Origin: Raineyella sp. LH-20
GTDB taxonomy: Bacteria; Actinomycetota; Actinomycetes; Propionibacteriales; Propionibacteriaceae
Assembly (NCBI RefSeq): GCF_033110965.1
Contig: NZ_CP137003.1
Coordinates: 2,728,001-2,792,000 of the forward strand
Length of the DNA: 64,000 nt
Reading direction: 5' to 3'
Of the stretch, positions 1 through 64,000 are shown piece after piece. Position 1 is the stretch's first letter, and every line of letters starts with the position of its first letter. Under the pieces are notes generated by a model. The model searched no databases. It saw only the letters and a program-made list of their open reading frames with translations, and had not been told where the DNA came from. The position numbers and the translations under genes are program-made.

Positions 1-2403
<2,403 letters not shown>

Positions 2404-2507
2404 GGCGGCGGCGGAGCGTTGCGGTCGGGAGGCTGGCCGGAGTCCACGAATAAGTAATCGTACGTGTGTCCGAGGAATTGTCTGACCCTTGCTTTAGCGT
2501 GGGGGTC

Positions 2508-3836
2508 ATGGATGAGGAGTGTGTGCCGGCGTTGCCGGGTCTGGCGGATTGGCTGGGGTTGTGCCGTCCGCCGGTGGCGTTGCCTGTCGCTGACGGTGCG
2601 GACCTGGTCCGTGACGGGGTCATGGTCGTCCTCGCCGATGGTGAGGGGGATCCGGTGGCGGTGACCGCCGGGTACGGTCTGCCGGAGGATCCCGCGGATC
2701 ATGTCGGCCAGTTGGCCGAGGTGGAGGCGTTGATCCGGTTCGGGGAGATCCGCAAACTCGCCTTGATTGCGGATCTGGTCGAGGCGGCCGGGCCGGTCGA
2801 CCGGGAACAGGTGGTGGCGTTGGGTGGGGAGGGGACCCCGGTGGTGCCGGAGTTCCTGCATCTGGAGGTCGGTGGGGCGTTGGGATTGGCGCCGGACCGG
2901 GCCCGGTTGGTGATCTCCGACGCGTTGGATCTGAAGTGGCGTCATCCTCGGTTGTGGAATCAGATGGTCCACGGTCACATTCCGGTGTGGCGGGCGGTGC
3001 AGGTCGCTCGCCGGTGTCACCGGCTGCCGTCGCGAGTGACGATCTGGATCGATGATCGGATCGGTGAGGTGGTGCCTGGGCTGTCCTGGGCCCGGGCTCA
3101 ACGCCTGCTGGAGGGGGAGATCGCCGCTGCTGACCCCGCCACGGCAGACCGGGAGGAACAGGCTCGTCATCGGCGTCGGCTGGGTGTCTATCCCCGTCCG
3201 GGGACGGGCGGGGCTTGTGACGTGTTCGGTGTGCTGGATGCCGCCGATGCGGTCCAGCTCGACCGGACTCTGGCGGTGATGGCGGCCCAGCTCGCTCGGG
3301 CTGGGGACGGTGATGATGTGGACACTCGCCGCGCCCGCGCCCTGGGGATCCTCGCCCGTGGCGGCCGTCCTGATCAGACGCCGGTGGTGCATCTGTATGT
3401 GCACACGACTCCGGACGCCGACCTGGCCCGGGTGGAGGGCCACGGCCCGCTCGGCCGGACCGCTCTCGCCGGGCTGCTCACCCACAGCAGAGTGCGGCTG
3501 ACCCGGGTGATCGACCACGCCCACAGTGTTCCGGTGGATGCGTACGAGGTGCCCGAGCGGATGCGCGAACAGTTGACACTGGCTCAGCCGGTCGAGGTCG
3601 TCCCGTACGGCACGATTACCGCGCGTCGGGCCGATATGGACCACACCGTCCCGTGGGGGCGCGGCGGGCCTACCTCACCGGCGAACCTGGGCCCGCTCGG
3701 CCGGACCGCGCACCGGGCAAGAACCCACGGCGGGTACCGGCTGAGTCAGCCTCGACCCGGTGAGTGGCACTGGCACACGCCTCGTGGGCAACACTTCATC
3801 GTCACCAACCACGGCACCACCCGCATACGCCAATGA
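2508..3836 (+). CDS. DUF222 / HNH endonuclease-like protein (13E12 repeat family type)
   Basis: A 442-residue protein from ATG 2508; the frame is also open to GTG 2466, which lacks a ribosome site. Residues up to about 330 resemble the DUF222 region of actinobacterial 13E12-type proteins. The C-terminus keeps an HNH core (ADMDHTVPWGRGGPTS, then NLGPL and AHRARTHGGY) and the usual tail PGEWHWHTPRGQHF. The Cys residues that normally flank the HNH core in this family are replaced (LGRTAHR where CRRHHR is typical), so nuclease activity is doubtful. Codon use is richer in TTG, GTT and GAT than in neighbouring genes, which suggests later arrival. Such genes are multicopy in many actinobacteria; their role is unknown. 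Confidence 0.8.
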   Translation: MDEECVPALPGLADWLGLCRPPVALPVADGADLVRDGVMVVLADGEGDPVAVTAGYGLPEDPADHVGQLAEVEALIRFGEIRKLALIADLVEAAGPVDREQVVALGGEGTPVVPEFLHLEVGGALGLAPDRARLVISDALDLKWRHPRLWNQMVHGHIPVWRAVQVARRCHRLPSRVTIWIDDRIGEVVPGLSWARAQRLLEGEIAAADPATADREEQARHRRRLGVYPRPGTGGACDVFGVLDAADAVQLDRTLAVMAAQLARAGDGDDVDTRRARALGILARGGRPDQTPVVHLYVHTTPDADLARVEGHGPLGRTALAGLLTHSRVRLTRVIDHAHSVPVDAYEVPERMREQLTLAQPVEVVPYGTITARRADMDHTVPWGRGGPTSPANLGPLGRTAHRARTHGGYRLSQPRPGEWHWHTPRGQHFIVTNHGTTRIRQ

Positions 3837-3868
3837 ACCGCCACCACGAATGAGCTGGCGGAGCGCCA

Positions 3869-3874
3869 TAAGCT
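3869..3874 (+). promoter_or_regulatory. -10 box for a leaderless small membrane protein gene
   Basis: TAAGCT lies six bases before GTG 3881, the same geometry as at ligA, hisD and the response regulator gene. The intervening GAAGGG is purine-rich but too close to the start to act as a ribosome site. Confidence 0.4.
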
Positions 3875-3880
3875 GAAGGG

Positions 3881-4102
3881 GTGGCGCGACGCATCTTCTC
3901 CGACCCCGACCTGCACGGCGACGTCCCTGATCGGGTGCGCCCGCGGCTCGGGGAGTGGGGTCCTGCCCTGGTGCCGACGACCCGCCGCAAGAGTCGTCAG
4001 CGGGTCCTCGTGGTGGTCGGGTTCACCGTGGCCACGGTCGTGATCGTGGTGGTGTGGTGGTTGTTCTACTGGATGATGACCGGCAAGGGCGCGTTGATCT
4101 GA
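3881..4102 (+). CDS. Small single-pass membrane protein, unknown function
   Basis: A 73-residue protein with a charged N-terminal half (MARRIFSDPDLHGDVPDRVR), a basic stretch near residues 35-41 (RRKSRQR) and one hydrophobic segment at about 42-66. Only a few residues follow the membrane span. By the positive-inside rule the N-terminus is probably cytoplasmic. I do not recognise a family. The gene stands alone between the HNH gene and the converging DedA-like gene. High GC at third positions and a recognisable start support its being real. Confidence 0.65.
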   Translation: MARRIFSDPDLHGDVPDRVRPRLGEWGPALVPTTRRKSRQRVLVVVGFTVATVVIVVVWWLFYWMMTGKGALI

Positions 4103-4161
4103 CCCGACCGACGAGCAGCCTGCCCAGCACGGCCTGCCCAGCACCGCCTACCCAGCACCGT

Positions 4162-4779
4162 CTACCCCAGCAGGCCGGCCAGGCCGCTGCCACCCCAGGC
4201 CAGCAGGGCGAACCGCAGCCCGCGGCCCAGTGACATCACCAGGCCGAAGCTCCACCCCGGGATCGGTGAGGCCCCCGCGACCAGCACCACCGGGTAGAGC
4301 GGCGGGAAGCCGACCACGGCTGCGGCGAAGACCAGCGGCAGCCCGGCGCGGGTGTCACCGACCAGCCGCAGCGACACCCGTACGGTGCGCGACCACCAGC
4401 GGCGGATCGGTCCCAGATCCGCCTCGTGACGGACCGGGGTGGCTCCGCCGCCGGCCGTCCCACCCGGACCGTCCACAGCCGGAGCATCAGCAGCGAGCAT
4501 CGCGCCGTCGCCCGTCGCCCCCTTGGGTCGCCGCGGGTGGAAGAACGGCAGGTCCTTGCCGCGGCGCACCCCCCAGAACATCGCCATCTTGCCGATGCCC
4601 TGGCCGAGCGTCAGTCCGAGGATCGAGGCGACCGAGCCGGCCGGATGCAGGGCACCCGCGGCGACCGCGTACGCCTCGGCGTTGGCCACCGGCACGACGG
4701 CGCCCACCAGCCCGTACACCAGCGCCGCCAGGAAGCCGGTGAACCAGCCCGCCCCGTACGGCAGCGGCAGCTCCGGCAC
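4162..4779 (-). CDS. DedA/VTT-domain-like membrane protein
   Basis: A 205-residue protein with hydrophobic segments near residues 10-30, 45-65, 145-165 and 180-200. The pattern of small residues and polar breaks (PVANAEAYAVAAGAL and SPIPGWSFGL) resembles the VTT/SNARE-associated fold of DedA and YqaA proteins, which include lipid and undecaprenyl-phosphate flippases. A soluble Gly/Ala-rich stretch at about 85-125 sits between the two halves. The GTG start lies three bases after the stop of the ACT-domain gene, so the two are probably co-transcribed. Substrate is unknown. Confidence 0.6.
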   Translation of the reverse strand: MPELPLPYGAGWFTGFLAALVYGLVGAVVPVANAEAYAVAAGALHPAGSVASILGLTLGQGIGKMAMFWGVRRGKDLPFFHPRRPKGATGDGAMLAADAPAVDGPGGTAGGGATPVRHEADLGPIRRWWSRTVRVSLRLVGDTRAGLPLVFAAAVVGFPPLYPVVLVAGASPIPGWSFGLVMSLGRGLRFALLAWGGSGLAGLLG

Positions 4780-4782
4780 GGA

Positions 4783-5406
4783 TCAGTCGGCCAGGGCCGA
4801 GAGGTGGCGCAGCCGTGCGATCTCGGAGGGCAGCCAGACCGGCCCGCCGGTCCGACCGACCAGGATGGCGCGGTCGGTGCCGATCGGCGCCCAGGCCAGG
4901 GCCGTGTCGCTCCAGGCCGGCACCCACCCGGCCGACATCTCCGCCGACCCGGCCTTCGTGAGGTCGCCGACCCGTCCCAGCACGTCGGCGTCCAGGTCGG
5001 GCGCCATCGGCGTGGCGTACGTGACGGCGGCGTCCGCCTCCCGCTCGACCAGCACGCTCCACTGGCAGTGGAAGACGGCGGGGGCGCTGTCGACCAGCAC
5101 CTCGGCGGCGTGCTCGGGATCGCGCGTCATCTGCTCCAGCGTCTCCAGGTCGCTCTGCAGGGTGCCGCCGTCGTAGTGCCGCGAGATCCACAGCACCTCG
5201 ACCCCGGTGATCTCCTGGCAGGCGCTGACCACGGTGTCGGGCAGCACGCCGGTCGGGATCTCCAGCATGAAGTCGTCGATGCCGTGGCCGTCACGGCTCT
5301 CCACGATCTCGATCGCCTTGATGTCGCAGCCGACGAGGCCGACGGCGGAGGCGACGGCGCCGAGGGCACCGGGTCGGTCGGGCATGGACACTCGCATCAG
5401 GAACAC
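4783..5406 (-). CDS. ACT-domain amino-acid-binding protein
   Basis: A 207-residue protein starting at GTG 5406, nine bases after a GGAG ribosome site; an in-frame ATG (5395-5397) lies three codons further in. Residues 1 to about 75 form an ACT fold (MRVSMPDRPGALGAVASAV, then CDIKAIEIVES), the regulatory module that binds amino acids in many biosynthetic enzymes. The rest (about 80-207) has no catalytic motif I recognise. It probably acts as a small-molecule sensor. It is divergent from gatC and first in a two-gene unit with the DedA-like gene. Confidence 0.7.
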   Translation of the reverse strand: MFLMRVSMPDRPGALGAVASAVGLVGCDIKAIEIVESRDGHGIDDFMLEIPTGVLPDTVVSACQEITGVEVLWISRHYDGGTLQSDLETLEQMTRDPEHAAEVLVDSAPAVFHCQWSVLVEREADAAVTYATPMAPDLDADVLGRVGDLTKAGSAEMSAGWVPAWSDTALAWAPIGTDRAILVGRTGGPVWLPSEIARLRHLSALAD

Positions 5407-5557
5407 AGCAGCATTCTCCCCTCCGGACCGCCTGCCGCGGCAAACCGGAGGACTTCGGCGACAAAGGTGTCACACAGTGTTCACATCGCCGATGCCACCG
5501 ACGTCCCCGCGATGGTCCCGGCACGGTCGCCCGGCGGGCGGTGTCGGTGGTCGGCTC

Positions 5558-5563
5558 TAGGAT
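5558..5563 (+). promoter_or_regulatory. -10 box of the gatCAB operon promoter
   Basis: TAGGAT fits TANNNT and lies 43 bases before the gatC start, so unlike several promoters here it would give a leader of about 37 bases with a ribosome site. It is the best candidate start for the long run of overlapping genes from gatC to the HGxxPAAW-type gene. Confidence 0.4.
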
Positions 5564-5606
5564 GAGCGGTGCGGACATGAGATCCCCGGACCCAAGGAGT
5601 AGCACC

Positions 5607-5903
5607 GTGGCGTTGAGCCAAGACGAGGTCGCGAAGCTGGCACAGCTGGCCCGCATCGACCTCTCCCCGGAGGAGCTGGCCCATCTGGCCCCCCAGCTGG
5701 ACGTGATCCTCGAGGCGGTCGCCCGGGTGACCGACGTGGCCACCGATGACGTCGCGCCCACCTCCCACCCGGTCCCGATGACGAATGTCTTCCGGGCCGA
5801 CGAGGTGCACGACTCGCTGCCTGTGGAGGAGGTCCTGGCGATGGCGCCGGACCGGGAGGACGACCGTTTCCGGGTCCCGCGGATCCTGGGAGAGGAGCAG
5901 TGA
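5607..5903 (+). CDS. gatC: Asp-tRNA(Asn)/Glu-tRNA(Gln) amidotransferase subunit C
   Basis: A 98-residue subunit that wraps around and stabilises GatA in the GatCAB amidotransferase. GTG 5607 is chosen because an AAGGAG ribosome site ends seven bases upstream and the product then begins [20 protein letters not shown], typical of GatC; the longer open frame from 5541 has no such support. The C-terminus ([11 protein letters not shown]) is the conserved GatC end. The stop overlaps the gatA start by three bases, so the two are translationally coupled. Confidence 0.95.
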
Positions 5904-7435
5904 GCATGGACGCCAGCACGCTGATCACGGCGAGCGCGACCGACCTGGCCGCAGCGATCGCCGGCGGGGAGGTCTCCAGCGTCGAGGTCACCCGCACCCA
6001 CCTGGACCGGATCGCCGCCGTCGACGGGGTGGTGCACGCCTTCCTCAGCGTCGATGAGGAGGGTGCCCTCGCCCAGGCCGCGGCCGTCGACGCCCGGATC
6101 GCCGCCGGAGAGCAGGTCGGCCCGCTTGCCGGTGTGCCGCTCGCCCTGAAGGACGTCCTCGCCCAGAAGGGCATCCCGACGACCGCCGGGTCGAAGATCC
6201 TCGAGGGCTGGCGCCCGCCGTACCACGCCACGGTGACCCAGCGTCTGCTGGACGCCGGCATCGTCATCCTCGGCAAGACCAACCTGGACGAGTTCGCGAT
6301 GGGCTCCTCCACGGAGAACTCGGCGTACGGGCCGACGAACAACCCGTGGGACCTCACCCGGGTGCCGGGCGGTTCGGGGGGCGGCTCGGCCGCGGCGCTG
6401 GCGGCGTTCGAGGCGCCGCTGGCGATCGGCACCGACACCGGCGGCTCGATCCGCCAGCCGGCCGCCTTCACCGGCACCGTCGGGGTGAAGCCGACCTACG
6501 GCGGCACCTCCCGCTACGGTCAGATCGCGCTGGCCTCCAGTCTCGACCAGCCCGGCCCGTGCGGTCGTACGGTCCTCGACACAGCGCTGCTGCACGAGGT
6601 GATCGCCGGCCACGATCCGAAGGACCAGACCTCGCTGGACGCCCCGGTGCCGCCGGTGGTGGCAGCCGCCCGGGCGGGCGACGTGAAGGGCCTGCGGATC
6701 GGTGTGGTGAAGGAGTTGGGCGGCGAGGGCTACGCGCCCGAGGTCGAGGCAAACTTCCGCGCCACCGTGGACCTGCTGTCCGGCCTGGGCGCCGAGATCG
6801 TCGAGGTGTCCTGCCCACACTTCGAGTACGCCCTCGCGGCCTACTACCTCATCCTGCCGAGCGAGGCCTCCTCCAACCTGGCCCGCTTCGACGCGATGCG
6901 CTACGGCCTGCGGCTCGGGGACGACGGCACCCGCTCCACCGAGCAGGTGATGGCGCTGTCGCGCGAGGCCGGGTTCGGCGCCGAGGTGAAGCGGCGGATC
7001 ATCCTCGGCACGTACGCCCTGTCGGCCGGCTATCGCGACGCCTTCTACGGCTCCGCGCAGAAGGTCCGCACCCTGGTCCAGCAGGACTTCACCGCCGCGT
7101 TTGCCCGGGCGGACGTCCTCGTCTCGCCGACCACGCCGACCGCGGCCTTCCGGTTGGGGGAGCGGGTCGACGATCCGATGGCGATGTACCTCAACGACTT
7201 GTGCACCATCCCGACGAACCTGGCCGGCAACGCCGCCGGGTCGTTCCCCACCGGGCTGACCACCGACGGCCTGCCGATCGGCTTCCATGTGATGGCGCCC
7301 CACCAGGCCGACGACCGGCTCTACCGGGTCGGCGCCGCGCTGGAACGTACGCTGACCGACCGCTGGGGCGGTTCGCTGCTCGACCGTGTCCCGGTGCTCG
7401 CCCCGACCGCAACGACGACGGAGGTCACCCGATGA
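5900..7435 (+). CDS. gatA: Asp-tRNA(Asn)/Glu-tRNA(Gln) amidotransferase subunit A
   Basis: The glutaminase/amidase subunit (511 residues), which releases ammonia from glutamine for transamidation on GatB. The amidase-signature triad is visible: Lys84 in [11 protein letters not shown], the cis-Ser159 in [12 protein letters not shown] and the nucleophile Ser183 in [10 protein letters not shown]. The common PGGSSGGS reads PGGSGGGS here; the changed position is next to, not at, the catalytic serine. GTG 5900 overlaps the gatC stop and the gatA stop overlaps gatB. Confidence 0.97.
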
Positions 7436-8928
7436 GCGAGCCGATCCTGTCCTACGACGACGCCCTCGAGGCGTACGAGCCGGCGATCGGCCTGGAGGTC
7501 CACGTCGAGCTCAACACCGCGTCGAAGATGTTCTGCGGTTGCTCCACCGCGTTCGGCGCCGCGCCGAACACCCACACCTGCCCGGTCTGCCTCGGCCTGC
7601 CGGGCTCGATGCCGGCGATCAACGCCAAGGCGGTCGAGTCGGCCATCCGGATGGGCCTGGCGCTGAACTGCTCGATCGCCGAGTGGTGTCGGATGTCGCG
7701 GAAGAACTACTTCTACCCCGACATGCCGAAGGACTACCAGACCAGCCAGTACGACGAGCCGATCGCATACGACGGTTACCTGGACGTCGAGCTGTCCGAC
7801 GGCGAGGTGTTCCGGGTCGAGATCGAGCGGGCCCACATGGAGGAGGACGCCGGCAAGCTGACCCACCTGGGTGGCGACACCGGCCGGCTGCACGGTGCCG
7901 ACTACTCACTGCTCGACTACAACCGGGCCGGGGTGCCGCTGATCGAGATCGTCACCCGGCCGATCACCGGCGCCGGGGCCCGGGCCCCGGAGGTCGCCCG
8001 CCGCTACGTGGAGACGATCCGGGACCTGATGCGGGCGCTCGGCGTCTCGGACGTCCGGATGAACGAGGGCTCGTTGCGCTGTGACGCCAACGTCTCGCTG
8101 CGCCCCTGGGGCCGGCAGACGCTCGGCACCCGCACCGAGACCAAGAACATCAACTCCTTCCGGTCCATCGAGGGCGCGGTGGCGTACGAGATCCAGCGGC
8201 AGGCCGCAGTGCTGCAGGACGGCGGCACCGTCGAGCAGTGCACCCGCAACTGGCTGGAGCACCTCGGCGAGACCTCCTTCGGTCGGTCCAAGGAGGAGGC
8301 GGAGGACTACCGTTACTTCCCCGAGCCCGACCTGGTGCCGATCGCACCGAGCCGGGAGTGGGTCGAGGAACTGCGGGCCACCCTGCCGGAGCACCCCACC
8401 AAGCGGCGCAACCGACTGCAGGCCGACTGGGGCTTCAGCGACCTGGAGATGCGCGACGTGGTCAACGCCGACGCGCTCGACCTGGTCGAGGCGACGGTGA
8501 CTGCCGGCGCACCCGCCCAGGCCGCCCGCAAGTGGTGGACCACCGAGTTGGCCCGGCGAGCCAACGAGGCCGGCGTGACGCTCGACGAGGTCGGCGTCTC
8601 CCCGGCCCAGGTCGCCGCGGTCCAGGCGTTGGTCGACGCCGGCACCATCAACGACAAGCTGGCTCGCCAGGTGTACGACGGCGTGCTGGCCGGCGAAGGG
8701 GAGCCGGCCGAGGTGGTGGCCGCCCGTGGCCTGGCGGTCGTCTCGGACGACGGGGCGCTCGGTGCAGCGGTCGACAAGGCCATTGCCGCGAACCCGGACG
8801 TCGCCGACAAGATCCGTGGTGGCCGGGTGCAGGCGGCCGGCGCGCTGATCGGCGCAGTGATGAAGGAGATGCGTGGCCAGGCCGACGCGGCCAAGGTGCG
8901 CGAGATCATCCTCGAACGGTTGGGCTGA
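7432..8928 (+). CDS. gatB: Asp-tRNA(Asn)/Glu-tRNA(Gln) amidotransferase subunit B
   Basis: The tRNA-binding kinase/transamidase subunit (498 residues). It phosphorylates the misacylated Asp- or Glu-tRNA and amidates it with ammonia from GatA. ATG 7432 overlaps the gatA stop (ATGA). The product begins close to the conserved [20 protein letters not shown] with the zinc-binding Cys residues (CSTAF and CPVCLGLPG follow). The N-terminal cradle domain runs to about 290 and the helical/YqeY-like tail covers about 350-498. The open frame reaches far upstream, but that part lies inside gatA and is not coding. Confidence 0.97.
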
Positions 8929-8931
8929 ACC

Positions 8932-9321
8932 ATGGCGACCGATCCCATCCTCCCCGCGGAGGTCGCGGCACTGCTCACCCGCACTCCAGACGGCCTCGTC
9001 CCGGCGATCGCCCAGGACGCGACCGACGGCCGGGTGCTGATGATGGCCTGGATGAACGACGAGGCGCTCGCCCTCACCCTGACCACCGGACGCGCTACGT
9101 ACTGGTCGCGTAGCCGGCGCACGCTGTGGGTCAAGGGGGAGGAGAGCGGCCACCGGCAGTGGGTGCGCCGGGTGGAGCTCGACTGCGACGGCGACACCTT
9201 GCTGTTGCAGGTCGAGCAGGAGGGCGCGGCCTGCCACCTCGGCACCCGGTCCTGTTTCGACACCCATCTCCTCGACGCCCGCGTCATCGACCTGCACGGC
9301 CCCGGGGACTCCGATGAGTGA
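8932..9321 (+). CDS. hisI: Phosphoribosyl-AMP cyclohydrolase HisI
   Basis: Third step of histidine synthesis: hydrolytic ring opening of phosphoribosyl-AMP. The protein has 129 residues and is a stand-alone cyclohydrolase without a HisE domain. Conserved blocks are [40 protein letters not shown] with metal-binding Asp and Cys, and [10 protein letters not shown] with the zinc Cys pair. It starts three bases after gatB and its end overlaps trpE by eight bases, so a His gene sits inside a gat-trp transcription unit. Shared control of the His and Trp branches is possible. Confidence 0.95.
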
Positions 9322-10831
9322 GCTGCCGATCAGTCCGAGCCCCGAAGGTTTCCGCGAGCAGGCCCGGACCAGCCGGGTCATCCCGGTGTGGACGAAGGTG
9401 CTCGCCGACACCGAGACCCCGGTCGGTCTCTACGCCGCGCTGGCCCGCGACGAGCCGCACACGTTCCTCTTCGAGTCCGCCGAGGATGGCGTCTTCTCCC
9501 GCTGGTCGATCATCGGGGTCCGTAGCGGCGCGACGCTGACCGAACGCGACGGCCGTGCGGTCTGGACCGGCCGGCCGCCGGTCGGCCTGCCGACCGAGGG
9601 CGAGCCGCTGGAGGTGCTGCGGGAGTCCCTCCGGGTGCTGCGCACCGGCCGGCCCGAGGGGCTGCCGCCGTTCGTCAACGGCTTCGTCGGCTACCTCGGC
9701 TACGACATCGTGCGCCGCCTGGAGCTGCTGCCCGACGAGAACGTCGACGACCTGCAGGTGCCCGAACTGGTGATGATGCTGGCCACCGATCTGGCGGTGC
9801 TCGACCACCGCACCGGCGAACTGTGGTTGATCGCCAACGCGATCAACCACGACGCGACCGACGAGCGGGTCGACGAGGCGTACGCCGACGCGGTGGCGCG
9901 GGTGCGGGCGATGGCCGGTCGGCTGGCCGAGCCCGCGCAGCCGCTGGTCCGGGCGGTGGACGACTCGGTCAGCGCACCCGAGGTGATCGAGCAGCGTACG
10001 CCGGAGCAGTTCGAGGCGGCGGTCGAGGCAGCCGTCGAGGAGATCCGGGCCGGCGAGGTCTTCCAGGTGGTGGTCTCGCAGCGCTTCGACATCTGCACCC
10101 AGGCCGACCCACTGGACGTCTACCGGGTGCTGCGCCGGATCAACCCCAGCCCCTACCTCTACCTGCTACGGCTGGACGGCTTCGACATCGTCGGGTCCAG
10201 CCCGGAGGCGCTGGTCACCGTCACCGATCGGGAGGCGGTCACCCACCCGATCGCCGGCACCCGGCCCCGGGGGCGCACGCCCGCCGAGGACGTCGCCCTG
10301 GAACAGGAGCTGCTGGCCGACGAGAAGGAACGTGCCGAGCACGTCATGCTGGTCGACCTGGGCCGCAACGACCTGGGCCGGGTGAGCGTGCCGGGCACCG
10401 TCACGGTGATCGAGTTCATGAAGGTCCGCCGCTACTCGCACGTGATGCACCTGGAGGCCGGCGTCACCGGGCGGCTGCGCGACGATGTCGACGCGGTCCA
10501 GGCGGTGCTGTCCTGCTTTCCGGCCGGGACACTGTCCGGGGCGCCGAAGGTGCGGGCGATGGAGATCATCGACGACCTGGAGGTGAGCCGGCGCGGGGTG
10601 TACGGCGGGGTGGTCGGCTACTTCGACTTCGCCGGCAACGCGGACGTGGCGATCGCGATCCGTACGGCCCTGATGAAGGACGGCACGGCGTACGTGCAGT
10701 CCGGTGCGGGGATCGTCGCCGACTCGGTCCCGGCCAACGAAAACCAGGAGTGCCGCAACAAGGCGATGGCCGTGGTCCGGGCGATCGCCACCGCCGATGC
10801 CTGGCGCGGACTGGGCGGGGCCCCGGCATGA
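9314..10831 (+). CDS. trpE: Anthranilate synthase component I TrpE
   Basis: Makes anthranilate from chorismate with ammonia supplied by a TrpG subunit that is not in this window. Residues: 505. The N-terminal regulatory part carries FLFESAEDG, matching the LLES region that senses tryptophan in feedback-inhibited enzymes. The chorismate-binding C-terminal half carries [46 protein letters not shown] and [14 protein letters not shown]. The ATG lies inside the end of hisI. The next gene overlaps its stop. Confidence 0.96.
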
Positions 10832-11439
10832 CCGCCCGCTGGCGGACCGTGGCGTACGGTGCCCTGCTGGTCGGCACCGTCGGTGCGTTCGCGACCGGCG
10901 CCCAGGCGTGGTGGCAGGCGGCGGCCGGCGGCAGCACCGCCCCGCTGACCGGCACCGTCTCCAGTGGCAGTCTCAGCCAGGCGCTGGCCGTGGTCACCGT
11001 CGCGGGTCTGCTGCTCTCCCTCACCCTCGCCGCCCGCGGCCGGCAGATCCTCGGCGCCGTGCTGTTGCTGGCCGGCGCGGGGATGGTCGCGGTGGGCGTC
11101 GCTCGGCCCCGGCCGGCCGCGGACGTGGTCGCCGAGGCACTGCGTACGGTCACCCTCTCGGTGGAGTACACCCTGACCGGCACCGCGTGGCCCTGGATCT
11201 ATGCCGCCTCCGGGCTGCTGGTCGCCCTCGGCGGCGCCCTGCTGACCGTGCTCGCCCCGCGCTGGGAGACCCGCCGCTCCCGCTTCGAGCGGGGTGCCGG
11301 GCCGGTCGACCTCGACGATGCGACCGCCGTGTGGAAAGCACTGGACGCAGGCGTCGACCCGACCTCCGGTTCTGCGCTACCCTCGGCGGAGCAGGAAGCG
11401 CCCCACGAAGCGTCACCGGACAGGGAGAATCAAGGATGA
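10828..11439 (+). CDS. Trp-operon-associated membrane protein (TIGR02234-like)
   Basis: A 203-residue integral membrane protein with four hydrophobic segments at about 7-25, 50-67, 70-90 and 125-147, and an acidic cytoplasmic tail. ATG 10828 overlaps the trpE stop (ATGA). Actinobacteria commonly keep a conserved membrane protein of this size between trpE and trpC; its function is unknown, and a link to aromatic amino-acid transport is only speculation. WWQAAAGG followed by GTVSSGSLSQALAVV matches the usual layout of a short outside loop before the second span. Confidence 0.8.
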   Translation: MTARWRTVAYGALLVGTVGAFATGAQAWWQAAAGGSTAPLTGTVSSGSLSQALAVVTVAGLLLSLTLAARGRQILGAVLLLAGAGMVAVGVARPRPAADVVAEALRTVTLSVEYTLTGTAWPWIYAASGLLVALGGALLTVLAPRWETRRSRFERGAGPVDLDDATAVWKALDAGVDPTSGSALPSAEQEAPHEASPDRENQG

Positions 11440-11660
11440 GTCACAGCGCGATCGGGCACGCCCCCGAGGAGAAGTACCACCACGGCAAGTCGCCGGCCTC
11501 GTACGCGTTCTCCATCATCTTCATGGTCGCCGTCGTCGTGGCCGTGGTCGGCATGGTGCCGGCCCCGAACCTGACCCTGCTGATCATCGCCGGCGTCATC
11601 GCGCTGGCCGCCTGGATCACCTGGGCCGCGCTGCGCGGGATGGGGCGCGACAACGTCTAG
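11436..11660 (+). CDS. Small HGxxPAAW-type membrane protein of the trp cluster
   Basis: A 74-residue protein whose ATG overlaps the previous stop. It begins with a His-rich segment (EEKYHHGKSPASYAFSIIF) that corresponds to the HGxxPAAW signature of small actinobacterial membrane proteins found next to trp genes; here the signature reads HGKSPASY. Two hydrophobic spans follow (about 23-40 and 45-63), separated by a Pro-containing turn. The function of the family is unknown. It is the last gene of the overlapping unit that starts at gatC; 156 bases separate it from trpC. Confidence 0.75.
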   Translation: MSHSAIGHAPEEKYHHGKSPASYAFSIIFMVAVVVAVVGMVPAPNLTLLIIAGVIALAAWITWAALRGMGRDNV

Positions 11661-11680
11661 GACGCACTGAGCCGAGATCC

Positions 11681-11714
11681 ATGGGCGCCCGGGCCGTCGG
11701 TCCGCGGCGCCCAT
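11681..11714. terminator. Inverted repeat between the trpE unit and trpC
   Basis: A perfect nine-base inverted repeat (ATGGGCGCC and GGCGCCCAT) with a 16-base loop lies 20 bases after the HGxxPAAW-type gene. There is no T-tract on either side, so it may be a weak or Rho-assisted terminator, or a binding site. It separates the gat-trpE unit from trpCBA. A weak -10-like TAGAAC at 11784-11789 could restart transcription before trpC. Confidence 0.4.
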
Positions 11715-11816
11715 CGATGTTTCGCGGCCATCAGCCCGGCGCCCACGGCTGTTCCACTGCTCGGGACGTCAGGGCCGGTGGGGTAGAACTGACAGGTGAA
11801 CGGAAGGGAGAGCCGC

Positions 11817-12602
11817 ATGGGTGTGCTCGACGAGCTGAACCAGGGGGCCCGCTCCGACATGGAGGAGCGCCGGGCGCTCACCACGCAGGACGAGCTGGTG
11901 CGTCGGATCGAGGCGCTGCCGCCGACCCGGGACCCGCTGCCCGCCTTCCGCGCGCCCGGGATCGCGGTGATCGCCGAAGTCAAGCGGTCCAGCCCGTCGG
12001 CCGGTGCGCTGGCGGAGATCGCCGATCCGGCGGCCCTCGCCGAGGCGTACGCCCGGGGTGGCGCGGACGCCATCTCGGTGCTCACCGAGCGGCATCGCTT
12101 CGGCGGCACCCTGGACGACCTCGTCGCCGTCCGGGCCCGGGTCGACATCCCGGTGCTCCGCAAGGACTTCATCGTCGACGCCTACCAGCTCTACGAGGCA
12201 CGGGCCGCCGGGGCGGACCTTGCCCTGCTGATCGTCGCCTCGCTCACCGACACCGAGCTGGCCGCCCTGCACGCCACCGCCCTCGACCTGGGGCTCACCC
12301 CGCTGGTCGAGGCGCACACCGCCGACGAGGTCCGCCGCGCCGTCGACCTCGGCGCGGTGCTGATCGGCATCAACAACCGCAACCTGAAGACCCTCGAGGT
12401 GGACACCGCGACCTTCGGCCGGCTCGCCCCGCTGGTCCCGGCCGGCATCGTCCGGGTCGCCGAGTCGGGCGTCCGCACCCCAACCGACGTCCGGGCCTTC
12501 GCCGAGGCCGGCGCCGACGTCGCACTGATCGGTCAGGCCCTCGTCACCGGCGGCGACCCGGTCGCCGGGGTCCGCGCCATGAAGGAGGCCCACCGTGGCT
12601 GA
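11817..12602 (+). CDS. trpC: Indole-3-glycerol-phosphate synthase TrpC
   Basis: Closes the indole ring from carboxyphenylamino-deoxyribulose phosphate. The 261-residue protein is a single-domain TIM barrel, not fused to TrpF. Catalytic blocks are visible: [53 protein letters not shown] and [14 protein letters not shown] 11817 follows a GGGAGAG ribosome site; a GTG at 11796 is in frame but would add seven unsupported residues. Its end overlaps trpB by eight bases. Confidence 0.95.
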
Positions 12603-13962
12603 CACTGCGTCCACCGAGACCGTACGCACCGAGACCGTACGCAATCTTGCCGGGCAGCGGCCCTGGGACGGCCGCCCGATGCCGGACGCCCGCGGCCACT
12701 TCGACCGACTGGGCGGCAAGTTCGTTCCCGAGGCGCTGTACGCCGCCCTCGCCGAGCTCGAGGAGGCGTACGAGGACGCGCTGCGCGACTCCGACTTCGC
12801 CGCCGAACTGGAGGACCTGCGGGTCAACTACGCCGGCCGTCCCACCCCGCTGACCGAGGCGAAGCAGTTCTCCCGGCACTGCGGCAACGCCCGGATCGTG
12901 TTCAAGCGCGAGGACCTCAACCACACCGGCTCGCACAAGATCAACAACGTCCTCGGCCAGGCGCTGCTGACCCGGCGGATGGGCAAGAAGCGGGTGATCG
13001 CCGAGACCGGCGCCGGCCAGCACGGTGTCGCCACCGCCACCGCGGCCGCCCTGATGGGGCTGGAGTGCCGGATCTACATGGGCAAGGTCGACACCGACCG
13101 GCAGGCCCTCAACGTCGCCCGGATGCAGTTGCTCGGCGCCGAGGTGATCGCCGTCGAGTCCGGCTCGGCGACGCTGAAGGACGCGATGAACGAGGCGATG
13201 CGCGAGTGGGTCGCCACCGTCGACCACACCCACTACCTGATCGGCACCGTCGCCGGTCCGCACCCGTTCCCGAAGATCGTCCGCGAGTTCCAGCGGGTCA
13301 TCTCGACCGAGGCCCGCGGCCAGTTCCTGGCGACGTACGGCCGACTACCGGACGCCGTCTGTGCATGCGTCGGCGGAGGCTCGAACGCGCTCGGCTCCTT
13401 CGCCGACTTCATCCCGGACGGCTCGGTCGCCCTGTACGGCTTCGAGGCCGGTGGCGACGGGGTGGAGACCGGCCGGCACGCCGCCTCGATCACCGGCGGG
13501 TCGGTCGGCGTGCTGCACGGCACCCGGACCTACCTGCTCCAGGACGAGGACGGCCAGACCCAGGAGTCCCACTCCATCTCGGCCGGACTCGACTACCCCG
13601 GCGTCGGCCCGGAGCACTCCTACTTGCACGACCAGGGCCGGGCGACGTACGAGCCGGTCACCGACACCGAGGCGATGGAGGCCTTCCGGCTGCTCACTCG
13701 GACCGAGGGCCTGATGCCGGCGATCGAGTCGGCGCACGCCGTGGCCGGCGCGATGCGGCTCGGCCGACGGCTCGCCGAGACCGACCCCGACGCCCGACCG
13801 CTGATCATGGTCACCCTCTCCGGCCGCGGGGACAAGGACGTCCGGACCGCCACCCGGTGGTTCGGGCTGACCGGCCAGGTCGATGCGACCCAGGGCGGCG
13901 ACCCGGTGGAGCTGCCCGAGGACGTCGCCGCCCACGCCGACCCGCGCCCCGAGGAGATGTGA
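12595..13962 (+). CDS. trpB: Tryptophan synthase beta subunit TrpB
   Basis: Joins indole and serine in a PLP reaction, forming an alpha2-beta2 complex with TrpA. The 455-residue protein has a somewhat long N-terminus (a repeated TETVR at residues 7-16). The PLP lysine is Lys115 in [16 protein letters not shown], followed by [18 protein letters not shown] and the phosphate-binding [10 protein letters not shown]. It starts at GTG 12595 inside the end of trpC, and trpA begins one base after its stop. Confidence 0.96.
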
Positions 13963-13963
13963 G

Positions 13964-14794
13964 ATGACCGCACCCGGCAACTGCACCCCGGCCTTCGACC
14001 GCGCCGCAGCCGAGCGCCGCGCCGTGTTCATCGGCTACCTGCCGGTCGGCTACCCGACCGTCCCGGGATCCCTCGACGCGATGCGTGCCCTGGTCGACCC
14101 CGGCGACGGGCCGGGCGCCGACATCGTCGAGATCGGCATCCCGTACTCCGACCCGATGATGGACGGGGTGACCATCCAGCGCGCCGCCACCCGCGCGCTG
14201 GAGCGGGGGGTCCGGGTCCGCGACGTGCTCGCGGCGACCGAGGCGGTCGCCGCCGCCGGCGCGATCCCGTGCGTGATGTCCTACTGGAACCTGATCGAAC
14301 AGTACGGCTGCGACGCGTTCGCCCGTGACTTCCGCAACGCCGGCGGCGCCGGGGTGATCACCCCCGACCTGACGCCCGACGAGTCCGACGACTGGATCCC
14401 GGCCACCGACGCCCACGGCGTCGACCGGATCTACCTGGTCGCCCCGTCCTCCACCGACGAGCGGATCCGGCTGACCGCCGACGCGGCCCGCGGCTGGCTC
14501 TACGCCACGGCGGTGATGGGCGTCACCGGCGCCCGGGACACCACCTCGGACGCCGGCCGGGTGCTCACCGAGCGGGTCCGGGCGCTCAGCCCGGACACCC
14601 GGGTCGGGATCGGCCTGGGCGTCTCGAACGGTGCGCAGGCGGCGGAGATCGGGGCGTACGCCGACGCCGTCATCGTCGGTTCGGCGCTGGTGCGTACGCT
14701 GCTGGACGCCGACGACGCGGGTCGTCCGGATGACCTCACCGCTCTGCGCGCGCTGACCGCCGACCTGGCCGGCGGGGTCCGCACCGCCCGCTGA
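13964..14794 (+). CDS. trpA: Tryptophan synthase alpha subunit TrpA
   Basis: Cleaves indole-3-glycerol phosphate to indole, which is channelled to TrpB. The 276-residue TIM barrel shows the catalytic Glu in IVEIGIPYSDPMMDG with the substrate-binding Asp close behind, IPCVMSYWNLIEQYG, and the phosphate-binding GLGVSNGAQ and IVGSALVRTL. The ATG is one base after the trpB stop. It ends the trpCBA unit; lgt follows after 91 bases with its own likely promoter. Confidence 0.96.
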   Translation: MTAPGNCTPAFDRAAAERRAVFIGYLPVGYPTVPGSLDAMRALVDPGDGPGADIVEIGIPYSDPMMDGVTIQRAATRALERGVRVRDVLAATEAVAAAGAIPCVMSYWNLIEQYGCDAFARDFRNAGGAGVITPDLTPDESDDWIPATDAHGVDRIYLVAPSSTDERIRLTADAARGWLYATAVMGVTGARDTTSDAGRVLTERVRALSPDTRVGIGLGVSNGAQAAEIGAYADAVIVGSALVRTLLDADDAGRPDDLTALRALTADLAGGVRTAR

Positions 14795-14817
14795 GGGCCG
14801 CCTCGCGGCGCACTGGC

Positions 14818-14865
14818 TAGAGTGTCCGTGGCCCCATGACGCGCCGGGCGGCGACCCGCCCGGCG
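14818..14865 (+). promoter_or_regulatory. lgt leader: TAGAGT box followed by a GC-only hairpin
   Basis: A -10-like TAGAGT at 14818-14823 is followed by a perfect ten-base stem (CGCCGGGCGG and CCGCCCGGCG, 14842-14865) closed by the loop CGAC. The lgt ATG lies 20 bases after the hairpin, with AAAGG as a possible ribosome site. The hairpin may end trp transcription or be a structured 5' leader of lgt. No T-run follows it. Confidence 0.4.
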
Positions 14866-14885
14866 TTGACCCGAAAGGCGACCCG

Positions 14886-15794
14886 ATGACCCTGCTCCCG
14901 TTCACCTCGACGGCGCTGGTGCCCCTGTCGATCCCCAGCCCGCCGCAGGGGGTCTGGGAGCTACCGATCCCGGGCACCGGCCTGGTGCTGCCGATCCGGG
15001 CGTACGCGCTGTGCATCCTCACCGGCATCGTCGTCGCCTGGATCATCGCGTCCCGCCGGTGGAAGGCCCGCGGTGGCAGCCAGGACACCCTGGAGACCGC
15101 GATCCTGTGGGCGGTGCCGGTGGGCATCATCGGCGCCCGGCTCTACCACGTGATCACCGATCACCAGCTCTACTTCGGTCCCGGCCGGCACCCGATCGAG
15201 GCCCTCTACATCTGGCGCGGCGGCCTGGGCATCTGGGGCGCTGTCGCCGCCGGCGCCTTGGCCGTCTGGCTGGTCTGTCGCCGACGGGGCGCCTCGTTCG
15301 CCGCGATGGCGGACTCCCTCGCCCCCGGCGTGGCGGTGGCGCAGGGGATCGGGCGCCTCGGCAACTGGTTCAATCAGGAGCTCTTCGGTCGTCCCACCAC
15401 GTTGCCGTGGGGTCTGGAGATCGACCCGCTGCACCGGCCGGCCGGCTACGAGCAGTACGCCACGTTCCAGCCAACCTTCCTCTACGAGCTGATCTGGGTG
15501 CTGTTGGTCGCCCTGGCACTGGTGCTGCTCGACCGACGCCTCCAGCTCGGCCACGGTCAGGTCTTCTGGCTGTACGTGGTGCTCTACACCTTCGGACGGT
15601 TCTGGGTCGAGGGCCTGCGGATCGACACCGCCAACCACATCGGCACCTGGCGGATCAACGAGTACGTCTCCCTGGTGGTGTTCATCGGAGGGATCGTCGC
15701 CTTCCTGATCACCCGCCGCCGTCACCGCACCCGGGAGGACCCCGAGACCGTCGACCCGCGGGGTGCTCGTGCGTCGGAGGCGCCGGCCGCATGA
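14886..15794 (+). CDS. lgt: Prolipoprotein diacylglyceryl transferase Lgt
   Basis: Adds diacylglycerol from phosphatidylglycerol to the lipobox cysteine of prolipoproteins at the cytoplasmic membrane. The 302-residue protein has about seven membrane spans. The family signature GRLGNWFNQELFGRPT is present near residue 160, as are LYIWRGGLGIWGA and LYTFGRFWVEGLRID. The charged, Pro-rich C-terminal tail is cytoplasmic. The gene overlaps the next one (ATGA at 15791), so the CPBP-like protein is co-translated. Being next to trpA is the usual actinobacterial position. Confidence 0.95.
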   Translation: MTLLPFTSTALVPLSIPSPPQGVWELPIPGTGLVLPIRAYALCILTGIVVAWIIASRRWKARGGSQDTLETAILWAVPVGIIGARLYHVITDHQLYFGPGRHPIEALYIWRGGLGIWGAVAAGALAVWLVCRRRGASFAAMADSLAPGVAVAQGIGRLGNWFNQELFGRPTTLPWGLEIDPLHRPAGYEQYATFQPTFLYELIWVLLVALALVLLDRRLQLGHGQVFWLYVVLYTFGRFWVEGLRIDTANHIGTWRINEYVSLVVFIGGIVAFLITRRRHRTREDPETVDPRGARASEAPAA

Positions 15795-16636
15795 GTGCCG
15801 CCCGTTCCGCCGTCGCCACCGCGACCCGTCCGCCGGCCGGACCGGCGTCGGGTCCCACCACCGCCGATACCTGGCTCGTCGTCGCCGTCCTGGCGCTGCC
15901 GGTGGCCCTCCTCATCGCCGCGGACCGGCTGCTGCTGGGGTGGTCGCTGCGGGACTCCGGGCGGCTGGACCTGCCGGCCCTCGCCCCGCTGGCCGGGGTG
16001 GGTCTGGTGCTGCTGACCCGGCGCCGGCTGCCGGGGCTGCGGACCCGGTTCGACCTGCGGATCACCCTCCGGGTGGTGCGCCGCGGCGTGGCGCTGCTGC
16101 TGATGGCGATCGCCACCATGGTGGTCTGGAACCAGCTCTGCCTGATGTTCGGTTGGCTGCCGGCCCAGCGCATCGATCTCGACGCCGGGTTGCCCTTCGC
16201 GGTGCGGGTGGTGGCCTACCTTCCGCTCGCGTTGGCCCAGGAACTCGCCTGGCGCGGCATCGTCCGACCGACCTTCGGTGCGGCGTACGGCTGGTTCCTC
16301 GGCTCGCTGGCCACCGGCCTGACCTGGGGGGTGCTGAGCGGGCCGACCTGGCGGTTCGGGGTGGCGTACGGGCTGCTCTGGGTGGTCGCCGCGATGGGCT
16401 GGTCGGTGATGATCGGCGCCGTGGTGGAGGAGATGCGCCACGGGCAGCTGCTGGTGGCGAGCCTGTTCCACTGGGGGCTGCTGGTAGCCCTCTACCTGTT
16501 GCTGCCCGAGGAGGCCGGCGTGCTGAAGGCCGCCTGGGTGATCGCCCTCAGCGCGGTGATCGGCGGGGTGGCGACCGGCTGGACGTACGTGCGCTCCCGC
16601 CGGGCCCGCGGGATGTCGCCGTACGGCCGCGGATGA
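15791..16636 (+). CDS. CPBP-like (Abi) intramembrane protein
   Basis: A 281-residue membrane protein with about eight hydrophobic spans. In CPBP proteases (type II CAAX prenyl endopeptidase-like) the hallmark is EExxxR plus downstream His residues. Here the corresponding segment is ALAQELAWRGIVRP, so the first Glu is Gln, and HWGLLVALYL resembles the last motif. Activity is therefore uncertain. The ATG overlaps the lgt stop, which suggests a role at the membrane linked to lipoprotein handling, but this is inference. Confidence 0.55.
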   Translation: MSAARSAVATATRPPAGPASGPTTADTWLVVAVLALPVALLIAADRLLLGWSLRDSGRLDLPALAPLAGVGLVLLTRRRLPGLRTRFDLRITLRVVRRGVALLLMAIATMVVWNQLCLMFGWLPAQRIDLDAGLPFAVRVVAYLPLALAQELAWRGIVRPTFGAAYGWFLGSLATGLTWGVLSGPTWRFGVAYGLLWVVAAMGWSVMIGAVVEEMRHGQLLVASLFHWGLLVALYLLLPEEAGVLKAAWVIALSAVIGGVATGWTYVRSRRARGMSPYGRG

Positions 16637-16672
16637 CCCGCGCCGACGACGCCCGGCGCAGATGACGACTGT

Positions 16673-16743
16673 GTTACAGAGCCGGTCAAATTGTGTTACA
16701 CGTCCCGGCAGCTATTTACAGAGCCGCTTCCTTGGTCGATTAT
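16673..16743 (+). promoter_or_regulatory. gltBD promoter with phased GTTAC repeats (candidate nitrogen-control site)
   Basis: GTTAC occurs at 16673-16677 and again exactly 22 bases later at 16695-16699, and a related TTTAC lies 20 bases further on. A sigma-70-like promoter overlaps the last one: TTTACA (16715-16720), 17-base spacer, GATTAT (16738-16743). The 22-base period matches the a-site spacing of actinobacterial GlnR boxes (gTnAC-n6-GaAAc repeated). The expected GaAAc half-sites are poor here (GGTCA and CGGCA). The repeats sit just upstream of the -35, where an activator would bind. Confidence 0.45.
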
Positions 16744-16900
16744 GTGTCCTTGGAACACTGCCGCCGCGCAACGGAGCCGACGGCCGTCCCACATCCGCAC
16801 GGTCTCGCCGGTTGGTGGCCACCTCGCCGCCGACCAGGTCACCGTTCACCGCCCGTTCTCACCGTTGAGGTGACGACGCGGCCTGTCCGAGGGGAAGAAC

Positions 16901-19900
16901 ATGGCTCCTGACAGTGCGCTCCAGGCACGGGAGGGCATCGCCGGCTCGGGTCTCTATGACCCGATGTACGAACATGACGCATGTGGCGTGGCCTTTGTCG
17001 CCACCCTGAGCGGCGAACCCTCTCACCGGATCCTCGAACAGGGCCTCGAGGCCCTGCGCAACCTCGACCACCGTGGCGCCACCGGCGCCGACGAGGCGGC
17101 CGGCGACGGTGCCGGCATCCTCCTCCAGGTGCCCGACGCGTTCCTGCGCGAGGTCTGCGACTTCCCGCTGCCGGCTCCCGGAACGTACGCGGTGGGCATG
17201 GCGTTCCTGCCGGCGAAGGAGTCCCGTCGCGACGCGGCCCGCCGCGAGGTCGAGCAGATCGCCGTCGAGGAGGGCCTGCGGGTCGTCGGCTGGCGTCCGG
17301 TGCCCGTCGTCACCGACACGCTGAGCCCGATCTCCCTGCACGTGATGCCGCACTTCGAGCACCTGGTCGTCACCCCGGTGGCGGGCGGCCGGACCGGGGT
17401 CGAGGTCGACCGGGCCGTCTACGGTCTGCGTCGGCGTGCCGAGCGTGAGGCCGAGGTCTACTTCCCGTCGCTGTCCGCCCGGACTCTGGTCTACAAGGGC
17501 ATGCTGACGACGATGCAGCTGGAGGAGGTCTTCCCGGAGCTGCACGACGAGCGGATGGCCTCGGCGCTGGCCGTGGTGCACTCCCGCTTCTCCACCAACA
17601 CCTTCCCGGCGTGGGAGCTGGCCCACCCGTTCCGGATGGTCGCCCACAACGGTGAGATCAACACCGTCCGTGGCAACAAGAACTGGATGCGCGCCCGCGA
17701 GGCGCTGCTCGACACCCCGCTGATCCCGGGCTCGTTGGATCGGCTTTTCCCGATCTGTGAGCCGACGGCCTCCGACTCGGCGTCCTTCGACTCGGTCGTC
17801 GAACTGCTCAACCTGGCCGGCCGCAGCCTGCCGCATGCGGTGCTGATGATGATCCCGGAGGCGTGGGAGAACAACCACGACATGCCGCAGGAGGTGCGTG
17901 ACTTCTACGCGTACCACGCTTGTCTGATGGAGCCGTGGGACGGCCCCGCCTGTATGACCTTCACCGACGGCACCCAGATCGGCGCCGTGCTGGACCGCAA
18001 CGGTCTGCGCCCCGGCCGCTACTGGATCACCAACGACGGCCTGGTGGTGCTCGCCTCGGAGTCCGGCGTGCTGGACATCCCCGACCACGACGTCCGTGCC
18101 AAGGGCCGCCTGAAGCCCGGCCAGATGTTCCTCGCCGACCTGTCGGAGCACCGGATCGTCCCTGATGAGGAGATCAAGGCGGGGCTCGCCGCCCGGGCGC
18201 CGTACGGTGAGTGGCTGCGCGACGGCCGGCTCAACCTCTCCGAACTGCCGGTGCGCGAGCACATCGTGCACACCCACGCCTCGGTCACCCGCCGCCAGCA
18301 GGTCTTCGGCTACACCGAGGAGGAGCTGCGCAAGGTCCTCGCACCGATGGCGAACACCGGTGCCGAGCCGATCGGGGCGATGGGCACCGACGCCCCGATC
18401 CCGGTGCTGTCGCAGCGACCGAAGCTGATGTTCGACTACTTCGTCCAGCACTTCGCCCAGGTCACCAACCCGCCGTTGGACGCCATCCGCGAGGAGCTGG
18501 TCACCAGCCTGTTCAACACCATCGGCCCCGAGCAGAACCTGCTCCAGCCGACCCCGGCGTCCTGCCGCCAGATCGTGCTGCCCTTCCCGATCCTCAACAA
18601 CGACGAACTGACCCAGATCGTCCGGATCAACCAGGACGGCACGCTGCCCGGCTACCAGTCGCACGTGCTGCGTGGGCTGTACTCGATCGAGGCCGGCACC
18701 GAGGCACTGGAGGCCCGCCTCCAGGAGCTGTGTGAGGAGGCGTCCGCGGCGATCGCCGGCGGCGCCCGGATCCTGGTGCTCTCCGACCGGCATGCCAAGC
18801 AGGAGTGGGCGCCGATCCCGTCGCTGCTCTTCACCGCGGCGATCCACCACCACTTGGTCCGGGAGAAGACCCGCACCAAGGTCGGCATCGTCGTCGAGGC
18901 CGGCGACGTCCGCGAGGTGCACCACGTCAGCACCCTGATCGGCTACGGCGCCGCCGCGGTCAACCCGTACCTGGCGTTCGAGACCGCCGAGGACCTGGCC
19001 CGCACCGGCACCTTCGTGACCGTCGCGCCGGAGAAGGCCGTCGCCAACGTCGCCAAGGCTCTCGGCAAAGGCGTGCTGAAGGTGATGTCCAAGATGGGCG
19101 TCTCCACGGTGGCCTCCTACACCGGCGCACAGATCTTCGAGGCCGTCGGACTGTCCCAGGAGCTGGTCGACCAGTACTTCACCGGCACCACGTCGAAGAT
19201 CGGCGGCATCGGGCTGGAAGAGGTCCACCGGCAGATCCGTGCCGGCCACGACGTCGCCTACCCGGTGGACGGCATCCCGCTGGCCCACCGGCGGCTGCAG
19301 ATCGGCGGCGACTACCAGTGGCGCCGCGAGGGCGAGGACCACCTCTTCGACCCGGAGACCGTCTTCCGGCTCCAGCACTCCACCCGCAACCGGCGCTACG
19401 ACGTCTTCAAGCAGTACACCGACCGGGTCAACGACACCTCCGAGCGGCTGATGACGCTGCGAGGCCTGCTGAAGTTCCGCCACAACCGCCAGCCGATCGA
19501 CATCGACGAGGTGGAGCCGATCGAGTCGATCATCCGGCGGTTCGCGACCGGCGCCATGTCGTACGGCTCGATCTCCCGGGAGGCGCACGAGACGCTGGCG
19601 ATCGCGATGAACCGGCTCGGCGCGAAGTCGAACACCGGTGAGGGCGGTGAGGATCCGGACCGGCTGCACGACCCGGAGCGCTGCTCGAAGATCAAGCAGG
19701 TCGCCTCCGGCCGCTTCGGGGTGACCTCGGAATACCTGTCGTACGCCGAGGACATCCAGATCAAGATGGCCCAGGGCGCCAAGCCCGGTGAGGGCGGCCA
19801 GCTGCCCGGCCAGAAGGTCTACCCGTGGGTGGCCTCGACCCGGCACTCGACGCCGGGCGTCGGCCTGATCTCGCCGCCGCCGCACCACGACATCTACTCG

Positions 19901-21472
19901 ATCGAGGATCTCAAGCAGCTGATCCACGACCTGAAGTGCGCCAACCCGGTGGCCCGGATCCACGTCAAGCTCGTCTCCGAGTCCGGCGTCGGCACGGTCG
20001 CGGCCGGCGTGGCCAAGGCGAAGGCCGATGTGGTGCTGATCTCCGGCCACGACGGTGGCACGGGTGCGGCGCCGCTGACCTCGATCAAGCACGCCGGCAC
20101 CCCGTGGGAGCTCGGCCTGGCCGAGACCCAGCAGACGCTGATCGCCAACGGGCTGCGCGACCGGGTGGTCGTCCAGGCCGACGGCCAGATGAAGACCGGC
20201 CGTGACGTCGTCGTCGCCGCCCTGCTGGGTGCCGAGGAGTTCGGTTTCGCGACCGCTCCGCTGGTGGTCGAGGGCTGCGTGATGATGCGGGTCTGCCACC
20301 TGGACACCTGCCCGGTCGGCGTCGCCACCCAGAACCCGGAGCTGCGGGCGAAGTTCACCGGTCGACCGGAGTTCGTCGAGACCTTCTTCGAGTACATCGC
20401 CGAGGAGGTCCGCGAGATCCTCGCCGAGCTCGGTTTCCGCACCCTGGAGGAGGCCATCGGCCGTTCCGACCAGCTGGACACCCGCTCCGCCGAGGACCAC
20501 TGGAAGGCGGCCGGCCTGGACCTCAGCCCGGTGCTGTTCCAGCCGTCGGTGCCGGAGACGACCGCCCGTCGCCACGTCGTCGACCAGGACCACGACCTCG
20601 ACAAGCAGCTCGACATGGAGCTGATGGACCTGGTCGCGCCGGTCCTCGCCGCGGCCCGGGAGGGGCGCACGCCGCAGCCGGTCCGCGGGACGATCGCGGT
20701 GCGCAACGTGCACCGTACGGTCGGCACGCTGCTCGGCCACGAGATCACCATGGCCACCGAGGGCCGCGGGCTGCCGGACAACACCGTCGACATCACCCTC
20801 ACCGGGTCGGGCGGGCAGAGCTTCGGCGCCTTCATCCCGAAGGGGCTCACCCTGCGGCTGGTCGGCGACTCGAACGACTACGTCGCCAAGGGCCTGTCCG
20901 GCGGTCGGGTGATCATCCGGCCGCAGGCCGACGCGACCTTCGTCGCCGAGGACGAGATCATCGCCGGCAACGTGATCGGCTACGGCGCCACGTCCGGTGA
21001 GCTGTTCCTGCGCGGCCAGGTCGGCGAGCGCTTCTGCGTCCGCAACTCCGGCGCCACCGCGGTGGTCGAGGGCGTCGGCGACCACGGCTGCGAGTACATG
21101 ACCGGCGGCACCGTGGTGGTGATCGGCCCGACCGGGCGTAACTTCGCGGCCGGCATGTCCGGCGGCGTGGCGTACGTCCTCGACCTCGACCCGCATCGGC
21201 TGAACACCGAGCTGGCCGACCCGAAGACGCTGGACGCCACCGACATCGCCCTGGTCCGTACACTGTTGGAGCGACACCGAGTGGAGACCGGCTCGGCGGT
21301 CGCCGACCGGCTGCTCAGCGGTGAGGCCGCCGACACCGTGATCGGGGAGCGGTTCACCAAGGTGCTGCCCCGTGACTACGCCCGGGTCCTCGCGGCTCGG
21401 GCCCAGGCCGAGGCCGACGGCCTCGACGACGATGCGACCACCGCCAGGATGATGGAGGCGACCCGTGGCTGA
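16901..21472 (+). CDS. gltB: Glutamate synthase (NADPH) large subunit GltB
   Basis: Transfers the amide of glutamine to 2-oxoglutarate, giving two glutamates. Length 1523 residues. It is made as a precursor: the Ntn amidotransferase nucleophile is Cys28 in [11 protein letters not shown], so about 27 residues must be removed. Order: GATase type 2 (28 to about 420), central domain, FMN/2-oxoglutarate synthase domain (about 850-1210) and a beta-helix GXGXG domain (about 1280-1470). The 3Fe-4S cluster cysteines are Cys1126, 1132 and 1137 ([13 protein letters not shown]). The ATG follows GAGGGGAAG. Its end overlaps gltD. Confidence 0.97.
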
Positions 21473-22934
21473 TCCCCGTGGTTTCATGAAGTTCCCGCGC
21501 GAGCACCCGCAGCGGCGCGATGTCGAGGAACGGGTGAAGGACTGGAACGAGGTCTACCCCGGCGGCCCGGCCGCGGCGTTCCTGCCGATCATCCCGACGC
21601 AGGCGGCCCGCTGCATGGACTGCGGCATCCCGTTCTGTCACTTCGGCTGCCCGCTCGGCAACATCATCCCGGAGTGGAACGACCTGGTGTGGCGCGACGA
21701 CTGGCAGGCCGCGTCCGACCGACTGCACGCCACGAACAACTTCCCGGAGTTCACCGGGCGGCTGTGCCCGGCGCCGTGCGAGACGGCCTGTGTCGTCGGC
21801 ATCAACGACGACCCGGTGGCGATCAAGGGTGTCGAGGTCTCGATCGCCGAGCGCGCCTGGGACGACCGGCTGATCCAGCCGCAGGCCCCGGACTGGCACA
21901 CCGGCTACACGGTCGCCGTGGTCGGGTCGGGCCCGTCCGGCCTGGCCGTCGCCCAGCAGCTGACCCGGGTGGGCCACACGGTGGCGGTGTTCGAGCGGGC
22001 CGACGTGCCGGGCGGTCTGCTGCGCTACGGCATCCCCGAGTTCAAGATGGAGAAGTCCGTCCTGGACCGTCGGATCCGGCAGATGAAGGACGAGGGCACC
22101 ATCTTCCGCACCGGTGTCACCATCGGCACCGACATCACCTGGACGCAGCTGAAGTCGCGCTACGACGCCGTCGTGGTGGCGATGGGCTCGACCAAGCCGC
22201 GTGACCTGCCGGCGCCGGGCCGCGAGCTGGAGGGCATCCACTTCGCGATGGACTACCTGCCGCAGGCCAACCGGGTCGCCCGGGGCCGTACGGTCGAGAA
22301 CCAGATCGTGGCCACCGACAAGCACGTCGTGGTGATCGGTGGCGGCGACACCGGCTCGGACTGCATCGGCACCGCGCTGCGCCAGGGCGCCGCGTCGGTC
22401 ACTCAGCTGGAGATCTTCCCGGCCCCCGGCGAGGACCGGCCGGCCCACCAGCCGTGGCCGACCTACCCGGCGGTCTGGCGGGTCTCCACCTCCCAGGAGG
22501 AGGGCGGCGAGCGGGTCTTCGAGACGTCGACCACCGAGTTCATCGGGGACGAGGCGGGCCATGTCCGCGAGCTGCGGCTGGTCGAGGTGAAGCCGAACGG
22601 CTCCGGAGGGTTCGTCCCCGTCGAGGGATCGGAGCGGGTGATCCCGGCCGACATGGTCGTGCTGGCGATGGGCTTCGTCGGCCCGGAGGCGGAGGACCTG
22701 GTCGACCAGCTCGGGGTGAGCCTGGACCGTCGCGGCAACGTGGTGCGCGACGACGACTACATGACCGGTGTCGAGGGCGTCTTCGCCTGCGGTGACGCCG
22801 GCCGTGGCCAGTCGCTGGTCGTCTGGGCGATCGCCGAGGGCCGCTCCTGCGCCGCTGGCGTGGACGCCTTCCTCAGCGGATCGACCAAGCTGCTGCGTCC
22901 GATCGGTCCGCAGGTGCGCCCGATGGTGCTCTGA
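21465..22934 (+). CDS. gltD: Glutamate synthase small subunit GltD
   Basis: Feeds NAD(P)H electrons through FAD and iron-sulfur clusters to GltB. The 489-residue protein has the N-terminal cluster cysteines Cys50, 53, 58 and 62 and Cys101, 105 and 109. The FAD-binding GSGPSG is at 154-159 and the NAD(P)-binding GGGDTG at 292-297; [18 protein letters not shown] near the end is the second FAD contact. It starts at GTG 21465 inside the end of gltB. A strong hairpin follows 37 bases after the stop. Confidence 0.97.
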
Positions 22935-22971
22935 CCGCTCAACCTGCGGGTCGACCCACTTGGTCATCCGC

Positions 22972-23019
22972 TTCGCCCGCGCGATGGTGTCTGTCGTTCA
23001 GCACCGTCGCGCGGGCGAA
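22972..23019. terminator. Bidirectional terminator between gltD and the converging ABC permease gene
   Basis: An 18-base stem (left arm 22972-22989, right arm 23002-23019) with one G-U pair and a 12-base loop. The arms end in TT and AA, but no long T-run is present. The hairpin sits between two converging genes, so it can serve both strands. A 15-base direct repeat (two copies, 23056-23085) lies next to it and covers the permease stop codon. Confidence 0.65.
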
Positions 23020-23077
23020 CTGCATTGGGGGTGGGGCCAGCGGGGGGTATCGCGGGGTGGGTTCAGCGCGGGTGGGT

Positions 23078-23857
23078 TCAGCGCGGGGTGGCGCGGCGGA
23101 CGACCAGGTAGCCGGCCGCGCCGGCGAGGGCGGCGACGGCCAGCACCAGGCTGAAGATCCCGGCGACACCGAGCCCGGCGAACCACCTGATCAGGGCGGG
23201 CCACGCCCGCAGCCAGGTGAGCACGGCGACGGCGGCCAGCAGGGCCCCGGCCAGCGACAGCCCGACGGTGAGCACGCCGGTGACCCGCCACCGCATGTAG
23301 CAGGTGGTCAGCGCCGCGCCGACGAGGAGCGCGGTCAGGCTGAGCGTGAAGGTGGCGTACGCCCCGAGCCACCAGGGCAGGCCGTGGTACCACAGGGCGT
23401 CGAAGACGACGGTGTGGGTGCCCCAGCCACCGGTCACGAGCTCAACCACCCGGAGGGCTGCGAAGGCCAGCGCGAACACGGCCGAGAACACGGTGAACGC
23501 CAGCGTGGTGCCCAGCCAGTAGTCCCGGCGGGTCGCGCCGATGCCGAGGGCGAACTGGAGGGTGGTCGCCACCGCCTGGACGCCGACCACGATGAGGTAC
23601 CAGATCGGCGACAGCACCGCCCAGCTGTACCTCATCCCCTCCTGCATCGCCGCCGGGTCGACGCCGCCGGCGTGGACGATGATCAGGGCGATGGCGATGC
23701 TGAACAGCAGGGCCGCCGCGATGATGATGGCCGGGGTCCAGCCCAGGACCCACAGGTCGACGAACTGGAGTCGGGTCACCCGGACGATGTGCTGCAGGGG
23801 GCCGGGGGAGCGGTGCGTGTCGGTCTCGCGGGAGGTCGGGCGGGTGATGGCTGTCAT
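23078..23857 (-). CDS. ABC transporter permease of a YtrA-controlled system
   Basis: A 259-residue membrane protein with six hydrophobic spans (about 40-60, 83-103, 122-142, 165-185, 195-215 and 230-250). There is no extracellular solute-binding domain, and the pattern fits ABC-2-type export permeases. The start codon overlaps the ATPase stop (ATGA), so both are made from one message and should form one transporter. With a YtrA-type repressor in the same operon it may respond to envelope stress or antimicrobials; the substrate is unknown. Confidence 0.75.
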   Translation of the reverse strand: MTAITRPTSRETDTHRSPGPLQHIVRVTRLQFVDLWVLGWTPAIIIAAALLFSIAIALIIVHAGGVDPAAMQEGMRYSWAVLSPIWYLIVVGVQAVATTLQFALGIGATRRDYWLGTTLAFTVFSAVFALAFAALRVVELVTGGWGTHTVVFDALWYHGLPWWLGAYATFTLSLTALLVGAALTTCYMRWRVTGVLTVGLSLAGALLAAVAVLTWLRAWPALIRWFAGLGVAGIFSLVLAVAALAGAAGYLVVRRATPR

Positions 23858-24753
23858 GAGGTACGTCCTTGTCGGGAGCCGGCGGTCCGATCGATGAGGA
23901 GCTGTTGCAGGGTCACCGGTTCTGCGCTGAGGCCGGCCGCCGCGGCGGGGCCGGCGAGAGCGTCGTACGACTCGCCGACGGTGGCCCGGGCCAGCGGGCC
24001 CGTGCTGTGCCGGGCGAGCACCGTACGACCCTCGACGAAGCGGTCGACCGCCGAGGTGGCGCCGGAGACGACGGTGGTCGACCCGCGAGCGACCTCGGCA
24101 TCGGCGTCGAGGAGGAGACGGCCCCGGTCGATCAGCAGGATGTGGTCGAGCAGCGGCGAGATCTCGTCGATCAGGTGGGTGGAGATGACGATCGTCCGCG
24201 GCCGCTCGGCATAGTCGGCCAGCAGCACGTCATAGAACAGTTGGCGGGCCACCGCGTCCAGCCCCAGGTAGGGCTCGTCGAAGAAGGTCAGCGGTGCCCG
24301 GGAGGCCAGCCCGACGATGATGCCGACCATGGACAGTTCGCCGCGGGACAGCTTCACGATCGGCCGGCGCAGCGGGAGGCGGAAGCTGTCGACGAGCGAG
24401 GCAGCCAGGTCGGCGTCCCAGCCGGGGAAGAACCACGGCGCGACCGCGAGGACGTGGCGCGCGTGGAACGAGGTGGGGTATTTCTGCGCCTCCGCGACGA
24501 ACGACACCCGGCCAAGCACCCGGGGGTTCTCCGCCGGGGACTCGCCGAAGACCTCCACCTCCCCGTCGTCGGGGAAGATCTGGCCGGTGAGGACCTGCAT
24601 CAGCGTGGTCTTGCCGGCGCCGTTGCGGCCGAGCAGGCCGACGATCCGCTGCGCCGGCACGGCGAGGTCGAGCCGGTCGAGGGCGGTGAGCTCGCCGTAG
24701 CGCTTGGTGAGTCGGTGGGTGCGGATGACGGGCGCCACCGTGGTGGTGGACAT
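23854..24753 (-). CDS. ABC transporter ATP-binding protein
   Basis: A 299-residue ATPase. Walker A is GRNGAGKT at 42-49 and Walker B TFFDE at 156-160. The H-loop is STH with His193. The signature motif reads LSRGE at 135-139 instead of LSGGQ, a change often seen in YtrB-like ATPases. ATG 24753 is four bases after the stop of the GntR gene; the longer open frame upstream overlaps that regulator and is not coding. It drives the permease encoded next. Confidence 0.88.
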   Translation of the reverse strand: MSTTTVAPVIRTHRLTKRYGELTALDRLDLAVPAQRIVGLLGRNGAGKTTLMQVLTGQIFPDDGEVEVFGESPAENPRVLGRVSFVAEAQKYPTSFHARHVLAVAPWFFPGWDADLAASLVDSFRLPLRRPIVKLSRGELSMVGIIVGLASRAPLTFFDEPYLGLDAVARQLFYDVLLADYAERPRTIVISTHLIDEISPLLDHILLIDRGRLLLDADAEVARGSTTVVSGATSAVDRFVEGRTVLARHSTGPLARATVGESYDALAGPAAAAGLSAEPVTLQQLLIDRTAGSRQGRTS

Positions 24754-24757
24754 GGCG

Positions 24758-25141
24758 TCACACTCCTGAGGACTGGTCCGCCGGCAGGCCGCCGGCGGTG
24801 TGATGGATGAGCGCGGTGAGGTCGTCCAGGCTGATGCCCAGCCGTCGGGCCTCCGCGAGCAGGGGGCGTACGTACTCGTCGGCGAAGGCAGCTCGGCGTC
24901 GGCTGCGGAGCCGTTCGGTGGCACCAGGGGCGACGAACATGCCGATGCCACGGCGCTTCTCGACCAGACCGCCCGCCAGCAGTTGGTTGACGCCCTTGCC
25001 GGCGGTCGCCGGGTTGATCCGGTAAAAGCCGGCCAGCTCGTTGGTGGAGGGGATCTGGTCGCCCTCCTTCAGCCCGCCTTCGACGATCTGGCGTTCGATC
25101 TCCTGGGCGAGTTGCAGGTAGAGGGGCTGGGAGTCGTCCAC
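24758..25141 (-). CDS. GntR-family (YtrA subfamily) transcriptional regulator
   Basis: The product starts MDDSQPLYLQLAQEIERQIV from GTG 25141: a winged helix (QIPSTNELAGFYRINPATAGKGVNQLLAGGLVEKRRGIGMFV) and a short helical dimerisation tail, 127 residues. That length and the lack of a ligand domain define YtrA-type repressors. GTG 25141 is preferred because AAGGAGG lies four bases upstream (25146-25152). An in-frame ATG at 25159 would place this ribosome site inside the gene and start within the operator. It is the first gene of the regulator-ATPase-permease operon and probably represses itself. Confidence 0.85.
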   Translation of the reverse strand: MDDSQPLYLQLAQEIERQIVEGGLKEGDQIPSTNELAGFYRINPATAGKGVNQLLAGGLVEKRRGIGMFVAPGATERLRSRRRAAFADEYVRPLLAEARRLGISLDDLTALIHHTAGGLPADQSSGV

Positions 25142-25158
25142 CTCACCTCCTTGGTTCA

Positions 25159-25213
25159 TTACTTATGTAACTAAGTAAGCATCCAGGAGGGCCGGGTGTC
25201 AAGTGGGTGTCAA
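25159..25213 (-). promoter_or_regulatory. Operator/promoter of the YtrA-type operon
   Basis: A perfect palindrome TTACTTA-N6-TAAGTAA spans 25159-25178, strikingly AT-rich for this genome. Two TTGACA hexamers lie upstream on the minus strand (25197-25202 and 25208-25213), 11 bases apart. With the nearer one as -35, the -10 would fall inside the palindrome, the usual place for a repressor to block transcription. Half-sites of this kind are typical of GntR/YtrA operators. Confidence 0.65.
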
Positions 25214-25302
25214 GGCCTGGCCGGCCGTCCTGTGGCGGGATTCGTCGTCTGGTGGGCGGACCGGGCGTTCGTTTGCCGGTCGACACCGACGTTTCTCAGG
25301 TC

Positions 25303-25473
25303 CCCCGACGGTCCGCGAGAACCCCGACGTTCTACGGCGGAACAAGGTCGGGGTTGCCGGCAAGCGTCGGGGAAGTTGAGAACCGTCGGGGAAGTCGCGA
25401 ACCGTCGGGGTCCTGGCAGTCGTCGGGGTACTGGGTGCTGGAGGATCGTCAGGGTGCTGGAGAGTCGTCGGGG
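25303..25473. repeat. Degenerate 19-base array of CGTCGGGG motifs
   Basis: CGTCGGGG starts at 25365, 25384, 25403, 25421 and 25466, with a variant (CGTCAGGG) at 25447; spacings are 19, 19, 18, 26 and 19 bases. GTCGGGG also occurs at 25347. Two inverted copies (CCCCGACG) precede the array at 25303 and 25322. No coding frame here looks real. The regular G4 runs on one strand could form G-quadruplex structures. Together with the next repeat this fills the gene-free stretch 25142-25625. Confidence 0.7.
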
Positions 25474-25500
25474 TGCCGGAGGATCGTGGACCAGTGGGAA

Positions 25501-25549
<49 letters not shown>

Positions 25550-25571
25550 CGGGGCGCTCAGGTGATGCGAA

Positions 25572-25601
25572 ACCCCGCTGATGGAGCACCATCAGCGGGG
25601 T
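25572..25601 (-). terminator. Rho-independent-type terminator of the CYTH-CHAD gene
   Basis: A perfect 13-base stem with a four-base loop begins 25 bases after the stop of the minus-strand gene. On that strand it is followed by TTTCGC, a short T-run. It is one of the clearest intrinsic-type terminators in the window. Confidence 0.8.
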
Positions 25602-25625
25602 CGACGCAGGACGGCGGTCGGGGGC

Positions 25626-27188
25626 TCAGCCCTTGGCGTCCCAGCTGTCGGGGCCGCGGCGGACTGCCCGACGCAGCGCGGCCCGGGCGGCCGGCAGGTC
25701 GCGGTCGAGGTCGCCGAGCTGGGCGCCGAACAGCACGCCGTACGTGAACGTCGGCTCGCCCGCCGCCGCGGCGGCGTCGGCCAGCCGCAGCAGCCGCTCC
25801 CGGGCGACCACGGCGTCGTTCATCTCGCCGAACACCTCGGTCACCGCCTCCCAGTCCCGGGCCGAGGACGCGGCATCCTCCCCGTAGACGGCGGTGAGCG
25901 CCTCGCAGGCGTAGCGGACGACCTTGGACTTCTTACGGACGTCGTGCAGCGCGGTCAGCCGCTCCGCGCCCGCGGTCTCCTCGGCGGTGGTGTGGGCCTT
26001 GCGGACCCGGCGGATCGCCCGGTCCACCAGTGGGATCGCCCGCTCCGACACCCGCGCGTCGGCGACCTGCTCCAGCGGTGGGTCGGTCAGCCAGCGGCTC
26101 AGCGCGACCATCAGGGCGGTGTAGCGATCGTCCCTCAGGCAGGCCGCGACACCGGCCAGGGCCTGCTGGTGGGTGGCCTCCAGCTCGTTCTCCATCCGGG
26201 CCCGGACCGGGCCGATCACCGACTCGGGCGGCAGCGCGTCGAGTCGGTCCAGCAGCTTCGCCTTCTGCACCTCGGCGTCGCGGGCGTGGCCGAGCTCGGT
26301 GGCGTACCACTGCAGCTCGTCGCGCAGCGTACGGACCGCCTCGGTGTCGAACAGGTCGTCGAAGACCCGCAGGATGCTGCGCAGCCGCCGTGAGGCGACC
26401 CGGGCCTTGTGTACGGCGTCGGGGGCATCGACCGCGACCGCTTCCTCGCGGCCCTGCAGCACCCCGACGTGGGTCGCCAGAGCGGCCAGCACCGTACGGG
26501 ACAGCAGGTCGGCCGGGGAGGGGACGTGGGCCGCGGCCTGCGCCGGGGCGTCGCCGAGAGCCTGGTTGATCTTGGCCGGGGAGGTGGCCGGCACGATGCC
26601 GGCCCACTGGAAGCGTTCGGTCACCGCGTCGAGGAAGCTGCGATCGCCCTCGAGCAGCTCGACCTCGATCTCCCGCCAGGTGGTCTCCTGGCCGGGGGTG
26701 CCGGGTAGCGCCAGCCGGCTCGCGGTCACCGTGTCGTCGGCCAGCTCGGCCAGCGGGGTGCCGGTGGCCGGGTCGGCGAGGATCCGTACGGTCCGGACGG
26801 TCTGCAGGCGGGCGACCGGCACCAGCGGGACGGCGCCGACCCGCTCACCGACCGCGGCGCGCAGCGCGCGCGGCACCACCAGGGGATCGGGGCTGGCATC
26901 CAGCGGCACGTGCAGCTCGGTGCGGGTGCCCTCCACCGGCGGGAGCTTGACGTGCCAGGCGGCGTCGGCGCCGCCGGTGCGCCGGCGCAGAGTGACCCGG
27001 GCGCGGTTCAGGTCGTACGTCGGGGAGTCGAAGTAGGTGGCGTCGAGGTGCAGGACCTGCGGCTCGCCCATCGTGGCGAGGCCGTCCAACCCGGGCACTC
27101 GGGCGCCGGGGAGGAGCGCGAACTTGCGTTCGGTCTCGGCCTTCACCTGGGGGCCGGACGCCGGGTCGGTCTGGACTTCGGACACCAC
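25626..27188 (-). CDS. CYTH-CHAD domain protein (triphosphate tunnel metalloenzyme family)
   Basis: A 520-residue two-domain protein. Residues about 15-210 form a CYTH domain with the signature ExExK in AETERKFAL and alternating charged beta strands (RVTLRRRTGG, WHVKLPP, WREIEVELLEG), which binds triphosphates through metal ions. Residues about 225-510 form a helical CHAD domain (VHKARVASRRLRSILRVF, HDVRKKSKVVRYACEAL) with conserved His and basic residues known to bind polyphosphate. Such fusions are thought to act in inorganic polyphosphate or triphosphate metabolism. The GTG start follows GAGGAG. It is divergent from dnaE with about 90 bases between. Confidence 0.9.
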   Translation of the reverse strand: MVSEVQTDPASGPQVKAETERKFALLPGARVPGLDGLATMGEPQVLHLDATYFDSPTYDLNRARVTLRRRTGGADAAWHVKLPPVEGTRTELHVPLDASPDPLVVPRALRAAVGERVGAVPLVPVARLQTVRTVRILADPATGTPLAELADDTVTASRLALPGTPGQETTWREIEVELLEGDRSFLDAVTERFQWAGIVPATSPAKINQALGDAPAQAAAHVPSPADLLSRTVLAALATHVGVLQGREEAVAVDAPDAVHKARVASRRLRSILRVFDDLFDTEAVRTLRDELQWYATELGHARDAEVQKAKLLDRLDALPPESVIGPVRARMENELEATHQQALAGVAACLRDDRYTALMVALSRWLTDPPLEQVADARVSERAIPLVDRAIRRVRKAHTTAEETAGAERLTALHDVRKKSKVVRYACEALTAVYGEDAASSARDWEAVTEVFGEMNDAVVARERLLRLADAAAAAGEPTFTYGVLFGAQLGDLDRDLPAARAALRRAVRRGPDSWDAKG

Positions 27189-27275
27189 TGCTCCTCATCG
27201 ACGGGGAATGCCAGTCTACCGGGCTACTCTGGTCCCTGCCCGTCCGCTCGATGCCCAGGAGGTGGCAGCCGCCCG

Positions 27276-30200
27276 ATGGCCGGTTCGCTCGACGATTCGT
27301 TCGTCCATCTGCATGTCCATTCCGAGTTCTCGATGCTGGACGGCGCCGCGCGGGTGCCCGACATGTTCCAGCGCGCCGAGGAACTCGGCATGCCGGCGAT
27401 CGCCGTCACTGACCACGGCAACATGTTCGGGGCGTACGAGTTCTGGAAGACGTCGAAGAACTTCGACGTCAAGCCGATCATCGGCTGCGAGACGTACATG
27501 ACGCCGAAGACGCACCGCTCGGAGCGCAAGCGGGTGCAGTGGGGCGACGGCACCGGCGACGACGTCTCCGCCAAGGGCGCCTACACCCACATGACGCTGT
27601 GGTCGGAGACGACCGAGGGCATGCACAACCTGTTCCGGCTCGAGTCGTACGCCTCGATCGAGGGGTTCTTCTACAAGCCGCGGGTGGACCGCGAGCTGCT
27701 GCACCGCTACGCCAAGGGCTTGATCGCCACCACCGGCTGCCCGTCCGGCGAGGTGCAGACCTACCTGCGGCTGGGGCAGTACGACAACGCCTTGGCATCG
27801 GCCGCGGAGTTCCGCGACATCTTCGGCAAGGACAACTTCTACGTCGAGATCATGGACCACGGGCTGGACATCGAGACCCGGGTCCGCGAAGGCCTGATGC
27901 GGATCAGCAAGGAGCTGAACCTGCCGCCCGTCGTCACCAACGACTCGCACTACGTGTCGAAGGACGACTCGCACGCCCACGACGCCCTGCTGTGCGTCTC
28001 GGCCGGGGCCCACCTGGCCGACACCAACCGCTTCCGGTTCAACGGCGACGGCTACTACCTGAAGTCCCCCCGGGAGATGCGCGAGCTGTTCCGCGAGATC
28101 CCCGAGGCCTGCGACAACACCCTGGCGATCGCCGAACGCTGCGAGATCGGCTTCGACAACGCCATCGGCAAGTTCATGCCGCACTTCGACGTGCCCGCCG
28201 GCGAGACCGAGGAGTCCTGGTTCATCGCCCAGGTCAACCAGGGGCTGCACGACCGCTACCCCGACGGGATCAGCACCGAGGTGCGCGACCGCGCCGACTA
28301 CGAGATCGGCGTCATCCAGCAGATGGGCTTCCCGGGCTACTTCCTGGTGGTCTCCGACTACATCAAGTGGGCCAAGGCGCAGGGCATCAAGGTCGGCCCG
28401 GGCCGTGGTTCCGGTGCCGGCTCGATGTGCGCGTACGCCCTGCACATCACCGAGCTGGACCCGATCCAGCACGGCCTGATCTTCGAGCGCTTCCTCAACC
28501 CGGAGCGCATCTCGATGCCCGACTTCGACATCGACTTCGACGACCGTCGCCGTGGCGACGTGATCCAGTACGTCACCGACAAGTACGGCGCCGACAAGGT
28601 CAGCGCCATCGTCACGTACGGCACCATCAAGGCCAAGCAGGCGGTCAAGGACGCCGGCCGGGTGCTCGGCAAGCCCTACTCGCTCGGCGACCAGATCACC
28701 AAGGCGATGCCCGACCCGGTGATGGGCAAGGACGTCCCGCTGCAGAAGCTCTTCGACGACAAGCACGAGCGCTACCTGGAGGGCCAGGAGTTCCGGGCGT
28801 TGTACGACGCCGAACCGGAGGTTCGTGAGGTCGTCGACACGGCGATGGGCCTGGAGGGCCTGAAGCGGCAGTGGGGCGTGCACGCCTGCGGCATGATCAT
28901 GTCGTCGGAGCCGATCATGGACGTCGTCCCACTGATGAAGCGGGAGCAGGACGGCCAGATCATCACCCAGTTCGACTACCCGTCGTGCGAGTCGCTGGGC
29001 CTGATCAAGATGGACTTCCTGGGCCTGCGCAACCTCACGATCCTCGCTGACGCGCTGGAGAACATCACGCTCAACCAGGACCAGGAGGTGGTGCTGGAGA
29101 AGCTCACCCTGGACGACCCGGCCACCTTCAAGCTGCTGCAGGCCGGCGACACGCTGGGTGTGTTCCAGCTGGACGGCGGGCCGATGCGGGCGCTGCTGCG
29201 CTCGATGCAGCCCGACTGCTTCGACGACATCTCCGCCGTCGGTGCGCTCTACCGCCCGGGCCCGATGGGTGCCGACTCGCACAACAAGTACGCCCGACGG
29301 AAGACCGGCAAGGAGCCGGTGGAGCCGATCCATCCGGAGCTGGAGGAGCCGCTGAAGGACATCCTCGGCGAGACGTACGGTCTGATCGTCTACCAGGAGC
29401 AGGTGATGGCGATCGCCCAGAAGCTGGCCGGCTACACCCTGGGTGGCGCCGACATGCTGCGCCGGGCGATGGGCAAGAAGAAGAAGAAGGAGCTGGACGC
29501 CCAGTTCGAGACCTTCAAGAACGGGATGCTGGAGCGCGGCTACTCCGAGGAGTCGATGCAGACCCTCTGGGACATCCTGCTGCCGTTCTCCAACTACGCG
29601 TTCAACAAGGCCCACTCCGCGGCGTACGGCCTGGTGTCCTACTGGACCGCCTACCTCAAGGCGAACTTCCCGGTGGAGTACATGGCCGCACTGCTGCAGT
29701 CGGTCAAGGACGACAAGGACAAGATGGCGGTCTACCTCGGCGAGTGCCGGCGGATGGGCATCGAGGTGCTGCCGCCCGACGTCAACGAGTCCGCCGCCCA
29801 GTTCACCCCTGTCGGGGACGCGATCCGCTTCGGCCTCACCGCGGTCCGCAACGTCGGCGAGCACGTCGTCGAGGAGATCATCGCCACCCGCCGGGAATGC
29901 GGCCGGGCCTCGTCCTTCAACGAGTTCCTCGATCAGGCGCCGTTGGCGGTGTGCAACAAGCGGCTGATCGAGTCGCTGATCAAGGCCGGCGCCTTCGACT
30001 CGATGGGGCACCACCGCCGCGGGCTGATGGAGTGCTTCGAGGAGGCGATCGACAAGATCACCAGCCGCAAGCGCAACGAGGCGAACGGCCAGGACGACCT
30101 GTTCGGGGTGTTCGGCGCGGAGTCCGACGAGGCGGACCCGACAGCCGTCGTGGTGCCGGACCTGGAGGAGTGGGACAAGCGGACCAAGCTCGCCTTCGAG

Positions 30201-30815
30201 CGGGAGATGCTCGGCCTCTACGTCTCCGACCACCCGCTGCAGGGCATGGAGCCGGTGCTCGCCCGGCTGTCCGACAGCGGGATCGAGCAGATCCTCGACG
30301 AGGACGGCCCTAAGGACGGGGAACAGATCACCATCGCCGGGATGATCACCCAGGTGGTCCGCAAGCAGAACAAGCGCGGCGACCTGTGGGCACTGATCTA
30401 CGTCGAGGACCTCGGCGGCTCGATCGAGGTGAAGTGCTTCAACAAGGTCTATCAGCTCGTTGCGCCGATCCTCGCCCCGGACACCATCGTCCAGGTGAGG
30501 GGGACCGTACGCCGCGAGGAGGAGACGGTCTCGATCTTCGCCCGGGAGGTGACGCTGCCCAACATCAGCGACGACCCGCACGGCCCGATCGTCATCACCA
30601 TCCCCGCGGTGAGCTGCACCCCGCCGCGGATCGAACAGCTGCGCGACGTGCTGGCCGCCCACCCGGGCGCCACCGAGGTGCGGGTCCGGCTGCGCGGCAG
30701 CGGCGGAACAAGTGTCTGGCGGGTCCAGCCGGGGCTGCGGGTCGACGCCTCGGTGTCAGTGATGGCCGACCTGAAGGCGCTGCTCGGGCCGGCGAACGTG
30801 AGCGCCGCCGGATGA
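27276..30815 (+). CDS. dnaE: DNA polymerase III alpha subunit DnaE
   Basis: The replicative polymerase catalytic subunit (1179 residues, DnaE1 type). The N-terminal PHP domain is intact (HLHVHSEFSMLDGAARV, TDHGNMFG), as in actinobacteria where it serves as the proofreading exonuclease. The palm carries the catalytic aspartates in PDFDIDFDD (Asp416, Asp418). The GPGRGSGAGS and RPGPMGADSH blocks, helix-hairpin-helix, OB fold (ITIAGMITQVV) and a C-terminal domain follow. ATG 27276 puts the PHP motif close to the N-terminus; AGGAGG lies 13 bases before it. A TACTCT box (27225-27230) may be the promoter. The stop overlaps the next gene. Confidence 0.96.
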   Translation: MAGSLDDSFVHLHVHSEFSMLDGAARVPDMFQRAEELGMPAIAVTDHGNMFGAYEFWKTSKNFDVKPIIGCETYMTPKTHRSERKRVQWGDGTGDDVSAKGAYTHMTLWSETTEGMHNLFRLESYASIEGFFYKPRVDRELLHRYAKGLIATTGCPSGEVQTYLRLGQYDNALASAAEFRDIFGKDNFYVEIMDHGLDIETRVREGLMRISKELNLPPVVTNDSHYVSKDDSHAHDALLCVSAGAHLADTNRFRFNGDGYYLKSPREMRELFREIPEACDNTLAIAERCEIGFDNAIGKFMPHFDVPAGETEESWFIAQVNQGLHDRYPDGISTEVRDRADYEIGVIQQMGFPGYFLVVSDYIKWAKAQGIKVGPGRGSGAGSMCAYALHITELDPIQHGLIFERFLNPERISMPDFDIDFDDRRRGDVIQYVTDKYGADKVSAIVTYGTIKAKQAVKDAGRVLGKPYSLGDQITKAMPDPVMGKDVPLQKLFDDKHERYLEGQEFRALYDAEPEVREVVDTAMGLEGLKRQWGVHACGMIMSSEPIMDVVPLMKREQDGQIITQFDYPSCESLGLIKMDFLGLRNLTILADALENITLNQDQEVVLEKLTLDDPATFKLLQAGDTLGVFQLDGGPMRALLRSMQPDCFDDISAVGALYRPGPMGADSHNKYARRKTGKEPVEPIHPELEEPLKDILGETYGLIVYQEQVMAIAQKLAGYTLGGADMLRRAMGKKKKKELDAQFETFKNGMLERGYSEESMQTLWDILLPFSNYAFNKAHSAAYGLVSYWTAYLKANFPVEYMAALLQSVKDDKDKMAVYLGECRRMGIEVLPPDVNESAAQFTPVGDAIRFGLTAVRNVGEHVVEEIIATRRECGRASSFNEFLDQAPLAVCNKRLIESLIKAGAFDSMGHHRRGLMECFEEAIDKITSRKRNEANGQDDLFGVFGAESDEADPTAVVVPDLEEWDKRTKLAFEREMLGLYVSDHPLQGMEPVLARLSDSGIEQILDEDGPKDGEQITIAGMITQVVRKQNKRGDLWALIYVEDLGGSIEVKCFNKVYQLVAPILAPDTIVQVRGTVRREEETVSIFAREVTLPNISDDPHGPIVITIPAVSCTPPRIEQLRDVLAAHPGATEVRVRLRGSGGTSVWRVQPGLRVDASVSVMADLKALLGPANVSAAG

Positions 30816-31447
30816 CCCGTCGCTTCCCGCACCGCGGCTGGCCGGAGGCGGCGTACCTGCTGGCCGCGGTGGCCCTCGGCGGGATCGGTGGGGTGGTGTG
30901 GCGGACGACCACCCCGCTGCCCGGCTACACCGTCCAGCCGGACGGCCAGGCACTGATCAGCGAGCTCGGGCTGACCCAGCTCTTCGTCGCCGATGCCCGG
31001 TACGCGGTGATCGGGATGGCCGGTGGGTTGCTGATGGGGCTGCTGGCGATGCTGGTGCTGCGGCGCCGCGGCTGGTGGGTGGTCGTCTGGACCACCGGCG
31101 GGTCGGTCCTCGCCGGGCTGGCGGCCTGGGGTGCCGGCGTGGTCGGGGCCGTGCCGCTGAAGGATCGGCTGGCGCACGCCACGGCCGGCCGGACCGAACC
31201 GGTCGACCTGGTCCTGCACTCTCCGGTGGCGGTGCTGCTGTGGCCGTTCGCGGCGATGCTGCTGGTGCTGCTGTGGAGCGCGTTCACCGCGGAGCCCGGG
31301 CAGTCGCCGCGCCCGCGACGTTCAGCGCAGGGTCCTGCGCAGGGTCCAGCGCAGGGTGTGGGGCACTCAGTCGAGGGTGCGGATGGTGGCCACCCGGGCG
31401 TCGAGCAGCCCGACCAGGTCGGCGGGCGCGATCTCCAGCTTGAGTGA
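30812..31447 (+). CDS. Membrane protein downstream of dnaE (DUF2567-like)
   Basis: A 211-residue protein whose ATG overlaps the dnaE stop. Four hydrophobic spans lie at about 14-30, 65-83, 88-110 and 133-152. The segment GLTQLFVADARYAVIGMAGG before span two resembles actinobacterial DUF2567 proteins, but I am not sure. The tail from about 155 is Gln/Gly-rich with repeated AQGP and is encoded antisense to the end of ybaK for 81 bases (31367-31447). That tail may be a by-product of losing an earlier stop codon. Function unknown. Confidence 0.65.
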   Translation: MTRRFPHRGWPEAAYLLAAVALGGIGGVVWRTTTPLPGYTVQPDGQALISELGLTQLFVADARYAVIGMAGGLLMGLLAMLVLRRRGWWVVVWTTGGSVLAGLAAWGAGVVGAVPLKDRLAHATAGRTEPVDLVLHSPVAVLLWPFAAMLLVLLWSAFTAEPGQSPRPRRSAQGPAQGPAQGVGHSVEGADGGHPGVEQPDQVGGRDLQLE

Positions 31448-31873
31448 CCGCTTGCCCGCCGACACGTACATGGTCTCCTGTGTCAGCGCGGAGTCGTCCA
31501 CCACCGTGAGCAACCGCGTGCGCTGACCGAGTGGCGAGATGCCGCCCACCACATAGCCGCTGGACCGCTCGGCGACCGCAGGATCGGCCATCTGGGCCTT
31601 CTTGGCGCCCACCGCGCGGGCCAGCGCCTTGAGGTCGAGGTGGTGACTGACGGGGACCACGCCGACCACCAGTCGCCCGGAGCAGTCGGCGATCAGCGTC
31701 TTGAACACCCGGTCCGGGCTCACGCCCATCTGACGGGCCGACTCCGGGCCGAGCTCGCCACGGGCGTGCATGTCGGCGGCATGCTCGTGCAGCGTATGGG
31801 CGATCCCGGCCCGGACCACCGCCTGCAGGGCAGGGGTGCCGGTCGCCTCGTGGGTCTTGGAGTGCTTGGCCAT
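31367..31873 (-). CDS. ybaK: Cys-tRNA(Pro)/Cys-tRNA(Cys) deacylase YbaK
   Basis: A 168-residue trans-editing factor that removes Cys wrongly loaded on tRNA(Pro) by ProRS. The fold and the catalytic lysine (Lys58 in DRVFKTLI) are clear, with VVPVSHHLDLKALARAVGAKKAQMA and YVVGGISPLGQ, both typical of YbaK/EbsC. The start is ATG 31873. Its 3' end overlaps the dnaE-linked membrane gene on the opposite strand. Confidence 0.9.
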   Translation of the reverse strand: MAKHSKTHEATGTPALQAVVRAGIAHTLHEHAADMHARGELGPESARQMGVSPDRVFKTLIADCSGRLVVGVVPVSHHLDLKALARAVGAKKAQMADPAVAERSSGYVVGGISPLGQRTRLLTVVDDSALTQETMYVSAGKRSLKLEIAPADLVGLLDARVATIRTLD

Positions 31874-31958
31874 GTGGTCGATGCTGCCACTGTTCCTCGT
31901 CGGCCTCGGTCTGGCGTCAGGACGCGGCTGGACCGCGGCCCACGGTCACCTCGTCGGC

Positions 31959-32732
31959 TCAGCGCAGCAGATCGACCAGCGCCACCAGCGCCGGCGCGAT
32001 CACCAGGGCGGGCAGCAGGTTGACCACCGGCACCTTCCGGGCGTTCAGGATCCGCAGACTGAGCCCGACCAGGATCAGGCCGCCGACCGCGGACAGCGCC
32101 ATCAGGTGGGCCTCGGGCAGCGCGCCACCGATGGTCCAGCCGACGAGCGTGATCAGCCCCTCCACGACCAGGATCATCCCGGCCGAGGCCAGCACCCCCA
32201 GACCCAGGGCCGCGGCGAAGGCGATCGCGCTGAACCCGTCGAGGACGGACTTGACCAGCAACTGCTCCGGCCCGCGCCCGAGCCCCTCGGTCAGCGTCCC
32301 GAGCACGGTGAGCGGACCGACGCAGAACAGCAGCGAGGCGGAGACGAAGCCGTTGACGAACCGGTTGGCAGCGCTCGGCCGGCCGTCCGGATCGCCGCCG
32401 GGTGTCGCACCGCGACCGACCACGCGCCGGCGCACCCAGTGACCGAAGGCGTCCAGTCGTTCCTCGAGGTCGAGCAGCGACCCGAGCACCCCGCCGATCA
32501 GCAGAGCACCCAGCACGATCAGCACCGGCGCGGTCGAACCGACGGCGTCGCGCAAGGCGGGGGAGCGCACATCGGCGGCGGACAGGGCGCCCAGCAGCAG
32601 GGTGATCAGGCCCAGCGCGTCGACGACCGTACGTTGCGTACGTTCCGGCAGACGGCCGCCGATCCACAGGCCGAGCGAGGAACCCAGCACCACGGTGACC
32701 ACATTCGCGAGGGTTCCGAAGCCGATGAACAC
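31959..32732 (-). CDS. DUF554 family membrane protein
   Basis: A 257-residue integral membrane protein with about seven spans, beginning MFIGFGTLANVVTVVLGSSLGLWIG. This opening and FVSASLLFCVGPLTVLGTL, KSVLDGFSAIAFAAALGLGV and GGLILVGLSLRIL are characteristic of DUF554 (YdfK/YqgA-like) proteins of unknown transport role. The GTG start at 32732 lies seven bases after a minus-strand TAGTCT, implying a leaderless message. The much longer open frame running back through hisD is a shadow. It is divergent from hisD with only 18 bases between start codons. Confidence 0.85.
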   Translation of the reverse strand: MFIGFGTLANVVTVVLGSSLGLWIGGRLPERTQRTVVDALGLITLLLGALSAADVRSPALRDAVGSTAPVLIVLGALLIGGVLGSLLDLEERLDAFGHWVRRRVVGRGATPGGDPDGRPSAANRFVNGFVSASLLFCVGPLTVLGTLTEGLGRGPEQLLVKSVLDGFSAIAFAAALGLGVLASAGMILVVEGLITLVGWTIGGALPEAHLMALSAVGGLILVGLSLRILNARKVPVVNLLPALVIAPALVALVDLLR

Positions 32733-32738
32733 GGACCG

Positions 32739-32745
32739 TAGACTA
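32739..32745. promoter_or_regulatory. Symmetric overlapping -10 boxes for hisD (+) and the DUF554 gene (-)
   Basis: The seven bases TAGACTA read TAGACT on the plus strand (32739-32744, six bases before hisD GTG 32751) and TAGTCT on the minus strand (32745 down to 32740, seven bases before the DUF554 GTG 32732). Both fit TANNNT and both would give leaderless transcripts. No ribosome sites can fit between the box and either start. Confidence 0.6.
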
Positions 32746-32750
32746 GCCGG

Positions 32751-34076
32751 GTGCTGAACATTGTCGATCTTCGTGACCAGGTGGATGCCGCGGTGGACTA
32801 CGCCACCATGGTGCCCCGCGCCCCCTTCGACGTGACCGCGGCGCTGGACATCGTCGCCCCGGTCTGCCAGGACGTGGCGACCCATGGTGTCGAGGCGCTG
32901 CAGCGGCTGTCGGAGAAGTTCGACCACGTGGTGCCGGAGCATTTCCGGGTGCCGGCCGAGGCGCTCCAGCACGCGCTCGACGGGCTCGATCCGCTGGTCC
33001 GCCAGGCGTACGAGATCGCCATCGAGCGCCGGCGGGTGGTCGCCTACCAGGAGCTCGGCCCCCAGCAGGTCGACGTCGAGGTCGCCACCGGCGCGGTGAT
33101 CAGCCAGAAGATGATCCCGGTCAACCGGGTCGGCCTCTACGTGCCCGGCGGGCGGGCGCCGCTGGCGTCCTCGGTGATCCACAACGTCGTCCCGGCGCAG
33201 GTCGCCGGGGTGGCGCAGATCGCCGTCACCTCCCCGCCGCAGGCCGACTTCGACGGTCTGCCGCACCCGAACATCCTGGCCGTCTGCGCGCTGCTCGGTG
33301 TCGAGGAGGTGTACGCGGTCGGCGGCTCCCAGGCGGTGGCGATGTTCGCGTACGGCGTGCCCGGCCTGTGCCGGCCGGTCGACATGATCTGCGGCCCGGG
33401 CAACATCTACGTCGCCGCGGCGAAGCGTTATGTCCAGGGCAGGGTCGGCATCGACTCCGAGGCCGGACCGACCGAGATCGCCATCGTCGCCGACGAGACG
33501 GCGATCGCGAGCCACGTCGCCGCGGACATGGTGTCGCAGGCCGAGCACGACCCGATGGCCGGCTCGGTGCTGATCACCGACTCCGCGGACCTGGCCGCCC
33601 GCGTCGACGCGGTGATCGCCACCCAGGCCGCACAGGCCCGGCACGCCGAGCGGATCGGCCAGGCACTGAAGGGCGAACAGTCCGGCATCGTGCTGGTCCG
33701 CGACATGGACCAGGCGCTGGCCGTCGCCGACGCGTACGCCGCCGAACACCTGGAGATCCACACCCGTGACGCCGAGGCGCTGGCCCAGCGGGTCACCAAC
33801 GCCGGGGCCATCTTCATCGGCACCTGGTCGCCGGTCTCCCTCGGCGACTATCTGGCCGGCTCCACCCACGTGCTGCCGACCGGCGGTGGCGCCAAGCACT
33901 CCTCGGGGCTGAACGTGAAGTCCTTCCTGCGCGCGGTGCACCTGATCCGTTACCAGCAGGGCGCCACCGACGCGGTGGCCAAGGATGTCATCGCCTTCGC
34001 CGAGTCCGAGGACCTGCCCTCCCACGGCAACGCCCTGCGGGTGCGGGTCGAGGACCCCGACGGGAGCCGGTCGTGA
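32751..34076 (+). CDS. hisD: Histidinol dehydrogenase HisD
   Basis: Last two steps of histidine synthesis: NAD-linked oxidation of histidinol to histidine. The 441-residue protein has the zinc and substrate motifs [59 protein letters not shown] and AEHLEIHT (catalytic Glu-His), and ends with [20 protein letters not shown]. The GTG start is fixed by the TAGACT box six bases upstream and the 18-base intergenic space. The stop overlaps hisC, the first junction of a tight hisDCBH unit. Confidence 0.96.
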
Positions 34077-35203
34077 CCGCGCGCGCCGCCGCCGACGTCC
34101 GCCTCGCGGACCTGCCGTTGCGCCCCGAGCTGGTGGGGGAGGAGCCGTACGGCGCCCCGCAGCTCGACGTGCCGGTGTGTCTCAACGTCAACGAGAATCC
34201 GTACCCGCCGAGTCCGGCGGTGATCGAGGCGATCGGTCAGGCGGCCGCCGCGGCCGCCGGGTCGATGAACCGCTACCCGGACCGTGAGGCGCTCGCGCTG
34301 CGGACCGGGCTGGCCGGCTACCTCAACCGGAGTGGCTACGCGCTGACCGCCGACAACATCTGGGCGGCCAACGGGTCGAACGAGGTGATGATCCATCTGA
34401 TGCAGGCCTTCGCCGGACCGGATCGTACGGTGATGACCTTCCCGCCGACGTACTCGATGTATCCCGAGTACGCCCGCGACACGCACAGCCGCTACGTCAC
34501 CGTGCCGCGGCGGGCCGACTTCACCCTCGACCTGGACGCCGCCCTGGCGGCGATCGCGGCCGAGCGCCCCGACCTGGTCATCGTCTGCTCGCCGAACAAC
34601 CCGACCGGCACCAGCACCGACCTCTCCGTCATCGCCCGGCTGTGCGACGCGACCGACGGCATCGTGGTGGCCGACGAGGCCTACCAGGAGTTCGCCCGCG
34701 CGGGCACCCGCTCGGCGCTGGACCTGCTGCCCGATCACCCGAACCTGGTGGTCAGCCGGACCATGTCGAAGGCGTTCGCGTTCGCCGGCGGCCGGCTGGG
34801 CTACCTGGCCGCGGCGCCCGCGGTGGTCGACGCCTGCCGGATCGTCCGACTGCCGTACCACCTGTCGGCGATCACCCAGGCGGTGGCCACGGTCGCCCTC
34901 GACCACGCCGACGAGATGCTGTCGCGGGTCGACGACCTGCGCACCGAGCGCGACAAGCTCGTCGTCTGGCTGGGCGAGCGGGGTCTGGCGACCGCCGAGA
35001 CGGACGCGAACTTCGTGCTGTTCGGCCGGTTCGTCGACCGGCATGCGGTGTTCCAGGCGCTGCTGGATCGCGGTGTGCTGATCCGCGAGGTCGGCCCCGA
35101 GGGCTGGCTGCGGGTGAGCGCCGGCACCCCGGCCGAGATGGATGCCTTCCGCACCGCCCTGCTGGAGGTCCTGCCCGATTGCCCCCGGATCACCGAGGAG
35201 TGA
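34073..35203 (+). CDS. hisC: Histidinol-phosphate aminotransferase HisC
   Basis: A class I/II PLP aminotransferase converting imidazole-acetol phosphate and glutamate to histidinol phosphate. 376 residues. The PLP lysine is Lys233 in [26 protein letters not shown] (cofactor Asn), VADEAYQEF and the N-terminal [12 protein letters not shown] typical of HisC are present. The GTG start overlaps the hisD stop. In some actinobacteria this enzyme also acts on aromatic amino acids. Confidence 0.95.
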
Positions 35204-35210
35204 AGTGACG

Positions 35211-35828
35211 ATGACCAGCCGCACCGCCGAGATCACCCGCGAGACCTCCGAGTCCTCCGTCCACGTCCGGATCGACCTCGATGGGCGGGGACGCACCGAG
35301 ATCAGCACCGGGGTGCCGTTCTACGACCACATGCTCACCGCGCTGGGCAAGCACGGCCTGTTCGACCTGACCGTCCGGACCACCGGCGACGTCGAGGTGG
35401 ACGCCCACCACAGCGTCGAGGACACCGCGATCGTGCTCGGCCAGGCGTTCCTGCAGGCGCTGGGCGACAAGAAGGGCATCCGCCGGTTCGCCGACGCGTA
35501 CGTCCCGCTGGACGAGGCGCTCGCCCATGCCGTCGTCGACGTCTCCGGCCGGCCGTACGCGGTGGTCTCGGGGGAGCCGGACGGCCAGGCGTACGCGCTG
35601 ATCGGCGGCGGGAACGGCGCGGTGCCGTACGCCGGGTCGATGACCCAGCACGTGCTGGAGACGTTCGCGGCGAACGCACAGATCTGCCTGCACCTGCGGC
35701 TGCTCGCCGGCCGCGACCCGCACCACATCGTCGAGGCGCAGTTCAAGGCCTTGGCGCGGGCGCTGCGCGACGCGGTGGCGCTCGATCCGCGCGTCGAGGG
35801 CGTGCCGTCCACCAAGGGTGCGCTGTGA
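35211..35828 (+). CDS. hisB: Imidazoleglycerol-phosphate dehydratase HisB
   Basis: Dehydrates imidazole-glycerol phosphate to imidazole-acetol phosphate. The 205-residue protein is the stand-alone dehydratase without the phosphatase domain of the E. coli fusion. Manganese-binding His clusters are visible: [37 protein letters not shown] and [20 protein letters not shown] 35211 is ten bases after GAGGAG; GTG 35205 is an in-frame alternative only four bases from it. The stop overlaps hisH. Confidence 0.95.
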
Positions 35829-36475
35829 CCGGCGCGGTCGTACGTCCCACGGTCGCGCTGCTCGACTACGGGTCGGGCAACCTGCGCTCGGCCTTCCGGG
35901 CGCTGGAGGCGAACGGTGCCGACGTGACACTGACCGCCGACCGGGAGATCTGCCTGGCCGCCGACGGACTCGTCGTGCCGGGGGTGGGGGCCTTCGCCGC
36001 CTGCATGGAGGGCCTGCACGCCGTCGGTGGCGACGAGGTGATCCGCACCCGGGTCGCCGCGGGCCGGCCGGTGCTGGGCATCTGTGTCGGCCACCAGATC
36101 CTCTTCGACCGCGGCGTCGAGCACGGTCGCGACGCCGGCGGGGTCGGCGCGCTGCCCGGTGTGGTGGAGCGGCTGGCGGCCCAGCGGCTGCCACACATGG
36201 GCTGGAACACCGTCGAGGCCGCCGAGGGAAGCACCCTCTTCGCCGGCGGTGAGGATGCCTGGTACTACTTCGTGCACAGCTACGGCGTGCATGCCGGTGA
36301 CGACCTGCTCGGCGTGCCGGGTGTCCGCGTCACGTACGCCACCCACGAGACCGACCGGTTCGTCGCCGCGGTGGAAGCCGGGCCGCTGTGCTCGACGCAG
36401 TTCCACCCGGAGAAGTCCGGCGAGGCCGGGGCGCGGCTGTTGCGGAACTGGCTGGGGAGCCTGCCGGTCGGCTGA
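35825..36475 (+). CDS. hisH: Imidazole glycerol phosphate synthase, glutaminase subunit HisH
   Basis: A class I glutamine amidotransferase that supplies ammonia to HisF. 216 residues. The triad is Cys87 in LGICVGHQ, His194 and Glu196 in TQFHPEKS. Oxyanion residues PGVGAF are at 52-57. GTG 35825 overlaps the hisB stop. HisF, its obligate partner, is not encoded in this window: hisA follows and then an unrelated gene, so hisF has moved elsewhere. Confidence 0.95.
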
Positions 36476-36519
36476 CCACCGCAGCACGCCCGGGTGCTCG
36501 GTGATGTCAGGACCCACCG

Positions 36520-36549
36520 CCCGGCGGCTGACCACCCGAGGCCGCCGGG
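36520..36549. terminator. Inverted repeat between hisH and hisA
   Basis: An eight-base perfect inverted repeat (CCCGGCGG and CCGCCGGG) with a 14-base loop. It lies 45 bases after hisH and just before the hisA -10 box. It may end the hisDCBH message or modulate the hisA promoter. No T-run is present. Confidence 0.35.
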
Positions 36550-36554
36550 TCGGG

Positions 36555-36560
36555 TAGGCT
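36555..36560 (+). promoter_or_regulatory. -10 box for a leaderless hisA transcript
   Basis: TAGGCT lies eight bases before GTG 36569 with no ribosome site in between. This suggests that hisA has its own promoter and a leaderless message, separate from hisDCBH. Confidence 0.5.
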
Positions 36561-36568
36561 GCCGCGTT

Positions 36569-37315
36569 GTGAAGCCTTTGGAACTACTTCCCGCCGTTGA
36601 CGTACGCCACGGACAGGCAGTCCAGCTGGTCCAAGGGATCGCCGGCACCGACAAGCGCTTCGGGGATCCGCTCGCCGCGGCTCGCCGCTGGCAGCAGGCC
36701 GGCTCCGAGTGGCTGCACCTGGTCGATCTCGACGCCGCATTCGGCGAGGGCGACAACGCCGACATCCTGGCCGAGGTGGTCGCCGCCGTCGACATGAAGG
36801 TCGAGATGTCCGGCGGCATCCGCGACGACGCCTCGCTGGAGCGGGCACTGTCCACCGGCTGCACCCGGGTCAACATCGGCACCGCGGCACTGGAACAGCC
36901 CGCGTGGTGTGCCGAGGTGATCCGTACGTACGGCGACAAGATCGCCATCGGACTCGACGTCAAGGGTGACCGGCTGGCCGCCCGTGGCTGGACCCGCGAG
37001 GGCGGCAACGTCTTCGAGGTGCTCGACCGCCTCGACAAGGCCGGCTGCGCCCGCTACGTGGTCACCGACGTCCGCTCCGACGGCATGCTGTCGGGCCCGA
37101 ACCTGGAGTTGCTCGGCGCGATCTGCGCCCGCACAGACTCCCCGGTGGTCGCCTCCGGCGGCGTCTCCAGCCTGGAGGACCTGCGCCAGCTCGCCGGCCT
37201 GGTCTCCATCGGTGTCGAGGGTGTCATCGTCGGCACCGCGCTCTACCTGGGCAACTTCACTGTCGAGGAAGCCCTGGACCTCACCCGCAGCATTTCGGCC
37301 GCCCTCGAGCAGTAG
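36569..37315 (+). CDS. priA: Phosphoribosyl isomerase HisA, probably bifunctional PriA (HisA/TrpF)
   Basis: A 248-residue TIM barrel that isomerises ProFAR in histidine synthesis. The start GTG 36569 gives [20 protein letters not shown], with the first catalytic Asp in the usual place; the longer open frame has no support. [46 protein letters not shown] and [16 protein letters not shown] match the actinobacterial PriA pattern, which also performs the TrpF reaction. No trpF is present among the trp genes here, which fits. A downstream TTG-start gene follows after 10 bases. Confidence 0.92.
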
Positions 37316-37325
37316 GACAGACGCG

Positions 37326-39665
37326 TTGACGATTTCCACCGACATCCCCGAGGTCGTCGGGCCGCCGCCGCTGGGCGGCCGGCTGCGTGACCTGCTCGCG
37401 GGCAAGAAGATCGTGATGACCGGCGCGACCGGCTTCATCGGCGAACAGCTGCTCTGGAAGATCCTCACCGAACTGCCCGACACCACCCCCGCGGTGCTGG
37501 TCCGCCGCAAGGGCTCCGCCTCTGCCCGCGACCGGGTGATCACCCTGGTCGGCAAGGCGATCTTCCGCGACCTGGTGAAGGCCGCCGGCGGCAAGGCCGA
37601 GCTGGTCGACTCCCGGATCGAGGTGATCGAGGGTGACCTGCCCAACGTCCCACCGCTGCCGCGCGACCTCGACGTCGTGCTGCACTGCGCCGGCGACGTC
37701 TCCTTCGACCCGCCGATCGACAAGGCCTTCGCCACCAACACCGTCGGCACCCGGGCGCTGATGGACGCGATGCTCGCCGCCGTCACCGACGCGTCCGGCG
37801 CGCTGACCAAGGTGCCGCACTACGTGCACGTCTCGACCGCCTACACCGCCGGTCGGCGCCGCGGGGTGATCCCCGAGGCACAGCACGTCCACGACATCGA
37901 CTACGACACCGAGACCACGTGGGGCCTCAAGCTCAAGGAGACCATCGAGGTCGAGTCGCGTACGCCGGAGCGACTCACCCGGCTGCGCCGCCAGGCCGAG
38001 CGGGTGCACCGCAAGGCCGGCTACCTCACCACCGCCCGCGACACCGAGCAGCGCCGCCAGGACTGGGTGCACGACAAGCTGGTCGAAGCCGGCACCGAGC
38101 GGGCCCGCTCGCTGGGCTGGACCGACTGCTACACCTTCACCAAGGCCCTCGGTGAGCGGGTCGTCGCCGATGTCGGCCGCCACATCCGGGTGTCGGTGGT
38201 CCGGCCCGCGATCGTCGAGTCCTCGCTGACCTACCCCTATCCGGGATGGATCGAGGGCTTCAAGATGGCCGACCCGATCATCCTGGCGTACGGCAAGGGC
38301 AACATGCCCGAGCTGCCCGCCTCGCCGGACTCGGTGATCGACATCGTGCCCTGCGACATGGTCGTCAACGCCACCCTGGCGGTCTGCGCCACCGAGCCGG
38401 AGATCGGCAAGCCGGTCTTCTACCACGTCAACTCCGGGGCCCGGAATCCGCTGACCTTCGCCGACCTGTACGACCACGTACGGTCCTACTTCCTCGAGCA
38501 CCCGCTCACCCCGGGTGGCCGGGGCGCCGCCCACCTGCCGACCTGGAGCTTCCCCGGCGCGCAGCGGGTCGATCAGCTGCTGAACACCTCGACGAAGGCC
38601 TACCAGTTCGCCGACATGGCGCTCAAGATCGCCCCGCGCGTCGAGGTCTTCCGCCGCCTGGCCCGCGATCTCGACAAGGGCGGTGAGCAGATCGCCTTCC
38701 TCCGGCGCTACCTCACCATCTACGGGGAATACCTGCGCTCCGAGGTCACCTACCTCGACGACAACACCCTGGCCCTGCACAACCAGCTCGACCCGGCCGA
38801 CGTCGAGGCCTTCGCCTTCGACTCCTCGGTGTACGACTGGAAGGACTACATCGAGGGCATCCACTGCCCGGCGGTCACCAAGCCGGTGCGCCGGATGGAG
38901 GAGCTGAAGCGGCGCCGCAACGCCCGCCCGGCGACGTACCGCGAGCTGACCCCGGCCAAGCAGCCGGGCACAGTGCTGGCCGCGTTCGACCTCGACGGCA
39001 CGGTGCTCAACTCCGACGTCATCCGCAGCTACCTGTGGGCCCGGCTGCCGGAGCTCGGCCGCTGGGGCCGGACCAAGGAGGTCGCCGCGCTGATCCGCGA
39101 CCTGCCCGGCTATCTGTGGACGGAGAACCGCGACCGCGGTGCCTTCCTGCGCGCCCTCTACCGCCGCTACCGCGGCGCCGATCTGTCCGCGCTGGAGGAG
39201 TTCGTCGACCGTGAGCTCACCGAGGTGATCATGGACCGGCTCGCCCCCGAGGCGATCCGCCGGGTCCGGGAGCACCGGGAGGCCGGGCACGTCACGGTGC
39301 TGCTCACCGGCACCATCCGGCCCTTCACCCGCCCGCTGGTGCCGTTGTTCGACGAGATCGTCGCGGCCGACCTGGCCACCGACGCGCAGGGCCGCTGCAC
39401 CGGCTATCTGACCGGGCCGCCGCTGGTGGGGGAGTCCCGGCCGGCGTGGCTGCGCTACTACGCGGCGACCCACGACATCGATCTGACCGCCAGCTACGCG
39501 TACGCCGACTCGCACGCCGACGAGTCGATGCTGCGCGCGGTCGGCAACCCGGTGGCCGTCAACCCCGACGTCCCGCTGATGCGGGTGGCGCAGGCCGACC
39601 ACTGGTCCATCGTGGAATGGAGCTCCCACAGCGCCGGGAGCCGCAACCGGCCGCGCGGCCGCTAG
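37326..39665 (+). CDS. Fatty acyl-CoA reductase-like SDR fused to a HAD-IB phosphatase-like domain
   Basis: A 779-residue fusion from TTG 37326, eight bases after AGGA and 10 bases after hisA. Residues about 35-330 are an extended SDR (male-sterility type NAD-binding) with MTGATGFIGEQLLWKIL, HVSTAYTAG and the YTFTKALGERVV active site. A Sterile-like region runs to about 520. The C-terminal HAD-IB domain (about 550-770) has AAFDLDGTVLNSD, LLTGT and a late DSHADESMLRAVG. Such proteins may reduce fatty acyl-CoA or modify lipids; the HAD partner could hydrolyse a lipid phosphate. The exact reaction is unknown. Confidence 0.82.
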   Translation: MTISTDIPEVVGPPPLGGRLRDLLAGKKIVMTGATGFIGEQLLWKILTELPDTTPAVLVRRKGSASARDRVITLVGKAIFRDLVKAAGGKAELVDSRIEVIEGDLPNVPPLPRDLDVVLHCAGDVSFDPPIDKAFATNTVGTRALMDAMLAAVTDASGALTKVPHYVHVSTAYTAGRRRGVIPEAQHVHDIDYDTETTWGLKLKETIEVESRTPERLTRLRRQAERVHRKAGYLTTARDTEQRRQDWVHDKLVEAGTERARSLGWTDCYTFTKALGERVVADVGRHIRVSVVRPAIVESSLTYPYPGWIEGFKMADPIILAYGKGNMPELPASPDSVIDIVPCDMVVNATLAVCATEPEIGKPVFYHVNSGARNPLTFADLYDHVRSYFLEHPLTPGGRGAAHLPTWSFPGAQRVDQLLNTSTKAYQFADMALKIAPRVEVFRRLARDLDKGGEQIAFLRRYLTIYGEYLRSEVTYLDDNTLALHNQLDPADVEAFAFDSSVYDWKDYIEGIHCPAVTKPVRRMEELKRRRNARPATYRELTPAKQPGTVLAAFDLDGTVLNSDVIRSYLWARLPELGRWGRTKEVAALIRDLPGYLWTENRDRGAFLRALYRRYRGADLSALEEFVDRELTEVIMDRLAPEAIRRVREHREAGHVTVLLTGTIRPFTRPLVPLFDEIVAADLATDAQGRCTGYLTGPPLVGESRPAWLRYYAATHDIDLTASYAYADSHADESMLRAVGNPVAVNPDVPLMRVAQADHWSIVEWSSHSAGSRNRPRGR

Positions 39666-39681
39666 ACGAGGAGAACGCCAC

Positions 39682-41211
39682 ATGTCACGACCGGGATTCA
39701 TCCTCGAGGTCGAGAAGCGTACGCCCCCGCTGCTGATCGGCGACGGCGGTGCGGGCCGGCTGGCCACCCTGCCGCTCGGCACGCAGGTGGTGTACCCGAA
39801 CGAGCACGACGTCAGCATCCTGGACGTCGACCAGGCGATCGGCGACGTGCTGCACGCGCCGATCGGGTCGGAGCCGCTGGCCGACCGGCTGGGCCCGGGC
39901 AGCACGCTCACCGTGGTGGTCACCGGTCTCGAGGTGGCGCCGATGGGCCAGGACATCCGGGGTCGGCTGGTCGAGCGGGTGCTCGACGTCGCCGCCTCCC
40001 GCCGGGTCAACGACGTCCGGGTGCTGATCGCCGTCGGCGCCGGCCGACGGCTCACCCGGTCCGAACTCGTCACCGTGCTGGGCCAGCGGGTGGTCGACGC
40101 GCTGGGCCCGGACGACCTGATCCGCCAGCACGACCTGGCCGACCCGGCCGGCGTCGCCGATCTGGGGCTGACCACCGCCGGGGAACCGGTGCTGGTCAAC
40201 CGCCGGCTGGCCGAGTCCGACCTCGTGGTGACGGTCAACGTCGCCCGGGAGGCCGATGACGCCGGCGCGGGCTTCCTCGCCGGCGGGGTCGTGGCGCTGG
40301 CCACCCTGGACGCCTGCCACGGCTTCGGCGCGGTGGAAGGGGCCTCGGCGCGGGTCGCCGCGGTGCTCGCCGAGAAGCTGCCGCTGTTCGCCATCGACGT
40401 GGTCACCGACCAGGCTGATGTCGCGCCCGCGTTCGACTACCTGGGCCGCCGGGAGTGGGAGTGGAGCGTACGCCAGCGGGTGGCGCTGCGACTGGCCCGC
40501 CAGGCCGAGGGAGTGGCCCGCGAGCGGCTGCACCGGGCGATGTGGGAGGCCGGTCAGGCACGCCGCACCGCCGTGATCGCCGCCGGCGTGCCGGCCCGGG
40601 TCGCCGAGGTGAGCCTGCGGGTGCTGGCCGACCAGCAGCTGGTCCAGCTGCCGGCACCGGTCGACGTGCTGATCACCGGGGTGCCGGGGCGGACCCGCTA
40701 CAACGCCGGGACCACCGTCGATCCGCTGACCGCGGCCTGGTCGGCACTGCGCGGACTGGAGCGGCCGGGCACCCCGCTGCGCCCGGGCGGCGCGGTGATC
40801 GTCTGCCACCCGCTGCGCCAGGATTTCTCCAGCACCGAGCACCAGGCCTCGGGTGACTTCTTCGCCCAGGTGCTGACCCGGACGACCGACCCGGCGGTGG
40901 TCAACGCCGAGCACGAGCGCCGCTACGCCGAGGACGAATGGTACGGCCACGTCCACCGCGATCAGCACGCCTACGCGGGTATCCTGCCGGTGTACCAGTG
41001 GTATGCGATCTCCCGGGCCCGCGCCCACTGCGGCGACATCGTGTGGGTCGGCGCGGACCGCGAGAGCGCGGCCCGGATGGGCATGCGGGCGGCGACGACC
41101 CTCGCCGACGCCCTGGAGATCGTCTCGAACCGGATCGGCCCCGATCCGCAGGTGGCCTACCTGCACGCCGGGGCGACGATGGTCCCTGATGTCGTGGAAG
41201 GACGGGGGTGA
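39682..41211 (+). CDS. DUF2088 / LarA-like protein
   Basis: A 509-residue protein that follows the reductase/HAD gene by 16 bases with GAGGAG before ATG 39682. The N-terminal half (VVVTGLEVAPMGQDIRGRLVE, DVRVLIAVGAGRRLTRSEL, SDLVVTVNVAREADDAGAG) resembles the DUF2088 domain of the nickel-pincer lactate racemase LarA. I cannot place the full set of LarA His/Lys cofactor residues, so racemase activity should not be assumed. The close spacing suggests it works with the upstream lipid-type enzyme. Confidence 0.7.
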   Translation: MSRPGFILEVEKRTPPLLIGDGGAGRLATLPLGTQVVYPNEHDVSILDVDQAIGDVLHAPIGSEPLADRLGPGSTLTVVVTGLEVAPMGQDIRGRLVERVLDVAASRRVNDVRVLIAVGAGRRLTRSELVTVLGQRVVDALGPDDLIRQHDLADPAGVADLGLTTAGEPVLVNRRLAESDLVVTVNVAREADDAGAGFLAGGVVALATLDACHGFGAVEGASARVAAVLAEKLPLFAIDVVTDQADVAPAFDYLGRREWEWSVRQRVALRLARQAEGVARERLHRAMWEAGQARRTAVIAAGVPARVAEVSLRVLADQQLVQLPAPVDVLITGVPGRTRYNAGTTVDPLTAAWSALRGLERPGTPLRPGGAVIVCHPLRQDFSSTEHQASGDFFAQVLTRTTDPAVVNAEHERRYAEDEWYGHVHRDQHAYAGILPVYQWYAISRARAHCGDIVWVGADRESAARMGMRAATTLADALEIVSNRIGPDPQVAYLHAGATMVPDVVEGRG

Positions 41212-41217
41212 CACAGC

Positions 41218-41475
41218 ATGAGCGCTGACCAGCCAGCCAGCACCGGTATGTCGGCCAGCACCGGTATGTCGGCCAGCACCGGTATTTCGGCCAGCACCGA
41301 CATCGCCGGAGGACGGGTGCCCGACCCCGGTGGGGAGCAGCCTCCCGCCACCGGCTGGGCCGACAGGTTCGCCGGAAGGACGGCAGCAGCCGTCGAGAGC
41401 GGTGCCGCGCCGTGGCGCCGCCGCTGGGCGCAATCGGCGCCCACCACCCCCGAACACTCCCGCATCTGGGGCTGA
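41218..41475 (+). CDS. Small repeat-bearing protein, unknown function
   Basis: An 85-residue open frame seven bases after the DUF2088 gene, with GGGGGTG eight bases before ATG 41218. The N-terminus is a Ser/Thr/Ala repeat (SASTGM units) encoded by an 18-base tandem repeat. The rest is Pro/Gly-rich, then [26 protein letters not shown], which could form a helix. There is no membrane span. It may be a real small protein or a chance open frame; the ribosome site and spacing favour real. Confidence 0.4.
41237..41300. repeat. 18-base tandem repeat
   Basis: Three copies of CCAGCACCGGTATGTCGG (41237-41254, 41255-41272, and 41273-41290 with one change), then a partial fourth. The unit keeps the frame of the small ORF that contains it, so copy-number change would only lengthen the Ser/Thr/Ala segment. 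Confidence 0.9.
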
Positions 41476-41507
41476 CGCCCCGGAGCGTACGAACGACAGG
41501 AGCACCC

Positions 41508-42275
41508 ATGAGTGGGCATTCCAAGTGGGCCACCACGAAGCACAAGAAGGCCGTCATCGATGCCAAGCGCGGCAAGCTCTTCGCCAAGCTGATCAAGAAC
41601 ATCGAGGTCGCCGCCCGCGTCGGCGGCGGTGACCCGGCCGGCAACCCGACCCTCTACGACGCCATCCAGAAGGCGAAGAAGACGTCGGTGCCGAACGACA
41701 ACATCGATCGCGCCGTCAAGCGCGGCTCCGGTGAGGGCAGCGACGCCGTCAACTACGAGACGATCATGTACGAGGCGTACGGCCCGGCCGGCATCGCCCT
41801 GCTGATCGAGTGCCTCACCGACAACCGCAACCGCGCCGCCTCCGACGTCCGGGTGGCGATCACCCGCAACGGTGGCACCGTCGCCGACCCGGGGTCGACC
41901 TCCCGGATGTTCCAGCGCAAGGGCGTCGTGTCGGTCGCCAAGAAGCAGGACGGCAAGGAGATCAGCGAGGACGACCTGCTCGAGGCCACCCTCGAGGCCG
42001 ATCCCGAGGACGTCCAGGACGGCGGCGAGTCGTTCCGGGTGATCAGCGATCCGAATGCCGTGGTCGACGTCCGCAAGGCGGTCCAGGCGGCCGGCTACGA
42101 CTACGACTCCGCCGAGGTGGAGTTTGTGCCGGACTTCACCCAGCAGGTGAATCTGGAGACCTTCGAGAAGGTCGAGAAGCTCGTCGACGCCATCGACGAC
42201 CTGGACGACGTCCAGAACGTCTACGGCAACTACGAGCCCGACGCCGAGGCGCTGGCGTCCCTCTCCGAGGACTGA
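41508..42275 (+). CDS. yebC: YebC/PmpR family protein (TACO1-like)
   Basis: A 255-residue member of the YebC family, which acts as a DNA-binding regulator or, in newer work, as a translation factor helping ribosomes through proline stretches. The conserved start [22 protein letters not shown] is present from ATG 41508, with AGGAG six bases upstream; further conserved blocks are [31 protein letters not shown] and [11 protein letters not shown]. Being directly upstream of ruvC is the standard bacterial arrangement. Confidence 0.96.
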
Positions 42276-42288
42276 GGCCCGGCACAGC

Positions 42289-42879
42289 GTGCGCGTCCTC
42301 GGCATCGACCCGGGCCTGACCCGGTGCGGCTTCGGCGTCGTCGACGGCGACCGGTCCCGCCGGTGCACCCTGGTCGACGTCGGGGTCTTCCGTACGCCGG
42401 TCGACCTGGACACGCCGCGTCGCCTGGTGCAGCTCGAGCAGGAGATCGAGGCGAAGCTGCGTGAACACCGGCCCGACGTGGTCGCGATCGAGCAGGTCTT
42501 CGCCCAGCACAACAGCCCGACGGTGATGGGCACCGCGCAGGCCGCCGGGGTCGCCATGCTGGTCGGCGCCCGGCACGGCCTGCCGGTGCGGCTGCACACC
42601 CCCTCCGAGGTGAAGGCGGCCGTCACCGGCTCGGGGCGGGCCGACAAGAAGCAGGTGGGGCTGATGGTCAGCCGGATCCTCGGGCTGGCCGAGGCGCCGC
42701 GGCCGGCCGACGCCGCCGACGCGGTGGCGCTGGCCGTCTGCCATGTCTGGCGGCTCGGCGTCGAGCCGGCCACCGGAGCGGTGTCCACCCCGACCGGATC
42801 GGGATCGCCGAACCGTTGGCAGCAGGCCGTCGACGCCCACCGATCCACCCGTACGACCTGGAAGGAGACCTCGCGGTGA
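42289..42879 (+). CDS. ruvC: Holliday junction resolvase RuvC
   Basis: A 196-residue dimeric endonuclease that resolves four-way junctions on RuvAB. The acidic catalytic set is visible: Asp7 ([11 protein letters not shown]), Glu68 ([11 protein letters not shown]), Asp141 and Asp144 ([11 protein letters not shown]). The tail after about 160 is longer than the minimal enzyme. It starts at GTG 42289, 13 bases after yebC, and its stop overlaps ruvA. Confidence 0.96.
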
Positions 42880-43487
42880 TCGCGCACCTCACCGGGACCG
42901 TGACCGCGGTCCGGCCCACCTCCGCCGTGCTCGACGTCGGCGGCCTGGGCCTGGAGGTGCAGTGCACCGCGCGGGCGCTGTCCGGGCTGCGGCCGGGGCA
43001 GTCTGGTCACGTGGAGACGTCCCTGCAGGTGCGCCAGGAGGTGTTCACGCTCTTCGGGTTCGTCGACCCGGTGGAGCGGGAGGCCTTCGAGATGCTGCTC
43101 GGGGTCAACTCGGTCGGCCCGAAGCTCGCCCTGGCGATCCTCTCCCTGCTGGAGCCGGCCGCGCTGGTGGCAGCGATCCGGGCCGAGGACGTGCACGCCC
43201 TCACCAAGGTGCCCGGGGTGGGCAAGAAGTCCGCCGAGCGGATCCTGGTCGAGCTCAAGGACAAGATCGTACGACTCGGTGTCGAACCGGCACCGGGCGC
43301 GCCGACACCCGCGACGCCGGAGCGGCCGCTGTGGCGCGAGCAGGTCTCCAGCGGCCTGCAGGGGCTCGGTTGGCCGGCGAAGGACGCCGAGGCCGCCTGC
43401 GACGCGGTCGAGCCGATGGTCGTCGAGGATCCGGCGATCGGTGTGGCCGTACTGATGCGGGCGGCACTGCGCTCGCTGGCGAAGTGA
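42876..43487 (+). CDS. ruvA: Holliday junction DNA helicase subunit RuvA
   Basis: A 203-residue subunit that binds the junction as a tetramer and recruits RuvB. GTG 42876 overlaps the ruvC stop and gives the typical opening [12 protein letters not shown]. An OB fold (1 to about 65) is followed by tandem helix-hairpin-helix motifs ([35 protein letters not shown]) and a C-terminal RuvB-binding domain after an acidic/Pro linker (about 140-203). Confidence 0.96.
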
Positions 43488-43503
43488 ACCGGGAGAAGCT
43501 GGC

Positions 43504-44535
43504 GTGACCGACCGGGGAGCCATCGACCCGCACGCCTCTCCCGAGGAGAGCGCGGTCGAGGCCGCGCTGCGTCCGAGCCGGCTGACCGACTTCGAGGGCC
43601 AGCCTCGGGTGAGCGCCCAGCTCGGCCTGGTGCTCGCCGCCGCCCGTCAGCGTGGCACCACCCCCGACCACGTGCTGCTGTCCGGCCCGCCCGGCCTGGG
43701 CAAGACGACGCTGGCGATGATCATCGCCGCCGAGATGGGCGTCCCGCTGCGGATCTCGTCCGGACCGGCGATCCAGCACGCCGGAGACCTGGCGGCGATC
43801 CTGTCCGGACTCGTCGAGGGCGAGGTGTTCTTCCTCGACGAGATCCACCGGATGTCCAAGCCGGCCGAGGAGATGCTCTACCTGGCGATGGAGGACTACC
43901 GGGTCGACGTCGTCGTCGGCAAGGGCCCCGGCGCCACCGCGATCCCGATCGAGATCCCGCACTTCACGCTGGTCGGCGCCACCACCCGGGCCGGCCTGCT
44001 GCCGGGGCCGCTGCGGGACCGGTTCGGGATGACCGCCCAGCTGGAGTACTACGCGCCGGCCGACCTGGAGCACATCGTCCAGCGCTCCTCGCGGGTCCTC
44101 GACGTCCCGGTCGAGGCGGACGCCGGCGCCGAGATCGCCCGCCGCTCGCGGGGCACACCACGGATCGCCAACCGGCTGCTCCGCCGGGTGCGGGACTATG
44201 CCCAGGTGCACGGCGACGGCGTCGTCGACCGTCGGATCGCCCGGGCCGCCCTCGACCTCTACGAGGTCGACGAACTCGGCCTGGACCGGCTCGACCGTGG
44301 TGTGCTGTCGGCGCTGTGCGCCCGGTTCGGCGGCGGCCCGGTCGGCCTGTCCACCCTGGCGATCGCCGTCGGGGAGGAGCCCGACACCGTCGAGGAGGTC
44401 GCCGAACCCTTCCTCGTCCGGCTCGGCTTCATGATGCGTACGCCGCGCGGACGCGTCGCCACACCGGCCGGTTTCGCCCACCTGGGGCTGAGCGCCCCGG
44501 GCGAGGGCGACGGCGCGCCTGCGCTGTGGGACTAG
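43504..44535 (+). CDS. ruvB: Holliday junction DNA helicase motor RuvB
   Basis: An AAA+ ATPase hexamer that drives branch migration. 343 residues. Walker A is GPPGLGKT at 61-68 and Walker B FFLDEIHR with Asp112 and Glu113; sensor GATTRAG and a C-terminal winged helix ([18 protein letters not shown]) follow. GTG 43504 lies seven bases after GGGAGAAG. Its TAG stop (44533-44535) is part of the TAGACT box of the next promoter. Confidence 0.97.
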
Positions 44536-44538
44536 ACT
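44533..44538 (+). promoter_or_regulatory. -10 box of a yajC-secDF promoter, overlapping the ruvB stop
   Basis: TAGACT includes the ruvB stop codon TAG. It would start transcription about 40 bases before yajC, giving a leader with an AGGAG site. It separates the ruv and sec units. Confidence 0.4.
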
Positions 44539-44585
44539 CGCCCCGTCCACCCCGACCAGGACCCCGATCAGGAGAACTGAGACAC

Positions 44586-45080
44586 ATGAATGGTTCCGTG
44601 AGCACCCTGCTGATGATCGTGCTCTTCGTCGCGCTCGGCTACTTCATGCTGATCCGCCCCGGGCGCCAGCAGGCGAAGAAGCAGGCCGAGCTGATGAAGG
44701 AGCTCGCCCCCGGTGCCCGCGTCCAGACCCAGATCGGCCTGTACGGCACCCTGGTCGAGATGGGCGAGGTCCAGGCACGCATCGAGGTGGCCCCCGACGT
44801 GGTGATCACCGTCGACAAGCGACTGATCTCCGGGGTGACCCCGCGCAGCCGCGACGAGTTCCACCAGTATCCCGACGACGCCGAGCTGGCGGCCCCGGCG
44901 GACACCGCGCTCGAGGCGGCCCCGACCGACGTGGCCGAGGACGTGCCGTCGGGCGTCGCTGAGGACGTGCCGTCGGGCGTCGCCGAGGACGTGCCGTCGG
45001 GCGAGACGACTCCGGACACGACCGGCGACCAGTCCGGCCCCGACGACGACCAGCCCGGCACCGGCGCCCGGAACGCCTGA
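44586..45080 (+). CDS. yajC: Preprotein translocase accessory subunit YajC
   Basis: A 164-residue inner-membrane partner of SecDF. One membrane span at about 6-24 (TLLMIVLFVALGYFMLI) is followed by the conserved RPGRQQAKKQAELMKEL and a beta-rich domain (GARVQTQIGLYGTLVEM). The acidic tail is longer than usual and holds an eight-residue repeat EDVPSGVA. AGGAG is 11 bases upstream of ATG 44586; the longer open frame from 44316 overlaps ruvB and is not coding. Confidence 0.93.
   Translation: MNGSVSTLLMIVLFVALGYFMLIRPGRQQAKKQAELMKELAPGARVQTQIGLYGTLVEMGEVQARIEVAPDVVITVDKRLISGVTPRSRDEFHQYPDDAELAAPADTALEAAPTDVAEDVPSGVAEDVPSGVAEDVPSGETTPDTTGDQSGPDDDQPGTGARNA
44937..45005. repeat. 24-base tandem repeat in the yajC tail
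   Basis: Two full copies and a third partial copy of a 24-base unit starting at 44937, 44961 and 44985. It encodes EDVPSGVA repeats without breaking frame and so lengthens the cytoplasmic acidic tail. Confidence 0.9.
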
Positions 45081-45089
45081 GCCCGGCCG

Positions 45090-46766
45090 ATGGCGACGAA
45101 GTCCGTACGCTCCTCGCAGCCGGTTCACCCCTGGCGGCCGCTGCTGGTGGTCGTCGTGGTGCTGGCGGCCGTCTACGGCACCATGGCCGGCCTGGGCGGC
45201 TGGCTGCCGAAGCTCGGCCTGGACCTGCGCGGCGGCACCACGATCACGCTGACCGCTGCCAACTCCACCGGCTCGGGCCAGGTCGACAAGACCAGCCTGG
45301 AGCAGGCCCGGACGATCATCCAGCAGCGTGTCGACAGCCTCGGTGTGGGTGAGTCCCAGGTCACCACGTCCGGCAACGACCAGATCACCGTCAGCGTCCC
45401 CAACGTCAGCCAGGACCGGCTGCGGGACATGGTCGGACAGACCGCGCTGCTGAACTTCCGAGTCGTCTACTACGGCCAGACCGTCGCCGCCCCGTCGGCC
45501 TCGCCCAGCGCCGGGTCCACCCCGCAGGCCGCCGGCACCCCCGAGCCGACCCCGCAGGGCAACAACCTGCCGACCGCGCCCGCCGCGACCACCCCCGCCA
45601 CGCCCACGCTCAGCCCCTCGCCCTACCCGTCGGTGGCGGGCAGCGGCACGGCGCAGGACAAGGCGCTCGGCTGGCAGCCGACCGAGCAGGACTTCGCGAA
45701 CTTCCAGGCGTACAGCTGCGGCCAGCCGGTCAACGACGTCGCCGACCAGCCGTTGATGACCTGTGACCGGGAGGGAACGACCAAGTACCTGCTCGGGCCG
45801 ACGGTGGTCAGCGGCAACCAGGTGACCACCGCCTCGGCGGGCATCCCGCAGAACCAGCTGCAGTGGGTCGTCAACCTCGAGTTCGACTCGACCGGGGCCA
45901 AGCTGTTCTCCGACGCCACCAGCCGGCTCTCCCAGGGCGTGCCGTCCCAGCAGTTCGCCATCGTCCTCGACGGTCTGGTGGTCTCCGCTCCCCAGGTCAA
46001 CGAGCCCATCCCGAACGGCCGGGCCCAGATCGACGGCGGCTCGTCCGGCTTCACCCAGGAGGCAGCGCAGAACCTCGCCTCGGTGCTGAAGTACGGCGCC
46101 CTCCCGCTCTCGCTGACCATCGACTCGGTGGACACGGTCTCCCCGGTCCTCGGCGGTGAGCAGCTGCGCGGCGCACTGATCGCCGGTGCCCTCGGCCTGG
46201 TGCTGGTGGCCGCGTTCGCGATCGCTGTCTACCGCAGCCTGTCGTGGGTCGTGACGGCCACCATCGTGCTGGCCATGGCGCTGACGTACGGTCTGATGGT
46301 CCTGCTCGGGCAAGGCCTGGGCGTGGCACTGAACCTGCCCGGTGTGGCCGGTGCGATCGTCGGCATCGGGGTGACCGCCGACTCGTTCATCATCTTCTTC
46401 GAACGGATCAAGGACGAGGTCCGGGCCGGGCGTACGCTCCGCTCGTCGGTCGAGACGGGCTGGGTCAAGGCGCGGGGCACCGTGCTGATCTCCGACGGCG
46501 TGCAGCTGCTCAGTGCGCTGGTGCTCTTCGTGCTGTCGATCGGTGCCGTCCGCGGCTTCGCCTTCATCCTGGGGCTGACGACGATCATCGACATCGTCAT
46601 CACCTTCCTGTTCACCAAGCCGATGATGACCCTGCTGATGCGCAGCCGCTACTACGGTGAGGGCCGACCCGGCTCGGGGCTGGAGCCGGCCCTGATCGGC
46701 GTCGACACGCTGCCGATCCGCCGACGCCGCACCCGGACCGTCACCGACACCGCTGAGGAGGCCTGA
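45090..46766 (+). CDS. secD: Protein translocase subunit SecD
   Basis: A 558-residue RND-like membrane protein that uses proton motive force to help pull secreted proteins across. After the first span (about 17-35) comes the signature LGLDLRGGTTITL, then the P1 periplasmic domain. This is interrupted by a Pro/Ala/Thr/Ser-rich linker at about 130-185 (PTAPAATTPATPTLSPSPYP is one part), as in other actinobacteria. Five C-terminal spans carry GVAGAIVGIGVTADSFIIFFERI. ATG 45090 is nine bases after yajC. The stop overlaps the secF ATG by one base. Confidence 0.95.
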   Translation: MATKSVRSSQPVHPWRPLLVVVVVLAAVYGTMAGLGGWLPKLGLDLRGGTTITLTAANSTGSGQVDKTSLEQARTIIQQRVDSLGVGESQVTTSGNDQITVSVPNVSQDRLRDMVGQTALLNFRVVYYGQTVAAPSASPSAGSTPQAAGTPEPTPQGNNLPTAPAATTPATPTLSPSPYPSVAGSGTAQDKALGWQPTEQDFANFQAYSCGQPVNDVADQPLMTCDREGTTKYLLGPTVVSGNQVTTASAGIPQNQLQWVVNLEFDSTGAKLFSDATSRLSQGVPSQQFAIVLDGLVVSAPQVNEPIPNGRAQIDGGSSGFTQEAAQNLASVLKYGALPLSLTIDSVDTVSPVLGGEQLRGALIAGALGLVLVAAFAIAVYRSLSWVVTATIVLAMALTYGLMVLLGQGLGVALNLPGVAGAIVGIGVTADSFIIFFERIKDEVRAGRTLRSSVETGWVKARGTVLISDGVQLLSALVLFVLSIGAVRGFAFILGLTTIIDIVITFLFTKPMMTLLMRSRYYGEGRPGSGLEPALIGVDTLPIRRRRTRTVTDTAEEA

Positions 46767-47923
46767 TGGCTGCTCCGTTCCGTGCCCTCGTCCGCCTCTC
46801 CCACGGCGAGAACGTCTTCGACCTGCTGTCGAAGCGGCGCCGCTGGTACGTGCTGAGTGCCGTCGTGCTGGTGATCTGCCTGGTCGGCATCGGCGTCCGC
46901 GGGCTCAACCTCAGCATCGAGTTCCGCGGCGGCTCCGACTTCCGGGTGCCGCATGCGGTGACCGCGACCACGGTCACCGACGCCGGGCAGGTCGTCACCG
47001 GCACCGGGCTGCCCGAGATGTCGGACGTCATCGTCACCACCATCGGCGCGAACACCGTCCAGGTGCAGACCCGTTCGCTCACCAGCCCGGAGGTGACCCA
47101 GGTCCGCGGCGCCCTGGCCCAGTGGGCCGGCGTGCCGTCGGACCAGGTCTCCTACAGCCTGATCGGAGCCTCCTGGGGCCAGCAGATCACCCAGAAGGGG
47201 ACCATCGCGTTGGTGGTGTTCCTCGTCCTGGTCGGTCTGGTGATCGCCATCTACTTCCGCGACTGGCGGATGGCGGTCGCCGCGATCGTCTCGGTGCTGC
47301 ACGACCTGGTGGTCACCGTGGGTGTGTACGCCTGGGTCGGCTTCTCGGTCACCCCAGCGACGCTCACCGCGCTGCTGACCATCCTCGGCTACTCCCTCTA
47401 CGACACGATGGTCGTCTTCGACCGGGTGCGGGAGAACGTCCACGAGCTGCCGTCGCGTCGCGAGACGTACGGCACCGCGGCCAACCGCAGCCTCAACGAG
47501 GTGCTGCTCCGGTCGATCAACACCACCATCATCGGTGTCCTGCCGGTGCTGGCCCTGCTGATCGCCGGGGTGTTCGTGCTGGGCACGGGCCCGATCAAGG
47601 ACCTGTCGCTGGCGATGTTCGTCGGCATGATCTCCGGTGCCTACTCGTCGATCTTCATCGCCACCTCCCTGCTGGTGGACATGAAGGAGCGTACGGCGGA
47701 GATGCGCGACTGGCGGCGCAAGCTGGCCCGCCACGAGGAGCGCGAGCGGCAGCGCGACGCGGCCGAGGAACTCGCCGCGACCAGCCCGGTGCCGGTGGTG
47801 GTGGGTGTCGACGTGACGGAGGGCGCCGCCCAGGCGGACCCGGAGCCGCCGGCCCCGGTGGCGCCGGGGGAGCGTCACCAGCCGCAGCACCGCACCCGCA
47901 CCGAGCGCCGGCGTGGGCACTGA
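46766..47923 (+). CDS. secF: Protein translocase subunit SecF
   Basis: A 385-residue partner of SecD. First span at about 29-46, then LNLSIEFRGGSDFRVP, a short P4 domain and five C-terminal spans with LLTILGYSLYDTMVVFDRVREN. A charged cytoplasmic tail of about 75 residues follows (RHEERERQRDAAEELA). The ATG shares one base with the secD stop (TGATG), so synthesis is coupled. Confidence 0.95.
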   Translation: MAAPFRALVRLSHGENVFDLLSKRRRWYVLSAVVLVICLVGIGVRGLNLSIEFRGGSDFRVPHAVTATTVTDAGQVVTGTGLPEMSDVIVTTIGANTVQVQTRSLTSPEVTQVRGALAQWAGVPSDQVSYSLIGASWGQQITQKGTIALVVFLVLVGLVIAIYFRDWRMAVAAIVSVLHDLVVTVGVYAWVGFSVTPATLTALLTILGYSLYDTMVVFDRVRENVHELPSRRETYGTAANRSLNEVLLRSINTTIIGVLPVLALLIAGVFVLGTGPIKDLSLAMFVGMISGAYSSIFIATSLLVDMKERTAEMRDWRRKLARHEERERQRDAAEELAATSPVPVVVGVDVTEGAAQADPEPPAPVAPGERHQPQHRTRTERRRGH

Positions 47924-47935
47924 AGGGATCCCGAG

Positions 47936-48523
47936 ATGACCTCGACATCACAGACCTCCGCCGGTGTGCCCGCGACGTCCGCGGACCGGCGCCGGCTGAT
48001 CGCCTCGCTGATCCGCGACATCCCCGACTTCCCGATCGAAGGGGTGGGCTTCAAGGACATCACCCCGCTGCTGGGTGATCCGACCGGTTTCCGGGCCACC
48101 ATCGACGAACTGGTCGCGGCCGCACCGGCCGACATCGACGTCGTGGTCGGCATGGAGGCCCGCGGGTTCATCGTCGGCGCACCGGTCGCGGTGGCGCTGG
48201 GCGCCGGATTCGTGCCGGTCCGCAAGCCCGGCAAGCTCCCGGCAGAGACGTACGAGGTCAGCTACGACCTGGAGTACGGCACCGAGACGTTGACCATCCA
48301 CACCGACGCGATCCGCCCTGGCTCCCGGGTGCTGGTGGTGGACGACGTGCTCGCCACCGGCGGCACCCTGGCGGCGACCGCCGGGCTGATCCAGCGCTCC
48401 GGCGCGGAACTGGTGCACGTGGCGGTGCTGATGGAGCTCGCCTTCCTGCACCCGCGGGCCCGGCTGGCGGACGCCGGACTGGGCGACACCGAGATCACCG
48501 CACTGGTCACCGTCGACGCCTGA
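47936..48523 (+). CDS. apt: Adenine phosphoribosyltransferase Apt
   Basis: Salvages adenine to AMP with PRPP. 195 residues. The core motifs are FPIEGVGFKDITPLLGDP, GMEARGFIVGAPVA, PVRKPGKLP and the PRPP loop VLVVDDVLATGGT. ATG 47936 is 12 bases after secF. The secDF-apt-relA order is the classic actinobacterial arrangement and links purine salvage to the stringent-response gene that follows. Confidence 0.95.
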   Translation: MTSTSQTSAGVPATSADRRRLIASLIRDIPDFPIEGVGFKDITPLLGDPTGFRATIDELVAAAPADIDVVVGMEARGFIVGAPVAVALGAGFVPVRKPGKLPAETYEVSYDLEYGTETLTIHTDAIRPGSRVLVVDDVLATGGTLAATAGLIQRSGAELVHVAVLMELAFLHPRARLADAGLGDTEITALVTVDA

Positions 48524-48641
48524 CGCGCGGCGTGGGACGGGCCGTCCAGCAGCTGACCAGTTGGTATCACGACCACGGACGACCTTGCCGTCACGGCTAG
48601 ACTCTCAGCCCATAACTAGGTGACTCCGGGAGGAGGACGCC

Positions 48642-50900
48642 GTGAGTGACGAACTGTTGCCCGTGGTCGTGAACGATGCACCGCGTCTGTCGATGCGGCA
48701 GCGTCTTGCGCGCCTCGGCACCCGGACTTCGCAGCCGAATGTCCTCGATCCGCTGTTCCAGGCGATCCGCGCCTCCCACCCGCGGGCCAACCTGGGGCTG
48801 GTCGAGCGCGCGTACCTGACCGCGTCCCGGCATCACGAGGGCCAGAAGCGGAAGAGCGGCGACCCGTACATCACCCATCCGCTCGCCGTCGCGACGATCC
48901 TCGCCGAGCTGGGCGCGGCGGAGGAGACGATCTGCGCCGGCCTGCTGCACGACACCGTCGAGGACACCGACTACACCCTGGAGCAGGTCACCGCCGACTT
49001 CGGCCCGACCGTCGCCCTGCTGGTCGACGGCGTGACGAAGCTCGACAAGGTGACGTACGGCCCCTCGGCGAAGGCCGAGACGCTGCGCAAGATGATCGTC
49101 AACATGAGCCAGGACATCCGGGTGCTGGTGATCAAGCTCGCCGACCGGCTGCACAACATGCGTACGCTGCACTTCCTCCGCCCCGACAAGCAGAACCGGA
49201 TCGCGTCGGAGACCCTCGAGGTCTACGCCCCGCTGGCCCACCGGCTCGGCATGAACACCATCAAGTGGGAGCTGGAGGACCTGGCGTTCTCCACCATGCA
49301 GCCGAAGCTGTACGACGAGATCGTCCACCTGGTCGCGCAGCGGGCACCGTCACGGGAACGGTTCCTCAAGCAGGTCACCGAGGCCATCGAGGCCGATCTG
49401 CACCGCGCCGGCATCAAGGCGACGGTCACCGGCCGGCCGAAGCACTACTACTCGATCTACCAGAAGATGGTGGTCCGCGGCCGCTCGTTCGAGGACATCT
49501 ACGACCTGGTGGCGCTGCGGATCATCGTCGACTCGATCCAGGACTGCTACGGCGCGCTGGGCGTCCTGCACGCGCGGTGGAACCCGCTGCCGGGGCGGTT
49601 CAAGGACTACATCGCGATGCCGAAGTACAACATGTACCAGTCGCTGCACACCACTGTGCGGGGCCCCGAGGGCACCCCGGTGGAGTTCCAGATCCGCACC
49701 TGGGACATGCACCGGCGGGCCGACTACGGTGTGGCCGCGCACTGGAAGTACAAGGAGGGCAAGGGCGACCGCTCCGACCCGAACGAGTTGAACTGGGTAC
49801 GGGCGCTCAACCAGTGGCAGCGGGAGACCGAGGATCCGGAGGAGTTCCTCGACGACCTGCTGTTCTCGATCAACACCGACGAGGTCATCGTCTACACCCC
49901 GAAGGGCGACATGCTCACCCTCCCGGTGGGCGCCACCCCGGTGGACTTCGCCTATCAGGTGCACACCGAGGTCGGCCACCGCTGTATCGGCGCCCGAGTG
50001 AACGGCCGGCTGGTGCCACTGGAGTCGAAGCTGCAGACCGGCGACCGGGTGGAGATCCTCACCTCCAAGGCCGAGGGGGCCGGACCGTCACGCGACTGGC
50101 TGGAGTTCGTCGCCAGTCCCCGCGCCCGGGCGAAGATCCGCCAGTACTTCAGCCGGGAGCGCCGCGACGAGGCGATCGAGAGCGGCAAGGAAGCACTCGC
50201 CCGGCAGATGCGCCGGATGGACATGCCGATGCAGCGGCTGCTGACCATCGAGCACCTCACCGAGGTCGCCGCCTATTTCCGCGTCGCCGACGTGAACGGC
50301 CTCTACAAGGCGGTCGGCGAGGGGAGCATCTCGCCGCAGGCGGTGTGTCAGCGGCTGGTGGAGATCGCCGGTGGGCCGGAGGAGGTCGCCGAGGAGACCA
50401 GCGAGGACTCCATCGTCCTGCGCCGGCCGCGGGCGGTCCCGACGTCCAGCGAGACGGGCGTGATGGTGCACGGCGACAAGGGCGTGTGGGTGAAGCTGGC
50501 GCGCTGTTGCACCCCGGTACCGGGCGACGACATCATCGGCTTCATCACCCGGGCCTCGGGGGTGTCGGTGCACCGGCGCGACTGCACCAACGCCCGCAAC
50601 CTGCTGGAGCAGGGGGCAGAACGGATCGTCGAGGTGTCCTGGGCGCCGACCGCGGCCAGCCTGTTCCTGGTCACCGTGCAGATCATGGCGCTGGACCGCA
50701 GCGGTCTGCTCTCCGACGTCACCCGGTCCATCGCCGAACAGCACATCTCCATCACCTCGGCGAGCGTCAACACGCACCGGGACCGCACCGCGCGGATCAC
50801 CATGTCGTTCGAGACGCCGGACCCGACGCACCTCGACCACGTGATGAACGCGATCCGCCGGGTCCCCGGCGTCTACGACGTGAGTCGCGTCCGCGCCTGA
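48642..50900 (+). CDS. relA: Bifunctional (p)ppGpp synthetase/hydrolase Rel
   Basis: The long-form stringent-response enzyme (752 residues). The HD hydrolase domain is intact (ITHPLAVATILAEL, ICAGLLHDTVEDTDYTLE), so it can degrade as well as make (p)ppGpp. The synthetase domain has RGRSFEDIYDLVALRIIVD and MPKYNMYQSLHTTVRGP. TGS (VIVYTPKGDMLTLPVGATP), a Cys-containing zinc-finger region (KLARCCTPVPGDDIIG, HRRDCTN) and a C-terminal ACT domain follow. GTG 48642 is four bases after GGAGGAGGA. A TAGACT box (48598-48603) may be the promoter. Confidence 0.96.
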   Translation: MSDELLPVVVNDAPRLSMRQRLARLGTRTSQPNVLDPLFQAIRASHPRANLGLVERAYLTASRHHEGQKRKSGDPYITHPLAVATILAELGAAEETICAGLLHDTVEDTDYTLEQVTADFGPTVALLVDGVTKLDKVTYGPSAKAETLRKMIVNMSQDIRVLVIKLADRLHNMRTLHFLRPDKQNRIASETLEVYAPLAHRLGMNTIKWELEDLAFSTMQPKLYDEIVHLVAQRAPSRERFLKQVTEAIEADLHRAGIKATVTGRPKHYYSIYQKMVVRGRSFEDIYDLVALRIIVDSIQDCYGALGVLHARWNPLPGRFKDYIAMPKYNMYQSLHTTVRGPEGTPVEFQIRTWDMHRRADYGVAAHWKYKEGKGDRSDPNELNWVRALNQWQRETEDPEEFLDDLLFSINTDEVIVYTPKGDMLTLPVGATPVDFAYQVHTEVGHRCIGARVNGRLVPLESKLQTGDRVEILTSKAEGAGPSRDWLEFVASPRARAKIRQYFSRERRDEAIESGKEALARQMRRMDMPMQRLLTIEHLTEVAAYFRVADVNGLYKAVGEGSISPQAVCQRLVEIAGGPEEVAEETSEDSIVLRRPRAVPTSSETGVMVHGDKGVWVKLARCCTPVPGDDIIGFITRASGVSVHRRDCTNARNLLEQGAERIVEVSWAPTAASLFLVTVQIMALDRSGLLSDVTRSIAEQHISITSASVNTHRDRTARITMSFETPDPTHLDHVMNAIRRVPGVYDVSRVRA

Positions 50901-50928
50901 GACCCGGCGGGTCAGGGTCGTCTCGCCG

Positions 50929-52173
50929 TCAGGCGCCGAAGTCGTGCGCCGCCCGCTCGGCCTGCTCCAGCCACGTCTGGTACGTGGCGATCGACTCGCG
51001 GTACTCGCGGGTCTTCTTCGCGTCGCCCCGGGCCTCGGCCTTGGTCGCCTTCGCGGTCAGGTCGTCGATCTGGGCCTGGATCTTGCGTGCGGTGTCGGTC
51101 GCCAGCTCACGCGCCTGCGGGTCCGTACGCTTCCACTCGGCGGCCTCACGGTCGCGGACGGCCTGCTCGATCTTGTGCAGCCGATTGTCGAGGCCCCGGA
51201 TGGCGTCGCGCGGCACCTTGCCGATCTCGGTCCACTTGTCGAGCAACTCGCGGTAGAGCTCCTTGGCGCGACCGAGGTCCTGGTCGGGGTGGATCTGCGG
51301 CTCGAACTGGTCGAGCAGTGCCTCTTTGGCCACCTGGTTGCCGTGGAACTCCTCGTCCTGCGCATTCTGCGCGGCGTTGCGAGCGTCGAAGAACCGGTCC
51401 TGCAGCGCCCGGAACTGCTTCCACAGCTTGTCGTCGATCTCCCGCTGGGCGGGACCGGCGGCCTTCCATCGCTGCATCAGGTCGCGGAAGTCACGCGACG
51501 TCTGGCCCCAGTCGGTCGAGTCGGCCAACGGCGTCGCTTCGGCGATGATCGCTTCCTTGGCGGTGCGCGCCTCGTCGCGCTTGGCGCTCTGCTCGGCGAA
51601 CTGGTGCTTGCGGCGGCGGGTGTAGGTGGTCCGCGCGGTGGAGAACCGGTGCCACAGCGCATCGTCGGTCGCCTTGTCGATCCGCGGCAGCGCCTTCCAC
51701 TGGTCCAGCAGCGTACGGAACCGATTGACCCCGCCACGCCAGTCGCTGCCGGCGGCGATCTTCTCGGCCTCCGCGACCATCGCCTCCTTCGCTGTGCGGG
51801 TCTCCTCGTTCTGCGCGGCGCGGGCGGCCTTGCGCTCCTCGTTCTTGGCCTCCACCAACGGGCTCAGCGCGTCCAGCCGGGCCTCCAGTGCGGCCAGGTC
51901 ACCGACCGCCGCGGCGTCGTGGACGGTCGTCCTCACCTGGGCGATCCGCTTGCGGGCGTCATCCGGGGTCAGGGCACCGCCCTTGAGCCGGTTCTCCAGC
52001 AGCTCGACCTCCACGGCGAGGTTCTCGTAGCGGCGGACGTAGAACGCGAGAGCCTCGGACGGGTCCGCACCGGCCACCTGGCCGACGGCGCGTTCGCCGT
52101 CCGGTGTGCGTACGAACACGGTGCCGTCGGTGTCGACGCGACCAAAGGAAGCTGGCCCTGTCATCTCGCTCAT
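50929..52173 (-). CDS. DUF349 domain protein
   Basis: A 414-residue protein, mostly helical and highly charged, with at least three DUF349 repeats (DWRGGVNRFRTLLDQWKALPRI, DWGQTSRDFRDLMQRWKAAG, RAKELYRELLDKWTEIGKV). An N-terminal segment (FGRVDTDGTVFVRTPDGER) precedes them. The family is widespread in actinobacteria beside relA; its function is unknown and it has no enzyme motif. The exact start is unsure: ATG 52173 is used, and ATG 52164 is three codons in. Confidence 0.9.
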   Translation of the reverse strand: MSEMTGPASFGRVDTDGTVFVRTPDGERAVGQVAGADPSEALAFYVRRYENLAVEVELLENRLKGGALTPDDARKRIAQVRTTVHDAAAVGDLAALEARLDALSPLVEAKNEERKAARAAQNEETRTAKEAMVAEAEKIAAGSDWRGGVNRFRTLLDQWKALPRIDKATDDALWHRFSTARTTYTRRRKHQFAEQSAKRDEARTAKEAIIAEATPLADSTDWGQTSRDFRDLMQRWKAAGPAQREIDDKLWKQFRALQDRFFDARNAAQNAQDEEFHGNQVAKEALLDQFEPQIHPDQDLGRAKELYRELLDKWTEIGKVPRDAIRGLDNRLHKIEQAVRDREAAEWKRTDPQARELATDTARKIQAQIDDLTAKATKAEARGDAKKTREYRESIATYQTWLEQAERAAHDFGA

Positions 52174-52191
52174 GGGGTACATCTTGCCGGA

Positions 52192-52197
52192 TATGGT
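52192..52197 (+). promoter_or_regulatory. -10 box for a leaderless metallo-hydrolase gene
   Basis: TATGGT lies seven bases before GTG 52205 and fits TANNNT. The in-frame ATG at 52193 would lie inside this box, which argues for the GTG as the true start. Confidence 0.4.
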
Positions 52198-52204
52198 GGC
52201 CGTT

Positions 52205-52891
52205 GTGTTCATCGCGTCATTTCCCGCCGGGCCCTGGCAGACCAATTGCTACCTGGTGGCCCCGGCGGACGCCGGCCCGTGCCTCGTCCTCGACCCGGGA
52301 GTCGGCGCGTACGACACGGTGCGGGCACTGGTCGAAGAACACGGCCTGGCGCCGCAGGGCGTGCTGCTGACCCACGGGCACATCGACCACCTCTACAGCG
52401 CCGCCGACGTCTGCGCGACGTACGACATCGGCTGCTGGATCCACCCCGCCGACCGGGCCCGGCTGACCGACCCGTACCTGATCCCGGGTGCCCGCGAACT
52501 GGTCGAGCGGGCGCTGGGGCAGGCCCACGACTTCGCCGATCGCGAGCCGGCCGTCGTCCACGAGGTCGCCGACCACGACCGCTTCGGCCTGGCCGGCCTG
52601 GAGATCGAGGTGCTGCACGCCCCCGGGCACACGCCCGGCTCGGTGCTCTATCGGGTGGCCCCGGCCGACCGGCCGCTGGTCTTCACCGGCGACGTGGTGT
52701 TCGCCGGCAGCGTCGGGCGGGTCGACCTGCCCGGAGGCGACGGTGCGACGATGGGTCGTACGCTCCGCTCGGTGGTCCTCGGCCTGGCCGACGACACGGT
52801 GCTGCTGCCGGGCCACGGCGGCCAGACGACGGTGTCCCGGGAGCGGGCCTCCAATCCGTACCTGACGAACGAGGGACTAACCTCGTTCTGA
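52205..52891 (+). CDS. Metallo-beta-lactamase-fold hydrolase (glyoxalase II-like)
   Basis: A 228-residue enzyme starting MFIASFPAGPWQTNCYLVAP. The metal-binding HxHxDH motif is present (LLTHGHIDHLYSA), followed by HAPGHTPGSVLYRV, FTGDVVFAGSVGRVDLPGG and the last His in LLPGHGGQT. This set matches hydroxyacylglutathione hydrolase-like proteins found between relA and hisS in actinobacteria; the natural thioester substrate is unknown since these bacteria lack glutathione. Confidence 0.88.
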   Translation: MFIASFPAGPWQTNCYLVAPADAGPCLVLDPGVGAYDTVRALVEEHGLAPQGVLLTHGHIDHLYSAADVCATYDIGCWIHPADRARLTDPYLIPGARELVERALGQAHDFADREPAVVHEVADHDRFGLAGLEIEVLHAPGHTPGSVLYRVAPADRPLVFTGDVVFAGSVGRVDLPGGDGATMGRTLRSVVLGLADDTVLLPGHGGQTTVSRERASNPYLTNEGLTSF

Positions 52892-52934
52892 CCCGCCGTG
52901 AGAGGCGCCCCGATCCAGAAAGGCCTGTGCCCGC

Positions 52935-54293
52935 ATGAGCCGCCCCAAGCCGATGTCCGGTTTCCCCGAGTTCCTCCCGGCCGAACGGATGGTCGAGCTC
53001 CATGCGTTGCGGATCCTGACGTCGACCTTCGAGCTGCACGGCTTCGCCTCGATCGAGACCCGGGCGGTCGAGCCGATGGACCAGTTGGCCCGCAAGGGGG
53101 AGATCGACAAGGAGATCTACGTCGTACGACGTCTACAAGGTCTGAACGACGGCCTCCAGGGCCCCGAGGGCGACATGGACGGCGACGATCTCGGGCTGCA
53201 CTTCGACCTCACCGTGCCGTTCGCCCGTTACGTGCTGGAACACGCCGGACACCTGGTGTTCCCGTTCCGCCGCTACCAGGTGCAGAAGGTCTGGCGTGGT
53301 GAGCGCCCCCAGGAGGGCCGCTACCGCGAGTTCCTGCAGGCCGACATCGACATCGTCGGGCAGGGCACCCTGGCCGACCACCACGACGTCGAGATCCCGC
53401 TGGTGGCCCTCGACGCGTTCGAGAAGCTGCACGTCGACCTCGGCATCCCGCCGGTGGTGCTGCACGTCAACAACCGCAAGCTCTCCGAGGGCTTCTACCG
53501 CGGGCTCGGCATCGAGGACACCGCGGCGGTGCTGCAGCGGGTCGACAAGTACGACAAGATCGGTCCGGACGCCGTCGCCGAGACCCTGATGGACGAGGTC
53601 GGCCTCGACCCCTCCCAGGCGGCCAAGTGCGTGGCTCTGGCCGGCATCGCGACCACCGACGAGTCGTTCGTCGACCAGGTCTGCGCGCTGGGCGTGGAGC
53701 ACGAATTGCTCGACCGGGGGTTGGCCGACCTGGCCGCCGTGGTGCGGGTCGCCGAACGGCAGGTGCCCGGCCGGATGCTGGCCGACCTGAAGATCGCCCG
53801 CGGGCTCGACTACTACACCGGCACCGTCTACGAGACCCTGCTGCAGGGTTCGGAACGGATGGGATCGGTCGCCTCCGGCGGCCGCTACGACGCACTGGCC
53901 TCCGACGGCAAGGTCACCTTCCCGGGGGTCGGCTACTCGTTCGGTGTCACTCGCCTGCTGGCGCCCATCCTGGGCCGCGGAGAGCTCACCTCGAGCCGTA
54001 CGGTCCCGACCTGCGTATTGGTCGCCGTGGACAGCGAAGAGACCCGTGAGCGGGCGCTGCGGACGGCTGACCAGCTGCGTCGCCGCGGCATCCCGACGGA
54101 GGTCGCACCGAAGGCGGACAAGTTCGGCAAGCAGATCCGCTACGCCGACCGGCGGGGGATCCCCTTCGTCTGGTTCGGTGCCGGGGAGCACGACGAGGTC
54201 AAGGACATCCGCTCCGGCGACCAGGTCACTGCCGATCCGCAGGCCTGGCTGCCGCCGGCCGAGGACCTCTTCCCGCGCACCGTACGGGGCTGA
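52935..54293 (+). CDS. hisS: Histidyl-tRNA synthetase HisS
   Basis: A 452-residue class II synthetase. Visible blocks are the substrate loop EPMDQLARKGEIDKEIYVV, motif 2 KVWRGERPQEGRYREFLQADIDIVG, the histidine-binding ARGLDYYTGTVYE and motif 3 VGYSFGVTRLL. The C-terminal anticodon-binding domain begins near 350 (TCVLVAVDSEETRERALRTA). It differs in loop spacing from E. coli HisS and resembles the GRYREFLQ type. ATG 52935 follows AAAGG at some distance. Confidence 0.94.
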   Translation: MSRPKPMSGFPEFLPAERMVELHALRILTSTFELHGFASIETRAVEPMDQLARKGEIDKEIYVVRRLQGLNDGLQGPEGDMDGDDLGLHFDLTVPFARYVLEHAGHLVFPFRRYQVQKVWRGERPQEGRYREFLQADIDIVGQGTLADHHDVEIPLVALDAFEKLHVDLGIPPVVLHVNNRKLSEGFYRGLGIEDTAAVLQRVDKYDKIGPDAVAETLMDEVGLDPSQAAKCVALAGIATTDESFVDQVCALGVEHELLDRGLADLAAVVRVAERQVPGRMLADLKIARGLDYYTGTVYETLLQGSERMGSVASGGRYDALASDGKVTFPGVGYSFGVTRLLAPILGRGELTSSRTVPTCVLVAVDSEETRERALRTADQLRRRGIPTEVAPKADKFGKQIRYADRRGIPFVWFGAGEHDEVKDIRSGDQVTADPQAWLPPAEDLFPRTVRG

Positions 54294-54315
54294 GAGGGCC
54301 ACGTCTGCGGGCTGG

Positions 54316-55725
54316 TCAGGCCAGCTCGTCCGCCGAGAGCGGGATGCTGGCCCGGACCACCCAGCGATCGCCTTCCGGTCCGGCGGAGAATCCGCCGCCG
54401 AGCAGATCGATCCGTTCCGCGATCCCGCGCAGCCCCCAGCCGCTGGGGCCGCGTCGGAGGTCGGGGGAGGGCGTCCTGGTCCCGAGCGGATTGGTCACCA
54501 TCAACACCACCTCCTCAGGGGTGAGGCGGATGGTGGCCTGGCACGGGCCGCCCGGTGCGGCGTGCTTGACGATGTTGGTGCTGGACTCCTGCAGGATCCG
54601 GATCAGTGTCCGGGTGAGCGTCGCCGGCAGCTCGTCGACCTCCGCCGGCACCTGGCAGGTGGTGGTGTGGCCGAGATCGGTGAGCTGGAGACGCAGTTGG
54701 TCCGCCACTCCGACCACCGAGGTGTCGTCGTTGAGGTGTCCCAGATCGGACTCCTCGGACCCGTTCTCGCGGAGCAGCCCGACGAGCAGACGCAACTCGT
54801 AGAGGGCCGAGTGGGTGGAACGCTTGACGCTGTCCAGCACCTGGTGGAGCTCGGCGGGGTCGTCGGTCCGGGACCGGCTGGTGATCTGCAGCGAGATGAT
54901 CGACAGCTCGTGGGCGACGACGTCATGGAGTTCACGGGCCAGAGCGGCGCGCTCGTCCTCCCGGATCCGCAGGTTCTCCTCACGCAGTTCCTTGAGCTGG
55001 CGTCGGTCCGCTGCCCGCGCCGACTGGAATCCTCGCACGGCGGTGCCGATGGAGCCGGCGACGAAGAACATCAGCAGGACCGGCCAGAAGAGTTGGTGCC
55101 ACGCCGCTCCGTGCCGGGCACTCGCGGCCACCAGCCACCCGAGGAAGACGACCCAGGTCGCCGTGGTGAACGGCCATCGGGTCGTCATCGGGGCCAGCAG
55201 AATGATCAGCGTGCCGGTGATGATGCCGGTGACATCGTCACCCGTGGTGAGAATCACCGGGATGAGCGGTGCGCACGCCAGCACTGCCCACGTCGTTCGC
55301 CACAGCGTGAGGTAGAGGGCGAGATACATCAACACGACGCCGGCCGCGTCCATCAGGCCGTTGCGGTTGAAGAATTCCGCAGCACCGCCCGCCAGAGCGC
55401 GGGCGACGTCATCGGCCAGGCTGACCGTGAGAAAGACGGCCAGCGACCACCGAAGCCACGGGCTGAGCGATGTACTCGTCAATCGTCGCCGCCAGCGGCT
55501 GACGAATCCGGAAGCGGCCGCCGCCCTTTCCACCCCCGTCACCCGCAGATACCGATCGAGCTGGGAAACGGAAAGGGCTGCCAACGACCTCGTCTGAGCC
55601 TCGAAACGTGCTGCCTCGAAACGTGCTGCCTCGAAACGTGCTGCCTCGAAACTCTGCGTCTCGGAACGCTGCGTCTCGAAATCGGCCGTGACCGGCCGTA
55701 CCTCAGGCGATAGGTCAGAAGGCAC
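54316..55725 (-). CDS. NarL-type sensor histidine kinase with a multi-span membrane domain
   Basis: The kinase core is clear: HisKA_3 dimerisation helix with ALARELHDVVAHELSII (phospho-His codon at 54925-54927) and an HATPase with NIVKHAAPGGPCQATIRL and GWGLRGIAERIDLLGGGF. About five or six spans precede it, with no large extracellular domain, so the signal is probably sensed at or in the membrane. The start is uncertain: GTG 55725 overlaps the peptide-gene stop by 11 bases and is used here; GTG 55779 (487 residues), TTG 55584 and GTG 55542 are alternatives. The N-terminus before the first span holds a pentapeptide repeat (EAARF). The kinase is probably co-transcribed with the peptide gene and divergent from its regulator. 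Confidence 0.85.
   Translation of the reverse strand: MPSDLSPEVRPVTADFETQRSETQSFEAARFEAARFEAARFEAQTRSLAALSVSQLDRYLRVTGVERAAAASGFVSRWRRRLTSTSLSPWLRWSLAVFLTVSLADDVARALAGGAAEFFNRNGLMDAAGVVLMYLALYLTLWRTTWAVLACAPLIPVILTTGDDVTGIITGTLIILLAPMTTRWPFTTATWVVFLGWLVAASARHGAAWHQLFWPVLLMFFVAGSIGTAVRGFQSARAADRRQLKELREENLRIREDERAALARELHDVVAHELSIISLQITSRSRTDDPAELHQVLDSVKRSTHSALYELRLLVGLLRENGSEESDLGHLNDDTSVVGVADQLRLQLTDLGHTTTCQVPAEVDELPATLTRTLIRILQESSTNIVKHAAPGGPCQATIRLTPEEVVLMVTNPLGTRTPSPDLRRGPSGWGLRGIAERIDLLGGGFSAGPEGDRWVVRASIPLSADELA
55598..55680. repeat. 15-base tandem repeat at the 5' end of the kinase gene
   Basis: Three perfect copies of GCCTCGAAACGTGCT (55598-55612, 55613-55627, 55628-55642) and two or three degenerate ones up to 55680. 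Read on the minus strand in the kinase frame they give FEAAR units, preceded by the related SETQS and FETQR. If the kinase starts downstream at TTG 55584 this is instead an intergenic repeat. Confidence 0.85.
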
Positions 55726-55873
55726 AGGCGATCGGGAGCCAACCGCAGAAAGCGTCCCGGAGACCGGTCGGCTGGACACTGCCGCCGCCTGTCGTACCTG
55801 CTGCCAGGGAGGTGGGGGCCGATACGACCACCAGAGTTGCTCCGATCACAAGGATCTGCTTCAAGGTTTTCAT
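55715..55873 (-). CDS. Small secreted two-cysteine peptide precursor (candidate signalling peptide)
   Basis: A 52-codon gene with ATG at 55873-55871 and TGA ending at 55715, nine bases after a clear AGGAAGG ribosome site (55883-55889). The product has a textbook signal peptide: basic start MKTLKQ, a hydrophobic core (residues 7-19) and a cleavage region TSLAA near residue 24-25. The mature part would be about 27 residues: a Gly-rich segment (GTTGGGS), then a C-terminus FCGWLPIACAF with Cys43 and Cys50, able to form an eight-residue disulfide loop. Codon use (AAA, TTG, CTT, ACT) is less GC-biased than its neighbours. It lies directly upstream of the kinase gene. I know no named family for it. 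Confidence 0.72.
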   Translation of the reverse strand: MKTLKQILVIGATLVVVSAPTSLAAGTTGGGSVQPTGLRDAFCGWLPIACAF

Positions 55874-55976
55874 CGGACCCCACCTTCCTGAACTGACAGC
55901 ACCCCCCGGCGCCGTTCATCATCTTGGTCGACTGCATCGCCGGGCACCATCGCCTTTCGGATAGTTTTCCGCGCTC

Positions 55977-55983
55977 TAGTCTA
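55977..55983. promoter_or_regulatory. Symmetric -10 element for the response regulator (+) and, possibly, the peptide-kinase unit (-)
   Basis: TAGTCTA reads TAGTCT on the plus strand (55977-55982), six bases before GTG 55989 of the regulator, and TAGACT on the minus strand (55983 down to 55978), about 105 bases before the peptide ATG. The plus-strand transcript would be leaderless. The region 55874-55976 holds no other gene and is the likely control region of the cassette. Confidence 0.45.
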
Positions 55984-55988
55984 GGAAG

Positions 55989-56663
55989 GTGGGACGGACG
56001 AGGATTCTTGTGGTGGACGACGAAGCAGTCGTACGCGATGCGTACCGGCACCTGTTCGGGGATGCCGAGGACTGTGAGGTGATCGCTGAGGCGAGGGACG
56101 GCCGGGAGGCGGTCGCCCGGTACGAGGAGGTCCGACCCGACGTGGTCCTGATGGACCTCAAGATGCCGCGGATGTCCGGAGTCGAGGCGATGACCGAGAT
56201 CGGCCGGCGTCATCCGGACGCGTGCATCGTCGCGGTGACCAGCTTCGCGTCGCTCGACTACGTGGTCCCGGCGCTGCGGGCCGGAGCGGCCGGTTACCTG
56301 GTCAAGGATGCCGGCGCCGATGAACTGGTGGACGGCATCCGCCAGGCGCTCGCCGACGAGATGCCGCTGTCGCCGCGGATCGCCCGGGCCCTGGCACGGA
56401 GCATCGCCGAGACCCCGTCCGAGCCGGCGCCGAAGAAGCCGAAGGTCACCTTCATGGCACCGACCCAGCGGGAGCAGGAGGTGCTCGACCACCTGGCCCA
56501 AGGCCAGTCCAACAAGGACATCGCGATGGAGCTGTCCATCTCCGAGGCGGCCGTCAAGGCCCATCTACGTCACCTCGGCGACAAACTCGGCGTACGGTCG
56601 CGGACCCAGATCCTGGTGTTCGCCTACCGGCACGGATTGGTCAGCCCCGAGCCGGTGCGCTGA
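55989..56663 (+). CDS. NarL/LuxR-family response regulator
   Basis: A 224-residue regulator. The receiver domain (1 to about 120) has the acidic pocket LVVDDEA, phospho-acceptor Asp56 in [13 protein letters not shown], and AVTSFAS and [10 protein letters not shown] LuxR-type helix-turn-helix follows (about 155-220: [42 protein letters not shown]). GTG 55989 is leaderless by context. It is transcribed away from the peptide and kinase genes, so the pair is arranged back to back, not in one operon. Confidence 0.93.
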
Positions 56664-56739
56664 CCGGGGAGCGGTCCGGCGACCGATCGGCGGTAGGCTG
56701 GGGGGCCGTACGCCCCGACCGCCCCTGGAAGGACCATCT

Positions 56740-58596
56740 GTGATTCGTACCCATGACGCCGGCACCCTGCGCGCCGCGCACGCCGGTCAGACCGTCACCC
56801 TCGCGGGTTGGGTGGCCCGCCGACGTGACCACGGCGGGGTGGCGTTCATCGATCTGCGCGACGCCAGTGGCGTCGCCCAGGTGGTCGTCCGGGACGAGAT
56901 CCTGGAATCGTCGGGCGCGCACGACCTGCGCAACGAGTACTGCATCACGGTCACCGGTGTGGTGGAGGAGCGCCCCGAGGGCAACGCGAACCCGGACCTG
57001 CCGACCGGTGAGATCGAGGTCGCGATCAGCGAGCTCGAGGTGCTCAACCCGTCCGCGCCGCTGCCGTTCCAGATCGACGAGCACGTCACCGTCGGTGAGG
57101 AGGCGCGCCTCCGCTACCGTTACCTGGACCTGCGCCGGCCCAAGCAGGCCGCCGCGCTCCGGCTGCGATCGAAGGTGTCGCAGGCGGCTCGTGGAGTGCT
57201 CGCCGACCACGACTTCGTCGAGCTCGAGACGCCGACGCTGACCCGCTCCACCCCCGAGGGGGCCCGCGACTTCCTGGTCCCGGCCCGGCTGGCGCCCGGC
57301 TCCTGGTACGCCCTGCCGCAGTCCCCGCAGCTCTTCAAGCAGCTGCTGATGGTCGCCGGGATGGAGCGCTACTACCAGATCGCCCGCTGCTACCGCGACG
57401 AGGACTTCCGGGCCGACCGGCAGCCCGAGTTCACCCAGCTCGACCTCGAGATGAGCTTCGTCGACCAGGACGACGTGATCGCGCTGGCCGAGCAGCTGAT
57501 GGTGGCGATCTGGAAGCTGATCGACGTCGACCTGCCCACGCCCTTCCCGCGGATGACCTACGCCGACGCGATGAACCGGTACGGCTCGGACAAGCCGGAC
57601 CTGCGCTTCGACCTGCAGATCACCGAGATGACCGACTACTTCAAGGACACCACGTTCCGGGTGTTCCAGGCCGCGTACGTCGGTGCCGTGGTGATGCCCG
57701 GTGGCGCCTCCCAGCCGCGTCGCCAGTTCGACGCATGGCAGGAGTGGGCCAAGCAGCGCGGGGCCAAGGGCCTGGCGTACGTCACGGTGGCCGAAGACGG
57801 CGCGCTGGCCGGCCCGGTCGCCAAGAACATCACCGAGGCCGAGCGGGACGGCCTCGCCGCCGCCACCGGCGCGCAGCCCGGCGACGCGATCTTCTTCGCT
57901 GCAGGAGGTCGCAAGGCCTCCCAGGAACTGCTCGGTGCCGCCCGACTGGAGATCGGCCGCCGCACCGGGATGATCGACGAGAACGCCTGGAGCTTCCTCT
58001 GGGTGGTCGACGCGCCGCTGTTCGAGCCCGCCACCGAGGCCGTGGCCGCCGGTGACGTAGCCGTCGGTGAGGGCGCCTGGACCGCGGTGCACCACGCCTT
58101 CACGTCGCCCAAGCCGGAGTCGATGGACACCTTCGACACCGATCCGGGCTCCGCACTGGCGTACGCGTACGACATCGTCTGCAACGGCAACGAGATCGGT
58201 GGCGGCTCGATCCGTATCCACCGCCGCGACATCCAGGAGCGGGTCTTCGCGGTGATGGGGATCGGCGAGGAGGAGGCCCAGGAGAAGTTCGGCTTCTTGC
58301 TCGACGCGTTCAAGTTCGGCGCGCCGCCGCACGGCGGCATCGCCTTCGGCTGGGACCGGATCGTGTCGCTGATGGCGCACACCGAGTCGATCCGCGACGT
58401 GATCGCCTTCCCGAAGTCGGGCAACGGCTACGACCCGTTGACCGGTGCTCCGGCGCCGATCACCCTCAAGCAGCGCCGCGAGGCGGGCGTCGACTCCAAG
58501 CCCAAGGACAAGGCCGACAAGGACAAGGCGGCGGCGAAGGCCGACGGTGCGACGGAGGCCACCCCGGCCACCGAGCCGGCTGTCACCGCCCGCTGA
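56740..58596 (+). CDS. aspS: Aspartyl-tRNA synthetase AspS
   Basis: A 618-residue bacterial-type class IIb enzyme. An OB-fold anticodon domain ([21 protein letters not shown]) is followed by the catalytic core with [65 protein letters not shown], an inserted GAD domain (about 300-410) and motif 3 [14 protein letters not shown]. The C-terminal 40 residues are a Lys/Asp/Ala-rich extension. GTG 56740 lies six bases after GGAAGGA; a TAGGCT box (56694-56699) may be its promoter. With GatCAB present it is likely non-discriminating (Asp-tRNA(Asn) too), but this is inference. Confidence 0.95.
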
Positions 58597-58653
58597 GGCT
58601 CCGGCGGCGTCCCCGCGGCCGAGGAGGGTGCGGCGGACTAGGCTGGCAGGGCC

Positions 58654-60033
58654 ATGGCACCTGACCTCTTCTCCGACACCGACGAGCCCTCCGCCGACGA
58701 CCGCGGGGGGACGCTGAGCTGGGCCGGCTCCGGCCAGCAGCCGCTCGCCGTCCGGCTCCGGCCGCGTACGCTCGACGAGATCGTCGGGCAGGACCACCTG
58801 CTCACCCCCGGCTCCCCGCTGCGCCGGTTGGCGGCCGGGGAGCCGGGGTCGGTCTTCCTGTGGGGGCCGCCCGGAGTCGGCAAGACCACCATCGCCGCGG
58901 TGGTGTCCCGCTCGACGAACCGGCGGTTCGTCGAGATCTCGGCCGTCACCGCAGGGGTGAAAGAGGTCCGCGCCGAGCTCGACCTCGCCAAGCGTGAACT
59001 CGCCCGCGGCAATCCCACCGTGCTGTTCGTCGACGAGGTGCACCGCTTCTCCAAGGCCCAGCAGGACGTCCTGCTGCCCGCCGTGGAGAACCGGCTGGTC
59101 ACCCTGATCGCCGCCACCACGGAGAACCCGAGCTTCTCGGTGATCTCCCCGCTGCTGTCCCGCTCCCTGTTGCTCACCCTCCACCCGCTCACCGACGAGG
59201 GGGTCGGCGTGCTGCTCGACCGGGCGCTGGACGACGAGCGCGGACTACGGACCCCGGCCGGCGGCGGTTACACGCTGACCGACGAGGCGCGGGCGGCACT
59301 GCTGCAGATGGCCGGCGGTGACGCCCGGCGGGCACTGACCTACCTGGAGGAGGCCGCCGCCGGGGCGACGGCTCGCGGGGACGACACCATCGACCTGCCG
59401 GCGCTGGAGCAGGCGGTGGACCGCGCCGCCGTACGGTACGACAGGGGCGGCGACCAGCACTACGACGTGATCAGCGCGTTCATCAAGTCGATCCGTGGCT
59501 CGGACGTCCAGGCGGCCCTGCACTACCTGGCCCGGATGCTGGAGGCGGGGGAGGATCCGCGGTTCATCGCCCGGAGGTTGATCATCTCCGCCAGCGAGGA
59601 CATCGGGATGGCGCAGTCCTCGGTGCTGCAGACCTGTGTCGCCGCTGCCCAGGCCGTGCAGCTGATCGGCATGCCGGAGGCGCGGATCACCCTGGCGCAC
59701 GCGACGGTCGCCTGCGCGATGGCCCCCAAGTCGAACGCCGCCTACCTCGGCGTCGCCGCGGCGCTGGCCGACGTCCGCGCCGGGAAGGGCGGCCCGGTGC
59801 CGCTGCACCTGCGCGATGCGCACTACCGGGGCGCGGCGGCCCTGGGACACGGGAAGGGCTATCTCTATGCACACGACGCGCCGCACAGCGTCGCCCGCCA
59901 GCAGTACCTGCCCGATGACCTGACCGACGCGGCCTACTACGTGCCGACCCGCAACGGGGCCGAGGCGGCGATGGCCGACCGGCTGGAGGTGCTCGAGGAA
60001 CTGCTGGGCAAGCGGCCCGGCCGGCGGACCTAG
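58654..60033 (+). CDS. rarA: Replication-associated AAA+ ATPase RarA (MgsA)
   Basis: A 459-residue clamp-loader-like ATPase that acts at stalled forks and is related to WRNIP1. Walker A is GPPGVGKT at 71-78, followed by [12 protein letters not shown], Walker [18 protein letters not shown], sensor [17 protein letters not shown] and the MgsA-type C-terminal domain ([10 protein letters not shown]-like [21 protein letters not shown]). TAGGCT (58639-58644) lies nine bases before ATG 58654. Its stop shares four bases (CTAG) with the stop of the converging gene. Confidence 0.94.
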
Positions 60034-60806
60034 CCGCCGTCCGGCGCGACGAACTCGACCGCACTGTCGGTCGAGGCCTGCAGCCAGGACCGGATCGCGT
60101 CGACGCCGGCGGACGAGGGGAGGGTCGCCAGGTAGTCGAGCACCATCTCGCTGTCCCGCCACGGGGTGACATAGAGCTCGCCGGCGGGCGCCATCGACGG
60201 CACACCGCCGAGCACCCGACGCAGCGGCCGCTGCTCGGTGGTGGCGAACTCCAGGAACCAGCACTGCGGGACGTACGCCGACGAGGGGTCGACGGGGTCG
60301 ACGCCCACGCGGACCACCAGGTCCCTGTCGCGGTGCTGGGCCATCGGGACCTCGTCCACGACGGTCTGGGTCCAGCCGGCCGCCAGGAGCCGCTCCAGCC
60401 AGTCCTCGGGCGCCCGCCGGGGCGGGGTGGCCCCGTCGGCCAGTTCGCCGGTCCATTCGAAGCCGGCGGCGTACGCCGGCCAGGCCAGCAGACCGATCCG
60501 CTTGTTGAGCTCGACCAGCATGGTCGCTGCGCTCACCCCGTCCAGCGCCAACACGTCGGCGAGATCGGCCGCGGCGGGTCCGACCAGGTGGAAACTCTGC
60601 GAGTCGTGCAGCCGCCAGAACGACACCAGCCAGGAGCGGGCCGCCGGCCACTCGCCGCCCAGGTCGGCCGGCGCGGGCAGCGGCGGACGCACCTGCAGCA
60701 CACGGATGCTCAGGCCGTCCGGCCGCCGCCGGTACACGCCGGGATACTCGTGGTAGGAACCGTGTTCCCAGCCCGGGAAATCCGCGGTCCACGTGGGGCT
60801 CACCAT
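60030..60806 (-). CDS. Hypothetical protein, unknown function
   Basis: A 258-residue soluble protein rich in Trp ([43 protein letters not shown]). It has no signal peptide, membrane span or motif I recognise. The ATG at 60806 is chosen because a minus-strand TAGAGT (60815-60820) lies eight bases upstream; the open frame continues to 60896 without support. It converges with rarA, sharing the palindromic CTAG that provides both stop codons. It is divergent from the DUF948 gene. Confidence 0.7.
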
Positions 60807-60814
60807 GGCTTCAC

Positions 60815-60820
60815 ACTCTA
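60815..60820 (-). promoter_or_regulatory. -10 box for the hypothetical gene 60030-60806
   Basis: TAGAGT on the minus strand, eight bases before ATG 60806, with no ribosome site between. It fits the leaderless pattern seen elsewhere in the window, though with ATG in place of GTG. Confidence 0.35.
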
Positions 60821-60919
60821 TTGGCTGTGTGCGGGCAATGGTGGAACCGGGTTGTAGGGTCGACCCTGTTGAATTCGCTCCATCTGCACTCGACACGTTG
60901 TGACATACGGAGGTACCTG

Positions 60920-61303
60920 ATGACCGTCGGTGGCATCGCCGGCCTGCTCGCCGCTGTGGCGGCCCTGCTCCTGGTGGCAGTCCTCGCCCGCCCGTTGCTC
61001 AAGCTGGGCAGGGTGCTGGAGGAGGTGCGCCTCGTCGTGCGTGACTTCGGTCACTCGCTGGTGCCGATCATGACCGAGCTGCGAGGCACCGTGACGGCGG
61101 CCAACTCGGAGATCGAGAAGGTCGGCCTGATCACCGAGGACGCCTCGAAGGTCACCGCGAACGCCACCACCGTGGCGCGCAACGCCGCCGAGCTGACCAC
61201 CCTGTTCCGGGCCACCGTCGGTGGGCCGCTGGTGAAGGTCGCCGCCTTCAGCTACGGGCTGCGCTCGGCCGCCGGTCGTCGCGGCAAGGGCGGGGCCCGG
61301 TGA
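60920..61303 (+). CDS. DUF948 membrane-anchored protein
   Basis: A 127-residue protein with one N-terminal membrane span (about 4-22: GIAGLLAAVAALLLVAVLA) and a long amphipathic helix typical of DUF948, with heptad-like repeats (TVTAANSEIEKVGLITEDASKVT). ATG 60920 is six bases after GGAGG; the open frame back to 60821 has no support. Families of this kind are found just upstream of alaS in actinobacteria; function is unknown, perhaps cell-envelope organisation. Confidence 0.88.
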   Translation: MTVGGIAGLLAAVAALLLVAVLARPLLKLGRVLEEVRLVVRDFGHSLVPIMTELRGTVTAANSEIEKVGLITEDASKVTANATTVARNAAELTTLFRATVGGPLVKVAAFSYGLRSAAGRRGKGGAR

Positions 61304-61518
61304 TGGCCGGTCGACTGCGCAACGCGCTGTGGTTCGTGGTCGGTGCGGCCGTCGCGACGGTGGCCGTCGTGGTGGGCCGCAAGGTGGTCGCGGCCAACCA
61401 GGACACTCCTGCCCTGGCACGGGTGAACGAGTTCATCGACGACGTACGGCGGGCCTCCGCCGAGCGCGAGGCGGAGATCCGTGAGGCGCTGAACATGCCT
61501 GAGGAGGGCGACGAATGA
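61303..61518 (+). CDS. Small membrane-anchored protein upstream of alaS
   Basis: A 71-residue protein with one span (about 6-25: LRNALWFVVGAAVATVAVVVG) and an amphipathic tail (VNEFIDDVRRASAEREAEIREAL). The ATG at 61303 shares its first base with the DUF948 stop; GTG 61300 is an alternative. The end overlaps the alaS ATG. It is conserved in position in actinobacteria next to DUF948 and alaS and is probably a partner of the DUF948 protein. No known function. Confidence 0.78.
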   Translation: MAGRLRNALWFVVGAAVATVAVVVGRKVVAANQDTPALARVNEFIDDVRRASAEREAEIREALNMPEEGDE

Positions 61519-64000
61519 AGACAGCCGACATCCGTCGGAGGTATCTCGACTTCTTCGAGAAGCGGGGCCACACCGTGGTGCCGTCGGCGCCGTTGGTCTA
61601 CAACGATCCGACGCTGCTGTTCGTGAACGCCGGCATGGTGCCGTTCAAGCCGTACTTCATCGGCGACGAGGTCGCCCCCTTCGACCGCGCCGTCAGCGCC
61701 CAGAAGTGCGTCCGCACACTGGACATCGAGGAGGTCGGCAAGACCACCCGGCACGGCACCTTTTTCCAGATGCTGGGCAACTTCTCGTTCGGTGACTACT
61801 TCAAGGAAGGCGCCGTCGAGTACGCCTGGGAGCTGGTCACCGGCTCGCAGGCCGACGGCGGCTTCGGGTTCGACGGGGACCGGATCTGGACCACCGTCCT
61901 GCACGAGGACGACGAGGCGTTCGAGATGTGGCGCGCCGTCGGTATGCCGGCCGAGCACATCCAGCGTCGCGGGCTGAAGGACAACTACTGGCACATGGGG
62001 GTGCCCGGTCCGGGCGGCCCGTGTTCCGAGATCTACATCGACCGCGGGTCGCAGTACGGCCCGGACGGCGGGCCGGAGGCCGACGAGGACCGGTTCCTGG
62101 AGATCTGGAACCTGGTCTTCCAGACCCAGGACCTGGTCGAGGTGCGCTCGAAGACGGACTTCGACGTGGCGGGCGACCTGCCGAAGAAGAACATCGACAC
62201 CGGCGCCGGGCTGGAGCGGATCGCGTACCTGCTGCAGGGCAAGCAGAACATGTACGAGATCGACGAGGTGTGGCCGGTCATCGCGCGCGCCGCCGAGCTG
62301 GCCGGCAAGACCTACGGCGCCGACCACGTCGACGACGTCCGGCTGCGGGTCGTCGGCGACCACGTACGCTCCGGGCTGATGCTGATGGCCGACGGAGTCT
62401 CGCCGGGCAACGAGGCGCGCGGCTACGTGCTGCGTCGACTGCTGCGCCGGGCGATCCGGGCGATGCGGCTGCTGGGTGTGCAGGATCCGGTGCTGGGTGA
62501 GCTGCTGCCGATCAGCCGGGACCTGATGACCGTCTCCTGGCCCGAGGTCGGTGCGAACTGGGCGCGGATCAGCGACGTGGCGTACGCCGAGGAGGACACC
62601 TTCCGACGCACCCTCACCTCCGGCACCCAGATCTTCGACGTGGCGGTGCAGAAGGCCAAGGACGCCGGCGAGGCGACCCTGTCCGGCGCGGCCGCGTTCC
62701 AGCTGCACGACACGTATGGCTTCCCGATCGACCTCACCCTGGAGATGGCCGAGGAACAGGGCCTGTCGGTCGACCGCAAGGGCTTCCAGAGCCTGATGCA
62801 GGAACAGCGGGACCGGGCCAAGGCGGATGCCCGTGCCAAGAAGGGTGGCATGGTCAGCAACGACACGTACCGCGAGCTGCGGGCGTCGGGCGAGACCACC
62901 TTCACCGGCTACACCGAGCTGGTCACCGGGTCGACCGTTCGTGGCCTGCTCCGCGACGGACAGACCGTCGGTGAGGCGCAGGCGGGGGAGACCATCGACC
63001 TGGTGCTGGCGGAGACCCCGTTCTACGCGGAGTCCGGCGGTCAGGACGCCGACCTGGGCATCATCACCGGCGACGGGCTGCACCTGGACGTCCTGGACGT
63101 CCAGCGCCCGGTCCCCGGTCTGGTCGTGCACACCGTGCGGATCGGCGAGGGTGAACTGCACGTCGGCCAGTCGGTCGACGCGCGGGTCGATCCTGCCCAC
63201 CGGCTCGGCTCCCAGCAGGCGCACTCGGCGACCCACCTGGTGCACGCCGCGCTGCGCGAGCTGGTCGGCCCGACGGCGGTGCAGGCCGGCTCCTACAACA
63301 AGCCCGGCTACCTGCGCTTCGACTTCAACTCCACCCAGGGCCTGTCGAAGGACCTGCAGCAGGCGATCGAGGGCCGCACCATGGAGGCGATCCACGACGA
63401 CCTCGCGGTGACCACCCAGATGATGAGCCTGACCGACGCGAAGGCGGCCGGGGCGATGGCGATGTTCGGCGAGAAGTACCCCGAGCGGGTGCGGGTCGTC
63501 GAGATGGGCAGCCCGTGGTCGCTGGAGCTGTGCGGCGGCACCCACGTGTCCCACACCTCCCAGATCGGGCTGGTCGCGATGACCGGCGAGTCGTCCATCG
63601 GATCCGGCATCCGCCGGGTGGAGTTCCTGGTCGGCCCGCAGGCCTTCGACCACTTCGCGGCCGAGCGTCAACTCGTGCTCGGTCTGGCCGACACGCTGCG
63701 CACGCAGCCCGACCAGCTCGCCGAGCGGGTCGCCCGGATGGCCGAGCAGCTCAAGGCCGCCGAGAAGGAGATCGCCGCCTACCGCGCCAAGGAACTGCTG
63801 GCAGCCGCCGGCTCGTTCGTCGACCGCGCGGTGCGCCTCGGTGACGTCACCCTGGTGGCGGAGACCGTCGAGGGCGTGGCCGCCGGTGACCTGCGCACCC
63901 TGGCCACCGAGATCCGCGGACGGCTCGGCGAGACCCCGGCCGTGGTCGCCCTGGTGGGCGGCACCGAGAAGCCGGCCGCGGTGGTCGCCACCACCGCCGG
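61515..64000 (+). CDS. alaS: Alanyl-tRNA synthetase AlaS (5' part, cut by the window end)
   Basis: The first 828 codons of a protein that is usually about 880-890 residues. The catalytic core is clear (MKTADIRRRYLDFFEKRGH, LLFVNAGMVPFKPYF, FFQMLGNFSFGDYFK). The tRNA recognition domain and editing domain follow, with the zinc ligands HSATHLVHAALRE and CGGTHVSHTSQIG, which clear Ser- and Gly-tRNA(Ala) errors. The C-Ala domain is partly missing. ATG 61515 overlaps the stop of the previous small gene, so it is part of the same unit. Confidence 0.96.
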   Translation, partial: MKTADIRRRYLDFFEKRGHTVVPSAPLVYNDPTLLFVNAGMVPFKPYFIGDEVAPFDRAVSAQKCVRTLDIEEVGKTTRHGTFFQMLGNFSFGDYFKEGAVEYAWELVTGSQADGGFGFDGDRIWTTVLHEDDEAFEMWRAVGMPAEHIQRRGLKDNYWHMGVPGPGGPCSEIYIDRGSQYGPDGGPEADEDRFLEIWNLVFQTQDLVEVRSKTDFDVAGDLPKKNIDTGAGLERIAYLLQGKQNMYEIDEVWPVIARAAELAGKTYGADHVDDVRLRVVGDHVRSGLMLMADGVSPGNEARGYVLRRLLRRAIRAMRLLGVQDPVLGELLPISRDLMTVSWPEVGANWARISDVAYAEEDTFRRTLTSGTQIFDVAVQKAKDAGEATLSGAAAFQLHDTYGFPIDLTLEMAEEQGLSVDRKGFQSLMQEQRDRAKADARAKKGGMVSNDTYRELRASGETTFTGYTELVTGSTVRGLLRDGQTVGEAQAGETIDLVLAETPFYAESGGQDADLGIITGDGLHLDVLDVQRPVPGLVVHTVRIGEGELHVGQSVDARVDPAHRLGSQQAHSATHLVHAALRELVGPTAVQAGSYNKPGYLRFDFNSTQGLSKDLQQAIEGRTMEAIHDDLAVTTQMMSLTDAKAAGAMAMFGEKYPERVRVVEMGSPWSLELCGGTHVSHTSQIGLVAMTGESSIGSGIRRVEFLVGPQAFDHFAAERQLVLGLADTLRTQPDQLAERVARMAEQLKAAEKEIAAYRAKELLAAAGSFVDRAVRLGDVTLVAETVEGVAAGDLRTLATEIRGRLGETPAVVALVGGTEKPAAVVATTA

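Follow-up and report, generated by a model that had tools for sequence, protein, structure and literature searches.

The Agr (AgrBDCA) systems of Firmicutes combine a short peptide, whose hydrophobic C-terminal loop is closed through a cysteine, with a polytopic kinase that has no outer domain and an adjacent regulator, and both peptide and sensor evolve fast. The Agr ring is a thiolactone made by one cysteine, the kinase is of the AgrC type and the regulator, AgrA, is of the LytTR type. In the ComCDE and Blp systems of streptococci the genes for peptide, kinase and regulator are also adjacent; here the peptide carries a double-glycine leader and is exported by a dedicated ABC exporter with a C39 peptidase. 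The short peptides of the RRNPP and SHP/Rgg systems are exported and then act on a cytoplasmic regulator, which senses them within the cell. Finally, DesK senses the state of the membrane by itself.

Here we describe a locus of Raineyella sp. LH-20 that may function in the manner of Agr but is not an Agr system. It lies in the window, that is, the whole stretch of 64,000 nucleotides that was analysed (G000:C1:2728001-2792000, from a genome of one 3.63-Mb contig). It consists of a regulator gene on the plus strand, a divergent 52-codon peptide gene on the minus strand and, downstream of the latter on the same strand, a HisKA_3 kinase gene (Pfam). The trio is flanked by putative hisS-like and aspS-like genes, and further small ORFs crowd the region around the peptide gene. 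As in Agr, there is a loop peptide, a kinase with a membrane-only sensor, an adjacent regulator, and fast divergence of peptide and sensor. In contrast to Agr, the peptide has a signal-peptide leader, the kinase is of the HisKA_3/DesK class and the regulator is a REC-GerE protein. Moreover, AgrB (PF04647) had no match at E<=0.001 in any of ten cassette genomes, including the window's, nor in 14 control genomes, which leave the sensitivity of this search without a positive control. Membership of Agr thus fails both on AgrB and on the class of kinase and regulator. Adjacent peptide, kinase and regulator genes are shared with ComCDE/Blp, but the leader is of the signal-peptide type with a loose A-x-A site, not of the double-glycine type. 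A short peptide, in this case probably exported, is shared with RRNPP and SHP/Rgg, whereas its likely partner here is a membrane kinase. The catalytic core of the kinase and the architecture of the regulator, together with the multi-helix sensor, place the pair in the class of DesK-DesR and NarL/LiaRS-type systems; what sets it apart is the peptide gene between divergent kinase and regulator genes, which we did not detect in any of the same-strand operons examined (see below). We think it quite likely that the peptide is a pheromone, secreted through Sec and probably looped by a disulfide, which the adjacent kinase senses, and that the trio represents an undescribed family of peptide two-component systems in Actinobacteria.

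A preliminary description of this DNA had picked out the short gene by its ribosome site, its signal peptide and the C-terminal loop CGWLPIAC, and these details stand. The ORF (55715..55873, minus strand, stop codon at 55715-55717) translates exactly to MKTLKQILVIGATLVVVSAPTSLAAGTTGGGSVQPTGLRDAFCGWLPIACAF (52 residues, with Cys43 and Cys50), its AGGAAGG ribosome site lies 9 nt upstream of the ATG, and both the loop and a predicted signal peptide can be read from the translation. The signal peptide would comprise residues 1-25 (55799..55873), with a charged start, a hydrophobic core and small residues ahead of a cut after TSLAA. The predicted cleavage site yields a putative mature peptide of 27 residues, GTTGGGSVQPTGLRDAFCGWLPIACAF (55718..55798), in which the loop Cys43-GWLPIA-Cys50 occupies 55724..55747. 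Upstream, a conserved leader of 30 nt that includes the ribosome site, GGGGGGTGCTGTCAGnnCAGGnAGGTGGGG (55878..55907, minus strand), was found by alignment and copy search (<=3 mismatches) as a single copy in each of four Raineyella genomes, always at this locus. On inspection of the sequence, the spacer between the peptide stop codon and the probable kinase start contains six 15-bp units, three exact and three diverged (55600..55689, minus strand).

Judging from its conservation beside the kinase and from its third-position changes, the 52-codon ORF is a real gene. Searches with the peptide returned nearly full-length homologues in the three other Raineyella genomes (E 1.7e-15, 2.9e-12 and 2e-4) and weaker matches in a second genus, g2. 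In all four Raineyella genomes the ORF has stayed next to the kinase and regulator genes. In g2, all five genomes searched have a homologue, each time upstream of a kinase and with a divergent regulator; these trios have other neighbours than in Raineyella, which points to conservation of the cassette and not of the locus. Alignment of ten peptides revealed eight invariant residues (M1, P20, A24, A25, G37, C43, P47 and C50) and a linker variable in both length and sequence. Conserved cysteines, a variable linker, a position ahead of the kinase gene and a regulator in divergent orientation were the signature that the preliminary description had predicted, and it is found in other genera too, with differing neighbours. 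Codon-aligned comparison of 48 mutually dependent pairs from six groups of relatives showed the third position to be strictly the most different in 42. The dN/dS ratios, which are rough because synonymous sites are near saturation, were at most 0.68 in 44 of these pairs and 0.73, 0.84, 0.94 and 1.13 in the remaining four. We read this pattern as purifying selection. Within Raineyella the third position was the most changed in five of six pairs (dN/dS 0.27-0.94); the exception, G170/G168, had 23, 19 and 18 changes at the three codon positions and a ratio of 0.94.

The wider occurrence of the cassette was examined with a profile (A3) of 13 regulators from trio loci, run over 195 genomes of the Propionibacteriaceae, and with a peptide detector that called ORFs 36-85 codons long, in divergent orientation no more than 600 bp away, with a charged start, a hydrophobic core and two cysteines near the C-terminus. 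We chose the 285-bit line, this detector and the classes of layout once the first peptides were known; on these terms the detector was positive at 36 of 49 loci scoring >=285 bits, 4 of 23 at 250-285 bits and 1 of 20 controls below 250 bits; a 24th locus in the middle band, L286, lay on a stretch too short for the detector. Stretches simulated from the same loci gave 32 positives in 1840. When 15 high-scoring loci that had served to find or build A3 were set aside, 22 of 34 were positive against 1 of 20 controls (Fisher p 1.2e-5). The sole positive control, L298 of G170, is itself cassette-like, with a peptide ending ...PCLIFPWLCP and a divergent kinase. By layout, the detector was positive at 35 of 43 loci with divergent regulator and kinase (21 of 29 without ascertained loci), at 0 of 25 same-strand kinase-regulator operons, at 5 of 24 other layouts (L286 counted as a miss) and at the single locus with the kinase off the contig. 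Divergent, non-ascertained loci thus differed from same-strand operons with Fisher p 1.1e-8, although the lower-scoring controls are mostly same-strand operons and so provide no control set of divergent, unrelated kinase-regulator pairs. Among the eight divergent misses, L277, L270 and L228 do encode a two-cysteine peptide, which has a long tail, additional cysteines or TTG as its start codon, and a fourth locus (L291) has a CQIFQIC ending but no clear signal peptide; in L271, L288, L289 and L290 no two-cysteine peptide was seen. At kinase loci of G125, G059, G205, G170 (second kinase), G116 and G048, the two-cysteine C-terminal pattern gave no fitting peptide; G125 has one with wider spacing.

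Short ORFs are common in GC-rich DNA, as the other small ORFs of this region illustrate, and the peptide gene could in principle be one of them. We regard such a spurious or chance origin as extremely improbable, since the frame, the cysteines, the leader and the position are conserved in many genomes and the detector was positive in 0 to 5% of controls. Tiling of the window (204 tiles of 620 bp, both strands) returned three tiles positive for two cysteines and a signal peptide, including that of the peptide gene, and one for a CxxxPxxC version of the detector; 909 tiles far from regulators gave three and one, respectively. A chance ORF was accordingly rejected on conservation, codon positions, simulated sequence and controls.

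The 41 detected peptides come from at least 36 of the 195 genomes and at least 9 of the 29 genera of the family, a lower bound because only the best-scoring regulator loci were read. Some genomes hold more than one type. The window's genome has a second cassette (L115, G000:C1:about 3.0518-3.0541 Mb) with a peptide ending ...GPCQLFPWLCP, a kinase and a divergent regulator, which the G170 locus L298 resembles. Raineyella antarctica has the L105 type (...CYYLPWLC) in addition to an orthologue of the window peptide.

Outside the family, we scanned named genomes with a kinase alignment (A2) and examined the best 80 loci, 11 of which had a two-cysteine peptide upstream of the kinase. Four (L122, L124, L126 and L127) were peptides already known from family genomes. 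Kocuria tytonis, K. marina, K. varians and K. salsicia, and one Micrococcales MAG, have all three genes, arranged and oriented as in the window. The trio recurs at other genome positions in both other Propionibacteriaceae and Kocuria. In Arachnia propionica (L120) and [Pseudopropionibacterium] massiliense (L123) the peptide and kinase are present, and no regulator was found within the stretch. A peptide-profile search of the order (293 genomes) gave no convincing peptide outside the family: matches at E<=0.001 occurred in 16 genomes, and the four outside the family lay in frames between 173 and 1715 aa long. Nor did the best-scoring regulators of the class (394 genomes; 29 loci, L229-L257) add a convincing peptide from beyond the family; only L232 passed the detector and looks like chance, while L229 (G067) has a true peptide that was missed owing to its long tail. 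Since the class-level regulator loci added none, the breadth outside Propionibacteriaceae amounts to four Kocuria species and one Micrococcales MAG. Weak whole-genome matches, seen in 168 of 198 genomes at E<=1 with a single peptide and in 31 of 195 at E<=0.01, were left uncounted, many being in long frames or mostly covering the signal peptide; a whole-genome match was used only if it adjoined a kinase or regulator. Taken together, it seems fairly likely that these loci form a widespread actinobacterial pheromone family of the Propionibacteriaceae and Kocuria, with a Sec-secreted peptide, a C-x-hydrophobic-hydrophobic-P-x-x-C disulfide loop, a six-helix DesK-class kinase and a divergent LuxR-type regulator. 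In some cassettes the first receptor would be a pseudokinase, and certain genomes would have two or more private channels.

The kinase gene encodes a HisKA_3/DesK-class protein, probably of 408 aa (54316..55542, minus strand), as indicated by Pfam, PDB profile matches to DesK, an AlphaFold model and homologue alignment. The listed ORF (54316-55779, 487 aa) overlaps the end of the peptide gene, and comparison with homologues points to the GTG at 55540-55542 as the likelier start. The preliminary description had seen only membrane spans in the sensor region, and the model agrees: six helices are predicted and no outer domain. In the AlphaFold model (13 sequences, mean pLDDT 79.6, pTM 0.45) the six membrane-length helices are joined by loops of a few residues and the last continues into the dimerisation helix; the relative placement of domains is unreliable at this pTM. 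Hydropathy gave five or six membrane helices in eight kinases, and the catalytic core is DesK-like by both sequence profile and fold.

A peptide that is a ligand of this sensor might be expected to diverge with it. In all six pairs compared, sensor identity was below catalytic identity, in segments that may include some non-coding codons before the true kinase start. The values were 0.52/0.90, 0.52/0.74 and 0.41/0.68 for the window against G170, G169 and G168, and 0.64/0.91, 0.56/0.64 and 0.93/0.94 (the narrowest) for three other pairs. We then used 26 of the 41 cassettes, 15 having been dropped (nine with no recognisable phospho-acceptor motif, six with no kinase in range). Given regulator and catalytic distances, the partial correlation between peptide and sensor distances was 0.31 for the loop region and 0.40 for the whole peptide, as against 0.19 and 0.24 for peptide and catalytic region and -0.18 and -0.17 for peptide and regulator. 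Only 1 and 0 of 2000 permutations matched the peptide-sensor values, in a statistic in which shared ancestry remains. Peptide divergence is therefore seen to track the membrane sensor of the kinase more than the regulator.

This pattern bears on whether the peptide is the output of the two-component system rather than its signal, such as a small peptide with antimicrobial or surface activity that is induced by envelope stress. Genes adjoining two-component systems are often their targets, the peptide is small, secreted by its looks and hydrophobic at its C-terminus, and the kinase matches the LiaS, MadS and MctS models, albeit far below their curated cut-offs. We nevertheless consider an output unlikely: divergence follows the sensor, a strongly patterned short loop amid free variation resembles the ligand of a receptor, and Pfam assigned none of ten proteins from Kocuria, Arachnia and Tessaracoccus-type loci to an immunity or exporter family.

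The loop was compared in 48 peptides, some closely related (41 from the detector and seven from A2 loci). Six residues separate the cysteines in 29, seven in 6, eight in 6, five in 2, ten in 1 and eleven in 4. The six-residue loops have proline at place 4 in 28 of 29 (23 of 24 after removal of five peptides found by a proline-requiring pattern) and mostly hydrophobic residues at places 2, 3 and 6; in the ten-row alignment, the proline and both cysteines are invariant. A loose A-x-A site precedes the first cysteine in 43 of the 48. This site, and the free variation in length and sequence of the stretch between it and the loop, argue against the peptide being a cell-attached accessory of the kinase that sets its off state or a redox or membrane response with no signalling between cells. 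The hydrophobic N-terminal segment could remain as an anchor, the two cysteines could serve as a redox switch and co-divergence with the sensor would be expected there as well; on balance we judge an accessory quite unlikely. For a pheromone, two cysteines in the loop would make a disulfide likelier than an Agr-type thiolactone. The disulfide enzyme VKOR is present in six of ten cassette genomes tested, including the window's, and was not found in the other four, which include Raineyella G169.

The regulator (224 aa; 55989..56663, plus strand) had been described as LuxR-type and divergent from the peptide gene, and Pfam identifies REC and GerE domains; it scores >=285 bits against A3, of which it is itself a member. 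The divergent promoter region contains a conserved box, AACTATCCGAAAGGCGATGG (55947..55966, minus strand), a candidate regulator or promoter element. One copy of it is present in each of three of the four Raineyella genomes, and none in G168 (<=3 mismatches). Neither box nor leader has a second copy in the Raineyella genomes searched at this threshold; since both are confined to this locus, no target genes were found by motif, and any feedback stays hypothetical. Three of the four Raineyella intergenic regions gave no match in a palindrome search, and the remaining one gave matches only at the start of the regulator gene.

These results are consistent with a model in which the gene product is the precursor of a secreted peptide pheromone. 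It would be exported by Sec and cut by signal peptidase after TSLAA, giving a mature peptide of about 27 residues, the last of which would form a hydrophobic eight-residue loop closed between Cys43 and Cys50, most likely by a disulfide. The loop could insert on the extracellular side of the six-helix sensor of the downstream kinase, which would pass phosphate to the divergent LuxR-type regulator; this in turn may act on the shared promoter region, as feedback, and on genes elsewhere. The direction of the effect, the feedback and the regulon are putative elements of the scheme, and the trio itself contains no exporter or processing protease. Sequence by itself supplies the marks of a peptide-pheromone two-component system, namely a peptide with an export signal, a kinase, a regulator and co-variation with the sensor. 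On these grounds there is good support for the gene family and for its association with the kinase; from them we infer export of the peptide, its cyclisation by a disulfide or otherwise, and its sensing by the kinase. As far as sequence reaches, then, the original proposal of a peptide-signalling cassette is borne out.

So, in the libraries and papers searched, is the remark that no described family with this peptide is known: four peptides gave no match above a curated cut-off in Pfam or NCBIfam, and the matches below cut-off (DUF7327, WGxxGxxG and Mul1B) all came from the G062 peptide. In the openly licensed literature of PubMed Central we found no description of the peptide family. The recurrent trio of peptide, kinase and regulator suggests an undescribed way of signalling between related bacteria. 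A peptide channel for which a candidate receptor is obvious, and which is present also in the human-associated Arachnia propionica, would open the phylum to work on peptide signalling. The loop motif and divergent layout offer a simple rule for finding ligands and pairing them with receptors, and the idea could be tested directly with synthetic peptides 8 to 27 residues long.

Within the window, the spacer between the stop codon of the two-cysteine peptide gene and the probable kinase start holds six 15-bp tandem units (55600-55689), which would encode FEAAR-like repeats if the longer kinase reading frame (54316-55779) were real. Outside the window, the same genome carries a second, diverged peptide-kinase-regulator cassette (locus L115; contig G000:C1, approximately 3051800-3054100), the peptide of which ends in ...PCQLFPWLCP.

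Elsewhere, two near-alike cassettes (L064 and L065) that differ in their peptide were found in a single assembly (G003), with common flanking genes on one side. This assembly is 86% complete with 4% contamination, and the two loci may represent a mixture of two strains. In Micropruina (L112, genome G111), kinase and pseudokinase genes form an array after the peptide; two regulators, both of the same subfamily, flank this array.

A degenerate kinase, with the ELHDVVA position altered (e.g. to ELRxLVS), was the first receptor gene past the peptide at 11 loci of one genus, g4 (L206, L208, L211, L213, L214, L217, L218, L222, L225, L226 and L228), and likewise at L122 and L124. A Pfam search of two such degenerate-kinase stretches returned no matches. 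At L122 and L124, the degenerate gene is followed by a second kinase with ELHDVVA, an arrangement that, judged from sequence, is a pseudokinase-plus-kinase pair.

Finally, four loci lacked the two-cysteine peptide (L281 in G011, contig C21, and L288-L290 in G053 and G052) and instead had leaderless ORFs of about 15 codons upstream of the kinase (MSFWHKLARLMGVG, MSFWSTVAYLLGIGR). At L281 several copies form a tandem array, in a partly masked stretch. These short ORFs possibly constitute a second signal type.
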